Of a DNA stretch of 64,000 nucleotides, positions 1-64,000 are shown piece by piece. Position numbers and translations under genes: made by a program. How positions within the stretch are numbered: the stretch's first letter is position 1; the number at the start of each line of letters is the position of its first letter. The DNA is from Candidatus Zhuqueibacterota bacterium (lineage in GTDB: Bacteria; Zhuqueibacterota; Zhuqueibacteria; Residuimicrobiales; Oceaniaggregativiventaceae): positions 1 through 64,000 of the forward strand of contig WJME01000117.1 of the NCBI GenBank assembly GCA_014728115.1. The letters are read 5' to 3'. The notes beneath the pieces were generated by a model. It saw only the letters and a program-made list of their open reading frames with translations, was not told the DNA's origin and made no database searches.

Positions 1-27
1 GTTTCTTGCAATACTTTGAGATTCCGC

Positions 28-220
28 TGTGGGCTCTGAGAGGCGGACTCGATAGGTCTCAGAGAGCACGGGGAGCACAGGGAAAAAAATTTTCCTCTGT
101 GGGCTCTGTGAGCTCTGAGAGACAGGCTCAACAAGTCTCACAGAGAGCACGGCGAGCACAGGGAAAAATGATTTTCCTCTGTGGGCTCTGTGGGCCCTGT
201 GAGAGACAGGCTCAACAGAC
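28..220. repeat. Tandem palindromic repeat, 2.5 copies
   Basis: Direct copies begin at 28, 98 and 180, each opening with TGTGGGCTCTG; the first two units are 70 and 82 bases long. Inside a unit, a left arm containing CAGAGAGCACGG and GAGCACAGGGAAAA is largely complementary to a right arm TTTTCCTCTGTGGGCTCTGTG, so each unit can fold as an imperfect hairpin around a short A/T centre. The 86-residue open frame across it is low-complexity and simply reads the repeat, so I do not call a gene. It belongs to the CTCTGTG family seen elsewhere in this window (near 35.8, 37.9, 54.8 and 60.8 kb). Confidence 0.8.
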
Positions 221-281
221 GTTGATTTTGATAAAAAGAATAGTTATCTTTTTATGTCACAAATAAAGGATCTCTAAACAT

Positions 282-1112
282 ATGGCCCCAATAAACAGAT
301 TGCTTTTACTTTTTTTTAGTGGATCGATGGCCTGGGTGAACATTTCAGGGTGTACAAAGAAACCTGTTTATATTGATGAAATTTCGAGTGTCGTCGAAAC
401 AAGAGCTGCAGAGTTTCAGTTTCATCCGCAGTCGAATTCAGATGATCCTGTTGTGAATCACTATGGATATACCTTGCAATTCTCTCCGGAGTACAATCAA
501 CCCAGATGGGTTGCGTTTCATCTCGATGAGAAACGTCTCTCCGGGCCCTACCGCTCACAGCCAGAGCTTATCCCAGATCCTCTGCTTGATAACCTCTCGC
601 CCAACCCCGGGTGGTACCGTCTCAGGGGATACACTCCTGCACCTCTGGTCCCTGCAGAATTTATGCAATGGTCTGAAAAATCACATCGAGAACCTTTCTA
701 TGTAAGCGCGATCACCATGCAGAGCAGACAACTCAATTCCGGAATCTGGCGATTGTTGCGCTTGCACTATGCCGAGTGGACAGGAACATTCAAAGATCTC
801 TATATCATCAATGGCCCTGTACTTGAACCCGATTTACGACGTTTGCCCCCCGGAGATGTTGCCGTACCACAATACATATTCAGCGTCATTCTGAGAACCT
901 CACCTGATTCCTCATGTATCGGTTTCTTGCTTCCCCAGGAATATCTCTCAACCGATCTGGAAAAATATATTGTGCCACTCGATTCTATAGAGAGTTTGAC
1001 CGCGATCGATTTTTTGACACTGTTGCCCGACTCTCTGGAAACGAAATGGGAGGCCACAAAAAACACCCAACTCTGGCCGATGGGAATCAAAAAGAGTCAC
1101 GGCGGATTTTGA
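282..1112 (+). CDS. Lipoprotein with an inactivated DNA/RNA non-specific endonuclease fold
   Basis: A 276-residue predicted lipoprotein: hydrophobic N-terminus, then NISGC with C24 as the lipid-modified cysteine. The body follows the NUC1/EndA (Endonuclease_NS) family in order: HYGYTLQFS (60-68), PRWVAFHL (74-81), GYTPAPLVPAEFM (116-128), FYVSAITMQ (139-147), LNSGIW (151-156), LYIINGPVL, VPQYIFSVIL, CIGFLLP, YIVPLDSIE, IDFLTLLPD. The expected catalytic motif GYDRGHLAPA reads GYTPAPLVPA here, so the general-base histidine and its aspartate/arginine partners are missing; the metal-binding asparagine (N152) remains. A ribosome site AAAGGA lies upstream of the ATG. I infer a non-catalytic role, perhaps nucleic-acid binding at the envelope. 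It stands alone with a repeat upstream. The family call is fairly sure; the role is unknown. Confidence 0.75.
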   Translation: MAPINRLLLLFFSGSMAWVNISGCTKKPVYIDEISSVVETRAAEFQFHPQSNSDDPVVNHYGYTLQFSPEYNQPRWVAFHLDEKRLSGPYRSQPELIPDPLLDNLSPNPGWYRLRGYTPAPLVPAEFMQWSEKSHREPFYVSAITMQSRQLNSGIWRLLRLHYAEWTGTFKDLYIINGPVLEPDLRRLPPGDVAVPQYIFSVILRTSPDSSCIGFLLPQEYLSTDLEKYIVPLDSIESLTAIDFLTLLPDSLETKWEATKNTQLWPMGIKKSHGGF

Positions 1113-1362
1113 TTTTACTCAAATCGAATTTCTTCTTGTCCAACTCTGCATTACGCTGGATGTTGTATACTCGGGGATTTTAACTCTACGATGGCAACGA
1201 TGACTCGTAGCCTTGAAAGAGTGCATGAAATGAAATATCTTTTTGTATGGATTTGACCAGCGGCATCTCCCCCCCCATTCCGTTCCCTTCTGTTTTTCAT
1301 TCAAACGATTCAAGGATCGCCAGAAATGGGTATAAAGAAACCCATTTTTCAGGTCGAGGAGT

Positions 1363-1572
1363 GTGAAAAACTATGATCCCAATTCGGGACGATATCTTGA
1401 TCAAAGGAGAGATCAGGCGGCCTCTCATTTCTGCAAGGGGATCGCAAATATCGGAATCCGGGATACCTGGAAGATCTGCCTGGGGGTAACCAACTTGCTG
1501 GACCATACAGATGATCTCTATGGTCTATATAAGAAAAGACGATATTTTACGTCTCTGGAGGGGGCCATTTGA
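1363..1572 (+). pseudogene. Possible C-terminal remnant of a TonB-dependent receptor
   Basis: The stretch 1113-1634 has no intact gene. In one frame, from 1363, about 69 residues read like the end of a TonB-dependent outer-membrane receptor: YDPNSGRYLDQ followed by NIGIRDTWKICLGVTNLLDH, then DDLYGLYKKRRYF and a stop. Receptor C-termini in these families show a similar NLFD...YG...GR.Y pattern. A stop lies just upstream in this frame (about 1333), there is no ribosome site, and the terminal aromatic residue is missing. I therefore read it as a decayed 3' fragment. The resemblance is only by eye and the region could be chance. Confidence 0.3.
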
Positions 1573-1634
1573 CATGGCTGAAACAGCAGTAACGATCACG
1601 TGTGCCGGACAGCTAGACCTCACGGTCTCCAAGC

Positions 1635-1940
1635 TCAGCTTTTCATTTTGTCTCGCCAGCCGGAAACGATATTATAAATCCAGCCAATCATTGCGCCGGT
1701 CAGAGCTCCCACAAATGCGCCCCATAGAAATCCAATAATGCTCCCGTACCATGTGACAGAATAGCCGATAAAGTATTGCGACAAGAGGCTCAGATGCGGG
1801 CCTATCGTCTGCCCTCCTTTGATCAGCAGCAATATTGTCATGATAAAAATAATCAACCCCCCAATGAAGCCAAAAACCAGGGCCATAATTCCCGCTTGAA
1901 TTTTCGCGGCTTTGCGGGTAAAAGGTTGAACGGTTGACAT
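1635..1940 (-). CDS. Small two-helix membrane protein, stand-alone copy of the oxidoreductase tail
   Basis: A 101-residue protein with two long hydrophobic helices (about 17-42 and 58-90). It closely matches the C-terminal end of the gene directly upstream on the same strand: both share a GF..G...F.MT.LLL.KGG block, then IGP.L.LLS.YFIGYSV.W, then FL.G...G...G.MI.W. The start has a good ribosome site (AAGGAGACGATT before ATG). Only 10 bases separate the two genes, so they are almost certainly co-transcribed and arose by duplication of a membrane domain. I know of no function; it might pair with the membrane tail of the oxidoreductase. Confidence 0.75.
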   Translation of the reverse strand: MSTVQPFTRKAAKIQAGIMALVFGFIGGLIIFIMTILLLIKGGQTIGPHLSLLSQYFIGYSVTWYGSIIGFLWGAFVGALTGAMIGWIYNIVSGWRDKMKS

Positions 1941-1950
1941 AATCGTCTCC

Positions 1951-3750
1951 TTAGACCTTGTCCAGTAAATCTCGTTCCTGTTCAGCTTCTTGCTTTCGCT
2001 TTAACCAATGAGCATACCAGAGAATAGTCGCGTTGCGCAGCCAGGCAATCATTGAACCCAACACAAAACCCGCCAGGCTGCCCTGTAAAAATATAATGAC
2101 TGCACCGGACCAGGAGACGCTATATCCGATAAAATAATTGGATAATAGCCTCAGAGTCGGGCCGATCACAGGGCCTCCTTTTAACAACAAAATAGCAGTC
2201 ATGAGAAACAGACCGAACCCGGAAACAAATCCAATGGCCGTTCCCAGTGCAACCGGATCATAGGGGGCGAACATTTTTTCAATCGTCTGATCCAAATCAT
2301 CGACAGGTTCCGGAATTGTTCTTTCCCCGGTTTCATGATATTCTTTCTCGGTATTGACTTGCCAAACATTATGTTTTTTGGATTCCAGATAATTTTCCGC
2401 CGCATACACTCCGGTCAGCATGGAATGATCCTGATTATTATATCGATGCAATCCGTTGCGACCAATGGTCTCCAAGTTGGGGATGGACTTTAGCCACGCT
2501 TGTAAGGTGGTTAATGCCTTCTTGTAGTTTTCATCATAAATCGGATAAGCTTTTTTCATTCGCACCACGGTACCATCGATAACCCACTCTTTTTGGATCA
2601 GCCCCAATCGTTCGCATTCGGTTTTTCCCAATTCGATCAGTTTTTCATCCGGCCAGGACCATTCAGGATCATCTTCCCATAGAAAATACTCGAGGCCAAG
2701 AGAGGTATGGTTCTCATCCGGAACCATCTCCGGGCTCCAATTCTTATAGTTTTGAATGCGGCCCATGCGCACCTCGGGTGAGTGGATATAAATCCAGTTA
2801 TCCGGGAATACCTCTTTTTTATCGAGAATCAGCACCACCGTCAGATAATCCCGGTACGAGAGTTTAGTGGCAGCCGCTTTTACCGCAGAGGGTGGATCGG
2901 GTCGTATAGCGAGTATCATTTCCCGCAAAGGCATGGTCGAGATGACATTCTTTGCATAATAGGTCTGCAACTCTTTGTCAGAGCGAACCAAAAGTTCAAA
3001 GCTATGATCATTTAGAATCTGTATTTGTTCGACCTGCTGATTGTACGCGATCTCTGTTCCCATGCTGACCAGTTTTTCGGCACAGACCTCCCACATCATG
3101 CCTGGTCCCAGCTTTGGGTAATGAAACTGCTCGATCAGGGATGTAACGATCTCATCCTTGTTCCGGGTATTATTGCCAAATATCGCATTTTTGAGAGCTT
3201 GTGTCAATGAAAGATTTTTTATTCTTTGAGCAGCCCAATCCGAAGAAATGGATTTACACTCCAGTCCCCATACCTTTTCTGTATAGGTTTTAAAAAAGGT
3301 GCGATAGAGCCGGTATCCAAATCGATTGCTCACCCATTCTTCAAAATTATTTTCATTACGTGCCGGAAATGCCTGTGCCCTGGCATAGCTCAACATAATC
3401 AAAAACGATTCAACCAGGCCAAGGTTTTGGAGAGCATTTCCCATTTTGAGTGGATAATCAAAAAACTTGCCATTATAATAAATCCTCGACAATCGGGGGC
3501 GCAACAGAAATTCTCCTTCCAGAATATCATGCCATATCTGTTCGACGCGATCGATTTTTGTAAAGAAACGATGCCCTCCGATATCAAAACGATAGCCATG
3601 ATAGTTTACCGTGCGAGAAATTCCTCCCACCAAAGAGTCTGCTTCCAGGACCAAGCTGGATTTTGCATTGCGAGCGAGCGTCCAGGCCGCTGTCAGGCCG
3701 GCGGGTCCGGCTCCGATAATGATTAATTCGTTCCTTGTTTGCACAGGCAT
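1951..3750 (-). CDS. FAD/NAD(P)-dependent oxidoreductase (UDP-galactopyranose-mutase / amine-oxidase-like) with C-terminal membrane domain
   Basis: A 599-residue protein. The N-terminus holds a dinucleotide-binding Rossmann motif ([14 protein letters not shown], 11-24) followed by [13 protein letters not shown] and the glycine-rich GGHRFFTK, typical of the amine-oxidase / UDP-galactopyranose-mutase-like flavoproteins often found in surface-polysaccharide loci. Residues to about 480 make the flavin domain; about 500-575 form two hydrophobic helices shared with the small downstream gene. Such flavoproteins are normally soluble and about 430-500 residues, so the membrane tail is an addition. Substrate cannot be read from sequence; nucleotide sugar or lipid-linked substrates are possible. 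The domain call is confident, the reaction is not. Confidence 0.8.
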
Positions 3751-3838
3751 CCTTGGGTTTTAGCAGCGTCTAAATCCGGTGTTTCTCATCGCCTGAAGAG
3801 TCGAAAAACAATAAAAAGCAGTTTTCCTGATTGCGCAC

Positions 3839-3870
3839 AGGTGTCATCTATGCTCGTTCTAATGACACCT
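3839..3870. other. Intergenic inverted repeat
   Basis: AGGTGTCAT (3839-3847) and ATGACACCT (3862-3870) are perfect 9-bp arms around a 14-base loop, in the 263-base gap between the end of the RND operon and the start of the flavoprotein gene. On the plus strand a short T-run follows; on the minus strand, where transcription is expected, none does. It is therefore not a clear terminator and could be a protein-binding palindrome. Confidence 0.4.
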
Positions 3871-4013
3871 TTGCTAAAGCCTAATTGTGTCAAAACCAGT
3901 CATGTTTTACAGGTCTTGCTGTAAAGATAACGGTCATGGATTACAGACTTTGTTTACACCATACATTCATACATGAAAACCCATCGATTTGCGGAAAGAA
4001 CCAGACTCGTCTC

Positions 4014-5321
4014 TTATTTATCAGATAGTTCGTTACTCTGCAAAAGCAGGTCTGTTTCAGCCAGTTTGGCTTCATAGTGTGCGGATATCAGGCGGGCTTG
4101 TGCCTGGATGAATTTATTCTGAATATCGCGTAATTCAAGCGACGTAATGGACCCCAGACGATAGCGTTCGAGTGCAATATTCATATTCTCTCTGGCCAGA
4201 GCGACCGATGTCGATTCAATATCGGCGAGCATCAGACTATTTCGATATCGCTTGTGGGTACTTTGTAACTCTGCAAACAGGTCCACTTTTTCTTTTTGCA
4301 TCAAGAGATCCTGGTTGGTCGCCTGTAATTTTGCAACTTGTATGCGATTGTGGTTATTAAACCCATCAAAAAGGGTCATATTCAAGCCGATGCCCACAGT
4401 ATAGCCTCTATTGCGATTGGTTTGTAAAAATCCGGCATCGGATTGTGAGCGAAAATAAGAATAATCAGCGTTAAAAGTAACCACCGGATATCTGGAGGAT
4501 TTTTCCTGCCTGATCAGCTGATTCGCTTTGGCAAGGGATAATCCAGCTCGCTGCAGGCCGATATTTTTCTCAAGCGCTGTCTGCTGCAGTTCTTCAAGAT
4601 CCAGTGCCCGGTTTACAGGAATGGAATCCTGAACAGCATATTGGATATGCGCATCCCGTCCCAGGAGCCGGTTAAGGGTGATTTTGGCCTCATGGAAAAT
4701 CACCTGTTGCCGCAACAGGGCGGCCCGGTCGTTATTCAAATCAATCCTGGCCTGATTGACATCCAGCTTTGAGCCGGTACCAATGGTAAATTTGCCTTCT
4801 GCCAAAGAGATACGATCGTTTGACAATTCAACAGCATCGTTCAGGACCTGAATAGTCTGTTGTTGTCTGACAATGTCATAATAAACCCCTGTAATCAATG
4901 CGGTAATGGCCTCTGAAATCCCTTCTCTGTTGAGGGAAGCGAGACGGGAATCGAGTTCATTTTGTTGGAGCCGGGCGAAACGTCGAAATCCCTGAAAGAG
5001 GGTCCAGTTCAGCTCAACGATGACATTATGGGAGGTATTTTCGGCATTGTCCCGTTCTATCGACAGGCCATTGACAAAACTCTGCCGGGTATTGTTGATA
5101 CTCTGGTTCATTCCGGCAACGAGAGACACTGTGGGTAAAAAGCCGGCGTTCCCCAGGGTATTCCGGGTGTCTGCGATACGTTCATCGGTTTTGGCGATAC
5201 GAATCTCATAGTTTTGCTGCGCCCCGAGGTGCAAAGCCTGTTGCAGGGTCAAGAGAGGTTGTGCAAAGCCTGAATTTGCAAAAATCAGAAACAATGCTGT
5301 TAAAAACGGTTTTTTCATCAT
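4014..5321 (-). CDS. TolC-family outer-membrane efflux channel
   Basis: A 435-residue exported protein with a signal peptide (MMKKPFLTALFLIFANSGFA). It then shows the two repeated long-helix modules of outer-membrane efflux proteins, starting LTLQQALHLGAQQNYEI and rich in Q/N/L heptads, with strand segments such as NVIVELNWTLFQGFRR and VGIGLNMTLFDGFNN that mark the barrel halves. Length is typical for TolC/OprM relatives. Its ATG overlaps the stop of the pump gene by four bases (ATGA), so the two are translationally coupled. It would form the outer-membrane exit of a tripartite pump with the two upstream genes. Confidence 0.92.
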   Translation of the reverse strand: MMKKPFLTALFLIFANSGFAQPLLTLQQALHLGAQQNYEIRIAKTDERIADTRNTLGNAGFLPTVSLVAGMNQSINNTRQSFVNGLSIERDNAENTSHNVIVELNWTLFQGFRRFARLQQNELDSRLASLNREGISEAITALITGVYYDIVRQQQTIQVLNDAVELSNDRISLAEGKFTIGTGSKLDVNQARIDLNNDRAALLRQQVIFHEAKITLNRLLGRDAHIQYAVQDSIPVNRALDLEELQQTALEKNIGLQRAGLSLAKANQLIRQEKSSRYPVVTFNADYSYFRSQSDAGFLQTNRNRGYTVGIGLNMTLFDGFNNHNRIQVAKLQATNQDLLMQKEKVDLFAELQSTHKRYRNSLMLADIESTSVALARENMNIALERYRLGSITSLELRDIQNKFIQAQARLISAHYEAKLAETDLLLQSNELSDK

Positions 5322-8300
5322 ATGTTGTGTATTTCGCTTTCGATCAGAGGTTCTCGTTGTTCAATAGGTTTTTCTGTCACTCTGTGCATAGATTTACGGG
5401 CAAAATAGGTATAAATAACAGGAATAATAAACAGCGTCAAAAAACCGGAAAAAATCAGTCCACCAATGACAGCAATTCCCAAAGAGGACCGGCTTTGCGC
5501 CCCGGCGCCCAACGCCAGAGCAATGGGTAAAATCCCCAGCACGGTGGACAGAGTGGTCATCAGAATGGGGCGAAAGCGTGCCCGGGCAGCATCCTGAATA
5601 GCTTGGGTGACCGACAGACCTTGCTGTCGTCTTTGGTTGGCAAATTCGACCAAAAGAATGCCATTTTTTGTGACCAGTCCGATCAGCATGATTTGACCGA
5701 TTTGGCTAAAGATATTGATGGTCTGATCAAAGTACCACAGAGCAAACAAGGCACCGGCCAGAGCCAACGGCACGGTAAACATGATCACCCAGGGATCTCG
5801 AAAACTTTCAAATTGTGCTGACAAGACCAAATAGATCAACACCAACGCCAGACCGAACGCAAAAAGCAGACTGGAAGAGCTTTCGCTAAAATCTCTCGCA
5901 GAGCCGGCCAGGGATGTAGAAAATGAATCGTCGAGCACCTCATCGGCAATCGCATCCATGGCTGCGATACCATCGGATATAGTCTTTCCAGGAGCGAGGG
6001 CAGCAGAGACCGTCGCAGAGACATAGCGATTGAAACGATAGCGTTGCGGCGGACTGCTCTGTTCGCTGAGCATAACCACGTTATCCAGTGGAATCATTTG
6101 GCCGTGCTTGTTTCGTACAAACAAATTTTTCAGATCAAAGGGTTCATTTCTGTCAGCACGTTCTAATTGACCAATGACCTGATACTGTTTGCCATTCATG
6201 ATAAAAAAACCGAATCGTTGGCCTGCCAGCGACAATTGCAGGGTTTCGGCAATGTCGCGTACAGAAATTCCCAGGGATCTCGCCTTATCACGGTTGATAT
6301 CGATTCTCAGTTCGGGTTTATTGAACTTTAGGTCGACATCGGAAAAAACGAACGTGGGATCCTGCGCGGCTTTGGACACAAAAAAAGGCAGAACCTCTTT
6401 CAGGCGTTCGAAATTGGGAGCCTGTATGACATATTGTACCGGCAGACCAAAGCTGCGCTGGCCGATCGACTCTTCCTGTCTGACAAAGGCACGAATCCCT
6501 GTCATTCCTCTCATCAATCCGGTCACCTGGCCGGCAATCTCTTGTTGCGATCGCTCGCGCTCTTCAGGCGGAGCGAGAATAAGGCGCATGAATCCCGAAT
6601 TCACCGAGCCCGAGGCACTGAATCCCGGCGAGGTCACGGAAATGAGCGCCTGGGTTTCAGGAACAGCCTCCTGAATCGTCCGGATCATTTGATCCATATA
6701 GGTATCCATATACTCGAATGTGGTTCCTTCCGGACCGGAAGAAAAGATAAACATGCCACTGCGATCTTCAAGAGGAGCCAATTCCTGAGGCAAAATGAGC
6801 CCAAATCCGACGACCATGAGCAACGACACAGCGACAACCGTCCATGCCAACCATCGCCGGTTCATAAAAGAGGCAAGCAGGGCACTGTATTTTTGCGTCA
6901 GCCTGTTGAAAAACGGTTCGGTTTTTTGATAAAATCGGTTGTGTTTTTGCCCGCGTTTGAGCAGCCTGGAGGCAAGCATGGGAGTCAATGACAGAGCGAC
7001 AAAAGAAGAAATCAACACTGCACTGGCGACAACGATCCCAAACTCTTTGAACAACCGGCCTGTGATCCCCTGCAAAAAGATAATGGGCATAAACACGGCG
7101 ACAAGAGCAATTGTGGTGGAGATGATGGCAAAATAGACCTCTTTGGATCCTTTGAATCCGGCATTGACGGGATCCATACCCTGTTCGATTTTGGCATATA
7201 CATTTTCCAGCATAACGATGGCATCATCTACCACCAGTCCGATAGCCAGAACGATTCCCAGTAAGGTCAGGATATTAATCGAAAACCCGGAAATATACAT
7301 GATAAAGAACGAGCCGATCAGGGCAATAGGGATGGTCAGGACAGGAATCAAGGTGGTACGCCAATCTCTTAAAAACATAAAGATGACGGCCACCACGAGC
7401 AGGAAAGCGATAATGATCGTTTGCAGGACTTCTTTGATCGCAGCCCGTATAAAAGTCGTCGAATCAAAGCCGATACCCAATTTTATATCCTGAGGCAAAT
7501 CTTTTTTGATCTGATCGACCCGTTTATAGAATTCGTCGAGAATAGAGATATAATTGGCTCCTGGCTGGGGAATGAGGACCAGTCCCACCATCGGCACTCC
7601 ATCGCGTTTTAATAGTGTACGAAAATTTTCCGGACCCAGTTCAGCATTGCCGACATCACGAAAGCGGATGATGCGATCCTCTTCTTCGCGAATAATCATA
7701 TCATTAAACTCATCTACAGTTACCAGTCTGCCGGCAGTACGCACGGTCAATTCGACAAATTCGCCTTCTATACGTCCGGATGGCAATTCCACATTCTCTC
7801 TGGTCAGAGCATTACGAATATCCAGGGGAGTCACCTGATAGGCAGCCAGTTTTTGTGGATCCATCCAGAGCCGCATAGAGTACCGCTTTTCTCCCCAAAT
7901 ACTCACTCTGCTGACATCGGTGATGGTCTGTAACCGCTCCTTGAAGATATTATTGGCAATATCGGTCAATTCCAGTAAATTGCGATCCTCACTCTTAATA
8001 TTGAGGAAAACAATGGGTACGGCATTGGCATCGGCTTTGGAAACGATGGGATTTTCCACGTCTGGAGGCAAGTTTCGTATGGCTCTGGACACTTTATCGC
8101 GTACATCATTGGCAGCGGTTTCGAGATCGACATTCAGATTAAACTCTACGGTGATCGTACTGCGTCCTTCCCGGCTCACAGACGACAGGGTACGTATCCC
8201 GGCGATACCGCTGATCGACTCTTCCAGGGGTTCGGTGATTTGAGATTCTATGACATCCGCACTGGCACCGATATAAGTGGTCGAAACAGTGATGATGGGG

Positions 8301-8425
8301 GGATCGACATTTGGATATTCACGCACTCCCAGAAATGTCACCCCGATCACCCCAAAGAGAATAATGGCGATAGCCATCACCCAGGCAAGAACCGGTCTGC
8401 GTATGGATATTGATGAAAGACTCAT
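5318..8425 (-). CDS. RND-family inner-membrane efflux pump (HAE1/AcrB type)
   Basis: A 1035-residue proton-driven transporter with the usual RND layout: one N-terminal helix (ISIRRPVLAWVMAIAIILFG), a large periplasmic loop, six helices, a second periplasmic loop and six more helices. The paired aspartates of the proton relay are present in GLVVDDAIVMLEN, near residue 400. The second half carries GLVTKNGILLVEFANQRR and RFRPILMTTLSTVLGILP, standard for hydrophobe/amphiphile exporters rather than heavy-metal CzcA types. It sits between the adaptor gene (16-base gap) and tolC-like gene (4-base overlap). Substrate unknown; drugs, bile-like compounds or lipids are possible. Confidence 0.95.
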   Translation of the reverse strand: MSLSSISIRRPVLAWVMAIAIILFGVIGVTFLGVREYPNVDPPIITVSTTYIGASADVIESQITEPLEESISGIAGIRTLSSVSREGRSTITVEFNLNVDLETAANDVRDKVSRAIRNLPPDVENPIVSKADANAVPIVFLNIKSEDRNLLELTDIANNIFKERLQTITDVSRVSIWGEKRYSMRLWMDPQKLAAYQVTPLDIRNALTRENVELPSGRIEGEFVELTVRTAGRLVTVDEFNDMIIREEEDRIIRFRDVGNAELGPENFRTLLKRDGVPMVGLVLIPQPGANYISILDEFYKRVDQIKKDLPQDIKLGIGFDSTTFIRAAIKEVLQTIIIAFLLVVAVIFMFLRDWRTTLIPVLTIPIALIGSFFIMYISGFSINILTLLGIVLAIGLVVDDAIVMLENVYAKIEQGMDPVNAGFKGSKEVYFAIISTTIALVAVFMPIIFLQGITGRLFKEFGIVVASAVLISSFVALSLTPMLASRLLKRGQKHNRFYQKTEPFFNRLTQKYSALLASFMNRRWLAWTVVAVSLLMVVGFGLILPQELAPLEDRSGMFIFSSGPEGTTFEYMDTYMDQMIRTIQEAVPETQALISVTSPGFSASGSVNSGFMRLILAPPEERERSQQEIAGQVTGLMRGMTGIRAFVRQEESIGQRSFGLPVQYVIQAPNFERLKEVLPFFVSKAAQDPTFVFSDVDLKFNKPELRIDINRDKARSLGISVRDIAETLQLSLAGQRFGFFIMNGKQYQVIGQLERADRNEPFDLKNLFVRNKHGQMIPLDNVVMLSEQSSPPQRYRFNRYVSATVSAALAPGKTISDGIAAMDAIADEVLDDSFSTSLAGSARDFSESSSSLLFAFGLALVLIYLVLSAQFESFRDPWVIMFTVPLALAGALFALWYFDQTINIFSQIGQIMLIGLVTKNGILLVEFANQRRQQGLSVTQAIQDAARARFRPILMTTLSTVLGILPIALALGAGAQSRSSLGIAVIGGLIFSGFLTLFIIPVIYTYFARKSMHRVTEKPIEQREPLIESEIHNI

Positions 8426-8441
8426 TCACACTCCTTAAATT

Positions 8442-9527
8442 TCAGGATTCCAGTCCGGGTTGATTCTCTGTCTGATCCATTTTGGACTCGGAGGGTTGAA
8501 TCGTGACCGGTGCATTCGGCCGCAGATTCAGCACTCCGGAAGTGATGACGGTGTCGCCCGCGGCAATCCCCGAAACGATCTGAACCTTTTCATTGAATCG
8601 CAAACCACTATTGACAGGTTGCATTTGCGCCAGCCCGTTTTTAACGAGAAAAACTTTGCTAGAACCAAGATCAGGGATCAATGCCTCCGAGGGTATCATG
8701 ATGGTGTTTGATAGGGTTTCCAGCACAAGGGTTACGGTGGCAAATGCGCCCGGAATGACGGTACCCCCGGGGTTCGGGCTTTGGGCCCGGACCTTGAGCG
8801 TACGGGTCGAAGGATCGATCTGTGGCTCGACAGCATACACAGAGGCCTCGAATGAGCGATCATGGCCTTGCGAAATAACGGTAATCTTGCTGTTTTTGCT
8901 GACCATACCTGCGTACTTGCCCGGAACAGCAAATTCGATTTTAATCGGATCAACATCCAACAGATGGGCAATGAGAGAATTCGGCGCAATATAGCTACCC
9001 GGACTGGTCTGGCGCAGCCCAATGATGCCATTAAAAGGTGCTTTGATAATGCTCTTTTCGATTTGAGCATCGAGAAGCTTTAGATCGGCTTGTAAAGCCT
9101 TGACCGTATTGGCAAGGACATCATATTCTTCCTGGCTTATGGCATCGATCTCAAGTTGCTGTTCGCCCCGCTCTTGTCGCTGAACCGCCAATTCCAGTTG
9201 AACGAGTGTCTTGGACTTTTGTGCCTGTAAAACAGAATCATCAATTTTTAACAACAGCTTACCTTTGGAAACGGTTTCACCTTCCTGAAAGTGAATGGCT
9301 TTGACAACCCCGGCAATTTCGCTCGTAATCTGAACGTGTTCGTTCGGCAAAATAGTACCGGGTAACTGAATCTCGTTATGTATGGTTTCAGATTCTGCGA
9401 CATAAATATGAACAGGAACCTGGCGATTCTGAACTGGTTGACCGGTTGAAGAAGAAGGGCGTATCTTTGGCAGGGCGAGCAATCCCAGCACAAAAAGACC
9501 TATCACGATGCCAATAACTTTTTTCAT
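8442..9527 (-). CDS. RND periplasmic adaptor (membrane fusion protein)
   Basis: A 361-residue HlyD/AcrA-type adaptor. It has an N-terminal anchor/signal segment (MKKVIGIVIGLFVLGLLALP), a split lipoyl/barrel-sandwich domain (GTILPNEHVQITSEIAGVVK and SIIKAPFNGIIGLRQTSPG), an alpha-helical hairpin between them (about 110-165), and C-terminal beta-barrel and membrane-proximal domains (GAFATVTL...IPSEALI). I start at the ATG at 9527 because a signal peptide follows directly; an in-frame start eight codons upstream is possible. It is first in the RND operon and links pump to channel. Confidence 0.92.
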   Translation of the reverse strand: MKKVIGIVIGLFVLGLLALPKIRPSSSTGQPVQNRQVPVHIYVAESETIHNEIQLPGTILPNEHVQITSEIAGVVKAIHFQEGETVSKGKLLLKIDDSVLQAQKSKTLVQLELAVQRQERGEQQLEIDAISQEEYDVLANTVKALQADLKLLDAQIEKSIIKAPFNGIIGLRQTSPGSYIAPNSLIAHLLDVDPIKIEFAVPGKYAGMVSKNSKITVISQGHDRSFEASVYAVEPQIDPSTRTLKVRAQSPNPGGTVIPGAFATVTLVLETLSNTIMIPSEALIPDLGSSKVFLVKNGLAQMQPVNSGLRFNEKVQIVSGIAAGDTVITSGVLNLRPNAPVTIQPSESKMDQTENQPGLES

Positions 9528-9698
9528 TGTTTCTTCAAACTGATAATACACATGACTCTAGTCAAACAGTAAAAATGGCAATAACATTTCCTAAAAGAGA
9601 CAGAGAGTGAAAAAAAAAATCAAAATCCGGGCATAAAATCTTGATATTAAAGGTTGTTTATAGTACTTTATCCGAGATGCCAAAAATGGAGACGAATC

Positions 9699-10655
9699 AT
9701 GCTGAAACCCAAAATTTTTCATCTCATTCTTTGTCTTGTCGTTTGGCCTTTTTTAGCGACAGCACAAGACAGCAACATCGAATACCCTGTAGAAACCATT
9801 GAAAATTTTCTCAAGCATGACACCCTTGAAATCATGGTCCCCAGAGAAATTCGTGCCAATGCCGCTCTTGCCAAAACTGCGGTTCTCGCCAATCCCGAAG
9901 GTTTTTTTCTCAGAGTCAAAGTCAAACAGGCATCCAAAGGCGGAGAAGCACCCAACAATGAGCCGCGATACGAAAATGCAGCCTATGCGCTTCAAAAATT
10001 GTTCTTGACCGAGCCGGAATTCGTCGTTCCTCCCAATGTCATTCGTGCGTTTCCTTTGAAAAAATTTCGAGAACAGGTGAATCCGCATGCAGAACCGACC
10101 TTCAAAGGGACCTCTTCGGTGGTATGTGATATTCAATATTGGCTGAACAATATCACAAAATTCGATAAAATAGACCCGGCCCGGTTCGAGTCAGATTCGT
10201 TGTATGCGCATCATGTGGCCAATTTTAATATTTTGACCTATCTGATCAAACATAGTGATTCGAATGAAGGAAACTTTCTCATATCGACAGATCCGCTGAA
10301 CCCAAGAGTTTTTGCAGTGGACAATGGCGTGGCATTTGGGAGTCCTGAGAGCACGCGCGGAACCTATTGGAAAGAATTACGCATCGACCGGGCTCCTCGC
10401 TCAACAGTTGACAGGCTGAGAACCATTAACCGGGACGTGTTGAATAAGACCCTTGCCGTCGTCGCCCAATTCAACGTGGAAGATGATCAGCTGATCATGA
10501 CGGAACCCGCGTCCATGTTTGCAGGTTATAAAGGAGTGCGTACCAAAAGTGATATTGTGCAATTTGGGTTGACAACCCTGGAAATCGACGGAGTTGAGCG
10601 GCGACTCGACTGGTTTTTAGACAGAGTTGACTCTGGAAAACTGAAACTTTTCTAA
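9699..10655 (+). CDS. Exported FAM20/HipA-like atypical kinase
   Basis: A 318-residue protein with a signal peptide (about 1-22) and GGAG before the chosen ATG. The core has marks of the FAM20C/HipA/PI3-4K-like kinase fold: FLRVKVKQ with a candidate ATP-binding lysine (70-77), conserved-looking PRYENAAYALQKLF (89-102), VVPPNVIRAF (109-118), catalytic-loop-like HSDSNEGNFLIS (185-196), and metal-binding VFAVDNGVAFG (204-214). In FAM20-type enzymes the paired H.D..GN and D-N-G.AF motifs bind metal and ATP. The export signal places it in the periplasm. Nine bases downstream lies an exported phosphatase gene. I infer a protein or glycan kinase; the target is unknown and homology was judged by motif only. 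Confidence 0.65.
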   Translation: MLKPKIFHLILCLVVWPFLATAQDSNIEYPVETIENFLKHDTLEIMVPREIRANAALAKTAVLANPEGFFLRVKVKQASKGGEAPNNEPRYENAAYALQKLFLTEPEFVVPPNVIRAFPLKKFREQVNPHAEPTFKGTSSVVCDIQYWLNNITKFDKIDPARFESDSLYAHHVANFNILTYLIKHSDSNEGNFLISTDPLNPRVFAVDNGVAFGSPESTRGTYWKELRIDRAPRSTVDRLRTINRDVLNKTLAVVAQFNVEDDQLIMTEPASMFAGYKGVRTKSDIVQFGLTTLEIDGVERRLDWFLDRVDSGKLKLF

Positions 10656-10663
10656 TCAATAGG

Positions 10664-11914
10664 ATGCGAATGGCACGATTAGCTTCCGTACATCAGCAAA
10701 AGCGCTGGCAAATAGGTGGGTCGATCCTGGTGGTGTTGATATTTACGGCTTGTTCTTTTTCCCAGACCTTCAAAGTGCATGGAGATTATGGATTATGGAT
10801 AAAAACGACTGACGACTCTATCCATGTCCACTGGTTGACCATGATGCCGGATACCGGCATGGCAAAAATCATGGTGAATGACCGGGTATTGGATTCAACC
10901 ATCACCTCATTTGATTTTTCTCATCGCGCTGCTTTCAGCACCCACAATCAATCGAAACTCGATCTCTATTACGGAAGTTATTTCCATACCGAAGATCAGC
11001 ACCAAAAAACTGTATACCTGGGTTCAAACGATCCCCAAGGTTTTGAATTCCAGAGCGCAGATACCATCTATGTGATCGGCGATGTGCACGGCAAATACGA
11101 CAATCTGATCACCTTGCTCACCAACGCCCAGGTGATAGACTCTACCTTGCAATGGCGCGCAGGAAAATCACATCTTGTTTTTACCGGTGACATTTTCGAT
11201 CGCGGCAACGATGTCACAAAAACCCTGTGGTTTATTTATGAACTCGAGCGTCAGGCACAATCTGCAGGCGGCCATGTACATGTTATTTTAGGCAATCACG
11301 AGATCATGGTTTTCACACATGACGTTCGCTATACCGCCGGAAAGGAAAAAGTACTTGCCGATTACCATGGCACGACCTATACCCACATGTTTGATTTGAA
11401 GAGCTCGGTCCTCGGGCGCTGGCTGGCACAAAAACCCATCCTTTTAAAAATCGAGCCCTTTTTATTTACGCATGGAGGGGTTGCTCCCCGCTATATCGGT
11501 CAATCGATTGAAACGTTAAACCGGACACTCGAGGGATTGTTACAAGAACCGGTTTTCCCCTTTTTACTGACCGATTCGACATGGGCTTCTTTTGTAGATT
11601 CTGCTCAATATATAACGCGTATGGACTTTTTCTTTGGGCCCAATAGCCTGTTCTGGTACCGCGATTATGCCACCAGCGATACCCTGGGCACCGAACTGGA
11701 TAACGTGCTGAATTTCTATGATGCCCAGGCCCTTGTCATCGGGCATACGGCACTGGATCAGATCAAAGTCAGCTATGATGCAAAACTCTATGCCATAGAT
11801 CTCAAAAATCCTGCTTCGGAAATGCTGGCCTTATTCAAAAAAGGATCTTTTCATGCCTATCGATTTGAACTGGACGGAACCAGGACGCGTCTGCATCCCC
11901 TGCCCCCTCCTTGA
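10664..11914 (+). CDS. Exported PPP-family metallophosphatase (Shewanella-like, Shelph type)
   Basis: A 416-residue protein with an N-terminal export signal ending around ACSFSQ, a beta-rich N-terminal domain (about 35-135), then a calcineurin-like phosphoesterase domain. Metal-binding motifs appear in order: GDVHGKYDN, GDIFDRGND, GNHEIM, FTHGGV and GHTALD. The GDxHG / GDxxDRG / GNHE set is that of the Ser/Thr phosphatase PPP superfamily, and the bacterial Shelph group is the nearest fit. Starts at 10664 or 10670 are in frame; the second is better spaced from AGG. It directly follows the exported kinase gene, so the pair may set and erase phosphate marks outside the cytoplasm. Confidence 0.85.
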   Translation: MRMARLASVHQQKRWQIGGSILVVLIFTACSFSQTFKVHGDYGLWIKTTDDSIHVHWLTMMPDTGMAKIMVNDRVLDSTITSFDFSHRAAFSTHNQSKLDLYYGSYFHTEDQHQKTVYLGSNDPQGFEFQSADTIYVIGDVHGKYDNLITLLTNAQVIDSTLQWRAGKSHLVFTGDIFDRGNDVTKTLWFIYELERQAQSAGGHVHVILGNHEIMVFTHDVRYTAGKEKVLADYHGTTYTHMFDLKSSVLGRWLAQKPILLKIEPFLFTHGGVAPRYIGQSIETLNRTLEGLLQEPVFPFLLTDSTWASFVDSAQYITRMDFFFGPNSLFWYRDYATSDTLGTELDNVLNFYDAQALVIGHTALDQIKVSYDAKLYAIDLKNPASEMLALFKKGSFHAYRFELDGTRTRLHPLPPP

Positions 11915-12007
11915 AAAAAGCTTTGATTTCACATTCTTATTTCTATATTTCTAGATACATCAACAATAACCTGCCTGATATCGAGTCATTCGACGTGGGA
12001 GAAAAAT

Positions 12008-15000
12008 ATGTTTATTCGTTCATGCAACTCTGGTTACCGCTTTATCTTTCTCATTGCAATCCTTTTCACCACCCTCCTCGATGCAAAAACGAATCCATTG
12101 ATGCGATTTCCTGATATTCATCAGGACACGATTATTTTTGTATCTGGCAATGATCTCTGGAAAGTATCGACCAACGGGGGTGAAGCGATTCGTCTGACCC
12201 TTGACGATGGCGATGAAGAATCCCCTCACTTTTCACCTGACGGCAAGAGCATTGCCTTTTCAGGAGAATATGACGGCAATCAGGATGTCTATGTCATGAC
12301 ACCGGATGGGGGTAACATTACCCGGGTAACATTTCATCCTTCGCGGGATAACGTTGTGGGATGGCATCCTACAAAAAACAAGATACTCTTTTCCTCAACA
12401 CGCGACAGCTATTCGCGATTTTCCAGACTCTATCTCATCTCCCCCGACGGGACTGAATTGGAGCCGCTGATCCTGCACGAAGCTGCACAAGGCAGTTTTA
12501 GTCCGGATGCGCAATTTATCGCCTATAACAGACTCGCACGGGAACACCGTACATGGAAGCGATATCAGGGAGGAATGGCCCAGGATATCTATCTTTATGA
12601 TTTTGCTTCCGGGAAAGATCGCCGCATGACCGAATTTCAGGGAACAGACCGAATCCCCATGTGGATCAAAGACAAGATCTATTTCAGTTCTGATCGCACC
12701 GGCCGGCTCAATCTCTATGTATTGTCGCCCGAGGATGGCGCGATTGAGCAACTCACGGATCATAAAACATATGATGTGCGTTTTCCCAACAGCGATGATT
12801 CCCAAATCGTCTATGAAAACGGGGGCAACATTTGGCTATTCGACACGGTGAGCGGGAAAAATGATCAGGTCGACATTCGCGTCAAGGCCGATGCTCCCGA
12901 ACGCCGGCCTCGCTGGGAAAATGTCAAATCCCTTATCACAGATATTTCACCCTCACCATCCGGACGGCAAGTGCTGGTCTCGGCTCGGGGCGAGATCTTT
13001 ACGGTGCCGGTTGAGCACGGTGCCACGTTAAACAGAACCCAAACCAGCGGATCGCGCGAAAAAGATGCGGTCTGGTCTCCGGATGGAAGCAAGGCAGCCT
13101 ATTTCAGCGATGCCAGCGGAGAGTATGAAATCATAATCATGGACATGATCAATGATACTCCCCCTGTTCAGCTCACAGAGCTGGGACCTGGTTATCGCCA
13201 CACCCTGCGCTGGTCACCGGATGGCCAAAAGCTGGCCTTTACAGATCAAACCCTGACCTGCTATATCATCGATGTGAAATCCAGATACATACGCACCGTT
13301 GACAAGGCGGAATTTGAAAATATCGATGTCTCACTCGAAAATAAACCGATTTCTGATTTTAGCTGGTCCCCGGACAGCCGCTTTCTCGCCTATTCAAAGA
13401 TGAATAAAGACCTCCTGTATCAGGTCTATATTTATGATCTGGAAAACGAGCGTGTTCATCAAGCGAGTGATGGCTTGTTCAATGATTTCAATCCGGTTTT
13501 TGCTCAGAATGGCAAACATCTGTTTTTCATCTCTAACCGCCGTTTTGATCCGACGTTGGGTGATTTTGAATGGGAGATGGTCTACAAGAACGTGGCTGGC
13601 ATTTATGCTTTGACCTTGCAAAAGGACGGGGATGCCCTGTTCCCCCTGCAGCAGGAACCGATCCTCGAGAACAAAGACACGACCGATATAGAGGTCTCTG
13701 AGATTCCTATCGATTTTGAGGGTTTATCCTCACGTATCGAGTCTTTTCCACTCGATCCCGGAAATTATCGTGACTTGCGGCCAGGCAAGGAGCATTTGTT
13801 TTATTTAAATGCGGAAAAGGGAGATTTTAACCGCTTTGAATTTCGTGCCCATCCTCCCATGGATGTCTATTCGTTTTCCTTTAAGGAGCGTAAAGAAACC
13901 CTGCAGGTCAAGGAAGTAAAGACTTTTCAGCTCATCTCTGATGGTAAAGCATTGATTTATCGCAATTCAGAGGTCGGGATCAAGGCAATCGGGAATCCCG
14001 AATCCAATGTCAACATCTTGGATTTTAAAAATCTCAACATGTGGCTGGATCCAATCGCCGAATGGAATCAAATTTTTCATGAAGCCTGGCGCATGGAACG
14101 CGACTTTTATTACGAAGCGAACATGCATGGTCTGGATTGGGAAAAAACCAAAGAGCGATATCTCTCGCTTTTGCATCGGGTGACCTGCCGGCAGGACCTG
14201 GAGTTTGTCATCGGTGAACTCATCGGCGAACTCAACACCTCACATACATATGTCTATGGTGGCGATCAGCATCGACAGGCCACACCGATCAATGTGGCTT
14301 TGTTAGGGGCTGACTGGCAGGCAGATAAAGATTCACAACGCTATCGTTTGCAAAAAATCTATGGTGTTTCGGACTGGACCCAGGATATTCACCCCCCATT
14401 GGCTCAGCCGGGTATCCAGGTCAAGGAAGGTGATTATTTGATTGCTGTGAATGACACCGAGGTGACGACACAAAAGAATCTCTACAGCTATTTTCAAAAT
14501 CTCGGCGATCAGCAACTAAAGATTACGGTCAATTCCGTGCCCGAGAGTACCGGGGCAAAACATTTTTGGATAAAACCGGTGACGAGCGACTATGTGCTGA
14601 GATATCTCGATTGGGTGGAAAGCAACCGCCGGTATGTTGACAAGGTGTCCGAGGGGACCATTGGCTATATACACTTGCCTGATACCTATCTCGGCTCTGC
14701 CCGGGAATTCCCCAAAATGTTTTTTGCGCAAATCCGCAAACAGGGATTGATTATCGATGGTCGTTATAATGGCGGTGGCCTGGATCCGGATATCTTTTTA
14801 CGGCGTCTCGACCGGGAACCTCTCTCCTACTGGACCCGACGCTATTCACATGATCAGACCGGACCCGTATATGCACCGCTCGCTCATAAAGTATGTCTCA
14901 CCAATCGTCAGGCAGGTTCCGGAGGAGATGAATTGCCTTATCTGTTTCAAAAACGAGGCATGGGCCCGGTGATCGGTACACGTACGTGGGGCGGATTGGT

Positions 15001-15271
15001 AGGCGTTTCCATGTTTATCAAACTCATCGACGGTGGTGGCCTGACTGCCCCGGATTACCGTATCTATGATGAAGAGGGCAACTGGGTGGTAGAAAATACC
15101 GGCGTTACACCCGATATACTCGTGGACAATGATCCGGCAGAGGTGGCCAAAGGGATCGATACCCAGCTCGAGACGGCCATCCGGATTTTGCAGGAAAAAA
15201 TTGCCAAGGATCCGCCGACATGGCCCGATCACCACGATTTTCCGATCGATGAAAATGCGAATATAGAATGA
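12008..15271 (+). CDS. Exported tricorn-like protease (S41 family) with TolB-type propeller
   Basis: A 1087-residue protein with a signal peptide (about 1-26). Residues about 40-600 are two beta-propellers with repeated FSPDGK / WSPDG blades. Then comes the tricorn core: MHGLDWEKTKERYLSLLHRV, ELNTSHTYVYGG with S745-H746, a PDZ domain around GIQVKEGDYLIAVNDTEV, and the S41 catalytic segment QAGSGGDELPY with S971, followed by VVENTG carrying the expected glutamate. Spacing matches archaeal tricorn closely, but that enzyme is cytoplasmic whereas this one is exported. It would trim peptides in the periplasm. Two small genes follow closely downstream, so an operon is likely. GGGAGAAAAAT precedes the start. 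Confidence 0.92.
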   Translation: MFIRSCNSGYRFIFLIAILFTTLLDAKTNPLMRFPDIHQDTIIFVSGNDLWKVSTNGGEAIRLTLDDGDEESPHFSPDGKSIAFSGEYDGNQDVYVMTPDGGNITRVTFHPSRDNVVGWHPTKNKILFSSTRDSYSRFSRLYLISPDGTELEPLILHEAAQGSFSPDAQFIAYNRLAREHRTWKRYQGGMAQDIYLYDFASGKDRRMTEFQGTDRIPMWIKDKIYFSSDRTGRLNLYVLSPEDGAIEQLTDHKTYDVRFPNSDDSQIVYENGGNIWLFDTVSGKNDQVDIRVKADAPERRPRWENVKSLITDISPSPSGRQVLVSARGEIFTVPVEHGATLNRTQTSGSREKDAVWSPDGSKAAYFSDASGEYEIIIMDMINDTPPVQLTELGPGYRHTLRWSPDGQKLAFTDQTLTCYIIDVKSRYIRTVDKAEFENIDVSLENKPISDFSWSPDSRFLAYSKMNKDLLYQVYIYDLENERVHQASDGLFNDFNPVFAQNGKHLFFISNRRFDPTLGDFEWEMVYKNVAGIYALTLQKDGDALFPLQQEPILENKDTTDIEVSEIPIDFEGLSSRIESFPLDPGNYRDLRPGKEHLFYLNAEKGDFNRFEFRAHPPMDVYSFSFKERKETLQVKEVKTFQLISDGKALIYRNSEVGIKAIGNPESNVNILDFKNLNMWLDPIAEWNQIFHEAWRMERDFYYEANMHGLDWEKTKERYLSLLHRVTCRQDLEFVIGELIGELNTSHTYVYGGDQHRQATPINVALLGADWQADKDSQRYRLQKIYGVSDWTQDIHPPLAQPGIQVKEGDYLIAVNDTEVTTQKNLYSYFQNLGDQQLKITVNSVPESTGAKHFWIKPVTSDYVLRYLDWVESNRRYVDKVSEGTIGYIHLPDTYLGSAREFPKMFFAQIRKQGLIIDGRYNGGGLDPDIFLRRLDREPLSYWTRRYSHDQTGPVYAPLAHKVCLTNRQAGSGGDELPYLFQKRGMGPVIGTRTWGGLVGVSMFIKLIDGGGLTAPDYRIYDEEGNWVVENTGVTPDILVDNDPAEVAKGIDTQLETAIRILQEKIAKDPPTWPDHHDFPIDENANIE

Positions 15272-15759
15272 TGGGAGAAGCCGTGCATAAACAACCGAGT
15301 TCGAGATTCTGCTTTTTATGTGGCAAGGAAAATGATAGCGGCCTAAAGATGGAATGGAAAAGTGACACAGAGAATCAACGTGTCATTGCCCGAGTGCGCG
15401 TGCCGGATCACTTTAACGGATATCCCGGGGTGGTGCACGGCGGTATCGTCGCCGCAATATTGGATGAAACCGCAGGCCGGGCAACGTTATTAGAGGATGA
15501 CGACAACCTGATGGTGACCTTAAAGCTGGAAATCACCTATCGCCAGCCCACCCCTACAGAAGAAGAATTGACCGTCGTCGGGTGGCCGACCCGAATCACC
15601 AGTCGCCGAGCCCTGGTCGAGGGTGAACTGTTTAACCAAAAAGGCGAAATTACCGCCACCTGCAAGGCAGTCGTTGTCAGACCCCCGGAAAAAATCAAAG
15701 CCGGGTGGGAACAGGAAAAGCAGTATTGGAAAGTATATAATGATAAGGAGATGCCATGA
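15268..15759 (+). CDS. PaaI-type hotdog thioesterase
   Basis: A protein of up to 163 residues with a short zinc-finger-like start (CFLCGKENDSGL) and the hotdog core PGVVHGGIVAAILDETAG, whose HGG and acidic residue are the thioesterase signature of the PaaI/THEM4 group. It would hydrolyse an acyl-CoA or related thioester in the cytoplasm. The first ATG overlaps the protease stop by four bases but has no ribosome site; a GTG at 15283 preceded by GGGAG may be the real start, giving 158 residues. It is followed by a four-base overlap with the next gene. Confidence 0.85.
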   Translation: MMGEAVHKQPSSRFCFLCGKENDSGLKMEWKSDTENQRVIARVRVPDHFNGYPGVVHGGIVAAILDETAGRATLLEDDDNLMVTLKLEITYRQPTPTEEELTVVGWPTRITSRRALVEGELFNQKGEITATCKAVVVRPPEKIKAGWEQEKQYWKVYNDKEMP

Positions 15760-16025
15760 GTTTAATCGGTTTGTTGATTCTTTTGCTCGTCGCAGCGATA
15801 CTCGGTTCCATCGGAGCCTCATTGGCAGGGCATTCATCAGGAGGATGCCTGACCAGCATCGCGTTGGGATTCATCGGTGCGCTGTTGGGTTCCTATATCA
15901 GCCAGGCAGTAGGAATAAGAGATGTTTTATATTTTCATGGTATTCCCATTATATGGTCTATTATCGGATCGGCAATATTTGTTGCCTTGTTAAATCTGCT
16001 TTCCGGAGGCAAACGACGGACCTGA
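15756..16025 (+). CDS. GlsB/YeaQ/YmgE-family membrane protein
   Basis: An 89-residue protein of three hydrophobic helices rich in glycine: MSLIGLLILLLVAAILGSIG, then SIALGFIGALLGSYIS and IIWSIIGSAIFVALLNLL. This is the pattern of the transglycosylase-associated / GlsB stress-response family, small inner-membrane proteins of unclear activity. AAGGAG lies before the ATG, which overlaps the thioesterase stop by four bases, so it is the third gene of the protease operon. Confidence 0.8.
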   Translation: MSLIGLLILLLVAAILGSIGASLAGHSSGGCLTSIALGFIGALLGSYISQAVGIRDVLYFHGIPIIWSIIGSAIFVALLNLLSGGKRRT

Positions 16026-16071
16026 TCGACAATGGGATGGGTTGAATGGATAAATATCAAGGGCAACTATA

Positions 16072-17607
16072 ATGAGTAGCACCAAACCCCGAATATTGCT
16101 TATCGAAGACGATACGGACCAGGCGTTTGTCTTGAGATATTTTTTAAAAAACAGCGGATATGCAGTAGACTGGTGCTCCAAACCGGATTCATGCTTAAAA
16201 TCCGCCAAATCGAATGCGTATGACCTGATATTGCTCGACATCAATCTCAGTGCTGATATAGATGGTTTTGAATTGATACGCAGATTCAAAGCCGATCCTC
16301 TGCTGCAACCCATCCCGGTGATGATGGTCACGGCCCGAACCAAAGTGCAAGACCGGGTCAGTGGTCTGAACCTGGGCGCCGATGATTATATTACCAAACC
16401 ATTTAATCAAGCCGAACTTGCCAGCCGCATAAAAACCGTACTTAAACGAAAAATCTACCTCGACCTGGCCAATCGCTATCGCGAGCTGCTGGAAAACAAC
16501 AGGGATTTGGTTCTGTTTCTGAACAAAAAAGGACAAATCGAACACGTCAATAAAAGAGCAGAATCCGTACTGCCGCACCTCATCGCAACCGAACGACAGC
16601 TGGATTTTATCGATCTCTTTGATGAAGAGTTTCACGATCCGGTGTCATCGACTTTGTACAATGCCTTGAATGGCAAGGATGTCTCGCCAAAGGTGTGGCG
16701 TTTACGGGATACAGGGGAACATCAGGTCATGGTTGAAGTTCAATTGACTCCTCTCAGGCACAGCGATCAGGTCATCGGATTGGGCTGTACCCTCAAAGAT
16801 CCCAGCATGCATGAACAAAAATTCAAAAAGTTGGAACAAACCACACACGGTCTGTTGGAAAAAATAAAAAACCAGAATGCTCAACTGGATGAAATCCAGC
16901 AAAAGCTGGTCATGTCGGAAAAATTAGCGGTTATGGGACAATTGGCTGCCGGTGTTGCACACGAATTTCGCAATCCCCTCAACAGTATCAGTCTGTCGGT
17001 ACAGTTTCTTAAAATGATCTCAAAATCGGAAAAACCAAAATTCCATGAACATCTCCACATGATCGAGCAAGAAGTCAAACGATCCCAAAAAATCATTGAT
17101 AACCTGCTAAAATTTGCAAAAAAATCACCTGCCAAAGAGCGGTTGGATATCCGTATGATTCTGGATCAAACCCTGACCTTGATTGCAAAACCATTAAAAT
17201 TACACAATGTGGAAATAAAAAAGAGCTATAATCACATTAATCTGGTATATGTCAATGCAGATGATATGAAACAGGTATTTTTGAATCTCTTTCTCAATGC
17301 CATAGATGCCATGCCCAGGGGAGGGCTTGTCAGTGTGCAGACCAGGGAGGACAAAGAGAGCGTACGGGTAAAAATTTCTGATACCGGCCCGGGAATATCC
17401 AAAAGCGATCAGCAAAAAATTTTCGAACCGTTTTTTACTCGCAAAGAAACAGGTTCCGGTGTCGGGCTGGGGTTATCCATTGTTCACTCTGCCATCGATC
17501 GAAATAAAGGATCCATCGAAGTAGACAGCGAACCCGGCCTCGGCACGACATTCAATATTTACCTTCCGGTGCAGGAACATCATGAACCAGGTGATTTTAT
17601 CACATAA
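16072..17607 (+). CDS. Response-regulator / histidine-kinase hybrid
   Basis: A 511-residue cytoplasmic signalling protein with no membrane segment. Residues 1-125 are a receiver domain (ILLIEDDTD; phosphoacceptor D56; TAR and ITKPF). About 130-245 look like a PAS domain (LVLFLNKKGQIEHVNKRAE). A coiled coil (245-285) leads to the HisKA dimerisation helix with the phosphorylated histidine H297 in AAGVAHEFRNPLNSI, then an HATPase domain with FLNLFLNAIDAMP, SDTGPGIS and GVGLGLSIV. The receiver-first order suggests it is itself a target of another kinase and relays on. The NtrC-type gene 84 bases downstream is the obvious output partner. Confidence 0.93.
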   Translation: MSSTKPRILLIEDDTDQAFVLRYFLKNSGYAVDWCSKPDSCLKSAKSNAYDLILLDINLSADIDGFELIRRFKADPLLQPIPVMMVTARTKVQDRVSGLNLGADDYITKPFNQAELASRIKTVLKRKIYLDLANRYRELLENNRDLVLFLNKKGQIEHVNKRAESVLPHLIATERQLDFIDLFDEEFHDPVSSTLYNALNGKDVSPKVWRLRDTGEHQVMVEVQLTPLRHSDQVIGLGCTLKDPSMHEQKFKKLEQTTHGLLEKIKNQNAQLDEIQQKLVMSEKLAVMGQLAAGVAHEFRNPLNSISLSVQFLKMISKSEKPKFHEHLHMIEQEVKRSQKIIDNLLKFAKKSPAKERLDIRMILDQTLTLIAKPLKLHNVEIKKSYNHINLVYVNADDMKQVFLNLFLNAIDAMPRGGLVSVQTREDKESVRVKISDTGPGISKSDQQKIFEPFFTRKETGSGVGLGLSIVHSAIDRNKGSIEVDSEPGLGTTFNIYLPVQEHHEPGDFIT

Positions 17608-17617
17608 AATTTTTTTC
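17594..17617 (+). terminator. Weak terminator-like hairpin
   Basis: GTGAT and ATCAC around a TTT loop overlap the last codons of the kinase gene and lead into a run of seven T after ATAAAA. The stem is only five pairs, so read-through into the NtrC-type gene is likely. A second inverted pair, GTGAATAT (17624-17631) and ATATTCAC (17662-17669), flanks the probable promoter region of that next gene. Confidence 0.3.
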
Positions 17618-17691
17618 GAATAAGTGAATATGAATTTCGGTTAGTATAGTTTGCAACCTATATATTCACCCAAGCCAAACGGAGACCCTAC

Positions 17692-19056
<1,365 letters not shown>

Positions 19057-19250
19057 TTGTCGCAATATACAAAATGGGGACCTAAAAATACGACACCACA
19101 TAAAGAAATGTTAATATGTAACTTGGAGCCTGTTAACCGCAAATCGGTCGTTTCTGTGTCGTAAAAACTGTTGCACAGAAATGACTTTTCCCTCCCACTT
19201 CATTTACTCAAATTCAATTTTTACAAACACTTGTAACAATTTCATAATTA

Positions 19251-19266
19251 TGGCATGCAGCTTGCA
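19251..19266 (+). promoter_or_regulatory. Sigma-54 (-24/-12) promoter
   Basis: TGGCATGCAGCTTGCA matches the sigma-54 consensus TGGCAYRNNNNTTGCW at every fixed position, with the GG and GC elements at the correct 12-base offset. Transcription should start near 19277. This rules out the ATG inside the promoter (19255) as the start of the following gene and points to 19318. The sigma-54 activator gene ends 194 bases upstream. Confidence 0.85.
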
Positions 19267-19317
19267 TATAAAGAGCCAGAGGCCCATCAGAAATATGACA
19301 GCATTGGAATCGCACCT

Positions 19318-20325
19318 ATGACACAAGCCAGAATTAAACCAGAGCAGCCTTTGCCGCATCAGTTTGGAAACAATCAGATCAGCACCCGAATATGGGCGAT
19401 TGCCGGTAATAGTCGGCAATCAGGTAAATCAACGATTACAAATGCCATTGGAGGATTGTTTGCGCATTACGGTCATTACGTTCATATGCTCAACTCGGAT
19501 CTCGACCAGGATCTTATGGTGGGTGAAGAGGGTGCAGATGAACACGCGCAGCAAAGCATTGGCAAACTGTTTTCACGAGTGGGGATGGAATATCTGGAAT
19601 CCTTGAAATTTATTATGCGTAACGCCACCGGGCTTTCCAGTTTGAACCAGGGGCCTAAATGGCGGCACGTCTTGTTGGATCTGAATACTCATCTCACGCA
19701 TGAAAATCTTGATTTTTTCCTGATTGCCGACTATCCGGTCATTGTATTGAAACCGACACTGGATTCATTGGACGAACTGGGTGTTTATTTGAACGCGTGT
19801 GTATTCAGAATTATAGAACACACCCTTCCTGAACAGGAGACAAAACTCAATTTGCTGGCAGAGAGCATTACAAAAAGGCGAATCCCCTTACACAAGATAA
19901 AACTGGACTATATTTTTGACCAGTTTGACCGTCCTGTGCGCAGCATGATCAAGGAAGCGTTGTACGATTTTAATCCCAAAATCATTCTAAATTGCTTTAT
20001 GGATCCGACGACCTATTCATATATGGTCAATTTCATCGACAGCTATTACAAACCCTATGTCCCCAATCTTTCGATATTGGGTGCTCTTCCGGATGACCCC
20101 GGGAGTGTGAAAATGATTTCTGCTTTAAACTATTTATATATTTCGAGTCAATCTGATCCAAGATTGAAATCCATAGCACAGTATTTGGCTGGCCGTATCA
20201 GTAACCTAATGGCCAAATCAGATGATCAACAAAGGAGCAATACCCTATTCGTCGATGATACGTTTAGTATTCGCCAGAATACGACTTTTCAAAAACAGAT
20301 GGACATAAAAAACCGATTAAACTAG
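19318..20325 (+). CDS. MinD/ParA-like P-loop ATPase
   Basis: A 335-residue protein. The N-terminal IWAIAGNSRQSGKSTITNAIG (25-45) is a P-loop in the position of the MinD/ParA motif; the second conserved segment is HVLLDLNTH and the third LIADYPVIVLKPTLDSLDE, typical of MinD/FlhG-like ATPases of the deltaproteobacterial and FCB type. The signature lysine of the deviant Walker A (KGGxGK) is serine here, while the K37-S-T core is kept, so dimer-type ATP hydrolysis may be altered. The start is set by the sigma-54 promoter. Cargo unknown; positioning of an envelope or regulatory complex is possible. Confidence 0.75.
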   Translation: MTQARIKPEQPLPHQFGNNQISTRIWAIAGNSRQSGKSTITNAIGGLFAHYGHYVHMLNSDLDQDLMVGEEGADEHAQQSIGKLFSRVGMEYLESLKFIMRNATGLSSLNQGPKWRHVLLDLNTHLTHENLDFFLIADYPVIVLKPTLDSLDELGVYLNACVFRIIEHTLPEQETKLNLLAESITKRRIPLHKIKLDYIFDQFDRPVRSMIKEALYDFNPKIILNCFMDPTTYSYMVNFIDSYYKPYVPNLSILGALPDDPGSVKMISALNYLYISSQSDPRLKSIAQYLAGRISNLMAKSDDQQRSNTLFVDDTFSIRQNTTFQKQMDIKNRLN

Positions 20326-20365
20326 ATCATTGGATCTTTTGACCACCCCACCCTAGTTATAAAAA

Positions 20366-20619
20366 GGGGATGGTAGTTCATTGATAAGCATCTTTTGCAA
20401 TGCACCCTTGCTATGCATCATTTGTCAGGCACCCTGGATGCACCTTTTGTTACAGCAACTTGGATGCAACGCGTCAGACAACATTGCCCGCAGTTAGGCA
20501 ACTCTAGAAGAGCTATCTTTGCAATGCAACGAGAGCTGGGCAGCTCGTCGGAACGTGCAACGTTTCGCTATGCAACTCTGAATAGCTTCCGGGCATAGAA
20601 CTATCATCCCCGTTTTTTT
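20366..20619 (+). ncRNA. Candidate structured RNA with long closing stem and T-run
   Basis: GGGGATGGTAGTTC (20366-20379) pairs along all 14 positions (one G-T) with GAACTATCATCCCC (20598-20611), which is followed by G and seven T. The 218 bases inside hold local hairpins: CTCT/AGAG at 20502-20512, GAGCT/AGCTC at 20533-20546, AACGT/ACGTT at 20552-20564, GCTAT/ATAGC at 20567-20586. ATGCA occurs six times (20400, 20413, 20438, 20464, 20524, 20570). The short open frame inside has no ribosome site. It does not resemble 6S, tmRNA, SRP or RNase P RNA as I know them. The T-run suggests intrinsic termination, so it could be a self-contained transcript or the structured 3' end of the ATPase mRNA. Confidence 0.55.
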
Positions 20620-20637
20620 GCTGCACCGCATCAAAAA

Positions 20638-20685
20638 ATTGAAAATGTACTTGAAATTTTTCTATTTCTTTTTTACATTTTCAAT
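20638..20685 (+). promoter_or_regulatory. Leader hairpin upstream of the TonB/AgmX-like gene
   Basis: ATTGAAAATGTA (20638-20649) and TACATTTTCAAT (20674-20685) form a perfect 12-bp stem with a 24-base T-rich loop, 35 bases before the next start codon. It may be a leader structure or an operator palindrome. Confidence 0.4.
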
Positions 20686-20720
20686 GTTGTGGGGGTATGT
20701 GTGGTGGTTTAGGAGGATTT

Positions 20721-21257
20721 ATGTTCGTTCGTTTTTCGTGTCAGGGTATTCAGTTCATACTGCTATCAACCCTCCTGTTTTTCAACCTTTTACTTGGTAA
20801 AACTGATCCGACATCTAAAACTGCATCAACAGACAGCAGTAAAACATCAAATACATCTTTGGAAAAGCCTCTTTTTTCAGCACTCAGCAAAAATGATATG
20901 CCGTCATGGCTAAAGTCTTTGGACAAACCAGAACCCGGTCCCGACTCTCTGGCAACTCTGCGGACTCGTGAATTCTTGTCCAAAGTTTTAACCTTGAACA
21001 GCAAAGAACTGCAAAAACAATATCGCGATCATCTCAAACTCTATCCTGATAACCAGGGCAAAATCATACTCAAGCTGTTTGTCACGCCGCCCGGGGCTGT
21101 GGATAAAGTCGAAATCTTGTCGTGCTCGATGGATAACGCGTTTAAGGATCAGGTTCTCGAAACGGTTGAAAAATGGGATAATCTGGGATTGTGTGATTGC
21201 GATTGTATCAAAGTATACGTCCAGGAATTCATTTTCGGAGAAAACACGTCCAAGTAA
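20721..21257 (+). CDS. Exported protein with TonB/AgmX-like C-terminal domain
   Basis: A 178-residue protein. I choose the ATG at 20721 because AGGAGG sits four bases before it. Residues 1-30 are a signal/anchor helix (IQFILLSTLLFFNLLLG), followed by a Ser/Thr/Lys-rich linker. The C-terminal 75 residues, with GKIILKLFVTPPGAVDKVEI and FKDQVLETVEKWD, follow the pattern of the TonB C-terminal / AgmX-PglI gliding-type domain. The end carries an unusual Cys-rich LCDCDC. It is short for a TonB and lacks the Pro-rich spacer. It may be part of an envelope complex with the ATPase upstream and the membrane-tethered regulator downstream. Confidence 0.55.
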   Translation: MFVRFSCQGIQFILLSTLLFFNLLLGKTDPTSKTASTDSSKTSNTSLEKPLFSALSKNDMPSWLKSLDKPEPGPDSLATLRTREFLSKVLTLNSKELQKQYRDHLKLYPDNQGKIILKLFVTPPGAVDKVEILSCSMDNAFKDQVLETVEKWDNLGLCDCDCIKVYVQEFIFGENTSK

Positions 21258-21391
21258 CCTCACACAATTTTTTCCCGGAAAAGCCCTGTTTCTCAATAAT
21301 TCGCTTGAACCTACCCTATTCATTTTGTATTTTAATCTTAATTCCTGATTTTTCATCCATTCTGAATGCGATCATCTCTTAGAGGGGAATT

Positions 21392-21859
21392 ATGTCGAGA
21401 ATTTTAATCGTTGACGACGAAGAGGACATTCTGGCCACATTGCCCGAGGTTCTCTCACGCTGGGGCCATACTACCTTTACCGCAGCAAATGGTCTCGAGG
21501 GTCTCAAGGTCTTTAAAGAACAGCCCATTGACTTTGTCATCACGGATATTAAAATGCCTCATATGGATGGCCTGGAACTGTTGAAAAAAATTCAGGAAAT
21601 CGATAAAAAAACCATGGTCATTTTCTTAACGGGTTACCCCTCGCTGGATTCAGCCATTTCAGCCATGCGTTCAGGCGCGTATGATTATCTGGTCAAGCCC
21701 GTCAACCTGGACGAGCTGAAACTGCGAATCGAACGCGGTATCGAACGAACAGAACACTTGAAAGCACTGCCATTGCTGCGAGGCTTGAACTGGGCCTTGC
21801 TGGTCTCCATTCCGCTTTGGCTGGTCCTGGGAATTATTCTTGCAAAACTATTACGATAG
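21392..21859 (+). CDS. Response regulator receiver with C-terminal membrane anchor
   Basis: A 155-residue protein. Residues 1-122 form a complete receiver domain (ILIVDDEED; phosphoacceptor D52 in VITDIKMPHMDG; LTGY; LVKPVN). Instead of a DNA-binding output it ends with a single hydrophobic helix (about 132-152, LNWALLVSIPLWLVLGIILA) and a short basic tail, so the receiver should face the cytoplasm as a tail-anchored protein. Tail-anchored receivers are rare. One base after its stop comes a small gene and then cstA, so a role in controlling uptake or membrane partners is plausible. Confidence 0.85.
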   Translation: MSRILIVDDEEDILATLPEVLSRWGHTTFTAANGLEGLKVFKEQPIDFVITDIKMPHMDGLELLKKIQEIDKKTMVIFLTGYPSLDSAISAMRSGAYDYLVKPVNLDELKLRIERGIERTEHLKALPLLRGLNWALLVSIPLWLVLGIILAKLLR

Positions 21860-21860
21860 G

Positions 21861-22154
21861 ATGATGGAAAAAAGAAATCGATATCCTGCCTGTTTGCACG
21901 ACGTTGAATTTCTCGATCAAATTTCTGCTGCTGCACTTGCGAATATTTTGCTTAACAAAGGTGTTGTAACAGCAGAAGAATTGCTACACGCAGAACGCGA
22001 GATCAGGCAATCGATCAAATCCCCCCATGCAAAAGAAACGGGTTTGAGAAAAGTTGTTAGCAGGCACCGAATGCTGCGTCGTATCACACATCTGTTGTTT
22101 GGATGGCAATGGAAAAAATCCAAGATACACACCAGGCGTTCTGATATTCACTAG
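21861..22154 (+). CDS. Small hypothetical protein
   Basis: About 97 residues, starting at an ATG one base after the receiver stop (a second ATG follows directly). It contains a helical stretch (ALANILLNKGVVTAEELLHA) and a strongly basic C-terminus (KKSKIHTRRSD), with no membrane helix. I do not recognise a family. Its position between the tethered receiver and cstA suggests co-transcription; CstA relatives are often followed or preceded by small soluble partners, but this one shows no clear link. Confidence 0.6.
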   Translation: MMEKRNRYPACLHDVEFLDQISAAALANILLNKGVVTAEELLHAEREIRQSIKSPHAKETGLRKVVSRHRMLRRITHLLFGWQWKKSKIHTRRSDIH

Positions 22155-22178
22155 TTCATTCAACAAGAGGATCGATCG

Positions 22179-23972
22179 ATGTTAGCGAGTTTGCTCATAG
22201 TCATTGGAATCATTCTCTTTATCCTTGCCTACCGGATTTACGGTCGAATGCTCAGCCGCAAAATGGACATCGATGATACCACGACCACCCCTGCACACGC
22301 GATACAGGACGGCGTGGATTACGTTCCGGCAAAATCACCTGTCCTCCTGGGTCACCACTTTGCTTCCATCGCCGGAGCCGGACCTATCCTCGGCCCGATC
22401 ATTGCCTCTGCCTTTGGCTGGCTCCCTGTGTTGATCTGGATCATTATCGGGGGTATCTTTTTCGGCGGCGTGCATGATATGGGGTCGCTGGTCGCCTCGA
22501 TACGCCATCAAGGGCGTTCCATCGGACAAATTATCGAAGACTATTTGGGGAAAGGCGGGAAAATGCTTTTTCTCATCTTTGCCTATCTCACGATGATTCT
22601 GGTGATCGCTGTCTTTTGTAAAATCGTGGCCACCACGTTTGTGTCCGTGCCTGCTGTGGCCACCTCCTCATTTCTGTTTATCCTGGTCGCCCTGGCATTC
22701 GGATTTTTTGTCTCGAGACGCAAATTGCCCCTTGGGCCCACATCCATTATCGGGGTCGTGCTTTTGTTTTCTGCGATCTATGCCGGCAATAAATATCCGA
22801 TGGTGGTATATGATCGATTTGTTTCTCCCCAAACAGAGAGCACCATCGCTCAGCTGGTGGAAGACAAAGAGGTTGCCAATGCCCATTCGCCTGTAAACAT
22901 CAAACAGGCCTTTCAGGCCCGCGAAATGACCCGGGCTTATCAGGATGTCGTGGCCGCCGAAGAAAAGGCGAATACGTTTTGGATCTATATCCTCCTCATT
23001 TATGTGTTTATCGCCGCCACTACCCCGGTATGGATCCTCTTGCAGCCCCGCGACTATCTCAATTCGTTTTTGCTCTATGCCCTGGTTCTGGGAGGGATTA
23101 TCGGCATCTTTTTCGCCGGCCCGGTCACCACCATGCCCTCTGTCACCGGATTCCAGACCAATCTCGGCTATCTCTTTCCAGTCTTGTTCGTCACCGTGGC
23201 CTGTGGGGCGATTTCCGGATTTCATTCCCTGGTTGCCAGTGGAACCACGGCCAAACAGCTGAACAAAGAATCGGATGCCAAGGCCATCGGCTATGGAGGC
23301 ATGCTCATCGAATCTGTACTGGCCATCGTGGCGCTCGTCGCTGCAGCCACACTGGCCAGAGAACGGTTCTCGACATTATACCAGAGCGGTGATTTTATCG
23401 CGGTCTTTTCCGAAGGCGTGGGATGGTTCATGTCAAAGATACCCCTCATCGGCATTTCTCAGGGAGCTGCCATCACCTTTGCCGGACTGGCGGTCTCGGC
23501 CTTTGCCTTGACATCTCTGGATACCTGTACGCGGCTGGCCAGATTTGCATTGCAGGAATTCTTTGATGTCAAAAAAGCCACCAAACCTCTGATCGTCAGA
23601 AATCGCTATATGGCCACCGGTATCACGGTGGCGATCAGCGCGGTGTTTATCTTTTCAGGGTCCTCCGGAGCGATCTGGCCTATCTTTGGATCCGCCAATC
23701 AGCTCCTCGCGGCCCTCGCCCTCCTGGCAGTCTCGGTCTGGCTGGCCAATATGAAAAAGAAAAACTGGTTTACGGTCATTCCCATGATTTTCATGTACGC
23801 CGTGACCCTCACCGCCCTGGTCACCCTGATGTGGCAAAATTTGCACAAACAAAACTATACCCTGGTCTTTGTCGGGGTGTTTCTCTTTATCGTGGCCGTG
23901 ATCCTGGCGGTTCAGGGAGGGAAAAAACTGTGGGGTAAACCCACCCTGTCCCCGCAATCACAGAGTAGTTAA
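22179..23972 (+). CDS. cstA: CstA-family carbon-starvation transporter
   Basis: A 597-residue multi-pass membrane protein with family hallmarks: an early RIYGRMLSRKMDIDD segment, HHFASIAGAGPILGPIIASA, GGVHDMGSLVASIRHQGRS, and later VACGAISGFHSLVASGTTAK and ITFAGLAVSAFALTSLDTCTRLARF. The family imports peptides or pyruvate on starvation; this length is close to the shorter CstA relatives (E. coli CstA is about 700). AGAGGATCG precedes the ATG. It follows the tethered receiver and small gene, and precedes pgi by 13 bases, so central-carbon functions are grouped. Confidence 0.93.
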   Translation: MLASLLIVIGIILFILAYRIYGRMLSRKMDIDDTTTTPAHAIQDGVDYVPAKSPVLLGHHFASIAGAGPILGPIIASAFGWLPVLIWIIIGGIFFGGVHDMGSLVASIRHQGRSIGQIIEDYLGKGGKMLFLIFAYLTMILVIAVFCKIVATTFVSVPAVATSSFLFILVALAFGFFVSRRKLPLGPTSIIGVVLLFSAIYAGNKYPMVVYDRFVSPQTESTIAQLVEDKEVANAHSPVNIKQAFQAREMTRAYQDVVAAEEKANTFWIYILLIYVFIAATTPVWILLQPRDYLNSFLLYALVLGGIIGIFFAGPVTTMPSVTGFQTNLGYLFPVLFVTVACGAISGFHSLVASGTTAKQLNKESDAKAIGYGGMLIESVLAIVALVAAATLARERFSTLYQSGDFIAVFSEGVGWFMSKIPLIGISQGAAITFAGLAVSAFALTSLDTCTRLARFALQEFFDVKKATKPLIVRNRYMATGITVAISAVFIFSGSSGAIWPIFGSANQLLAALALLAVSVWLANMKKKNWFTVIPMIFMYAVTLTALVTLMWQNLHKQNYTLVFVGVFLFIVAVILAVQGGKKLWGKPTLSPQSQSS

Positions 23973-23985
23973 AGGAAGTGGACTC

Positions 23986-25308
23986 ATGTTAAAACTCGAT
24001 ACAGGGTTTCTGGATTCATTCATTTCAAGCCATGAATTAAACCATATCGAACCCGGCCTCAATGAGGTTTTCAGCCAACTGACAAACCGGACGTGTCCCG
24101 GCAATGATTTTCTCGGCTGGCTCGACCTCCCTTTTACCGCGGAATTCGACGGTATTGAAGAGGTGGCAGAGGAAATCCGGTCTCACGCTGAGCAATTCGT
24201 AATGATCGGCATCGGCGGCAGTTACCTCGGCGCAAGAGCGACGATAGAGTTTCTCTCGCCCTATTTTAAAAAGAATAAACCCGAGATATTGTATCTGGGC
24301 CATCATCTCAGTCCCGACTATACCCATGAACTGATCCACCATATAGACCCCGCAAAGCTCTATGTCAATGTCATCTCGAAATCCGGTACCACCACAGAGC
24401 CGGGTGTGGCGTTTCGGTTGCTGGAAGCCCAAATGGCCTCGCAACTGGACAGCAAAGAGCTGGGCAAACGCATCATTGCCACCACCGACAAATCGTCCGG
24501 TGCGCTGGTGCACAATGCCAAACAAAAAGGATACCGGCGGTTCGTCATTCAAGATGACGTGGGCGGCCGGTTTTCGGTTCTCACGCCGGTCGGACTCTTG
24601 CCCATCGCGGTCGCGGGCCTGGATATACGTGAGCTGGTATCAGGTGCTCGGGATATGGCACAGTATCTGAACGAGCATACCTCTCTGGAAAAAAATCCGG
24701 CCTGGCTGTATGCGGCGATTCGTTTTATTCTGTATCAAAAAGGCAAACGCGTCGAGGTTCTCTCTTCCTTTGAGCCGGCATTTCATTATGTGGCCGAGTG
24801 GTGGAAACAGCTCTTTGGCGAAAGCGAAGGCAAGGATGGCAAGGGGCTCTTTCCCTCTTCTGCTGACTTTAGCACGGACTTGCATTCGTTGGGACAATAC
24901 ATACAGGACGGCTATCGCCATCTGTTCGAGACGTTTATCATGATCGATGAACCGCGGCACCGTGTGGCCATTCCCGGGAATGAAGAAAATCTCGACAACC
25001 TGAATTATCTGGCAGACAAGGATATGGCGGAAGCCAATTATCAGGCGTTTCGCGGCACAGCTCTGGCTCATCATGACGGCGGTGTTCCCAATCTGACGAT
25101 CACTCTGCCTGGCCGTAATGAATATTATTTGGGACAGCTTTTTTACTTTTTTGAAATGTCAGTGGCCTTGAGCGGACTCTTGCTGGGCGTGAATCCGTTC
25201 GATCAGCCGGGGGTCGAGAGCTATAAACAAAACATGTTTGCCTTGTTGGGTCATCCGGACTATGCGGATCGCACCCGGGAATTGCAAAAACGGTTTAAAA
25301 CTATTTAA
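23986..25308 (+). CDS. pgi: Glucose-6-phosphate isomerase
   Basis: A 440-residue cytosolic enzyme that interconverts glucose-6-phosphate and fructose-6-phosphate. Motifs: GIGGSYLGARATIEFL, the SIS phosphosugar loop SKSGTTTEPGVAFRLLE, DVGGRFSVLTPVGLLPIAVAG, and the C-terminal QPGVESYKQNMFALLG with the catalytic lysine. This is the short bacterial form (about 440-450 residues). AAAGGAAGTGGACTC precedes the ATG, 13 bases after cstA, so the two are probably co-transcribed. Confidence 0.96.
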   Translation: MLKLDTGFLDSFISSHELNHIEPGLNEVFSQLTNRTCPGNDFLGWLDLPFTAEFDGIEEVAEEIRSHAEQFVMIGIGGSYLGARATIEFLSPYFKKNKPEILYLGHHLSPDYTHELIHHIDPAKLYVNVISKSGTTTEPGVAFRLLEAQMASQLDSKELGKRIIATTDKSSGALVHNAKQKGYRRFVIQDDVGGRFSVLTPVGLLPIAVAGLDIRELVSGARDMAQYLNEHTSLEKNPAWLYAAIRFILYQKGKRVEVLSSFEPAFHYVAEWWKQLFGESEGKDGKGLFPSSADFSTDLHSLGQYIQDGYRHLFETFIMIDEPRHRVAIPGNEENLDNLNYLADKDMAEANYQAFRGTALAHHDGGVPNLTITLPGRNEYYLGQLFYFFEMSVALSGLLLGVNPFDQPGVESYKQNMFALLGHPDYADRTRELQKRFKTI

Positions 25309-25356
25309 CGGTATTCGATTCATCACACATGGATCGGGTCTTTTGGGAGAGCTATT

Positions 25357-25998
25357 GTGAATAAATTCGAACAACCCATTATGGTCATTCACCGGGAGAT
25401 TCTTTTCAGGACGTCTTATTTTCAGGGATACATGCCGGCATATCAACAAGATTTTTATCCGATCATACTGGAGCGATACGAGTACAGGAAACGGGGTCCG
25501 GTGGAAGAACAGCCCGAATACAAGCAACCCATTGCATATGCCATGATCGTGCACAAAAAAACCCACAAGGTCTTTGCCTATCAGCGATCGACCAAAGAAG
25601 GTGAATACAGCGAAGCGCGGCTGGCAGGAAAATGGTCCTGGGGCATTGGCGGGCATGTGGATAAAGTGGACAGCGCCGGCTATGATCCCATCCGGGCCAG
25701 TCTGATGCGGGAATTGCAGGAAGAGGTACACATGTCCACGTACGACCGCCCCCAGATCATCGGCTATATCAACGACGACGAAACCGCTGTGGGCAGTGTG
25801 CATTTTGGACTGCTTTTTGTTGTCTATACCGATGATGATGATGTCAAGCCCAATGACAAGGAAATCGCCTGGGGCGGATTCAAGAGTGTGTCAGAGCTCA
25901 AAGAGATCCTCCTCTCCCCTGACACGTCGGTGGAGACCTGGTCCGAGATCGGACTGACTCCTCTGGAGCAGTTTATCAAAAACTCTGAAAAAGACTAG
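25357..25998 (+). CDS. Nudix-type hydrolase
   Basis: A 213-residue protein that begins with GTG (GGGAG lies ten bases before). The central region has a Nudix box: GGHVDKVDSAGYDPIRASLMRELQEEV, with the REL.EE core intact and a few extra residues before it. Nudix enzymes cleave a nucleoside diphosphate linked to another group; the substrate is not readable here. N-terminal strands and a C-terminal SVSELKEIL helix are standard. It is 48 bases after pgi. Confidence 0.85.
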   Translation: MNKFEQPIMVIHREILFRTSYFQGYMPAYQQDFYPIILERYEYRKRGPVEEQPEYKQPIAYAMIVHKKTHKVFAYQRSTKEGEYSEARLAGKWSWGIGGHVDKVDSAGYDPIRASLMRELQEEVHMSTYDRPQIIGYINDDETAVGSVHFGLLFVVYTDDDDVKPNDKEIAWGGFKSVSELKEILLSPDTSVETWSEIGLTPLEQFIKNSEKD

Positions 25999-26005
25999 TT
26001 TTTTC

Positions 26006-26034
26006 TTGACAATCATTTCACTTATTTGTATATT
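26006..26034 (+). promoter_or_regulatory. Sigma-70 promoter of the tRNA gene
   Basis: TTGACA (26006-26011) and TATATT (26029-26034) are separated by exactly 17 bases and end 16 bases before the mature tRNA. It shows that the usual -35/-10 pattern works in this genome. Confidence 0.85.
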
Positions 26035-26050
26035 TTGAGGCTTTAGAAAT

Positions 26051-26124
26051 GGCGGCGTAGCTCAGCTGGTTAGAGCAGTGGAATCATAATCCACGTGTCC
26101 GCGGTTCGAATCCGTGCGCCGCTA
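26051..26124 (+). tRNA. tRNA with CAT anticodon (Met, or Ile2 if lysidine-modified)
   Basis: Folds as a full cloverleaf: acceptor GGCGGCG with CGCCGCT, D arm GCTC/GAGC, anticodon stem GTGGA/TCCAC with loop ATCATAA (anticodon CAT), and T arm CGCGG-TTCGAAT-CCGTG. CCA is not encoded. The first pair is G-T and the anticodon stem lacks the three G-C pairs of an initiator, so it is an elongator Met or an Ile2 tRNA; the two cannot be told apart by eye. Confidence 0.92.
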
Positions 26125-26142
26125 CTTGTTTTCTTTTAAATT

Positions 26143-26170
26143 ACGGCTGCCTTTCCAGGTGGCCGTTTTT
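26143..26170 (+). terminator. Terminator after the tRNA
   Basis: ACGGC-TG-CCT and AGG-TG-GCCGT form an interrupted stem around TTCC and are followed by five T. It lies 18 bases after the tRNA end. The 240 bases from here to the next gene hold nothing else I can support. Confidence 0.7.
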
Positions 26171-26411
26171 GTTTGTGACCGTATTGTGACCGGTGATTTT
26201 TTCGGGGGGATAAACTTTTCATCAAATAGATGTATTACAAGGGGCCATTCTGGTCGAACCGGAATAGTTCAGCCACTGTTTATTTCAAAATTGCACTCAT
26301 AAACCCCACATTGTCACAGATTGCTAAACAACCTTACCAGAACTAAAAATCTGATCGTTTATCCCAAAAAATCGACAACAAAACCAATCGCCCCCGGTGA
26401 TTCTTTAGAGT

Positions 26412-26582
26412 TTATTTTTTGTGTCTTGTTGGGTCTACAATCACATACTTTTGTCCTTTTTTTGGAGTCGGAGGCATGGGCTCCCCTTTAGTGACAGTGA
26501 CCTCATTACTCGTTTGTGTGTTTTTGTATTGTCCGGACTGTGGTGCCTTTTCTCCCGGACTGTATCGTTTTTTACCTGCCAT
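26412..26582 (-). CDS. 56-residue conserved-looking small protein (YjzC-like pattern)
   Basis: The ATG at 26582 is preceded by AAAGG and opens a 56-residue frame: MAGKKRYSPGEKAPQSGQY, then KGEPMPPTPKKGQKYVIVDP and a Lys-rich end. The PGEKAP.SGQY ... KGEPMPPTPK..Q.Y pattern recalls YjzC-like and related tiny soluble proteins spread across bacteria with no assigned function; the match is from memory of the pattern only. No Cys or membrane helix. It is 27 bases downstream of another small minus-strand gene, so the two form a mini-operon. Confidence 0.65.
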   Translation of the reverse strand: MAGKKRYSPGEKAPQSGQYKNTQTSNEVTVTKGEPMPPTPKKGQKYVIVDPTRHKK

Positions 26583-26609
26583 ATTTCAAACCTTTCAGTT
26601 GAGTTAATA

Positions 26610-26834
26610 TTACCTGTTGCCGCCGCCGATACACCACTCACAAGGATCAAACCCTTCTTTGCGAGCCTGTGAAAGAGTATCAGGGACAAAGCGGACAGCA
26701 TGATTGTTTTGAATTATCTTGTCAATCTGACATTGTGCTCTTTCATTATTGAGGTCGTGAACCTCACGATCGCCAGTCGGATTGTTATTTCCTAAATAGC
26801 GAATACCACCGCGATTTGTAACAGAATTAGTCAT
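26610..26834 (-). CDS. Small Cys-containing protein, Ada-type metal-binding pattern
   Basis: A 74-residue protein starting at the ATG at 26834 with AAAGGAG before it. It reads YLGNNNPTGDREVHDLNN, then C.ID and FVPDTLSQARKEGFDPCEWC, near a glycine-rich C-terminus. The V-H ... C ... F ... EA...G...C..C layout resembles the stand-alone Ada metal-binding domain (VYH...C...F.S.EEA...GYRPC..C), with one His and three Cys as possible zinc ligands. Function unknown; first gene of the mini-operon. Confidence 0.6.
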   Translation of the reverse strand: MTNSVTNRGGIRYLGNNNPTGDREVHDLNNERAQCQIDKIIQNNHAVRFVPDTLSQARKEGFDPCEWCIGGGNR

Positions 26835-27410
26835 ACTAACTCCTTTCATTTTAATTAGGATTTACCAGGGGCGATTTAGTCAAAATTACAGCAATAATTA
26901 TGCCGTGTTCCATATTTAGTGGTTATGCTCTTTCAAACGTCAATATATGCTATGCTTAATTGATAAATTAATGCCTTTCTATTTGTTTTCATATGACTTG
27001 TGGTTTTTTTATCAAACTTGGCAATTCAATCACAATAGTAATGTTGTATACAAGATTGTCATCGAATTTCCTCTTTAGGACAAATCACGTAGCATATATG
27101 GCACAATTGTCCCTGTACTCTGTGTGCGCGGCACAATTTTGTATGTTAGTGTGACATTTTTGTCCTGATAGGCACTATCCGCACACCCCCCACACAACTA
27201 ATTTTATCCCATTAACCCAATCGATCAATGTCAATCACACCTCTAACAAAAATTTGATTAAAACTGACCCAAAACGGGAACAAACCATCTATTATTTGAT
27301 GTTGTAACATTAAATGTTTCGACAGCAGTTAGTCGAAACTGTTGGAAAGGAAAACCTGATCCTTTCGTCTTTTGCTATATAAAAACAGTCATTACGATTG
27401 GAGACATAAA
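26835..27410. other. Long divergent intergenic region
   Basis: This 576-base AT-rich gap separates the mini-operon (minus) from the large plus-strand gene and must carry both promoters. It contains GGCACAATT twice (27104 and 27130), GGACAA/TTGTCC elements near 27078, 27109 and 27154, and a perfect 8-bp hairpin GTTTCGAC/GTCGAAAC at 27316-27339 about 70 bases before the next start. I see no gene in it. Confidence 0.5.
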
Positions 27411-30400
27411 ATGAAAACAAATATAAACTGGAAGAGTGGCATAGTGATGGTGCTGCTTGCTGTCACGTTTGGCTCTTTTATCAATACAGCAGACGCTCAA
27501 TATTTTGGGCGCAATCGAGTTCAGTATAATTCATTTGATTTTCAGGTTATGAAAACCGAACATTTTGATATCTATTTTTATCCTGAAAAACAAACTGTTG
27601 TAAAAGAAATTGCTGTCATGGCCGAACGCTGGTATGCTCGTCTCTCGAAAATTCTAAATCACGAATTGTCAAGCAGACAACCTCTGATCCTGTATGCATC
27701 GCATCCGGACTTTCAGCAAACAAATGTGGTCAGAGGAATCAGTGAAGGCACAGGCGGTGTGACCGAGGCATTTAAACGACGCATCGTCATGCCCCTGGCC
27801 GGTCCTTTGGCGCAGACCGATCATGTTTTAGGTCACGAATTGGTTCATGCATTTCAGTACGATATGGCAGGAGTACGTGGTCCCATCAGTTCTGCATCAG
27901 CCGGCATGTTTAGACTTCCCCTCTGGTTTGTTGAAGGCATGGCCGAGTATCTGTCAGTTGGTGCGTATGACCCGCATACCGCCATGTGGATGCGAGAGGC
28001 GGTTGATGGCGATAAATTCCCTACCATCTCAAAACTCAATTCACCACGCTATTTCCCCTATCGCTATGGTCAGGCACTTTGGGCTTTTATCGCAGCCAAT
28101 TATGGCGATGATAAAGTAGAGAAAATATTCCGGGAAGCATCAACATCAGGTAATGCAGAAGAGGCGATTTGGAAATGGACCGGCATTGGCGTTGACTCGC
28201 TCTCGGTGCTCTGGAAAAATTCTCTCGTTGAATTAAAAAAGTCTGTCAAAAAAGAGACCTTCAAAGCGACGGAATACGGCGAACTGTTGCTTGACGATGA
28301 TGCAAAGGAAGGCAGTATTAAACTTTCGCCATCGCTTTCACCCAGGGGCGACAAGCTGTTATACATTACAACCAGTGATTTGTTTACCATTGACTATTAT
28401 ATTGCGGATGTCCATACGGGAAACAGGAAAAAATTAACTCAAACATTGGTGGATCCGCATTTGCAGAGTATTCAGTTTCTCTATTCCAGCGGTTCATGGA
28501 CAGCTGACGGAGAGCAAGTCATCATCGGTGTGATTGTCAATGGAAATCCCGGATTGCACATCTATGATGCCGAAACCACAGAGCTGCTCAAAGAGATCGC
28601 CATCCCATCGCTGGATGAGATATATAGTCCGAGCTGGTCCCCGGATGGTGAAACCGTTGTATTCACAGGGCTGGATGGTGGGGTTACAGATCTGTATCTA
28701 TTTAATACCACCTCGGAAGAGTTAATGCCCTTGACGGACGATTTTTATGCCGATATTCAGCCTGTGTGGTCACCGGATGGAAAATCCATCGCCTTTGCGA
28801 CGGACAGATTTACCACTGATTTGGATTCGCTCAATTTTGGCAAATACAGCATTGCAATCGTGAACGTTGACTCGCGAGAAATCAAAAAGGTTGAACCCTT
28901 TCAAAATGCTAAAAATATAAATCCACAGTGGGCGTTAAATTCTAAAGAGATCTATTTTATTTCTGATAAAAGTGGAATCTCGAATATCTATAAAGTGGAT
29001 ATTGAGACAGGCAGTCTATTCCAAATAACGGATTTGTTTTCCGGCGTGAGCGGTATGACCTCACAAGGTCCGGCTCTTTCGATTGCTCAAGATACCGGGA
29101 AAATCGTATTTTCCAATTATGAGAACAATGGATTCCATTTATACCTGATAGATGGCGAAAAAGAGTTGGCCGGGCTTGCTGCTCATCAGGATAAAGCGGA
29201 TAAAAATGCGGGTTTACTCTCGTCCGGAAATTCGGATAATCGTATGGTCTCGAGTTTGCTAAACGACTATTCAATTGGATTGAAAACAAAAGACACCTTG
29301 AGAATTGACGAGTATCGATCCAGACTCTCTCTTGATTATATTGCACCCCCGACTATTTTCGGGGGATCGGGTCAATTCGGCACGTTTTTCTACGGTGGCA
29401 CCTCCCTGTTGTGGAGTGATATGCTCGGGAACCGGAATTTGATTACCAGTCTGCAAATAAGCGGTGATCTCAAAACGATAGGAACGCAGATTGGATATCA
29501 GAATGTGAGCAACAGACTCAACTGGGCTGTAATTTTGGATCAGACACCGTATGTCTATAACAGGTATGCCGGCGGGTTGGTTGGAATCGATAACGAGCCT
29601 GTGTACATTGATCAGGAATTGCGGATCAAACGGACCAGTCGTGGCATTCAAGGCATAATTAATTATCCCTTTAGTGCGGTCACCCGGCTTGAAATGGCTA
29701 CCGGCTTTTCCCGATATACATTCTCCCAGAGGCTCAGGTCAGTTGCGACCTCTGCTATCGACGGAAGAGAAATTTTTGATGAGGAGACCGAGTTTTCAGA
29801 CATCGATCCCTTGAATCTCGGGCGATTCTCCCTGGCTTACGTTTATGACAACTCTTTGTCGGGATATACAAGTCCGATATTGGGACAAAGGTACAGGATT
29901 GAAGTGAGTCCGAATTACGGCTCGCTGCAATTTACCAATTTGTTGCTGGATTACCGCCGATACGTTGTTCCGCAAAAGCCATTTACCCTGGCATTCAGGG
30001 CAATGCATTATGGACAATACGGCCGGGATTCCCAAAGCAACATATTGGGACCTGTTTTTATCGGTTACCAGCCTTTTGTACGAGGGTATGATGCAGGTTC
30101 ATTCAGCCGCACGAATCCAACAGATTTCGATTTCAATCGATTGTTGGGTAGTAAAATGCTGGTGACAAACGTTGAGGTTCGATTTCCACTTTTGGGCCTT
30201 TTAACCGGTGGGGATAGCTATTTTGGTCCCTTTCCGCTGGAAACGGCAGCCTTTGTCGACGCAGGTATTGCATATGACTCGTTGAATGATCCGTGGCTGC
30301 TTGGCGGTAATCGCAAACCAGTCCGCAGTTATGGACTTGCAATGCGATTGAACGTATTTGGATTTGCTATAGTTGAACTAAATTATGTCAATCCAATCGA

Positions 30401-30452
30401 CAGGTCTGATCGCGGCTGGATGTGGCAATTTGGATTCTCACCGGGATTCTAA
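27411..30452 (+). CDS. Peptidase MA-like metalloprotease / beta-propeller / outer-membrane barrel protein
   Basis: A 1013-residue exported protein; TTGGAGAC precedes the ATG, and the signal peptide ends near ADAQ. N-terminal domain (about 35-270) is a gluzincin: VLGHELVHAFQYD with H142-E143 and H146, then FVEGMAEYLSVG with the third ligand. Residues about 300-600 are a TolB/PD40 propeller (WSPDGETVVFTG, WSPDGKSIAFAT). The last about 370 residues are beta-rich, end in WQFGFSPGF with a terminal aromatic, and include RYRIEVSPNYG and GYQPFVRGY like BamA-type surface antigens, so they should form a barrel. It resembles large uncharacterised proteins of FCB and Gemmatimonadota lineages. A surface protease or assembly factor is likely. 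Confidence 0.8.
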   Translation: MKTNINWKSGIVMVLLAVTFGSFINTADAQYFGRNRVQYNSFDFQVMKTEHFDIYFYPEKQTVVKEIAVMAERWYARLSKILNHELSSRQPLILYASHPDFQQTNVVRGISEGTGGVTEAFKRRIVMPLAGPLAQTDHVLGHELVHAFQYDMAGVRGPISSASAGMFRLPLWFVEGMAEYLSVGAYDPHTAMWMREAVDGDKFPTISKLNSPRYFPYRYGQALWAFIAANYGDDKVEKIFREASTSGNAEEAIWKWTGIGVDSLSVLWKNSLVELKKSVKKETFKATEYGELLLDDDAKEGSIKLSPSLSPRGDKLLYITTSDLFTIDYYIADVHTGNRKKLTQTLVDPHLQSIQFLYSSGSWTADGEQVIIGVIVNGNPGLHIYDAETTELLKEIAIPSLDEIYSPSWSPDGETVVFTGLDGGVTDLYLFNTTSEELMPLTDDFYADIQPVWSPDGKSIAFATDRFTTDLDSLNFGKYSIAIVNVDSREIKKVEPFQNAKNINPQWALNSKEIYFISDKSGISNIYKVDIETGSLFQITDLFSGVSGMTSQGPALSIAQDTGKIVFSNYENNGFHLYLIDGEKELAGLAAHQDKADKNAGLLSSGNSDNRMVSSLLNDYSIGLKTKDTLRIDEYRSRLSLDYIAPPTIFGGSGQFGTFFYGGTSLLWSDMLGNRNLITSLQISGDLKTIGTQIGYQNVSNRLNWAVILDQTPYVYNRYAGGLVGIDNEPVYIDQELRIKRTSRGIQGIINYPFSAVTRLEMATGFSRYTFSQRLRSVATSAIDGREIFDEETEFSDIDPLNLGRFSLAYVYDNSLSGYTSPILGQRYRIEVSPNYGSLQFTNLLLDYRRYVVPQKPFTLAFRAMHYGQYGRDSQSNILGPVFIGYQPFVRGYDAGSFSRTNPTDFDFNRLLGSKMLVTNVEVRFPLLGLLTGGDSYFGPFPLETAAFVDAGIAYDSLNDPWLLGGNRKPVRSYGLAMRLNVFGFAIVELNYVNPIDRSDRGWMWQFGFSPGF

Positions 30453-30476
30453 TCCTTTCATTTTCTCCTGATCATT

Positions 30477-30516
30477 AAACGTCGTTTCAAAACTAGTTTG
30501 AAACGACGTTTTTTAT
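30477..30516. terminator. Bidirectional terminator
   Basis: AAACGTCGTTTCAAA (30477-30491) pairs with TTTGAAACGACGTTT (30497-30511) around ACTAG and is followed by T and preceded by A-rich sequence. It lies between two convergent genes, so it can stop transcription from both sides. Confidence 0.85.
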
Positions 30517-30582
30517 GGGGCCCTATTGAATTCTCCAAGAGGAAAAGGCATTTTGGTACAGGGTAAGGTATGGAACAAAAAT

Positions 30583-31926
30583 TTAGCGGTTATTCCTTAC
30601 CCATGATTCAGACAGTCTCACATACTTTATCGTTTTATTGGGTTTCCCCGAATCCTCATGAACCGCATAGCTATAAACTATATGTAACAAGCCGTCTTTG
30701 CCCTGAATGATCGCGGGGTATTCACCCTCGGCGTGTGTGGTGTCTTTTTCATGTTCCAGATGTCGGGTCCATGGCCACGTTTTTCCTTCATCTGTCGAGA
30801 TGGAAATGGCGAGACTAAACCGGTCTTTTTCAGAATCATTATACACGATCGCCCAATGTCCGTTTTGCAAGGTGACGGCATCTGTACCGGCAGCGGGATT
30901 GGGCAAATCGCTGTCTTGTACCATACTCCAGGTTAAACCGTTATCGGATGATTCGCTCATTTGAATTCTTTTGGGCGGAGGACCATTGTCCCGCATATAG
31001 GCGACAAGCGTGCCATCATTTTTCCGCAAAAGACAGGGCTGTACACTTCCTGGTCCGGCAAGTGGCTCGCTAAACATCCATGTTTTTCCCCAGTCGTCTG
31101 TTATCGCCATGATGGAAAAACTGAATTCATCCGAATAATAGGGAACAACAAGCCTTGATTGATCCAGCAGGATCGGTTTGTTTTTCGTCTGCCAGCCAAT
31201 GCGCCTGATCAGGGGAAAGCCGAGTTCGGCTTTTTCATAGGTGCCATCGTCTTTAAAGATTCTCCCCATTCTCATCATGTCTTCGCCTCTGGCATTGGTC
31301 AGCCATCGGTGTTCATAATGTGCGAACATGTCCTGCAAGGTTTTTAATTCTGCCGGATCAGAGGGCGGATGAGGTTTAAAATAATGATCATGCAATTCAT
31401 TCAATTTTCGTTCTATCGTGGTCACAAACGGATCATTTGGCTGTATGCCTCGGGAAGTCGAGCCGCCCGGTTTAAAAATGATGACATCCTGCCATTCCCA
31501 TTTGGGTGGCCCGTCAGACAGGTAATCGCCGGAACGGATATACCTGGGCAATGAACTTTCCCATTGATTGGCCATGACCATGTACCAGAAAAGCCACAGT
31601 CTTTTCTGCGGATCGATAAACATGATGGGATTGACATCCGGGAATCCCGGTACATCCACCATGACAAACGGCTCGCTCCACGCTTTTCCGTTTTTTCTCA
31701 ACCGGGCACCATAAATCGCCACGTCATCGGCGTCTTTCTCGCCGGAGCCCTGAAACCAGGCCGCGAGCATGTCGCCATTGGGGCATTCAACCACGGTGGC
31801 CCCGTGAACATGTTGGTTCAGCAAGGGGAAAATGAGTTGGGATTGAAACTCGTCCTTTTCGGTGCTGAACACACTGCTTACAGTGAGCAAAATGAACAGG
31901 CCGGCTAGCAGCGACTTTATCCGCAT
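30583..31926 (-). CDS. Exported BNR-repeat sialidase-like protein
   Basis: About 447 residues with a signal peptide (KSLLAGLFILLTVSSVFS). The body is a six-bladed propeller of the exo-sialidase type: NQHVHGATVVECPNGDMLAAWFQG at the start, then Asp-box-like S.D.G.TW segments (ITDDWGKTWMF, SSDNGLTWSM, STDEGKTWPW) and HAEGEYPAIIQGKDG near the end. This BNR_2 family is often labelled exo-alpha-sialidase, but many members act on other sugars or are uncharacterised. Start is uncertain: ATG at 31926, or GTG at 31932 better spaced from AAAGGAG. Probably acts on glycans outside the cell. Confidence 0.75.
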   Translation of the reverse strand: MRIKSLLAGLFILLTVSSVFSTEKDEFQSQLIFPLLNQHVHGATVVECPNGDMLAAWFQGSGEKDADDVAIYGARLRKNGKAWSEPFVMVDVPGFPDVNPIMFIDPQKRLWLFWYMVMANQWESSLPRYIRSGDYLSDGPPKWEWQDVIIFKPGGSTSRGIQPNDPFVTTIERKLNELHDHYFKPHPPSDPAELKTLQDMFAHYEHRWLTNARGEDMMRMGRIFKDDGTYEKAELGFPLIRRIGWQTKNKPILLDQSRLVVPYYSDEFSFSIMAITDDWGKTWMFSEPLAGPGSVQPCLLRKNDGTLVAYMRDNGPPPKRIQMSESSDNGLTWSMVQDSDLPNPAAGTDAVTLQNGHWAIVYNDSEKDRFSLAISISTDEGKTWPWTRHLEHEKDTTHAEGEYPAIIQGKDGLLHIVYSYAVHEDSGKPNKTIKYVRLSESWVRNNR

Positions 31927-32136
31927 TGACACGAGCATCTCCTTTTGTAACTCTTTCAATGGTTCTTGTGCTGCGCCAGTTTAAGAGCACTTTTACATGT
32001 ATTGCCTTTATTATCCAGATGGCGCCATTCAATAAAGAATTGCTTAAATTTTAACCTCTATGTTTGGCTTGGCATGTTGCTGCCCATACAATTTATTATT
32101 GATTTGGTGGAATCGCAAACTATTTTTTTGTTTTAT

Positions 32137-32829
32137 CTATGTCGTCAACAAATAAATACCCCCCAAAATCACCAACACCCCGCATATTTTTTTGACCCGG
32201 TTTAATGCTTTACTTTCGCTACTCCAATTCAAATAAACCTGTACCTTGTGGGCCAGGGTGCCAAAAAACACGATGACACTACAGTGGCCGACAGCAAAAC
32301 TAAGAACAAGGAACAGCGCACCCATAAAATCGGTTTGAGCACGGCTAAAAGCCAGACCAAGTACCGGGGCGATATAGGCAAATGTGCAGGGACCAAGAGC
32401 AATTCCAAACGTCAATCCCAACAAAAGAGCGGCAAGCTTGCCCCGGTGTCTGGGCGTGAGGGATCCAAAAGACCAATCCAGATGAATAATATCGAGCAAA
32501 TACAGTCCGACAATAAAAAAAATCACGGCAACCGCAATATTGCCCACTGAACCGAGATCCCCCATAAGCCGGCCCAATGAGGCAGTTAGGACACCGATGA
32601 GTGCAATCGAAAACAGTATTCCCACTGAAAAGATCAGAGCGAGCATAAACGCACGGCCTGTTGTCTTTTTTTCCTGCTGCATGATAAATCCGATGACCAA
32701 TGGAATACTGGACAAATGGCAGGGGCTAAGGAGAATACTCAAAACTCCCCATATAAATGACGCGACAAGTGCCATCCCAAAAGATTGGGTGAGTAAATGA
32801 TAAAGAAAGGAAAAAAGACTTTCAATCAT
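32137..32829 (-). CDS. ccdA: CcdA/DsbD-type thiol-disulfide membrane transporter
   Basis: About 230 residues with six hydrophobic helices. The two redox cysteines sit in LSPCHLSSIPLVIGF and GPCTFAYIAPVLG, the signature of CcdA/ScsB-like proteins that carry electrons from cytoplasmic thioredoxin to the periplasm. I start at 32829 (MIESLF); an ORF start at 32877 is in frame but has no ribosome site. It is the last gene of the arsenic operon, right after a thioredoxin-like lipoprotein, its natural electron acceptor. The name reflects family, not proven orthology. Confidence 0.85.
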   Translation of the reverse strand: MIESLFSFLYHLLTQSFGMALVASFIWGVLSILLSPCHLSSIPLVIGFIMQQEKKTTGRAFMLALIFSVGILFSIALIGVLTASLGRLMGDLGSVGNIAVAVIFFIVGLYLLDIIHLDWSFGSLTPRHRGKLAALLLGLTFGIALGPCTFAYIAPVLGLAFSRAQTDFMGALFLVLSFAVGHCSVIVFFGTLAHKVQVYLNWSSESKALNRVKKICGVLVILGGIYLLTT

Positions 32830-33001
32830 AGTCGTGCGTGCTCCGGTAAATTTTGTGATGAACAGGGTTGAGTCCATGAGTGGCTAACTATCCAATTTTG
32901 ATAAAACTTGTGATCAAAATGTCAGCTCTACCATGTGAGCGATATAGCCATACACCTGCAATTCATCAATCTGCTGTAACGATAATCTCATTTTTTGAGC
33001 A

Positions 33002-33412
33002 TTAGACCTGGTCTTGGTTTTGCAATATTTTCAATCCCTGTTTTTGTAAAAATACATCGATCTCTTTTTCCGGGAAAAACCCTTCATGGCGCATGATCTC
33101 ATTTCCGTCTTTATCAAGAAAAACCTGGGTGGGTATCAATTTGATTTTATATTCTTGTGCAAATTTTTTCTGATCTGGTTGCCAGACATCATAAAACACG
33201 ACCTTTATTTGATCGCCATATTTTTTTTCGATCGATTCCATCACAGGCTGCATGGCTTTGCACGGGACACAATTTACAGATCCGAGTTCAACAAACGTTA
33301 TAAGCGCATCACTGTTTTCAGATTTTTCCGGTTGCATTTTTGCTTCATCTGCAGATTGACAGCTCATGACGAGGATGAGACAACTCAAAATGCTTATTTT
33401 ACGTATCTTCAT
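33002..33412 (-). CDS. Thioredoxin-fold lipoprotein
   Basis: A 136-residue exported protein with lipobox LVMSC (C18 lipidated) and a thioredoxin fold: FVELGSVNCVPCKAMQPVM holds the CxxC, and KLIPTQVFLDKDGNEI contains the cis-proline. AAGGTGG precedes the ATG. It should sit on the outer face of the inner membrane or in the outer membrane, reduced by the CcdA encoded next. In the arsenic operon it may maintain reduced thiols for the permease or for an exported reductase. Confidence 0.9.
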   Translation of the reverse strand: MKIRKISILSCLILVMSCQSADEAKMQPEKSENSDALITFVELGSVNCVPCKAMQPVMESIEKKYGDQIKVVFYDVWQPDQKKFAQEYKIKLIPTQVFLDKDGNEIMRHEGFFPEKEIDVFLQKQGLKILQNQDQV

Positions 33413-33492
33413 AGAACCACCTTTTTTCTTTTATGACATTCTGTCACCCTATTTTCAGAGGCTTTGATGCCAGGCAGGCCCGATTTCCGCTT

Positions 33493-34530
33493 TTATATGG
33501 AAATGCTTTTTAACTTTAACGCGACATTGACCAGCATGATCAACACTGGAACTTCGACTAGAGGTCCGATCACAGCCGCAAAAGCGGCCCCTGAATCGAT
33601 CCCGAAAACCGCCACGGCAACGGCAATAGCGAGCTCAAAATTATTCGAGGCCGCTGTAAACGCGATGGTTGTGGTTTTCGAATAATCCGCGCCAATGCCT
33701 TTCCCCATAAAAAAAGAGACAAAAAACATGATGATAAAATATATGATCAACGGTATGGCTATCCGTACCACATCCAGCGGTATTTTGATGATATATTCAC
33801 CTTTTAATGAAAACATGACAAAGATGGTAAACAACAAGGCTATTAATGTGATCGGACTAATTCGAGGGATGAACCGGGTTTCGTACCAGGCCTTGCCTTT
33901 GAATTTGATCAATGTAAATCGTGTGACCATGCCGGCAATAAATGGAATGCCCAAATAGATAAACACGCTTTCTGCAATCTGTGCAATGGTAATGTGGACA
34001 TTAAAAGCCTGCAAGCCCAGCCAACCCGGCAATACGGTGATAAACACATATGCATAAAAAGAGTAAAAGAAAACCTGAAAAATAGAATTAAAGGCGACCA
34101 GCCCGGCTGCGTACTCGTTGTCCCCTTTGGCTAGTTCATTCCAGACGATCACCATGGCTATGCAGCGCGCCAGTCCAATCATGATCAGCCCGGCCATATA
34201 TTGAGGGTAATCCTGTAAAAAGATTACAGCAAGCACGAACATCAGTATCGGGCCGATGATCCAGTTTTGCAGCAGCGACAATCCTAAAAGTTTGACATTC
34301 CGAAAGACATCTCCCAGTTCTTCATATTTGACTTTGGCCAGTGGTGGATACATCATTAAAATCAGTCCGATGGCAATGGGAATGTTTGTGGTGCCGGCCT
34401 GGAATCGATTCCAGAATCCGGTTATGCCGGGATACAGATAACCGGCAAACACACCCACCCCCATTGCCAAAAAAATCCACAAGGTGAGAAAACGGTCGAG
34501 AAAAGACAAACGTTTAGATACTGTGCCCAT
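33493..34530 (-). CDS. acr3: ACR3-family arsenite exporter
   Basis: A 345-residue protein of ten hydrophobic helices. Hallmarks of the ACR3/BASS family: [20 protein letters not shown] at the start, [33 protein letters not shown] with the conserved cysteine, and [17 protein letters not shown]. It exports As(III) using the proton gradient. Four bases separate it from the upstream reductase-like gene, so they are tightly coupled. Length and motifs are normal. Confidence 0.95.
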
Positions 34531-34534
34531 TAAA

Positions 34535-35311
34535 CTATTTCCCTTTTAATTTGTTGTGTAATCCGGTCAGCTTTTTATCATAGATTTCCCTGATCTGCTG
34601 TTCAAACTCTGCCAATGGTTTGACCGGAATCAGATCGACAACCTCCTCGTACGACAAGCCCGCATCATAGAGCAGATCTATGGTATTGGCCACCATCGCT
34701 TTTATTGCTGATATGGTTTCTTTTTGAGTCAGACCAAAATCCAGAGCCAGTTTGTGCAGCTCGTGCAACTGTGGCCACAAATAGGTCGGACCCATGGCTG
34801 TGATTAGGGCATATGCCTCCAGTTTATCTTCCTCCACCTCCGGCGCTTCACCAAACGCAACAAACAGCTCCTGTAACAGGTTCTTTTCTGTTTCGCCGAC
34901 AGAGTTCGAATACCATACCGGATTGTAACCCGAATTCATAAAACTCGCTGCATTCGGAATCATTCGTATCAGTTTATTGTAACCGTTCAACATGGCGGAT
35001 AGCTTTTCAGCCGTAAACACCGGTGCCAAAGAGACGACCGCTTTGGCCTGTGATACGGAATCGCTAATCTTCGGCAGCACCTCTTTTAATACCGGTGGAT
35101 GCACAGCCACAAAGACAATCTCCTGCAAAGCCGCCTCGATATTTGATCCCGCTTTAATGTTCAATTCGGAAAACTCGATTATCAATTTTTCCAGTGTACT
35201 CGTGTCCGGGTCGCTCACAACGATCTTTTCAATCGAGACGTGTTTATTTTTCATTGCCAGTAAAAAGATTCGTGTAATACGGCCGCCGCCGATAAATCCT
35301 AAACTATTCAT
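34535..35311 (-). CDS. Pyrroline-5-carboxylate-reductase-like dehydrogenase in the ars operon
   Basis: A 258-residue protein with an N-terminal Rossmann motif ([17 protein letters not shown]) and the ProC/F420-dependent reductase layout ([35 protein letters not shown]). The C-terminal helical dimerisation domain is present, but the usual ProC signature near the end is not clear. It lies between arsC and acr3, where such proteins recur in other bacteria without known role. It may reduce a thiol- or amino-acid-related compound linked to arsenic stress. Function not proven. Confidence 0.75.
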
Positions 35312-35352
35312 TTTCGTTCCCCTCAGTTTAACCTTTAATTTTCATACAGAAC

Positions 35353-35772
35353 CTATGTCATTTGTTGATAAAACTGGTAAAAATCTTTCCTGATCTCATC
35401 ACGAATGCGACGAAATTCGTTCAGGACCTCCACCTCTGTCCCGACCGCTTCTGCCGGATCCTCAAACCCGATGTGCAATTGCTCCCTGACATCGCCCAAA
35501 AACATCGGACATGTTTCTTTGGCGTTATCGCACACCGTGATCACCGCATCGAACGATTGCTCCAGATAAGTGTCGACATTCTCCGGCTTGCCATCCGAAA
35601 TATCAATATCTATCTCTGCCATCACCTGTGTGGCTTTGGGATGCACCTGCGACGACGGCTGGGTGCCGGCCGAATAAACCTCCAGTTCCGGATCGAACGA
35701 TTTTAAAAATCCCTCTGCCATCTGGCTGCGGCAGGAGTTGCCTGTGCATAAAATGAGTATTTTCTTTTTCAT
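35353..35772 (-). CDS. arsC: Arsenate reductase, low-MW phosphatase type
   Basis: A 139-residue enzyme of the thioredoxin-coupled ArsC class. It has the P-loop CTGNSCRSQMAEG (nucleophile C10, with the second cysteine inside the loop), the C-terminal catalytic pair in VITVCDNAKETCPMFLG (C83 and C90 region), and FEDPAEAVGT with the general-acid aspartate. It reduces arsenate to arsenite, which the encoded ACR3 exports. A clear AGGA precedes the ATG. The thioredoxin and CcdA genes downstream suit its electron demand, though they act outside the cytoplasm. Confidence 0.95.
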   Translation of the reverse strand: MKKKILILCTGNSCRSQMAEGFLKSFDPELEVYSAGTQPSSQVHPKATQVMAEIDIDISDGKPENVDTYLEQSFDAVITVCDNAKETCPMFLGDVREQLHIGFEDPAEAVGTEVEVLNEFRRIRDEIRKDFYQFYQQMT

Positions 35773-35813
35773 AGGAGATCCTGTTCAATTGTAAATCAAT
35801 TTCTCGTTTTTTA

Positions 35814-35848
35814 TTTTCTCTGTGTCCTCTGTGATCTCGGCGGTTAAC
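35814..35848. repeat. CTCTGTG-family repeat copy
   Basis: TTTTCTCTGTGTCCTCTGTG followed by ATCTCGGCGGTTAAC is one copy of the dispersed repeat, in the 129-base gap between the permease and arsC genes of the arsenic operon. Confidence 0.6.
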
Positions 35849-35901
35849 TTTTCAGGGTCTATAAAATCTTTTTTTTGAAAAGAGTGAGAGTGAATCCATT
35901 T

Positions 35902-37194
35902 TCAAAGAGCGCCAAATACAAGACCTGAAAGCGTCGCCATCACAACCACGAGTATCACAAAGACCAGAGTTTTTTGAGTGCCGATCACGCCGCGGATCAC
36001 CAGCATATTTGGCAGGGACAATGCCGGTCCTGCCAGCAGCAATGCCAGTGCCGGGCCTTTTCCCATGCCGCTGGCGAGCAGGCCTTGTAATATGGGTATT
36101 TCCGTGAGCGTGGCAAAATACATAAACGCTCCAATTACCGACGCAACCAAGTTGGCGGTGATGGAATTGCCGCCGACAAGTCCGTTTATCCATTGCGGAG
36201 GAATAATCCCCCGGCCGCCTTCTGGCGTGCCCAACAGAAAACCGGCAGCCAGAACACCCAATGCAAGTAACGGCAGGATCAATTTGGCAAAATCCCATGA
36301 AGCCATTAACCATTCTTTGGGTTCACCCTCGCTTTTATACAATACCACACTGGAAGCAGCGATCCCTGTCGAGAATGCCAGCAAAGGGTGGTCAGGAAAC
36401 ACCAGGCCCACCATCGCCACAAGTGCCGCCGCGATAATGACTTTAAGAGCTCTGATCTCGAGTATAAATATCAATGACAAGGCGAGAAAAGCGCCAAGGA
36501 CGGCGGTGATCCACCATTTGTATTGCCAGATGGCATAAAACACCCCTTCTGATGTTTCAGGTCTGCCCCAGGTGGCACTGATTAAAAGCGCGATCAAAAT
36601 ACCAAAGTGCACGACAGTCTGCCACAAGGGGCGCTCGTGTTCTGTTCCCGGAATGACGAGTTTCTGTTTGTCGGTTTCTTCCTTGCGGTAAATAAATGCC
36701 ATCATCAAGCCTATGACAATACTAAAGGATACTGCCCCAACCACACGGGCTATCCCCAATTCGATCCCCAGTACCCGGGCAGTAAGAATGATGGCCAGAA
36801 TGTTGATCGCCGGACCCGAGTATAAAAAAGCGATGGCCGGACCCAGACCCGCCCCCCTTTTATAGATACTGGCAAAAATAGGCAGTATGGTACAAGAGCA
36901 CACAGCCAAAATGGTGCCGGAAACCGAAGCCACCGAATAGGCCATCCATTGTTTTGCCTGGGCGCCAAAATATTTCATGACCGCGGCCTGGCTTATGAAT
37001 ACGCTGATGACACCGGCAATAAAAAAGGCAGGAATCAGGCACAGGATGACATGTTCACGTGCATACCATTTTAATAATCGCAGTGCTTCAAAAATCGCGT
37101 TTGTAAAAGTCGTTTTTTCCAGAGGTAAAAAATAGGCAAAAAGAAATAATCCTATCATCCAAAACAGGGTTTTGTATTCTTTTCCTGATTTCAT
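35902..37194 (-). CDS. ArsP/DUF318-type permease
   Basis: A 430-residue membrane protein with about ten helices. The family motif appears as GTILAVCSCTILPIFASIYK followed by RGAGLGPAIAFLYSGPAIN, and is partly repeated in the second half (GNSITANLVASVIGAFMYF, MGKGPALALLLAGPALSLP), showing the internal two-fold symmetry of these permeases. Members named ArsP export trivalent organoarsenicals or, in other cases, thiol-bound metals. AAAGGAAATGA precedes the start. A second operator-like palindrome lies directly upstream, so it may be co-regulated with arsR or expressed separately. Confidence 0.85.
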   Translation of the reverse strand: MKSGKEYKTLFWMIGLFLFAYFLPLEKTTFTNAIFEALRLLKWYAREHVILCLIPAFFIAGVISVFISQAAVMKYFGAQAKQWMAYSVASVSGTILAVCSCTILPIFASIYKRGAGLGPAIAFLYSGPAINILAIILTARVLGIELGIARVVGAVSFSIVIGLMMAFIYRKEETDKQKLVIPGTEHERPLWQTVVHFGILIALLISATWGRPETSEGVFYAIWQYKWWITAVLGAFLALSLIFILEIRALKVIIAAALVAMVGLVFPDHPLLAFSTGIAASSVVLYKSEGEPKEWLMASWDFAKLILPLLALGVLAAGFLLGTPEGGRGIIPPQWINGLVGGNSITANLVASVIGAFMYFATLTEIPILQGLLASGMGKGPALALLLAGPALSLPNMLVIRGVIGTQKTLVFVILVVVMATLSGLVFGAL

Positions 37195-37211
37195 TCATTT
37201 CCTTTTCGTTG

Positions 37212-37229
37212 TTTCGCCAAATAACGAAT
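37212..37229 (-). promoter_or_regulatory. Second ArsR-type operator-like site
   Basis: TTTCGCCAAATAACGAAT matches the main operator core TTTCGTTCAATGACGAAA at 13 of 18 positions and keeps the TTTCG...ACGAA half sites. It lies between the arsR stop and the permease start. Confidence 0.5.
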
Positions 37230-37247
37230 TAAATTGATAAAAATTTT

Positions 37248-37589
37248 TCAGATCCCACACACGTTGTTCCGATCGACGAGCCTTGCTTGTTGTGCATCCT
37301 TTTGATAAATCTCATCATCAAAGCTTTTATTTTGCAGAACAAGAAAAAGGGCTTGCACAACATCATCTTGAGAATCCCTGTTCAGATGATATTCGACCCA
37401 CTTGTTGTCCTTGATATCAAAGATAAACCCGGCATTTCGCAAAATTGCCAGATGCTGCGACACTGTCGAAGTGGCCAATCCCAGGATTGCCCGAATTTCA
37501 CAAACACATAACGGCCTCACCTCGAGCATTTTTAAAATGCGCAGCCGGCTTTTGTCTGCGAGTGCTTTGAATAGATCTGTTTTTTTCAT
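37248..37589 (-). CDS. arsR: ArsR-family metalloid-responsive repressor
   Basis: A 113-residue winged-helix repressor (LFKALADKSRLRILKMLE, helix-turn-helix TSTVSQHLAILRNAG, wing KDNKWVEYHL). The metal-sensing motif PLCVCEIRAIL puts two cysteines at the site used by ArsR/SmtB sensors of arsenite. It ends ...NVCGI with another cysteine. The ATG at 37589 is preceded by GAGGG. It is the first gene of a seven-gene minus-strand operon and would release the operator when As(III) binds. Confidence 0.95.
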   Translation of the reverse strand: MKKTDLFKALADKSRLRILKMLEVRPLCVCEIRAILGLATSTVSQHLAILRNAGFIFDIKDNKWVEYHLNRDSQDDVVQALFLVLQNKSFDDEIYQKDAQQARLVDRNNVCGI

Positions 37590-37598
37590 CAACCCTCA

Positions 37599-37648
37599 GT
37601 ACATTTCGTTCAATGACGAAATGTACAATATTATTACTTCAATGTCAA
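37599..37648 (-). promoter_or_regulatory. ars operon promoter with overlapping palindromic operator
   Basis: On the minus strand, TTGACA (37648-37643) and TACATT (37625-37620) are 17 bases apart, a near-consensus sigma-70 promoter. The -10 hexamer lies inside a perfect 11-bp palindrome, GTACATTTCGT (37599-37609) and ACGAAATGTAC (37616-37626) with a six-base spacer. A repressor bound there would block polymerase directly, as expected for ArsR autoregulation. Confidence 0.85.
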
Positions 37649-37926
37649 GACGCTATTGGCAAGAGAATCAATTCCAAGACATTACAACTTTTTTTAGGGG
37701 AGCGTAAATAGCCTTAATTACCTGCTCAGAGTGCACCCGATAATATTTCCTTTTGACATTCATCTTTTTCATCAGACGAGATCCCGGTGATTTGACTGGA
37801 AGAATTTATTTGTGATTCAATGTCCACATGGTTATATTTTATGATTCTCGGTCGTCTTGGCAATTACTCTGTTCTTTCTTTTTGCTTGCTTGGGTGAAAA
37901 ATTGTGAATACCTTTATTTTATAGAG

Positions 37927-38006
37927 CCAGAAAAAATCTCTGGTTTTTCTTTTCTCTGTGACCCCGGTGGTTATCTTTAAGGATAGATAACATCTCTTTT
38001 AGACAA
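37927..38006. repeat. Repeat-rich part of the ars/methyltransferase intergenic region
   Basis: The 400 bases between the ars promoter and 38050 hold no gene. Visible are a small hairpin CCAGA...TCTGG followed by a T-run (37927-37948), a CTCTGTG-family copy TTTCTCTGTGACCCCGGTGG (37951-37970), and CTCTTTTAGACAA (37994-38006), which matches the element end CTATTTTGGACAA at 11 of 13 positions. No matching left end was found, so this may be a decayed element. Confidence 0.4.
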
Positions 38007-38049
38007 AAGTGATATGCTACACATTTTAAACCCTTAACCGCACCCCTTT

Positions 38050-38844
38050 ATGACAGATCAACCTGACAAGACTCACGAATACTGGTCCGAGATTGTCAAA
38101 AATCATGCGAGCTCGGTAGAGAGTTTATGGCGCCGGCATATGAACTGGTTGTATTGCGAACTAACACGACGATTGCTTGCCGGCCTCAAATTCCAACGGT
38201 TATTGAAAACCGATCTCTATGACGAGGCCGTGAGTCCGAATGGCCTGCTCGGCATACTGCCGGTCGATGCCCGTGAGGTCATTGGAATGGATTATGCCGA
38301 ACAAGTGGTTCGCAGGGCACAGTCCAACAATGTACCGAATATCCTGGTGACCGATATATTGGCCTCTGCGTTTCAGGATAACAGCTTTGACTGCGTTTTT
38401 TCCAATTCCACCCTGGATCATTTCAAGAGTCACAAGCTCCTCGAACAAAGCCTGCGGGAAATTTATCGTGTGCTCGAACCCGGTGGTCTGCTGCTCATTA
38501 CCCTGGACAATGCCGGGAATCCGCTTTTATTCCTCCGCAACTGGTTGCCTTATACCGTACTACAATATTTGGGCATCATCCCCTATTATATGGGAAAGAC
38601 CGTAAATCGAAAACAACTGCAAAGAATGCTCGAGCGGCTCGGATTTGAGGTCAAGGATCAGGTGCTGATGCTGCACGCCATGCGATTGATCGCCTTGAGA
38701 CTTGCGGCACGGGTGGTCAGATCGAATTCAGCAACCAAAGAAACTGACTATCTGGAAAGACTCAAGCCCTTTGAAAAGATGGCGAATTGGCCGACAAGAG
38801 ATTTGACAGGCCACTATGTGGCCATGACTGCCATAAAGAGGTGA
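38050..38844 (+). CDS. Class I SAM-dependent methyltransferase
   Basis: A 264-residue protein. A Rossmann-type SAM fold is visible: VIGMDYAEQVVRRAQ (acidic residue binding ribose), ILVTDILASAFQDNSFDCVFSNSTLDHF (motifs II-III), LREIYRVLEPGGLLLITLDN (post-motif). The usual motif I glycine loop is weak (GLLGILPVDAREV). Substrate unknown. Seven bases before the AsnB-like gene and the first of a run of five biosynthetic genes on the plus strand. Confidence 0.8.
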   Translation: MTDQPDKTHEYWSEIVKNHASSVESLWRRHMNWLYCELTRRLLAGLKFQRLLKTDLYDEAVSPNGLLGILPVDAREVIGMDYAEQVVRRAQSNNVPNILVTDILASAFQDNSFDCVFSNSTLDHFKSHKLLEQSLREIYRVLEPGGLLLITLDNAGNPLLFLRNWLPYTVLQYLGIIPYYMGKTVNRKQLQRMLERLGFEVKDQVLMLHAMRLIALRLAARVVRSNSATKETDYLERLKPFEKMANWPTRDLTGHYVAMTAIKR

Positions 38845-38850
38845 TACCCG

Positions 38851-40719
38851 ATGTGTGGAATCTGCGGCATGGTATTTCACGATGCCAATACCCAACCGGA
38901 TAAGGACCTGTTATCCGGCATGAATCAGACACTGGTGCATCGTGGACCTGACCAACAAGGCGTTTTTATTTCCTCCGGAATCGGTCTGGGAATTCAGAGA
39001 CTGGCAATAATCGATCTGAATACGGGAGATCAACCCATCCGCAGCGAGAACGGCAAGATCGTGGTCGTTTGCAATGGCGAGATTTACAACGCTCCCGAAT
39101 TGCGCGAGACACTCGCAGCAAAGGGACACGTCTTTAAATCGACCTCTGACGTGGAGGTGATCGTTCATCTCTATGAACAGGTTGGCCTGGCCTTTCTGGA
39201 TCATTTGCGCGGGATGTTTGCCTTTGCGTTATGGGACGCTCATCAAAAACAGTTAATTTTGGCAAGAGACCGGTTTGGGATCAAACCCCTCTATTATGCA
39301 TTGCTGCCCGATGCTCTATATTTTGCTTCCGAACAAAAAGCGCTCCTGGAAATCCCCGCACTGTCGCACAGAGTCGACACGAACGCTTTATCCGAGTTGA
39401 TTACCCTCGGCTTTGTCGCCTCTCCCAGGACGCTGTTCGCTGATATCCGGCGGTTACCCCATGCACATTATTTATTGTTTGATCGCGGCCAAATACAAAT
39501 CAAGCGCTACTGGTCTCTGAATCTTCTGCCGGATGAAAAATCAATTCCTGTCCATGACCTCGTCCGAATGATCGATGAAAAACTCTCAGAGTCTGTGCGC
39601 ATCCATACCCGTAGCGATGTGCCGGTTGCCGCCTGGTTGAGCGGGGGGTTGGATTCCAGTGCGATCGTTTCCTATATGCTCAGCGACCGCACGGCCCCTC
39701 TCGATGTCTATTCATTGAGTTATGAAGATAAATCGGTCGATGAATTCGACCATCAGCGCACGCTATTAGACTATTCTGAATATGCAATAAATCCCCGCAA
39801 GGTGGTCTGTCGGGACCGGGATTTCCAATTGTTTCCACAGGCAATCTGGCATTGTGAAGATCCGTTTACTGCAGCTGCTGAAGTCTCGAGACTCGTACTC
39901 GCCCGTGCCAGCGGAACAGACTATAAGGTGGTTCTCACCGGTGAAGGAGCAGATGAAGTGTTTGCCGGTTATCCATGGTATGCTGCGGAAAAGCGGTTAC
40001 GCTATTTCAATCTATTCCCTCTGTCCATCCGCCGTCTGGTCGCTCAGACACCCGGCTTGAAACAGCGTTTTCCCGGGGCAGCGCAGATCTTAGAGGGACC
40101 CGCTAAGATGGGGTACGCCAGATTTAGCCGGCTGATCGGTCCCATTCATGGTTATCCTCTTTTGCCCGGCCTGTTGTCCACTCGCTTACGCGAGGAAATG
40201 CAAAACAACTATGATCAACCCTTTGCACCGGAATACAGATCTGCCCTGCTCTCATTACAACACCTGGATATAAATTTGCGGCTCAGCGACTGTATTGTAC
40301 AACATCTGGACCGCATGACCATGGCCTGTTCTCTGGAAGCACGCGTACCCTTTTTGGATCACGAGTTTGTGGAACTCTGCACGCAAATCCCCCTTGCACA
40401 ACGATACCGCGTCGGCAAGGAAAAGTGGTTGTTAAGAGAAGCGGTCAGGAACAAAATCCCGGATGAGATCCGCATGCGCAAGAAATACAGCATGACCACG
40501 CCCTTTCAAAAATGGCTAAAGGGTGACCTGCCGGAATTTGCCCGGTTCATGTATTCACCCAAAATGATCGAAGAAAAGGGGTATTTTGATGCCAAAACCG
40601 TAAACGTGATGCTTAAAAATTATCGTGAAGGTAAAAATACCCATGCAAGGATCTTGATGGCGGTACTCGGGGTTCAGGTTTGGGATGAATTATTCATCCA
40701 GAGGAGAGCATTGCAATGA
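38851..40719 (+). CDS. asnB: Asparagine-synthetase-type glutamine amidotransferase
   Basis: A 622-residue two-domain enzyme. Residues 1-210: class II glutaminase starting MCGICGMVF, with Cys2 as nucleophile after Met removal and NGEIYN, RHRGPD-type loop HRGPDQQG. Residues about 240-end: AsnB synthetase domain with the ATP-pyrophosphatase loop SGGLDSSAIVSYML (near 264) and GEGADEVFAGYPWY. Such enzymes make asparagine or, in gene clusters, amidate other carboxylates (for example exosortase-associated amidotransferases). Placed between a methyltransferase and a Mur ligase, and overlapping the latter by four bases, a role in cluster-specific amide formation is more likely than housekeeping. Confidence 0.9.
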   Translation: MCGICGMVFHDANTQPDKDLLSGMNQTLVHRGPDQQGVFISSGIGLGIQRLAIIDLNTGDQPIRSENGKIVVVCNGEIYNAPELRETLAAKGHVFKSTSDVEVIVHLYEQVGLAFLDHLRGMFAFALWDAHQKQLILARDRFGIKPLYYALLPDALYFASEQKALLEIPALSHRVDTNALSELITLGFVASPRTLFADIRRLPHAHYLLFDRGQIQIKRYWSLNLLPDEKSIPVHDLVRMIDEKLSESVRIHTRSDVPVAAWLSGGLDSSAIVSYMLSDRTAPLDVYSLSYEDKSVDEFDHQRTLLDYSEYAINPRKVVCRDRDFQLFPQAIWHCEDPFTAAAEVSRLVLARASGTDYKVVLTGEGADEVFAGYPWYAAEKRLRYFNLFPLSIRRLVAQTPGLKQRFPGAAQILEGPAKMGYARFSRLIGPIHGYPLLPGLLSTRLREEMQNNYDQPFAPEYRSALLSLQHLDINLRLSDCIVQHLDRMTMACSLEARVPFLDHEFVELCTQIPLAQRYRVGKEKWLLREAVRNKIPDEIRMRKKYSMTTPFQKWLKGDLPEFARFMYSPKMIEEKGYFDAKTVNVMLKNYREGKNTHARILMAVLGVQVWDELFIQRRALQ

Positions 40720-41993
40720 TCCGTTATTCGTTATCCGACATGCTTTGGATGATGCGTTCACCGCTGGGACGTATACAGTTAAAAGAGGGTCTGTTTCAGT
40801 TTTTATTTCCGTTTTTCCGGTTTTTCGCGACGTATTATCGTCGCTTTTGGGTATCCGGTTGCCGCATCACGACGATTGTGGGCTCTTTTGGCAAAACGAC
40901 CACCACACGCGCCATTGCGGTCGCACTGGATATCCGCTTGAAGCAGATTACAGAACGAAATTCATTGAGTCATGTCGCCCGATCGGTGTTGCGGATCTCT
41001 CGCAGCTCGAATCGTGCGGTTATAGAAGTCGGCATCGAGAAAAAAGGAGAAATGCAAAACTATACCCGGCTTGTCCGTCCCGATGTGGTGGTCGTCACCT
41101 CTATTGGCAGTGAACACAACCGTTCGTTAGGTGATCTGCCGGGTACCCGCCATGAAAAAGCGGATATGGTACGGGCGCTTAGCGCGGAGGGATGGGCTGT
41201 TCTGAACGGTGACGATCCCAATGTCACATGGATGAAAACGCAATGTAACGGCAATGTTTTGTTTTACGGATTCGCTCCATCCAATGATGTCCGGATCCTC
41301 GAGCACCGAATCGATTGGCCCAGAGGGATGCGCGTTCGGATATCGCTGAATGGCAAGGACTATTTCATCCGGACCCGGTTATGGGGGGAACACATGGTTT
41401 ACCCGATCGCAGCAGCCGTGGCCACTGCCTCTATTTACAATATGGATATAGAGCAGGTCATCGACCGGCTTGCAACACTCGAACCCACCCAGGAGCGGCT
41501 TGCGGTTCAAAAGCTGGAGAACGAGATTTATCTACTCCGGGATGCATTCAAATCTTCGCCCGAAACCATTCACAGGGCATTAGATCTCGTAGAAAAGATA
41601 CCGGCAAAACGAAAAATGATTGTCCTCGGTGAAATTTCTGAACCACCAGGCAGTCAGGGCCCGATATATCGCAGAGTCGGGGAGCGGCTTGCCGGACTAT
41701 TCGAATATGTGGTGATCATTGGCAGTAACTTTCAACGTTACAGTACCGGTGCTGTGCATGCCGGCATGAAAAAAGAACAGCTGTATAATGCCGGCCGTAG
41801 CATCAAACTGGCCCTGCGGGCAATACAGGCCAAACTCGAACCCGGAGATGTGGTTCTGATCAAAGGCCGGTACGCCCAACGCATCGACCGTGTGGCCCTG
41901 GGCTTGATGGGGCGTCAAATCAAATGTATTCGTCAGTATTGTGATGTGCGCGCGCTCCATTGTGAAACCTGTCCCATGCTCGAAAACGGATGA
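40716..41993 (+). CDS. MurF-like Mur ligase
   Basis: A 425-residue ATP-dependent peptide ligase. After an unusual hydrophobic/aromatic N-terminal segment (FQFLFPFFRFFATYYRRFW, about 28-46) comes the P-loop GSFGKTTTTRAIA (54-66). The central domain shows IEVGIEKKGEMQNYTRLVRP, VVVTSIGSEHNRSLGDLPGT, HEKADM with the candidate carbamylated lysine, and WAVLNGDDPNV; the C-terminal domain shows DAFKSSPETIHRAL in place of DAYNANPDSMRAAL. It lacks the N-terminal UDP-sugar-binding domain of true MurF, so it probably adds an amino acid to another scaffold. Ends with a Cys-rich tail (HCETC). Confidence 0.85.
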   Translation: MIRYSLSDMLWMMRSPLGRIQLKEGLFQFLFPFFRFFATYYRRFWVSGCRITTIVGSFGKTTTTRAIAVALDIRLKQITERNSLSHVARSVLRISRSSNRAVIEVGIEKKGEMQNYTRLVRPDVVVVTSIGSEHNRSLGDLPGTRHEKADMVRALSAEGWAVLNGDDPNVTWMKTQCNGNVLFYGFAPSNDVRILEHRIDWPRGMRVRISLNGKDYFIRTRLWGEHMVYPIAAAVATASIYNMDIEQVIDRLATLEPTQERLAVQKLENEIYLLRDAFKSSPETIHRALDLVEKIPAKRKMIVLGEISEPPGSQGPIYRRVGERLAGLFEYVVIIGSNFQRYSTGAVHAGMKKEQLYNAGRSIKLALRAIQAKLEPGDVVLIKGRYAQRIDRVALGLMGRQIKCIRQYCDVRALHCETCPMLENG

Positions 41994-42003
41994 TCTCGAG
42001 AAC

Positions 42004-42214
42004 GTGTCCGGAATCGTGGATTAGAATTTTAAAATCAAAGCAAAGTCACCAAGACGCTAAGAAAAGAACAAGTGGTTTTCATATTCTATTCAATAATGGC
42101 TTGCATATTTAAACCCCAAAAAGCGTTTATTAAATTCTTTAATCATAAAAGCTATTCTTTGCGGCCTTGTGTCTTTGCGCGAGGTTTAATAGCGATTTTT
42201 TCTATTTTGGACAA
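42004..42214. mobile_element. MITE-like intergenic element, copy 1
   Basis: The 251-base gap between the Mur ligase and radical SAM genes contains a repeat with a right end CTATTTTGGACAA (42202-42214), the same as at 60872-60884. Inside, CAAAGTCACCAAGACGCTAAG (near 42048) and CTTTGCGGCCTTGTGTCTTTG (near 42156) are nearly inverted copies around about 90 AT-rich bases. The left end is poor (TGTCC at 42005). No protein is encoded, so it is non-autonomous or an insertion-like palindrome. Confidence 0.5.
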
Positions 42215-42244
42215 GAATGATTGACAACAGAATGTGAGGAAACC

Positions 42245-43336
42245 GTGATTTTTGACTATTTCGATCGCTACCTGGAACGTGTCCCTGTGCTTTACCCTTT
42301 TTATTTCAGGCATGCGGCCACATATAAACGCAACTATTGCCTGACCATGCATAAATTGGGGCTATTGAAACCCTGGTCTTTTGTGCAGTGGCTGGTCACC
42401 AACAAATGCAATTTCACCTGTCCGTTTTGCGAATCCTCATCCGGGAAACCCATGACCGATGAGCTGGACACCCGGGAAGCACGTCTTCTGCTCGATGATA
42501 TGGCGGACATGGGGGTCAAGAGAGTGATTTTTTCCGGCGGCGAACCTTTTATGCGGGATGACATTCTGGAATTGATCGACTATAGCGTGGCAAAAGGAAT
42601 AAAACCCGGCCTGGTGACGAATAGCTACTATATTCCGGAATTATGGGACGAGCTCAAGAAACACCGCTATTTTTTGCTGTTTACCAGCCTCGATGGCCCT
42701 CCCGGGGTTCATGAAAAGATCCGGGGGCGTCAGCATGCCTATGACCGCGTGATGACGGCTCTAGAGCTGTTCCATTCCATCAATACACCCTCGCGTCTGA
42801 TCAATACAGCGGTGCATCCGGACAATTTTGAATGGTTACCCCAACTTGCCGAATCTGTGATCAAATCTCACGCCACGGAATGGCGGTTGTCCCCCATCAC
42901 ATCGGTGGGTCGGGCAGCTGATCAACCCGACTATGCCCTGAGCGGTGATCAGCAAAAATCTCTGCTCGAATTCATGGTCAAAATCCGGAAAACCTTTCCC
43001 ACAGATCTGGGAGAATCGCATACCTATCTCAAACTTTTGGGGGGATACACCTTTGGCAAGCCGTTCTTTTGTGGTGCCGGGCTGACCCGCTGTGCGATCA
43101 TGGCCAACGGAGACGTACTCGCCTGCCAGCAGGTCTATGATCCGGCCTATTCCGAGGGCAATGTACGTGAAAGACCTTTTTCTGAAATCTGGAAACACGA
43201 ATTCAAATCCCTTCGGGGTCAACGCAGCTATGATTCGTGCAAAGGGTGCGAACACCTGTCCGCCTGCAGGTCTGGATGCTGGGCAGATATGGAAAATCAT
43301 GGTGTGTGCCAGAAACCGGCCTGGGAGAATCTCTGA
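42245..43336 (+). CDS. Radical SAM protein with SPASM domain
   Basis: A 363-residue enzyme starting at GTG (GAGGAA in front). The radical SAM cluster motif CNFTCPFC gives C55, C59 and C62; GGEPFMRDDI is the SAM-binding GGE segment. The C-terminal SPASM domain has CGAGLTRCAIMANGDVLACQ, then SCKGCEHLSACRSGCWADMENHGVC, enough cysteines for two extra iron-sulfur clusters. SPASM enzymes modify peptides (for example sactionine, quinone precursors) or act as anSME on sulfatases. It overlaps nothing and precedes the Fem/GNAT-like gene by two bases. A peptide substrate would fit the ligase and transferase neighbours. Confidence 0.9.
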   Translation: MIFDYFDRYLERVPVLYPFYFRHAATYKRNYCLTMHKLGLLKPWSFVQWLVTNKCNFTCPFCESSSGKPMTDELDTREARLLLDDMADMGVKRVIFSGGEPFMRDDILELIDYSVAKGIKPGLVTNSYYIPELWDELKKHRYFLLFTSLDGPPGVHEKIRGRQHAYDRVMTALELFHSINTPSRLINTAVHPDNFEWLPQLAESVIKSHATEWRLSPITSVGRAADQPDYALSGDQQKSLLEFMVKIRKTFPTDLGESHTYLKLLGGYTFGKPFFCGAGLTRCAIMANGDVLACQQVYDPAYSEGNVRERPFSEIWKHEFKSLRGQRSYDSCKGCEHLSACRSGCWADMENHGVCQKPAWENL

Positions 43337-43338
43337 CC

Positions 43339-44340
43339 ATGCCCATCTCTGAACCCTTACATCCGGTTCCCCTGACCATGACCGGTTTGGTCAAACGCCT
43401 CCTGTTATTGCCGCGGTCGATGCAGTTGACGCACCTGGTCTTTTCACATGGCGAGAATGCGGTTCATTATATCGGCGAAGGAGAAAGTACCGGATATTTG
43501 ACAGAATTGTTGGGAGAGTATCAGTCCCTGGAAAAGATTTCCTTACCGGAACTCTTGTTCAAAGGGTACAGATACCAAAACCGTATCGTGTTGCGACCCT
43601 TGATAGGCAAGAAAACAAGTGACCAGCGGACAGACGAACGAAGATCAGATGAACCAGATGCCCCTGTCGTTTTGGAGGTCAACCGCCTTTTGAGACGGTT
43701 CATACCTGCCCGTGTACCGGTCACCTTTTCATGGATTCGGCAAATTGCGCACCTGGATGATTATCGAAACCGTAAAAGCTATATCAATGGCGTATTCGGC
43801 CGCAAGGTAAGAAAGTATGGTTTCACGCACCGGGTAACGCAGGATAGCAAAGAGTTGAACCTCTTTTATCACAATGTGTATCTACCCTATATACAGTCCC
43901 GTTTCGGCCGCCAAAGCCACCCCCGCAGTCTAAAAATGCTGGACACACAGGTGCGTCATGGGTTTTTACTGCAGGTCTATGAGCAACAGCAATGTGTTGC
44001 TGCAGCGGTATGCCGGCGGATCCGCAGGCAGTTGATTGCCGTCGCCTTTGGGGTCGCACAGGATCATGATGACCATCTCAAGCGCGGTGCCTTGTCTGCG
44101 TGTTACTATTTTATATTTCAGCAGGCAGAACGTGAGGGGCTGGACAGTGTCGATCTGTTGCGCAGCCGTCCCCATAAAAATGACGGAGTATACGAACACA
44201 AGCGCCGTTGGGGAGCACACGCTTGTCGCGATCCCTGGCCACATACAGTGCTGGGAATCCTTCCTTCCGGAATCCTGCCTGCCCCCTTGCAAGGAGTGCT
44301 GGTCCATTCACAGCAAGGATTCACAGAGCTGTCTGCCTGA
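43339..44340 (+). CDS. Fem/GNAT-like aminoacyl- or acyltransferase
   Basis: About 333 residues, starting two bases after the radical SAM gene. The second half carries a GNAT-like segment: HNVYLPYIQSRFGRQSH, GFLLQVYEQQQCVAAAVC (strand before the acyl-CoA loop), and YYFIFQQAEREGLDSVDLLRS ending in GVYEHKRRWGA, which resembles the terminal GLYR.K..WG motif of FemAB-type transferases. These transfer aminoacyl (from tRNA) or acyl groups to peptides or polysaccharides. With a MurF-like ligase and amidotransferase nearby, a peptide-like surface product is suggested. Confidence 0.65.
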   Translation: MPISEPLHPVPLTMTGLVKRLLLLPRSMQLTHLVFSHGENAVHYIGEGESTGYLTELLGEYQSLEKISLPELLFKGYRYQNRIVLRPLIGKKTSDQRTDERRSDEPDAPVVLEVNRLLRRFIPARVPVTFSWIRQIAHLDDYRNRKSYINGVFGRKVRKYGFTHRVTQDSKELNLFYHNVYLPYIQSRFGRQSHPRSLKMLDTQVRHGFLLQVYEQQQCVAAAVCRRIRRQLIAVAFGVAQDHDDHLKRGALSACYYFIFQQAEREGLDSVDLLRSRPHKNDGVYEHKRRWGAHACRDPWPHTVLGILPSGILPAPLQGVLVHSQQGFTELSA

Positions 44341-44343
44341 TTG

Positions 44344-44481
44344 ATGAACAGGCCACCTCTGTTCCGGAATCCCCTGGCGATGATCAAGTCCGAATTCGAA
44401 CAGGCTTGTTTGCAATCGCAGAGTAATCATCTGTCGATTTCCAGCGGACGGACTGCAATGTTTTATTTGACGGAACAGGAA
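44344..44481 (+). pseudogene. 5' fragment of a DegT/DnrJ-type aminotransferase
   Basis: Three bases after the transferase stop a reading frame opens MNRPPLFRNPLAMIKSEFEQ, then NHLSISSGRTAMFYL, which follows the start of DegT/DnrJ/EryC1 aminotransferases (…PLF......SGTAAL..). After about 44481 the resemblance stops and the frame runs into the antisense of the neighbouring gene. I read it as a truncated gene left by a deletion or insertion; the intact cluster probably had a sixth gene here. Confidence 0.45.
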
Positions 44482-44551
44482 TACAGTTTTCCCGGCTGCT
44501 TTAGTATTATCCTCATTTTTTCAATAAATGCAGCACAGCATCGGTTTTGGA

Positions 44552-46252
44552 TCATCGCACGACCAGATTCATTCTGGCCAGTCCGGATACATCCTCGCCA
44601 TCACTGACCTGCCAGCTGAACTGATCCTGACCCGTATATCCTTTATCCGGTGTATAATAGCGGTCATTGCCGCGGCCGCTCAATTCACCATGCTCTGGCG
44701 GGGAAACAATGGTGATGGTATACGGACCGGGCCCACCATCGGGATCATCATACAAAAGCTGGATATAAACGGTCGAATCCGCTTTGACGACCATTTGTTT
44801 GTTTTCTGCCACAGGGGCAATATTTCCACGCGCTATTTCACTCGTTGTTTTCTGTTGTACAAGGGATCTTTGCAGCTCAGCGATCGACCTGTCCGTGCGC
44901 TGTACAAACACAGCGACCTCATTGCCAAATCCACTGGGTTTGTGCCACAAGATTTCGCCTTTGATCTGGGAGGTATGTTTGCCATATTCTGTCTTTCCGC
45001 TTATACAATCGATCCATTTCAGAGTATATTCCCCTTTACCGGTCAAGTGCAACCCCAGATTGCGGGTAGAGGCGGACGAGTAGGCGATATAATCGAATGG
45101 GTCTGCAGCCAGCACATACATGGTTTCGCCGGCAGCGAGCGAGTCAGCAGGATGCATCATATTAAAGGTCGTGGATTCAAAAAACGAATACAGAGTCTTA
45201 CAGTCCGTGAGCCATTCCGCAGGAGTGTCATCGATATTCATGCCCAATACCATGGAATAGGCACCGGCCATGGCAGCGGTCCAGTTTCTTTGGCGGATCT
45301 CGGTACGGTCATTGTTGGGCACACTGACATTGCCCTGCACCGCATCTTCGGACATGTTGAGGGAATAGCGGCCATTTGCCGTTTCCCAGGCCGTCAGCAT
45401 CCAGTCGTGCAGATCTCCGACAGTGGTGACCCGCTCGCGGGAGGTCTGGATGGCGAATTGATCGATATGCGGGTCTTCGGCATGATAAAAAATATTTCCG
45501 CCCAGTTGATGCGCAGCAATGACATGATCGTGATCATCCGCTTCCCTGACCGCCCTGGCGATTTGGGAGATATGCTGTCTCCAGTGTTGCCCTATCTCCT
45601 GCCCTTCTTCCATAACACACCAGACGAGATTTTTGTGGTGTTCAAAGCGGTTGACCAGGGTTTGCACGAAAGATTTTTCATCGGGATTCAAGTTTCCATC
45701 GGCATCCAGAGCCCAGCCGAACTGATCCGCGATTTTGATGGCATCATCATAGATGAAAAAATAGATAATGATGCCGTTTTCATCCATAAGCGAGAACCAC
45801 TCGTCCCATTGATCCAGAATCGCCGTATTCACGCCTCTCGCTGGATCCTGACCGATCCAGGGATTGTGTTTGTCATCGGGATAGACTTTGGGGTTATCCC
45901 GTGCACTCTTCCAGGCATCCCCTCCATGGGTGCGGACGGCGATCATATAGATACAGTTTCCTCCATGAGCTGCCAGTTTCTCGATCAGTTCTTCCTGATC
46001 GCCCTCACGCGTGCCATCCGGATTTCTATTACCCCGGTAGAGGAATCCTTCAGGATCACCGGGTCCGCAGATAAAGGCGGGATCAAGCCTGCCGTTGTTG
46101 TCATTATCACGATTGTAAACGAGCCAGGCCGGATTATGGGAATCCACAATGATTTGACCCGGCAAATAGACGGTGTCCTCATTTTTACCGCATCCTGCAA
46201 AAAAACTGCCGAGGATACAAAACAAACACAACAATTCGATTCGAGCCGGCAC
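44552..46252 (-). CDS. Lipoprotein with TIM-barrel glycoside-hydrolase-like and cadherin-like domains
   Basis: A 566-residue lipoprotein (lipobox FFAGC, cysteine at 21). Residues about 30-340 resemble a TIM barrel of the DUF4038/GH-A type: FLYRGNRNPDGT, NCIYMIAVRTHGGD, EWFSLMDENGIIIYFFIYDD, and NLVWCVMEEGQEIGQHW with candidate acid/base glutamates. About 355-450 look like the putative collagen-binding-type domain that follows such barrels (YVLAADPFDYIAYSSA ... GKGEYTLKWIDCISG). The last about 90 are a cadherin-like Ig module (NIAPVAENKQMVV ... TPDKGYTGQDQFSWQVSDGED). Probably a surface glycosidase or glycan-binding protein. Confidence 0.75.
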   Translation of the reverse strand: MPARIELLCLFCILGSFFAGCGKNEDTVYLPGQIIVDSHNPAWLVYNRDNDNNGRLDPAFICGPGDPEGFLYRGNRNPDGTREGDQEELIEKLAAHGGNCIYMIAVRTHGGDAWKSARDNPKVYPDDKHNPWIGQDPARGVNTAILDQWDEWFSLMDENGIIIYFFIYDDAIKIADQFGWALDADGNLNPDEKSFVQTLVNRFEHHKNLVWCVMEEGQEIGQHWRQHISQIARAVREADDHDHVIAAHQLGGNIFYHAEDPHIDQFAIQTSRERVTTVGDLHDWMLTAWETANGRYSLNMSEDAVQGNVSVPNNDRTEIRQRNWTAAMAGAYSMVLGMNIDDTPAEWLTDCKTLYSFFESTTFNMMHPADSLAAGETMYVLAADPFDYIAYSSASTRNLGLHLTGKGEYTLKWIDCISGKTEYGKHTSQIKGEILWHKPSGFGNEVAVFVQRTDRSIAELQRSLVQQKTTSEIARGNIAPVAENKQMVVKADSTVYIQLLYDDPDGGPGPYTITIVSPPEHGELSGRGNDRYYTPDKGYTGQDQFSWQVSDGEDVSGLARMNLVVR

Positions 46253-46311
46253 AATAATATCCTTTTTTATTTACATGGTCAATAGATCCATAGCACTATT
46301 TAAGATAGTGA

Positions 46312-46578
46312 CAATGTAAAATATTTTGGGGAAATCTGAAATCCCTTTTCCGGATTTTTACAGATTATCTGAATCCGGAAAAAATCGCAGGATTTATTAA
46401 AGAGGACTTGCGAGAACTGGCAGCCTCGAACATTCCCGAAATAAAATTCAGGGTAACAAAATATGCAAATTTTATATCCCGCGTTATTTATGATAAAAAG
46501 TGGTATGACCCTCCGATCCAGACCATCCGAAACCCGCGATTATGTGGCAGATTCATCCAAAGGAGGAGCTCGTGCTAA
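46312..46578 (+). pseudogene. Stop-free frame without a start, possible gene fragment
   Basis: From the TGA at 46309 to TAA at 46576 one frame stays open for about 88 codons and has a protein-like composition (LNPEKIAGFIKEDLRELAAS, IPEIKFRVTKYANFISRVI, YDKKWYDPP). There is no ATG or ribosome site and part of it overlaps a hairpin and the next gene's leader. I recognise no family. It may be the tail of a lost gene in this decayed stretch. Confidence 0.25.
46346..46382. other. Strong intergenic hairpin
   Basis: TTTTCCGGATT (46346-46356) and AATCCGGAAAA (46372-46382) are perfect 11-bp arms around a 15-base loop, between the starts of divergent genes. T-rich and A-rich flanks make it look like a bidirectional terminator relic rather than a promoter element. 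Confidence 0.5.
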
Positions 46579-47193
46579 AACCATTGAACACAGTTATCAT
46601 TTTGCTCGTCATTTTTGTCAGCGTGCATGCCAAGCCCTATAAAGGTGCCGAACTCCGGACCAAAGAAGCATTCACATACGGACGGTTCCAGGTCAGATTA
46701 AAATATTCTCCTCTTGAAGGTGTGGTGTCGAGCTTTTTTACTTATCATGATCCCATTGGGCACTGGATCGAAAACTGGAATGAGATCGACATCGAAATAT
46801 TGGGGCTGTATAAAGATGAGGCACAATTCAATACCATCCCCCGGACGCGTCAATCATGTCTTTAGCGCTGAAACCAAATTCAATCCTCATGATGAATTTC
46901 ATACCTATGCTTTTGAATGGACCCCGGAATACATCGCATGGTTCATCGATGGCGTGGAAATTCACCGCCAAAGCGGAAACCATATCCGGCAATTGAACCG
47001 TGCACAAAAACTGATGATGAATATCTGGCCACCTCAATATATGGATTGGGTCGGAGAATTGAAATCCTATTATCTTCCTATATTCGCTTACTATGATTGG
47101 GTAGAATACTATGAATATACTCCCACGCAAACGACTACCATGTCCGCGCAACCGCGACTGGTGATGAAAAAATTGGAAAATTTGCCGTCATAA
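46572..47193 (+). pseudogene. GH16 family glucanase/agarase-like enzyme, frameshifted
   Basis: GTG start at 46572 after AAAGGAGG, then a signal peptide (LNTVIILLVIFVSVHA). The GH16 fold follows: ELRTKEAFTYGRFQVRLKY, GVVSSFFTYHDP, and the catalytic EIDIEILG. At a run of five C (46838-46842) the frame breaks: removing one C would join FNTIP to GRVNHVFSAETKF, and the second part continues EFHTYAFEWTPEYIAWFIDG and MMNIWPPQY, to a stop at 47193. The whole would be about 206 residues. Either a real -1/+1 mutation or a homopolymer sequencing error. GH16 enzymes cut beta-glucans, agar, carrageenan or laminarin. Confidence 0.75.
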
Positions 47194-47231
47194 AATAGGA
47201 CACAACCCTTCTTCAAGTAAGGATGGCGATA

Positions 47232-47751
47232 ATGAGAACTGTTATAAAACTCTTGATTGTGCTGGTCGTTCTGGTGCAAATCTCTTTTGCCCAAGAGCCC
47301 TATCGGGTAGGTACCACGACAGCGAATTTCCTGGAAACTGGCTATTGTAGATTTGATCAGAGACAAATATCTTACCCAAGAAGCATATGACCGGGGATAT
47401 GATCATATTCCGCAGATTCAGCATAACGCCAGAATGTGGCAGGACAACCTTGTGGCCATGTATCAAAGAAATCAATATCTGAAATCCAATGGCATGATGG
47501 ATGAATTTAATCAAAATCCGGTCAAAGTCATCGACAAAATGCTGAATGACTATATCGACCAGCTTCAGCATAAATATTCTGAGCAGGTAGAAATCGACAC
47601 AGAGTTATTCGAAGACATCAAGCTCATGCAAATAGATATGTTTGCGTTTAAAAAGTCAGCCCCCTACCCTATCGTCTCTCCGAGTTTTCCCATCCTGACA
47701 ACAGATCACACACTGGATTATGGGGCCAAAATGACCAAAGGATCCAAATAA
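47232..47751 (+). pseudogene. Deletion-fused remnant: PorV-like start plus a PPIase/SurA-like segment
   Basis: A good ribosome site and ATG at 47232 open a signal peptide (LLIVLVVLVQISFA) and QEPYRVGTTTANFLE, which resembles the mature start of PorV-like outer-membrane proteins of FCB bacteria (YKVGTTAANFL.IG). That frame stops at 47390. From about 47332 a second frame continues WKLAIVDLIRDKYLTQEAYD ... MWQDNLVAMYQRNQYLKSNG to 47751 and looks like the helical N-terminal region of parvulin/SurA-type foldases. No single frame spans both, so a deletion appears to have joined two unrelated genes. Family guesses are by eye. Confidence 0.45.
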
Positions 47752-47794
47752 TACGAACCAGTGACTTTTAATTTCTCCTTTCCGTTTCCTGTCA

Positions 47795-49336
47795 TTATTC
47801 TTGAGCGGCTGTTACAGGGCTTTCGCGGGGCAGCATCTCGTCCCGCATGGCAGTATGATAAACAAAGGTGGCCACAATGGCAGCGGCTTGCTTTACATCA
47901 TCTTTGATAACTTTTTCAAAAACATCCAGATGAGTATGCCAGGTCTTGGTGCCATAATCCAAAGGATCCTGGATAAACTGAAATCCGGGCAATCCTACCC
48001 AGTTGAAGGGAATGTGATCGGTGCCGCTGGTATTTTTTGCGGTCACTGTGCCGGCCCCCAGATAGGCAAAGGGTTCGAGGTAGGCAGAAAAAATCGGACG
48101 CACCATTTCATTGCCCTGCAGATAAATTCCTCTTAGTTTTCCTCCGCCGTTATCGATATTAAAATAGGCAGAAAGCAACTCATGTTCCGGCCCGAGTTCC
48201 ATGGTTTCAGGATCGCCAAAATGTTTTTTTACATATCCTCTGGAACCGAGATATCCCTGTTCTTCCCCTCCCCATAATGCCAGACGGATGGTTCGACGTG
48301 GTTTGACCTCTAATTTTTTGAGAATACGAACCGCTTCCATCATGATCGCACATCCGGAAGCATTATCAGTGGCGCCGGTCCCGGCGTGCCAGGAGTCCAG
48401 ATGCCCCCCGAGCATCACGACCTGATTTTTCAGTTTGCGGTCTGTACCGGCAATTTCGGCAATGACATTTTGACCGATGGTATCGGGATGCGTCGTGGTC
48501 TGTACATTCAGTTTCAAGTTGATATCAACACCTTTTTCCAGCATTCGTTGCAACCGCTTGCCCTGTTCCTGACTGACCACGACCCAGGGATAAGAATCGG
48601 GTTCCTGTTCGTACCATCGGCTGGGTGTGGAAACCTGGATGACACCATCCTTGAGCGGGCTAACCGAGATCATGGCGGCAATCTGTTCGTTTTTGAAAAA
48701 TCTGAGAATATCATAAAACTCTTTTTCTCGCTGTTTTCTCTGATCGCTTTTGGGTGTATAATGATCGGGCCGGCCGGGATCGATGGCTGCGGCCTGTTGC
48801 TCGAGATAATCCTCGTCATGCCTGAACGGCCGGGTTTCCGAATACCATGACTCATTAAAATAGGGATTGAGTATCAGAGCATTTTCCAGCTCGCTTTTAT
48901 ATGCCAGACTGTCAAAAGGTTCATCAAAGTCAATGGGGATCACCACAGGCTTGCCTGTAATGTCTCCGTTTGTTCCGGGTGACCATGCCATGGGATAAGC
49001 CAAAACAGGCACATAAAAGGGATCGGTCATCTCTAGAGACACTTTTTCAAATGACCAGCCCGGACGGCAAGATCCCCACGGTTCCAGCCTGGCATCGAGA
49101 CCCCATTCTTCCAGAGTCTCTACACACCATTGTGCAGCTGCTTTGTAATTGGGCGAATTGGTGAGGCGAGGACCATGGACATCGGTCAGGTAACTCAGTG
49201 TTTCCATCAGTTGAGAATTTTGAAAAGCTTGGATTTTGATCCTTGCCACCATCATTTCGTCTACAGATTCTTTGGCGACCAAAAGATGGAACAGGGCACA
49301 TACCACACATATGACAGTCCATAGGAATCGTATCAT
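47795..49336 (-). CDS. Exported M28-family zinc peptidase
   Basis: A 513-residue protein with a signal peptide (FLWTVICVVCALFHLLVA). The N-terminal part includes a PA-like insert, and the C-terminal half is the M28 aminopeptidase core with zinc ligands in MLGGHLDSWHAGTGATDNASG, LALWGGEEQGYLGSRGY, FNIDNGG and WHTHLDVFE. Such enzymes clip N-terminal residues from peptides outside the cytoplasm. AGATCGAG precedes the ATG. It is alone on the minus strand, convergent with the decayed genes. Confidence 0.9.
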   Translation of the reverse strand: MIRFLWTVICVVCALFHLLVAKESVDEMMVARIKIQAFQNSQLMETLSYLTDVHGPRLTNSPNYKAAAQWCVETLEEWGLDARLEPWGSCRPGWSFEKVSLEMTDPFYVPVLAYPMAWSPGTNGDITGKPVVIPIDFDEPFDSLAYKSELENALILNPYFNESWYSETRPFRHDEDYLEQQAAAIDPGRPDHYTPKSDQRKQREKEFYDILRFFKNEQIAAMISVSPLKDGVIQVSTPSRWYEQEPDSYPWVVVSQEQGKRLQRMLEKGVDINLKLNVQTTTHPDTIGQNVIAEIAGTDRKLKNQVVMLGGHLDSWHAGTGATDNASGCAIMMEAVRILKKLEVKPRRTIRLALWGGEEQGYLGSRGYVKKHFGDPETMELGPEHELLSAYFNIDNGGGKLRGIYLQGNEMVRPIFSAYLEPFAYLGAGTVTAKNTSGTDHIPFNWVGLPGFQFIQDPLDYGTKTWHTHLDVFEKVIKDDVKQAAAIVATFVYHTAMRDEMLPRESPVTAAQE

Positions 49337-49534
49337 CTCGATCTTCCTTTGCGATTTTGTAAAATAGAAAAACAGAAAACAATTTTAGATATGCTCAGGA
49401 TATATTGGTGAGAAGCGCCATACAAGAGCATGAATATCTCGATTTTTTATGATAAAACCAAGTATGATTTTCAAGAAAAAATCCTGCCAAGTGTGTCTAG
49501 TTGAGGAATAACCTATTCTCCATTCATTATGAAA

Positions 49535-49612
49535 TGATTTGATTCGTATTTACGTTTGAAAAAGTGACCGGCCACGATATGATTCGAAAAATCAAATCAA
49601 TTAAACCGGTCA
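49535..49612 (+). ncRNA. Candidate pseudoknot leader of the phosphoribosyltransferase gene
   Basis: Four perfect arms interleave: A TGATTTGATT (49535-49544), B TGACCGG (49565-49571), A' AATCAAATCA (49590-49599), B' CCGGTCA (49606-49612). The order A-B-A'-B' is that of an H-type pseudoknot with loops of 20, 18 and 6 bases, ending 74 bases before the start codon. A nested alternative would form only one stem. Could be a ligand-binding leader; could be chance. The rest of the 350-base gap (49337-49686) shows only a GATTTTTT/AAAAAATC pair near 49442-49484. Confidence 0.4.
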
Positions 49613-49686
49613 AGGAATGGGACGTATTCATCACAACAATCTTGCAATGAAATTAACGTTTCTGGGCAATCAGGGAGTGATCATTC

Positions 49687-50322
49687 ATGTTCAAAGACCG
49701 AATCGATGCAGGACAACAGCTGGCCGAAGCACTGGATGAGTATAAAGAACAATCCGATACCATTGTGCTGGCGATTCCACGGGGAGGAATTATTCTCGGT
49801 GTGGAAATCGCCAATGCTCTGAACATCGAGTTTTCTATTTTAATCAGCCGCAAACTCCCTCTGCCTTTGAATCCCGAATCGGGATTCGGAGCACTGGCTG
49901 AAGACGGCAGTCTTTATCTGCATCCGCAAGCTCGACTGTGGGTCTCTGAAGAACAAATCGATGAGACCATCGAGTCACAAAAAAAGGTCATCAAAGAACG
50001 GATAGAGACCTTGCGAGAGAATAAATCCCTTCCATCGCTGGAAGAAAAGACGGTTATCCTGGTCGATGACGGAATCGCTATGGGCTCGACCATGGAAGCA
50101 GCCACCCGAATGTGCCGGCTGAAACGAGTTAAGAAAATTGTTGTCGCAGTTCCTGTCGCCAGCCCCAGAGCGATGCACAGATTTTATGAATTGTCCGATG
50201 ATTTGATTGTTCTCGAAAGTCCTCCTGACTTTAGAGCGGTTGCAGAGGTTTATCAGAATTGGTGGGATGTGTCAGATCATGAAGCATTGCAAGCCATGAA
50301 AAAGATAAAACCGGGAAATTAA
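49687..50322 (+). CDS. COG1926-type phosphoribosyltransferase
   Basis: A 211-residue type I phosphoribosyltransferase-fold protein. IVLAIPRGGIILGVEIANAL opens the fold, and VILVDDGIAMGSTMEAATR is the PRPP-binding loop with the paired aspartates. The layout (FKDRIDAGQQLAEAL, ISRKLPLPLNPESGFGALAEDG) matches the predicted phosphoribosyltransferases of COG1926, whose substrates are not known. GGGAG lies nine bases before the ATG. A pseudoknot-like leader lies upstream. Confidence 0.88.
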   Translation: MFKDRIDAGQQLAEALDEYKEQSDTIVLAIPRGGIILGVEIANALNIEFSILISRKLPLPLNPESGFGALAEDGSLYLHPQARLWVSEEQIDETIESQKKVIKERIETLRENKSLPSLEEKTVILVDDGIAMGSTMEAATRMCRLKRVKKIVVAVPVASPRAMHRFYELSDDLIVLESPPDFRAVAEVYQNWWDVSDHEALQAMKKIKPGN

Positions 50323-50443
50323 GTGTGCCAAACCACCCTCTTTTATCCCTTGGCCGCGGCATTCAGCGCTGCCAGCGTTGCGAACACTCGGAGCCTTTCT
50401 TTTTTTTATTCGAAAAACTATAAACCGTCGTAATTGTCCGGAC

Positions 50444-52111
50444 TCATTCGGGCGGCCATACGATTTTGCCATGATCTCTTGGCAACCAGGCAATATAGTC
50501 TGTGCCTATGGCACGCGTATTTTCAGCCAGCTGCTTGTAGGCGTCTGTTAACATAAAGTCGGGTATTTCCAAAGAAAAGGGATGTTCAAAAGAGCGCAAC
50601 CGTTTTTCGAGTTCACTTTTTAGTGTTTTTAACATCTCATGATGTTTTGGATCATCGATCAGATTGATCTGCTCATAAGGATCATTTTCGAGGTCATATA
50701 ATTGATCAGGATCGAAATAGTGGGGATAATGGGTCAAGGCAATTTGCGAGTGTGCCTGTTTGAAAACATCGAGATGATTGGGTGCATGGCGGCTCGTTCC
50801 GGTTTTCATTTGCTCGATCGAATTTTGTGGAGGTCGAAAAACAATATACTTGAACCGTCCATCGCTTATGGCTCGGGTATACCCTGATTCCAGATAGATG
50901 AATTTATGTGCAGGCTGATCGAGCAATACCGTTTCCAGGATACTTTTTCCATCAAGCAAAAGATTCTCTTTGACATTCAGGCCGGCAGCATACAAAAAGC
51001 TCGGAAACAAATCGATGCTTTGCACCATCTCTTTACAAATCTTTTCCCCGGGAAACCGTTGCGGCCATGTCATCAGCATGGGAACGTGATTGCCTTTTTC
51101 ATAACAGGTGGCTTTGCCCGGTTCAGTATTATGATCCGCCACAAAGGCAACCAGAGTATTGTTCGCGATCCCCAGTTCATCCAGGGTATCCAGAATGATA
51201 CCGACATGGTGATCCAGTTCCATCATTCCGGCATATTTGTGATGCAGATATTGGGGAATTTGGGAAAGCTTTTGTTTGATCTCATCGACAGGAGGTCTGA
51301 ATTTTTCGACTTGGGGAACAAACCCCTCTAGTGTATAGCGATGGTCTTTTTCCAGAGATTCTGCATGGTGAGGACCATGCACAGCTGTGGTTGCAGCATA
51401 GAGAAAAAACGGCTTTTGGTCTCGAGCTGCTTCTCGGATAAAATCCACCGATCCCCTGGTGATCCAGGGAAAATTATGGTAACGCAATTGCTTGACTGGA
51501 AACATGTCGAAATTATCCCAGGAAACGCTCAATGCCTGGTCAAATCCTGCATCATGGCAGACCCGGTCGGCAACGATCTTTTGATGTTGTTGCAATTTTT
51601 TCTGTACATCCTCATCAGCGGGATCGGCGTCGGCCGGTAATTCTGGAAGCTCTTTTTCTACGGATTCGGGAAGCTTGCCTACGTGCCACTTGCCTGTCAT
51701 TCCTGTAAGATAACCGTTTTTGGATAATTCACTTGCAATGGTCGGCAATGAAGACGTCAGCCAGGTATTCCAGGCGATTGAATAGGGGGTATCCGGAGGA
51801 AAAGACTCTAAAAACTCTTTATGCTCACATCGCCCCGGATATTTACCTGACAGAACACTGAACCTGCTCGGAGTACACATGGGAGCTGCGGTATAAGCTC
51901 GAGTAAATCGAACCCCACTCCCAGCCAGACGATCCAGATTTGGGGTTGAAATCTCTCCTCCATTACAACTCAGATACTCCGGTGCCAGCTCATCAGAGAA
52001 CAAAAGGATGATATTGGGTTTTCGTTGCTGAGCGCATTGGCTGAAAGGCAAAGCAAAGCTAGCTGCACTCAATGCAGCTGTACGCATAAAGCCACGGCGG
52101 GAAATCTTCAT
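50444..52111 (-). CDS. Exported type I sulfatase
   Basis: A 555-residue sulfatase with a Tat-type signal (SRRGFMRTAALSAAS). The formylglycine motif is MCTPSRFSVLSGKYPGR with C79 as the residue converted to formylglycine by a maturase (none is encoded nearby, except that the SPASM radical SAM protein at 43 kb belongs to the same broad class). Metal ligands fit LLFSDELAPEYLSC and VAFVADHNTEPGK; GVRFTRAYTAAP is standard. GGAGG precedes the ATG. Substrate is not known; the neighbouring lyase and hexosaminidase suggest a sulfated polysaccharide. Confidence 0.92.
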   Translation of the reverse strand: MKISRRGFMRTAALSAASFALPFSQCAQQRKPNIILLFSDELAPEYLSCNGGEISTPNLDRLAGSGVRFTRAYTAAPMCTPSRFSVLSGKYPGRCEHKEFLESFPPDTPYSIAWNTWLTSSLPTIASELSKNGYLTGMTGKWHVGKLPESVEKELPELPADADPADEDVQKKLQQHQKIVADRVCHDAGFDQALSVSWDNFDMFPVKQLRYHNFPWITRGSVDFIREAARDQKPFFLYAATTAVHGPHHAESLEKDHRYTLEGFVPQVEKFRPPVDEIKQKLSQIPQYLHHKYAGMMELDHHVGIILDTLDELGIANNTLVAFVADHNTEPGKATCYEKGNHVPMLMTWPQRFPGEKICKEMVQSIDLFPSFLYAAGLNVKENLLLDGKSILETVLLDQPAHKFIYLESGYTRAISDGRFKYIVFRPPQNSIEQMKTGTSRHAPNHLDVFKQAHSQIALTHYPHYFDPDQLYDLENDPYEQINLIDDPKHHEMLKTLKSELEKRLRSFEHPFSLEIPDFMLTDAYKQLAENTRAIGTDYIAWLPRDHGKIVWPPE

Positions 52112-52273
52112 CTGTTATCCTCCAAAACAGTTCCTGTTCAAAGCGATATGTGAACATAATGATTTTTTTCAAAAGAATAAAGAGAGAGAATCGCAGGATG
52201 CAAAGCGAGAAGGATCAAATGTGAGGAATACAACCAGAATGTCGGCTGTGACATTCTGGCTGCAAATGTCGGG

Positions 52274-52996
52274 TCAGGAAGCGGTTTCCGAGGTGATCTC
52301 GGCTTTTTCCATAATGATTTCATAAAAATATCCAGAGCCAAAATCCTTGTCCACAGCAATGGTACCGACAGCAACAATGATATCGCCAACCTGAGGTAAT
52401 TCATCAGAGGTGACCGTCAGGTCAAATTTGCCATCACTGGATGTACCATCCTGTAGGTGTATCCAATTCCGTCCCATAATCATAGTATTGATTTTTGTGA
52501 CTTTGCCGCGAACCGTGACGTTTTGGCCGGCGAATTTCTGTGGTGTTGAATAAAGCTCACCGATCGTCACGCCTCCTTGTGCAGGATCCACATCGACAGC
52601 TTCCGCTTTTGGTTTATTCATCTGCCCATGCGGAGGCATCTGCATGGCTCCTGTCTCGAACATTTCAGGGCTCTCTGCCAGGCGATCCACAAAATAGATA
52701 TTGTCAAAGGTTCTTTGTAATTCTTTGCTCTCGAAATTATTCATTTGCATGGCCTCGGCAAAATACAAAACAGAGCCTTTTGCAAATTCACCTCTGCTAG
52801 TGGCAATCCAGTACTCCTGATCATCTTCTTTTACCTGCAAATAGCTATAAGAAGGAGCCTGAACAACCTCTTGCACGACAACCTTTCGTGCGCTGTGTGT
52901 GGCAGCATCCCCGGTTTCATCGGGTTGGGGGTTGTCTCCACATCCCACAAGGAGACCTGCTATCATGGCAATAAATAACAACCGCTTTAATATCAT
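52274..52996 (-). CDS. Lipoprotein with tandem OB-like domains
   Basis: About 240 residues; lipobox LLVGC (cysteine 19) just after the chosen ATG, which has AAAGGACAAATT before it. Two OB-fold-like halves are visible: SYSYLQVKEDDQEYWIATSR and later GQNVTVRGKVTKINTMIMGR followed by NWIHLQDGTSSDGKFDLTVT. Similar twin-domain lipoproteins occur beside cytochrome genes in deltaproteobacteria and FCB lineages, without an agreed function. The central region is Met-rich (MQMPPHGQMN), which might bind metal. No operon partner is close. Confidence 0.7.
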   Translation of the reverse strand: MILKRLLFIAMIAGLLVGCGDNPQPDETGDAATHSARKVVVQEVVQAPSYSYLQVKEDDQEYWIATSRGEFAKGSVLYFAEAMQMNNFESKELQRTFDNIYFVDRLAESPEMFETGAMQMPPHGQMNKPKAEAVDVDPAQGGVTIGELYSTPQKFAGQNVTVRGKVTKINTMIMGRNWIHLQDGTSSDGKFDLTVTSDELPQVGDIIVAVGTIAVDKDFGSGYFYEIIMEKAEITSETAS

Positions 52997-53210
52997 AATT
53001 TGTCCTTTCCAAGAACTCTGGTTCAAACGTTTTATTATAAAAACAAGATCCATACTGTGATTAAACCCCTGACTAGAAGCAAAAATTCGAAAATCTTTTC
53101 AAGAAAAGATCTGGGTCTATAATACATCTTTGATTGATAAAGTTCAACCCATAAATGGAAGATAAACAGTTCTTGCCGCAGGACACGGATAATAAGCGAT
53201 GGGTTGGCTT

Positions 53211-54419
53211 TTAGTTCAATTTGGTTTCTTCCATTGCCTTTTCATTTACAACCAAACCCATTCCAGGTTCCTGGGGTATAGACAAGTAACCATCCTTGTA
53301 TTCGAAATAATTCTCAAAAAGGTGATTTAAACCCAGTTCAGGACGTTTACCCGCATATTCTTGAACCCTGGCGGCATTGGGGATAGAGGCAATCAATTGT
53401 AAACTTGCAGCAGTAGCCAGCATTGGACGGGTATTGTGTGTCATAATGGTTTTATCGAACGCATGAGCCATCGCGGCGATTTTTCTGTTTTCGGAAAACC
53501 CGGCACACTTTATACAATCTGCGTTAATGATATCTACTTTGCCGATCAGCATCAAATCCCTCATTTGCCATTTATTGAATTCATGCTCACCAGCCATCAC
53601 GGGAATGTCCAAAGCCTCTACAACCTGACAAAGGCCAGGGTAGTTATGATATGAGACAGGCTCTTCTACAGCAGCGATATTAAAGTGTTCATACAGTTTT
53701 TTTGCTACAGTGATCGCTTTTGCGGGGGTATACCCATTGTTAAAATCTACAAACAATTCAATTTCGTCGCCGATCACCTTCCTGATCTCCTTGACAATAT
53801 CGTATGTAGGGTCGGGATCAGGATCCACATTTAGCTGTCTGATTTGCATCCTCGCTTTGATGGTTTTATATCCCTGATCTACATACTCTGCAGCAGTCGC
53901 TGCCATTTCCGCAGGATTTTTTTGACCATACTTCCCTCCACTTCTTCCAAAACTGCCATATACACGGACCTTATCGATACGACTCGCCCCACTGATTTTA
54001 TGAACCGGCAAATTGAGAATTTTACCTTTCAAATCCCACAGAGCATTATCCACACCGGCAATAGCACCAGGTAACAAGCCGGTCGTTCCCGCATCTTCTC
54101 CTTTGAAATACATCTGCATCCAAAGGTATTCGGTATCAAAAGGATCGTGACCGATCACCAATTCTTTACAAATTTCATTAATTACAGCTGCAATCAACTC
54201 GGGATGATCATGATCGCCTTCGCCCCAACCACTGATCCCTGCATTCGTCTCAATTTTTACAAAAGTCGCTTTTCGGAAAACATAGGGTTTGACATTTGTA
54301 ATTTTTATACCAGTGGGCTCAATATTAGCAGGTTGGCGTCCATACAAATTCTGATGAACAGCGCATGCGCCAGCCATGCCCAGTATAGAATTTTTTATTA
54401 GACTGCGTCTCGAAATCAT
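53211..54419 (-). CDS. Enolase-superfamily dehydratase/racemase (mandelate racemase type)
   Basis: A 402-residue protein with a Tat-like N-terminus (MISRRSLIKNSILGMAGACA). The N-terminal capping domain (GWGEGDHDHPELI) is followed by a TIM barrel with enolase-superfamily residues: KTIKARMQ (catalytic lysine region), FVDFNNGYT (metal Asp, DxN), AAVEEPVSYHN (metal Glu), VMAGEHEFNKW (third ligand) and MTHNTRP (catalytic His). The DxN and TH spacing suits the mandelate-racemase/sugar-acid dehydratase group. It would dehydrate or epimerise an acid sugar, consistent with degradation genes on both sides. Export of such an enzyme is unusual and rests only on the N-terminal sequence. Confidence 0.85.
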   Translation of the reverse strand: MISRRSLIKNSILGMAGACAVHQNLYGRQPANIEPTGIKITNVKPYVFRKATFVKIETNAGISGWGEGDHDHPELIAAVINEICKELVIGHDPFDTEYLWMQMYFKGEDAGTTGLLPGAIAGVDNALWDLKGKILNLPVHKISGASRIDKVRVYGSFGRSGGKYGQKNPAEMAATAAEYVDQGYKTIKARMQIRQLNVDPDPDPTYDIVKEIRKVIGDEIELFVDFNNGYTPAKAITVAKKLYEHFNIAAVEEPVSYHNYPGLCQVVEALDIPVMAGEHEFNKWQMRDLMLIGKVDIINADCIKCAGFSENRKIAAMAHAFDKTIMTHNTRPMLATAASLQLIASIPNAARVQEYAGKRPELGLNHLFENYFEYKDGYLSIPQEPGMGLVVNEKAMEETKLN

Positions 54420-54578
54420 GGTCTACTCCAGGGTTTGATGATCCAATTGTTTGTAAAACATCAAAGATGATGGTTCGATCGAATTATATTATAAGCACTA
54501 TTTAGTGTATGGTATTCATTTCTATTATGCAAGCATATTTAAATATTTGCTGTTTTTTTTACAAATTTGATCACTGCT

Positions 54579-54852
54579 GTCCAAAATAAATGAGTATACC
54601 TTCGTTTCCTCTTGTATTCAAGTGCTTTTTGGATTTACAAAAACAAGGATGTCGAAAGCAGGTTCCATTTACCTTTCCCGGAACAAGAACGCAGATATCA
54701 TAAAGACAAAGAAAACAAAAAATTAAACACATTTTTAAGGATTAAGAGAATAGATGGTGCTGTTTGCTTTTTATTTTTGTAGAATTCCTTTCTCGGCGTT
54801 CTCTGCGATTTCTCTGTGTCCTCTGCGTTGATCTTTTTTGTCTATTTTGGAC
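54579..54852. mobile_element. MITE-like intergenic element, copy 2
   Basis: The 457-base gap 54420-54876 contains GTCCAAAATA (54579-54588) and its perfect inverse TATTTTGGAC (54843-54852). The 274 bases between are AT-rich and include a CTCTGTG-family copy (TTCTCGGCGTTCTCTGCG, then TTTCTCTGTGTCCTCTGCG, about 54789-54830). No coding capacity was seen. The other 160 bases of the gap show nothing I can name. Confidence 0.6.
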
Positions 54853-54876
54853 GAGTGAAATTTGATATCAGAGTTG

Positions 54877-57387
54877 TTATCTCTGAACAGTCATAACCAT
54901 CGTATCGCTGTTCCTTCTTGATGTCAGGCGGCAAAACACAGGTCCACTGGCCAGCGAGTCATTAGACCATCGGATCTGATGAACGCCACGAGGAAACCAT
55001 TGATTGACAGGTATGGCGATCATTTGGCCATTGAGGTTGTATAAACGGATTTCCACCTGGCCCGCAGCAGGAAGAACAAAAGAAATAGTCGTTGCACGAT
55101 GAAAAGGATTGGGAAAATTTTGCAAGAGCCGTGGCTTGTCAGATTGATCATGCCGGGCGTGGTTGATACTGGTTTGTATCTGACTGATCTCGAAATGAAC
55201 TTTGCCTGAATCGACTGCCAAGGTAATAAATCGGTCGGTTCTTTCCAAAGGAGGTGCGATGGTGCCATTAATGCGGACATATGATATTCCCGGATGTATA
55301 AATTTTACCTGTCCTCCACCCGAGATCAGCCATCCCTCCAGTCCGCTCATATAGGCGGTAAAAGTCGAGTCGCTTTCTATTCCTGTGATGCCATTGATCA
55401 AAAATTGACGGCTCTGTCTGAAAAAACAGGTTTGAATCCAGTTGGCTTGATTGCGGTAAAAAGCAAACCTGCCCCTGAACTGAACTTGTTCATACTGCAC
55501 GAGTGAATCATTATCGCTGGTCAATATCACATCCGTAATATCGGAAGAATGAGATAAAAGGGCCCCTTCGGCATTGGCCAGGTTCACGGATTTGATCTTC
55601 AAGGGACGCTGCCAATCGGCATAAGGGATCAAAAGCGTTGCAAAGTTTCTCTGACGCCGGCCATCAGCAGGTATATAGCTGGAATATAAATATCGCCCCA
55701 TAAAGCGACTGCACTCCTCATACGACCCTAGATAACCTGTCCTGATTTCTGTGCAATCCGGCGTGCTGACCTGATAAAGTCCAAGATAAACAGATGGATC
55801 GCGCGGGTTGCATGTTTGAATGGACCACAAATAGTGTCGTTTTTCTTTAATTACTGCAGGCGGTTGAGATGAATTGGGATGAAGCGAGATATTGAATACC
55901 GGATCTTTTCCCCAAGCAGGTCCGGCCGTCACCTGGTCATGGATTAAAAAATAACCCGTCACCTGATGCTGTGGATGAATCAGGATGAGGTCCCGTTGAT
56001 GATGGCCATCCTGAATGGCCTCCCCTGAAGAACCGCTGGCATATTCCAATTCCGGCGTCATCATCCAATCTGTAATTCCCCCCCCACGAAAGGAGTGATG
56101 ATTGGATCCGTTGATGGAAACCGTGTTGGATGCTTCGGCAGTATCATGTAACCACTGCCATAATACCGGATCGGGATTTCCCCAGCCATCATACCCTGAA
56201 TTGCGCAAAACATGAGCACCATAGGCTGCGATATGAATGGCATTGGCCTCTGGATGCGTATGACTGGAAAGTCGTGTATCGATATTCCACAGCACACCGG
56301 CCAGGGCATCGCGGGAACTCGATTCTTCCATCAACCATGCGCCCCCATTGGAAAAAATACGGCTCCCGGGTCTCTCGGGTGTAAAGGGTTTGGAATCGAA
56401 CAAAATATAATGCAACAGATCGCCCTGCAAATCGTCATCTGTCAGAGGACCGATAAACCAGGATGCATAGGCCTTTGCTCGTTGCGAAAAGCGTCCTGCC
56501 CTGAGAGCAGAAAGATCCCAGCGATCAAGGGTTTTTCCCGGGGGTGAATCTCCGAATGTATATGACCGGTTAAACGGAGTCATGGCATAACCGAAAAACC
56601 ACTCGTAAAGATTGATCAATTTCGGATTCGAGTAAAATTCGTTATAGCCCTGGAGTTCGCAGATATCCATAAATATTTTTTTCTGGATACGATTGTCCAA
56701 ATAGAGCCGGTTATGAGCATAGCCGGGACCGGTCGCATAAATTCCATCCTCTGTTGTGAGGTCGAGGATGTAATTCTTGTATAATGTTTTTAAAGAATCA
56801 AAACGGTCGCTGGTGCCGTTATGATAGAGCTCTTTGATCCCTTTGACCGAGTATTCGCTTGCAAACCAGTTCGGTTCATGACGATCGGCCAAATCATCGC
56901 AAATCTCCTCCAGGGTTTGCCTGACATCTGGATTCAGGATATGATACATGACATCGAGCGCCAGATAGGTCATAAACACAGCATGTCCGGGAGTGACACT
57001 GGCAGAATGACCGTCGAGCTGTGCGCGTTGTAAAGCAAGATATTCCATGGCTGGCAAGAGCTGGGATTCTATTCTGTCGGCATAAAAACGGCCATTTACA
57101 CGGTCGAGTATGCTTGCAAGTGCACATGAACTGGCTATGGTCGGGATCGTTTGATAGCAGAGCACATCAAACGAATCATCGGGCAGAAAATTTTCAAACC
57201 TCGCCGCCTCGAGGGCCTTTTGTTTCATCACAGACCAGGGCCAGCGAGCGGATTTTTCGACCAGATGGGGAAGCTCGGAACTCTTGACAATGATATGAGG
57301 ATGGTCCACACTGCCGGACAAAACACTGTGCAGACAAAGGATAAATACCGCAACCCGAAAGAATTGTCGTTGTTCATTAAAAATCAA
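54877..57387 (-). CDS. Heparinase II/III-like polysaccharide lyase with C-terminal secretion domain
   Basis: An 836-residue exported protein with a TTG start and signal peptide (VAVFILCLHSVLSG). Residues about 60-330 form an alpha/alpha toroid (CDDLADRHEPNWFASEYSVK, GPGYAHNRLYLDN), and about 340-650 a beta-sandwich with HTHPEANAIHIAAYGAHVLR and SNTVSINGSNHHS, typical of heparinase II/III. The last about 85 residues carry QNFPNPFHRATTISFVLPAAG, then VEIRLYNLNGQM, a FlgD-like/T9SS-type sorting domain. It would cleave uronic-acid polymers by elimination at the surface. This tail is a main sign of an FCB host. The start could also be internal, but the signal peptide follows the TTG directly. Confidence 0.85.
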   Translation of the reverse strand: MIFNEQRQFFRVAVFILCLHSVLSGSVDHPHIIVKSSELPHLVEKSARWPWSVMKQKALEAARFENFLPDDSFDVLCYQTIPTIASSCALASILDRVNGRFYADRIESQLLPAMEYLALQRAQLDGHSASVTPGHAVFMTYLALDVMYHILNPDVRQTLEEICDDLADRHEPNWFASEYSVKGIKELYHNGTSDRFDSLKTLYKNYILDLTTEDGIYATGPGYAHNRLYLDNRIQKKIFMDICELQGYNEFYSNPKLINLYEWFFGYAMTPFNRSYTFGDSPPGKTLDRWDLSALRAGRFSQRAKAYASWFIGPLTDDDLQGDLLHYILFDSKPFTPERPGSRIFSNGGAWLMEESSSRDALAGVLWNIDTRLSSHTHPEANAIHIAAYGAHVLRNSGYDGWGNPDPVLWQWLHDTAEASNTVSINGSNHHSFRGGGITDWMMTPELEYASGSSGEAIQDGHHQRDLILIHPQHQVTGYFLIHDQVTAGPAWGKDPVFNISLHPNSSQPPAVIKEKRHYLWSIQTCNPRDPSVYLGLYQVSTPDCTEIRTGYLGSYEECSRFMGRYLYSSYIPADGRRQRNFATLLIPYADWQRPLKIKSVNLANAEGALLSHSSDITDVILTSDNDSLVQYEQVQFRGRFAFYRNQANWIQTCFFRQSRQFLINGITGIESDSTFTAYMSGLEGWLISGGGQVKFIHPGISYVRINGTIAPPLERTDRFITLAVDSGKVHFEISQIQTSINHARHDQSDKPRLLQNFPNPFHRATTISFVLPAAGQVEIRLYNLNGQMIAIPVNQWFPRGVHQIRWSNDSLASGPVFCRLTSRRNSDTMVMTVQR

Positions 57388-57676
57388 AGCATCTCTCTTG
57401 AGAATAGATGAAAAATATATGGATAGTGCTTTGGAAAAGATGGTCGTCCAGGAGTGAATGGTTTAAAATACCAACATCATGAACGAGAACAGTTATTCCC
57501 GGAACAAAACCTGCATCCCAGGCAGCTCGTTTCAGTATCCTTGCTGAAAAGCTGGTAAAAGAGTATTTTCCGTTGCATTCAGATATATATTTACCTAACT
57601 TTCCTTCTCGCAGCCTGGTCAAATGCATTTCTGGTCAAGGTCTCTTTAGCGACCGTTTAATGAAAGGAGATCCCTT

Positions 57677-59065
57677 ATGAGCGAGTATTCACGCAGGCAA
57701 TTTTTGCAGCATGCGACATCCAGTCTGGCAGCGTCATCGGTTTTGTCCGCTCCCATGACTGCGTGGGGTCAGCAAAAGGGAGAGCGGCCTCGATCGGGTC
57801 CTGAAACGGTCTCTGTTGTCAACCCCCGCAACCGGGTGCCTCTGAGTTTTATCATCGACGATTCCACCGCCCTGGTCAACATGGCCTATTTTGGGATTCC
57901 GCAATTCGGATATGTCTTTCCCGAACGCTACAAACAGCCCTGGCGCAGCCTGCCCCGGGAAATTCCCGACGCTTTTGTGCGCAAATTCGGTGAATGGTGT
58001 CATGAAAAGGGTGTCAAAGGCAAATACAGCATGGTGCCCTACCCTGCTTGTGTGGGATGGCTGGATCGCGAACTGCCTGGCTGGACCAAGCAGGAGCTGG
58101 ACCAGAGTCTGGACCTGGTTCGTACGCTGATGATGCCTGACTGGGATATCCATCCTGAAATGGTCTCTCACACCCGGGTCATCGACACCAAAACCGGCAG
58201 GCCGTACGAAGAGTATACTGCCGAATATATGGAAAACTGGGAATGGACCACTGGCCGGTCTGTGGATGAAATTGCCGATTATTTGAGTTATGCTTTGAAC
58301 ATTTTGAAAAATGTGGATCTGCCCTGTGAAGGGATCACCACACCTGGCGGATTTGGCAACAAGGCGTTGCCCGAGCTGGCTCAGGCCACTCTGGAATCGT
58401 GCCGTGATGTATTCAATGCGGAAATTCCCCACTATTTTCGTCATCTTTATACCGATGACACCAGTGTGGCACCGCGTGTGGAATATGCTGCAGATCTGGA
58501 TACCGATCATCCCCGCTGTGTCGTCTCGATCATCGGGTGCACCGGGGACTGGTTTGGCGGCTGGGATGGGCTCAATCCCGGTTCTGTCGATCGACTCATC
58601 GGCGAGGATCTCGAATCCGGTCGATTGCCCGAGGTCATCCGTCGCGGCGAACCCGCCATCATGGTCTGCCACTGGCCCGGCATCTATTACAACGGTGAGG
58701 AACTGGGATTCGATATTTTCAAACAAGCGGTAGCCCGGCTGCATCAGGGCTATGATCATCTCATCTGGATGAAACTCTCTGAAATCTCCCGCTATTGGGC
58801 GGCCAGAGAGCTGACAGAGATCGCTTTAAAAGACGACCGTATCCTTCTCAAAGCACCCTTTGCATGTCCTGATTTTACTTTGCAAATGGCCGGTACAGAA
58901 GGAACCGGGTTTAATGTGATACACCGTGGCAAGTCACATTCTCTTACACGGCAAGAGAATCCCAAAAAAATAACGAGCGGTCAATGGAGTCATGCCGGGA
59001 ATCAAACGCTGATTTGTTTTCAGCTCTTAAAAGGCAAAACCGAGCTGGAATTTCAGAGGTCCTGA
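57677..59065 (+). CDS. Tat-exported NodB/deacetylase-like hydrolase
   Basis: A 462-residue protein with an N-terminal Tat motif (SRRQFLQHATSSLAASS) and GAAAGGAGAT before its ATG. The core VPLSFIIDDSTALVNMAYFG has the paired aspartates of polysaccharide deacetylase-like (NodB) folds; other recognisable segments are KGKYSMVPYPACVGWLDREL, SHTRVIDTKTGRPYEEYT, CEGITTPGGFGNKALP, and a MVCHWPG near the end. Similar proteins occur in carbohydrate-degrading loci of Planctomycetes and KSB1. It may remove acetyl groups or hydrolyse a sugar chain; the catalytic His pair was not confirmed. Confidence 0.7.
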   Translation: MSEYSRRQFLQHATSSLAASSVLSAPMTAWGQQKGERPRSGPETVSVVNPRNRVPLSFIIDDSTALVNMAYFGIPQFGYVFPERYKQPWRSLPREIPDAFVRKFGEWCHEKGVKGKYSMVPYPACVGWLDRELPGWTKQELDQSLDLVRTLMMPDWDIHPEMVSHTRVIDTKTGRPYEEYTAEYMENWEWTTGRSVDEIADYLSYALNILKNVDLPCEGITTPGGFGNKALPELAQATLESCRDVFNAEIPHYFRHLYTDDTSVAPRVEYAADLDTDHPRCVVSIIGCTGDWFGGWDGLNPGSVDRLIGEDLESGRLPEVIRRGEPAIMVCHWPGIYYNGEELGFDIFKQAVARLHQGYDHLIWMKLSEISRYWAARELTEIALKDDRILLKAPFACPDFTLQMAGTEGTGFNVIHRGKSHSLTRQENPKKITSGQWSHAGNQTLICFQLLKGKTELEFQRS

Positions 59066-59093
59066 CGCTGACAAAAATACTACCCCTGCAGGG

Positions 59094-59154
59094 TTGAATT
59101 AAGAATGAAAAAGTGAGAATGAATTTTATTCTCAATTCTTCATTCTTAATTCAA
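59094..59154. terminator. Long palindromic hairpin between convergent genes
   Basis: TTGAATTAAGAATGAA (59094-59109) pairs perfectly with TTCATTCTTAATTCAA (59139-59154), and an inner TGAGAAT/ATTCTCA adds seven more pairs around GAATTTT. It lies between two converging genes and may end both transcripts, although it lacks a long T-run. Confidence 0.7.
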
Positions 59155-59219
59155 AGCTATACCGTATCATAAAGCGGGTTAGAGTTAGAGTGCCTGCTCG
59201 GGATCTCCAGAATGCTGTT

Positions 59220-60473
59220 TTATTTCTTTTCGAACCATCGCAAATAGTCAGTCAGGAATCGCAAGCCAAACGAGGTGGCGATATCGCGGTTGACGATCCA
59301 GACCTGATCGTGAATAAAGCGTACACGGGTTTCAAAAAATCCACCGGCCAGGTTCACATCCGGATGATTTGCCGGATATTGATTGGCCAACAACCAGTCC
59401 ACCGATTTTTCAATGTTTTCCTCAAACTCTTCGCCCACACCATATTGCAGCAAACGCAGCCATAGCATGCCGGTAAAGGCCACAGCAGAGCCACAAATAG
59501 ATTTGCGGTTGATCTTGCCGGACACATAGTTTTTATAATAAAACGTGCCATCCCCTTGCTGATATCGCGTGTAAAACCTGGCCGTTTTCAGGGCGGCATC
59601 CAGATAAGCCTTGTTTTGAGTGAGCTCATACCCTTCCAAGAGGGATTCTGCATACCAGAGATTAAAGCGCGGATGAAAATAGCCGCTTTCCTTGTCATTG
59701 GGCATAAAATCCATCCACAATCCATACTCATCCTGATAATCCACAAGGGCGTCACAGAGCTGGACAAAGATATCGCGGTATTTTTCATTGCCGGTATGTT
59801 CATACATGTCTTTAAAGAGCGATCCCTCATTGTTGGGCCGGGCCACATCAAAGAGTTGTTGATTTTCTTTATCCGGCCAAAACGGACTCCAGTCTTTCAG
59901 CACCTCGCCTGTCCGGGCATCGATATTATCATAGAACACCCGTTTTTCCGGCACCCACATGTGTTCCAGCATCCAGGCTCCGGCCTCGGTGGCCACATCG
60001 GCATAGTGATCATTGTCTGTCACCTTGGCGAGCTCAAAGAGCCCGGCTGAGCCATCCGAAACCGTCGCAAAGACGATATAGGGGATCTGGTCGCCATGGA
60101 TGGCATTGAGCATGCCCGTTAATTTGGGATGATCTTTGATCTGTAAAGAGGTCCACCAGTCGCCGGCAGCTTTGGCGGCCTCGAGATAGAGCGGCTCCTG
60201 TGTAATGCGGTACGCCTCTACCAGGCCATAGATCACCTGTCCGGTATGCCAGGCCGGTTCGTAATCATACCAGCGACCATTGATGATGTGATAATCGCAT
60301 CTGGATTTACCTTCCTCATCCAGCAAGACCTCGCTGCTGTACTGTGCAGCCTCATTGATCGCCTTGATAATCGCAGCCTTGCGGGTCAAACCGCTTTGAG
60401 CAAACACCACAACAAATCCGCTCAAAAAAAGGATAGCAATCATTGTGCGAATAAACCTTTTATTGATCTTCAT
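59220..60473 (-). CDS. Exported six-hairpin glycosidase (GH88/GH105-like)
   Basis: A 417-residue protein with a signal peptide (TMIAILFLSGFVVVFA) and GAGGAG before the ATG. Repeated helical hairpins of an (alpha/alpha)6 barrel are clear: YEPAWHTGQVIYGLVEAYRI, YLEAAKAAGDWWTSLQ, VSDGSAGLFELAKVTD, PNNEGSLFKDMYEHTG. Family-wise it is closest to unsaturated glucuronyl/rhamnogalacturonyl hydrolases or AGE-type enzymes; catalytic Asp pairs could not be fixed by eye. With the heparinase-like lyase it could finish cutting 4,5-unsaturated oligosaccharides. Confidence 0.75.
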   Translation of the reverse strand: MKINKRFIRTMIAILFLSGFVVVFAQSGLTRKAAIIKAINEAAQYSSEVLLDEEGKSRCDYHIINGRWYDYEPAWHTGQVIYGLVEAYRITQEPLYLEAAKAAGDWWTSLQIKDHPKLTGMLNAIHGDQIPYIVFATVSDGSAGLFELAKVTDNDHYADVATEAGAWMLEHMWVPEKRVFYDNIDARTGEVLKDWSPFWPDKENQQLFDVARPNNEGSLFKDMYEHTGNEKYRDIFVQLCDALVDYQDEYGLWMDFMPNDKESGYFHPRFNLWYAESLLEGYELTQNKAYLDAALKTARFYTRYQQGDGTFYYKNYVSGKINRKSICGSAVAFTGMLWLRLLQYGVGEEFEENIEKSVDWLLANQYPANHPDVNLAGGFFETRVRFIHDQVWIVNRDIATSFGLRFLTDYLRWFEKK

Positions 60474-60550
60474 ATGCTCCTCATTTTTTTTATGTGTCTG
60501 ATAGTATCTACGACAAAGGACACCAATTTAAAACAAAAGTAATCTCACTC

Positions 60551-60884
60551 TTGTCCAAAAATAGATTTAATATATCCTGAAAAAAATCCACAGAGTTCAG
60601 AGGAAAACAGCAAAAATACAAGCCAGAAACTTATTCTGACTCGATAAAATTAAGGTGTCAACAGTATACACCAAAGCAAGCAAAAACAAAGAATAGAATT
60701 TGTTTCTTAAAAAATTTTTAATTGCAACTAAATGATGGTGCAATATCTTTTATTTTTTTCAAGATTTTATTCTCCGTGATCTCTGTGTGCTCTGTGGTGA
60801 ATTCTATTGACCTGTTTTAGAAAATATTTGCAAGGACTTTAATTTTCAATTTAAAAATCTGCTTTTTCTAACTATTTTGGACAA
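60551..60884. mobile_element. MITE-like intergenic element, copy 3
   Basis: In the 531-base gap 60474-61004, TTGTCCAAAAATAG (60551-60564) and CTATTTTGGACAA (60872-60884) are inverted ends differing by one T. Inside are CCACAGAGTTCAGAGG (near 60588) and its rough inverse CTCCGTGATCTCTGTGTGCTC (near 60772), and about 170 AT-rich bases. No open frame. Outside it, CTTTTTCTTCGTGGTTTTGG at 60918-60937 continues the repeat family and TGTGTCTGATAGTATC near 60492 is another weak copy. Confidence 0.6.
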
Positions 60885-61004
60885 CAGTAAAGTAACCTAT
60901 ATTATCGTCTTTTAATTCTTTTTCTTCGTGGTTTTGGTGACCTTGTGGATCATGAACTTTAAAGCACCTGCTTGAAAAAAGGATCTCAATGGATAATCGT
61001 CACT

Positions 61005-63566
61005 CTATTGATCAGAATGGCTTGTAACCATTTGTGGGATGATATAGTGAAATCCCTGATTTTCCACTTGCTGATCCAACAGTCTGAACATAAATCCCCA
61101 GTTCCCGCGGCCCTGGTCGATTTTCAGGAGCAGCCGGTTTTCTCCTTTTTGCAGATCGAGCTTTACCGAGTCATCATCAGCCTGAGCGAATCGCAGTTCG
61201 TGGTGTTCAAAGACCTTTTTATCGTTCAAAAAAACTTTGATCCCGTCATTGCTGCCCAGTCCCGCCTGAACCGTCATGTTTGCTGGGGCCGTTATCGTGC
61301 AATAGGCATAAGCGACAACGCGTTCAGTTTGGTCGAAAAAACCCTCAAGATCGATCTCATCTCCCAGAGGGGTCGTATGAGGGGTCCAGGTCACTGCAGA
61401 CCCATCGGGCAATTCAATGCTTTCGCCCTCTTTAGGTTCTGCACGAGTCTCTCCACCCATAGACAATAAATAGTCGGTATCGAATCCCACACAGTTACCG
61501 GGTGCATGGGAAGGCAAGCCGGAGACCTTTTTGGGATTGGGAAAACTACCGCATAACAGCCAGGTTTGGAAAAAAGGATCGGACAATTCGCGGATATCCA
61601 GCCGAACCGTAAGAGGGGCCGGCAGGGCATATCCCTTGTCGAATTGATCAAGGGCTTCCTGCAACAGTTCATATACATGAACATAATCTCTTTGAACCGC
61701 GGTAAATTTTTCCTGTACGAGACGCAAGGCATGTTCGTGGTTTTCCTGACGCCATAGATAATCAAAGTCTTCTCCCAGACGCTGCCAGCGGGTTTGCAGG
61801 AAACGGACATTCCATATGAGGTCAGTCAGCAGATGCCGGGTCACTGCAAGATCATTTTGCTGCAGGCAGGCTGCCCGGTATTTTTGAGCCATTGTCAATA
61901 ATCCGTCCCGTACATCTGCCATATAGATCAACTGATTGCAGGCATAGTTGAGAAATTCGAGATCCGTTTGATATCGCTCAATATCGAGTGTGTCGAGAAT
62001 TTCAAGAACTTGTGCAGCCTGAGACTTTATGGTTGGCCAATTGCCAGATGCTATCCTGGCCTGCACGCCTCTTTCAGGGAACAACGATTGCCAGAATACC
62101 GTTGCTTCCATGTTTTGCAACTCGCCAAATTTATCCAGTTCATCGACCAGAGTCATCGCTTGTGCGAGCCTGCCAGAGTCATCTCCATAGCACACATCAG
62201 AAAATCGAGCATCAAAGGTCGATTCCTGGTCGTTCATGGAATGCCAGCTCTGATCTGCAGCCCAGCTCAGGCCATACCAGTTATTGGAGAAAAAGTTAAT
62301 GCCCCAGTCATCCCAGGTGGTGGTGAGAACACCCATAGCCTTTGCGTCGATGCCGTCACGGATAAAGTGTTTGATATTGATTTGGCTGCCGGAAAAATCC
62401 GGATAGATCTTGCGCCAGCAATTGATTCCCGGCGTGACGATCATATCAAAGCCGTGGCGTTGATACGGCTCGAGCATTTCTGAGAATGATTCGCGGGCAC
62501 TATAATCCCAGGGCAACAAAATGATATCTTTATCTAAAAGTGAGAAAATCTCCGGATAATGGAGAGGCATATCACCGGCCACGACGATTCGCTTGTCGTA
62601 TTTGGCCAGCTCATCGCGAATCCAGTTGATGTGATCGCTGAACACCCTTGCTTCTCCCCTTTCCTGCACCATGGTTTTACTGGCCCCTTTACCCAGGGCC
62701 CACAGTTCATCGCCCAGGACCAGAAAATAATCCGACGAGAATGCCGGTGCCAGCTCAGAATAGATATCGGCAAGCAGTTCATAGGATTCCGGAAAAGCGG
62801 GCGACAACATGGAGCCCAACTCGCCAAGAGCTTCATATTGCGGATATGAGAGTATTTTTTCAAAGTGGCCAAAAGACTGAAAGCAGCCCATGAGATCGAT
62901 GTGATATTGCCGGGCATAAGCAGATAACTCGTGGATCTCATCGGGAGACAAAGCACCCGGCGGTGCAAAAAAGGGATGTTTTTCGAGTCTGACCACATTT
63001 TCGATATAGTAGGTCAGGGCATTGATTTTCATTTCGGCCAGCCGGCGGATATTCTCTTTAAAATAATCCATCGTGGGTATGGGACCGCGGCTGATATCAT
63101 CGAGGATGGCACGAATGGGCATATCCGGCCAGTCCACGATCTCGAGGCACGGTATCGCATTTTCATGGGTATGACCGCGGATGATCTGCTTGAGGGTTTG
63201 TACGGCATAAAAGAGTCCGGCCTGCCCGGAGGAGGACATGATAATTTTGTCCTGGTGTATAACCAAGCGATAGCTTTCCGGCCCTTTGGATGCGAGCTCA
63301 TCATTCCGTTGCAGCGCAATTTCGGCTTGGCCGGTTCTTACAACAGAGGGAGATGACCCCGTTAGGGTTTCGATTTCATTTGCGAGTTGCCGGGCAGCAA
63401 ACGAATCCGAATCATCCTGGATTTTGATCCGGCAGGATTGGGTAAAAAGAAATTCTCCCCCGATCTCTTTAACCTCTTGTGGGTAGGGTATCAAATGCAG
63501 AGTTTGAGAGAATGCCAGAGAGATGCAGCCCAATATAAAGACAGATAAAAATGGTAAACGGTTCAT
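61005..63566 (-). CDS. Exported GH20-family beta-N-acetylhexosaminidase
   Basis: An 853-residue enzyme with a signal peptide (SVFILGCISLAFS). An N-terminal GH20b-type domain (LIPYPQEVKEIGGEFLFT, YRLVIHQDKIIMSSSGQAGLFYAVQTLKQ) is followed by the TIM barrel: RAILDDISRGPIPTMDYF, YARQYHIDLMGCFQSFGH, and the catalytic Asp-Glu pair in YFLVLGDELWALG. A long helical segment (about 480-640) and a C-terminal beta-sandwich (about 650-850) complete it; GLGSNDGIKVFLNDKKVF resembles a PA14/jelly-roll ligand domain. GAGGAAACT precedes the start. It would release terminal N-acetylhexosamine from glycans. Confidence 0.9.
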   Translation of the reverse strand: MNRLPFLSVFILGCISLAFSQTLHLIPYPQEVKEIGGEFLFTQSCRIKIQDDSDSFAARQLANEIETLTGSSPSVVRTGQAEIALQRNDELASKGPESYRLVIHQDKIIMSSSGQAGLFYAVQTLKQIIRGHTHENAIPCLEIVDWPDMPIRAILDDISRGPIPTMDYFKENIRRLAEMKINALTYYIENVVRLEKHPFFAPPGALSPDEIHELSAYARQYHIDLMGCFQSFGHFEKILSYPQYEALGELGSMLSPAFPESYELLADIYSELAPAFSSDYFLVLGDELWALGKGASKTMVQERGEARVFSDHINWIRDELAKYDKRIVVAGDMPLHYPEIFSLLDKDIILLPWDYSARESFSEMLEPYQRHGFDMIVTPGINCWRKIYPDFSGSQINIKHFIRDGIDAKAMGVLTTTWDDWGINFFSNNWYGLSWAADQSWHSMNDQESTFDARFSDVCYGDDSGRLAQAMTLVDELDKFGELQNMEATVFWQSLFPERGVQARIASGNWPTIKSQAAQVLEILDTLDIERYQTDLEFLNYACNQLIYMADVRDGLLTMAQKYRAACLQQNDLAVTRHLLTDLIWNVRFLQTRWQRLGEDFDYLWRQENHEHALRLVQEKFTAVQRDYVHVYELLQEALDQFDKGYALPAPLTVRLDIRELSDPFFQTWLLCGSFPNPKKVSGLPSHAPGNCVGFDTDYLLSMGGETRAEPKEGESIELPDGSAVTWTPHTTPLGDEIDLEGFFDQTERVVAYAYCTITAPANMTVQAGLGSNDGIKVFLNDKKVFEHHELRFAQADDDSVKLDLQKGENRLLLKIDQGRGNWGFMFRLLDQQVENQGFHYIIPQMVTSHSDQ

Positions 63567-63599
63567 AGTTTCCTCAACAAATCAAATCCAGCCTAAAAG

Positions 63600-63628
63600 A
63601 TCCACGAGATACATAAAGGACACAAATC
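63600..63628. repeat. Repeat copy upstream of the GH20 gene
   Basis: Read on the minus strand this is ATTTGTGTCCTTTATGTATC followed by TCGTGGA, matching the CTTTGTG/CTCTGTG repeat pattern. The gap 63567-63743 holds nothing else recognised. Confidence 0.45.
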
Positions 63629-63743
63629 TATAATTCAGGTCAATCATAAATTTAAGGGGAACAGGTTCGTGGTCTTGTTGGAGAATTATTCAAGCACGCG
63701 CCAGACTGTTAATTATAATTATTTGTACTCTAAAATTTACAAG

Positions 63744-64000
63744 CTAGAGCCAATACTTTTTGAGCCACTGGGCTGCCTGCTGATAGGCAGAATCGATATC
63801 CTGGACCCCGGATTCATCGCCGCCGATATCCAGTCCGATGTGGCCTTTATAGTTGATGGCGTCCAAGGTTTCGAAAAACAGGGGCCAGTGAATCATACCC
63901 TTACCGGGCGCTAGATGTTCCACCCGGTTGCCGCGGTTATCAGAGAGATGGATATAATCGATATGATCCTTTAGACGCCTCAGGGATAAAAAAATGTTAT
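63744..64000 (-). CDS. Sugar phosphate isomerase/epimerase-like TIM barrel, 5' end outside window
   Basis: The last 85 residues of a minus-strand gene run off the window at 64000. They read HIDYIHLSDNRGNRVEHLAP, GKGMIHWPLFFETLDAINYK and GHIGLDIGGDESGVQDIDSA, ending KKYWL. H.SDN.G and the acidic LDI..DES correspond to the C-terminal metal ligands of the xylose-isomerase-like AP_endonuc_2 family, which includes sugar isomerases and epimerases. It fits the surrounding degradation genes. Partial only. Confidence 0.75.
   Translation of the reverse strand, partial: NIFLSLRRLKDHIDYIHLSDNRGNRVEHLAPGKGMIHWPLFFETLDAINYKGHIGLDIGGDESGVQDIDSAYQQAAQWLKKYWL

Follow-up and report, generated by a model that had tools for sequence, protein, structure and literature searches.

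A GCAHC-repeat RNA behind a σ54-linked ATPase gene in KSB1 bacteria: a candidate for a new family of protein-titrating regulatory RNAs

The DNA that follows a MinD/FleN-like ATPase gene in a KSB1 bacterium raises the question of whether a structured RNA is encoded there and, if so, what such an RNA might do. Within the window, by which we mean the whole 64-kb stretch of DNA that was analysed, the element occupies 20361–20619 on the + strand and consists of a closing stem, an interior carrying repeats of the motif GCAHC (GCATC, GCAAC or GCACC) and a T tract. The predicted 14-bp stem with one G-T pair and 218 enclosed nucleotides was confirmed, its 5' arm being GGGGATGGTAGTTC (20366–20379, +) and its 3' arm GAACTATCATCCCC (20598–20611, +). 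The latter is followed by a G and seven T (20613–20619, +), the likely 3' end of the RNA, and a T tract also follows the stem in most relatives. The pairing continues outward into 20361–20365, reaching into an A run and the T tract. Six copies of ATGCA are likewise present inside the element as had been reported, against about 0.25 expected from the rate in the window (63 per strand in 64 kb). The closing stem by itself is not remarkable: it lies near chance for a 64-kb window, which contains three inverted repeats of such quality against 0–2 in each of 20 first-order random windows, and it constitutes weak evidence. The folding z-score of the element is only -2.05. It is the comparison across genomes, in itself a comparison of sequences, that settles the case for the element.

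A covariance-model search with Rfam 15 yielded no match to the element at the gathering threshold, nor any credible one with E values up to 5, in agreement with the original prediction that this is no housekeeping RNA; at the gathering score the only hit was a tRNA elsewhere in the window, and lax thresholds gave merely chance matches for the element. In blastn searches of 60 relatives its sequence matched only its own genome, where it is present in one copy. No DNA similarity to it was detected in phages or plasmids, and no description of it was found in the literature searched. A protein-coding signature, which would have spoken against an RNA, was looked for and not found, there being no conserved open frame and no motif spacing in multiples of three. 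A role in a retron, previously considered unlikely, remains so with no reverse transcriptase beside the RNA; the flanking genes with named domains encode a two-component system and TonB_C-like, receiver and CstA proteins, and the ATPase belongs to no Pfam family.

An equivalent RNA was identified in 11 genomes including the window, all from three families of one KSB1 order and always directly after the MinD/FleN-like ATPase gene, the closest named relatives of which are likewise from candidate division KSB1 genomes. These comprise the family of the window (the window, G001, G002 and G003), family f2 (G004, G008, G009, G011, G013 and G015) and family f5 (G007). The first five counterparts were found by reading the DNA behind the ATPase gene in relatives, and the total was raised to eleven by a pattern for the 3' arm together with direct inspection of further ATPase loci. 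The genomes are drafts, and some loci are from close relatives (G009 and G013); the RNA of G002 is split between two contig ends sharing an overlap of 141 identical bases. A covariance model built solely from the six f2 RNAs, with no member of the window family, recovered the window element from its whole genome with 34 bits (E=2.4e-6). It is the 5' arm and the repeats, and not the 3' arm, that carry this match, which is hence partly independent of the stem. The length of the element ranges from 156 to 471 nt among the loci, with the stem and motif being retained throughout.

In the rest of the class and phylum, covariance-model searches returned only weak matches beyond the known loci. One of these, in G018 (E=5.5e-4), lies antisense inside another gene with a single motif in the match and was rejected as chance; pattern matches outside the order were likewise discarded, as both the 5' arm and the repeats were missing. 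Fast filters missed diverged members, namely G007 and, in one search, G002 and G003, so absence elsewhere in the class or phylum is not proven.

Compensatory changes in the closing stem, the absence of which would have refuted the original prediction, were found among the homologous loci, with 9 of the 15 pairs changed on both sides. In the eleven-row alignment of the arms, 93.3% of the cells are paired, against 43–67% when the partner arm is slid, and the double-sided changes amount to 17 cells in the nine pairs. The observed covariation score of 0.384 compares with a shuffled mean of 0.202 (sd 0.025) and was not reached by any of 500 shuffles. For example, the second pair beyond GGG switches from C-G to T-A and the following one from G-C to A-T, and in the outer run A-T becomes T-A or G-C. 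Because the stem served as a criterion in finding several of the relatives, the share of paired cells is inflated; most of the double-sided changes are contributed by the window, G001/G003, G007 and G002, and these four relatives were recognised by their position behind the ATPase gene. In the interior no local helix is convincingly conserved across the relatives, and the four local hairpins proposed earlier are not retained among them.

What is conserved in the interior is a repeat, though not ATGCA, which had been taken for it, but GCAHC at a spacing of 11–15 nt. The RNA of the window contains eleven copies between 20388 and 20576 (+), beginning at 20388, 20402, 20415, 20429, 20440, 20455, 20466, 20498, 20526, 20557 and 20572, against 1.4 in dinucleotide shuffles, none of 2000 of which scored as high, and two on the antisense strand. 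The eleven RNAs together contain 88 copies in sense orientation, 3–14 per RNA, against 8 in antisense; the sense count exceeds all 2000 dinucleotide shuffles in nine of them, and in the other two it was reached by 15 and 19 of 2000. The motif was defined after looking at the data. In a ranking of 5-mers over the interiors of ten RNAs, GCATC came first (37 against 5.0 expected) and GCAAC second (26 against 4.1), the flanks being roughly TCAG-GCAHC-TTTG. Of 77 spacings, 46 fall at 11–15 nt, against 12.8 (sd 3.2) under random placement, and the A-H-C part is predicted to be unpaired at about 0.6, against 0.40 at other interior positions. Four GCAHC within 70 nt occur in the window only in the RNA, with the exception of one place at 59900, a separate cluster of four within 69 nt; among other GCAHC triples examined in the same genome no comparable clusters were seen.

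These properties satisfy the sequence criterion for a protein-titrating (sponge) RNA, namely a short motif that recurs many times at accessible positions and is conserved while the remainder varies. By analogy, the spaced motif copies, the variable interior and a two-component σ54 switch, described below, together are the design of protein-titrating RNAs. We accordingly favour, with a probability of roughly two in three, the reading that the element represents a new family of protein-titrating non-coding regulatory RNA, novel in its motif and with its partner still to be identified, under two-component/σ54 control. The GCAHC copies would then be protein-binding sites, a proposal for which there are no binding data. 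GCAHC shows no excess around the gene starts of the window, which speaks against this reading in that no target set is visible there. The principal alternative is a multi-seed antisense RNA, in which GCAHC would base-pair with GDUGC sequences, whether of a single partner RNA or of numerous mRNAs, the molecule acting as an RNA sponge or base-pairing regulator. The motif is indeed short and partly exposed, and its complement, G-(A/U/G)UG-C, can include a start codon. However, a given RNA shows no constraint at the fourth motif base, which is A, C, T and sometimes G; this would break Watson-Crick pairing to any single partner and agrees better with recognition by a protein than with base pairing to one partner RNA. 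The start-codon reading is not a strict one either, since GCAGC is about as frequent as GCACC (13 and 12). Hfq is also lacking in the class (0 of 63 genomes, with controls detected). An antisense role is thus unlikely, albeit still credible.

The organisation of the locus bears on how such a protein-titrating RNA might be made. The observed gene order is hybrid kinase, NtrC-type regulator, ATPase, RNA, TonB_C-like protein, membrane-anchored receiver and CstA, with an endonuclease III gene additionally present in some f2 genomes. In the window, a hybrid histidine kinase (REC-PAS-HisKA-HATPase; 16072–17607, +), the likely partner of the regulator, precedes an NtrC-type σ54-dependent response regulator (REC, AAA+, Fis HTH; 17692–19056, +), the likely activator. 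Upstream of the ATPase and the RNA lies a σ54 (-24/-12) promoter, TGGCATGCAGCTTGCA (19251–19266, +), which is the only match to TGGYAYN5TTGC in the 64-kb window. Each of the 11 loci has exactly one such match in the gap between regulator and ATPase and none elsewhere on either strand; the rate in unrelated loci is about 0.006 per 300 nt. The earlier description of the ATPase as σ54-controlled is thereby borne out. A genome of family f4, G006, has the ATPase homologue and the receiver gene but lacks the RNA, the adjacent regulator and the σ54 promoter.

The ATPase gene (19255–20325, +) encodes a P-loop protein that resembles MinD, FlhG and FleN, as judged from its sequence and a low-confidence model; its true start is probably Met24 at 19324 because of the position of the promoter. 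FleN restrains the σ54 activator FleQ, so feedback of the ATPase on the regulator is possible, which remains speculation. The ATPase gene also contains a perfect 16-bp long-range inverted repeat (19409–19734), probably by chance. Downstream of the RNA are genes for a conserved TonB_C-like exported protein (20697–21257, +; equivalents in G002 and G013), a receiver domain with a C-terminal membrane anchor (21392–21859, +; equivalents in G002, G004, G006 and G007) and the CstA carbon-starvation transporter (22179–23972, +; also in G002), at which the shared neighbourhood ends in the window family. The receiver protein, with its C-terminal membrane segment, no output domain and location beside the CstA gene, is an unusual signalling protein in its own right. 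Just past the T tract, at 20622–20632 in the leader of the TonB_C-like gene, two more GCAHC (GCACC and GCATC) form a possible autoregulatory target site. In the f2 loci L076, L081, L075, L079 and L080, a conserved stretch, CTCACACCCGACAC or GTCACACACTCGACAC, lies between the ATPase stop codon and the RNA, and in G009 and G013 it is followed, still upstream of the RNA, by a hairpin, GGGCCTTTGC...GCAAAGGCCC; this may be an additional structured portion of that 3' region. Elsewhere in the window there is a perfect 16-bp hairpin at 59094–59154.

No convincing or comparable promoter was found directly upstream of the RNA. This, taken together with the single σ54 promoter before the ATPase gene, suggests that the ATPase and the RNA probably form one σ54-driven unit, with the neighbouring regulator inferred to be its activator. 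The original proposal of a stand-alone non-coding RNA or large riboregulator is therefore supported as to its non-coding regulatory nature, but its stand-alone character is uncertain, since the sole strong promoter detected precedes the ATPase gene. The RNA may instead derive from the 3' end of the ATPase transcript through processing, although there are no transcript data.

The same promoter arrangement allows the element to be viewed as a cis-acting 3' untranslated region of the ATPase mRNA, that is a protected 3' end, a long-loop terminator or a localisation element serving its own transcript only, and the RNA of G015 does start directly at the ATPase stop codon. Yet a terminator or end-protecting stem needs no 3–14 spaced motif copies on one strand, nor would it account for a length that varies between 156 and 471 nt while stem and motif stay, making this view slightly less probable still than the antisense one. 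An element acting as DNA, either a MITE-like transposon with terminal inverted repeats or an iteron array for a DNA-binding protein, would explain the inverted ends and direct repeats. It is nonetheless highly improbable, given the lack of further copies in its own genome, the constant location across the relatives, inverted ends that change in concert between loci instead of having a fixed sequence, and one-stranded repeats with a loose spacing of 11–15 nt and an adjoining T tract.

Under the protein-titration reading a partner has to be sought. Hfq and CsrA are both excluded by their absence from the RNA-bearing genomes. RRM proteins exist in many KSB1 genomes, but they do not strictly co-occur with the RNA, being missing in 3 of the 6 f2 genomes that carry it, and were rejected. 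A KhpA-type KH protein is encoded in 11 of 11 RNA-bearing genomes; it is not discriminating because it is also found in 58 of the 63 overall. KH domains favour CA-cored tetranucleotides, and this protein is one possible partner, as a candidate only. A CsrB/RsmZ-type sponge for CsrA, to which the multi-site design and the neighbouring cstA gene (controlled by CsrA in E. coli; PMC7652899) might point, is refuted on present data, barring a highly diverged CsrA, as CsrA is absent from all 11 RNA-bearing genomes (it is present in 33 of the 63 of the class) and AGGA occurs 0 times in ten of the eleven RNAs.

If the RNA does titrate a protein, the histidine kinase and the σ54-type response regulator would sense a signal, perhaps carbon or nutrient limitation, and the regulator would activate the σ54 promoter at 19251. 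Transcription would pass through the FleN/MinD-like ATPase gene into the RNA and stop at the T tract. The long closing stem would clamp both ends, marking the RNA off and protecting it, and up to 14 evenly spaced GCAHC sites in the loosely folded interior would bind and sequester a sequence-specific RNA-binding protein, thereby freeing the target mRNAs of that protein. What the sequences themselves establish is the conserved RNA with its covarying stem, the spaced motif confined to one strand, the promoter and the common gene order; expression, activation by the neighbouring regulator, binding and titration, the partner and the targets are all inferred in this scheme. The wider proposition, on which we are evenly divided, is that KSB1 bacteria without Hfq and CsrA possess their own post-transcriptional circuit, arisen independently of CrcZ and CsrB, that runs from a two-component system through σ54 to a GCAHC RNA titrating a sequence-specific RNA-binding protein for which a role as global regulator has not so far been recognised. 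If true, the design of two-component system, σ54 and sponge RNA would have arisen on separate occasions around different protein partners, and the element would open a route to a so far unidentified sequence-specific RNA-binding protein of uncultured bacteria. At the least, the element is a clean candidate, open to testing, for another type of protein-titrating RNA in bacteria where the usual Hfq and CsrA are missing, and the defined GCAHC motif is usable as bait.

Among known systems, 6S RNA resembles the element in having a long closing stem around a large open interior, but there is no Rfam 6S match, and 6S RNA has no counterpart to the repeated motif or the σ54-linked locus. The FopS and GibS RNAs of Bacteroides with RbpB are comparable as candidates for RNA regulation around RNA-binding proteins other than Hfq. 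However, FopS RNAs are multicopy base-pairing RNAs of about 65–70 nt (PMC11697453), and the RRM protein is missing in half of the f2 genomes with the RNA. CsrB, CsrC and RsmZ share with the element many copies of one short, partly single-stranded motif, the titration of a protein, which is proposed here, and two-component control. In contrast to GCAHC, their motif is CAGGA(U/A/C)G with a GGA core, of which CsrB has about 18 (PMC7652899), and they form many hairpins where the element has one long closing stem; their partner CsrA is the one absent from the RNA-bearing genomes. The criterion of multiple (A)GGA mostly in hairpin loops is not met, GGA being present 1–5 times per RNA and AGGA nearly always lacking. 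The layout of the locus matches, by analogy, that of CbrA-CbrB-σ54-CrcZ (PMC8871633, PMC10562864, PMC4063720). In Pseudomonas, crcZ directly follows cbrB, and its activation proceeds through a σ54 promoter (PMC10562864, PMC8871633); the A-rich sites of CrcZ titrate Hfq (PMC4063720). Like CrcZ and CrcY, the element is an RNA of a few hundred nucleotides with several copies of a putative binding motif, the locus includes a σ54 promoter, which may drive the RNA, and the criterion of adjacency to an NtrC-type σ54 response regulator and its kinase is met. It differs in the ATPase gene between promoter and RNA, in the motif (GCAHC instead of the CA motif AAnAAnAA, which occurs 0 times in all 11 RNAs), in the lack of the partner Hfq from the class and in the lack of any Rfam sequence match. 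As it fails the sequence and partner tests of both CrcZ and CsrB, the element is a member of neither family; by analogy it very likely works like them, through a titration that is itself inferred.
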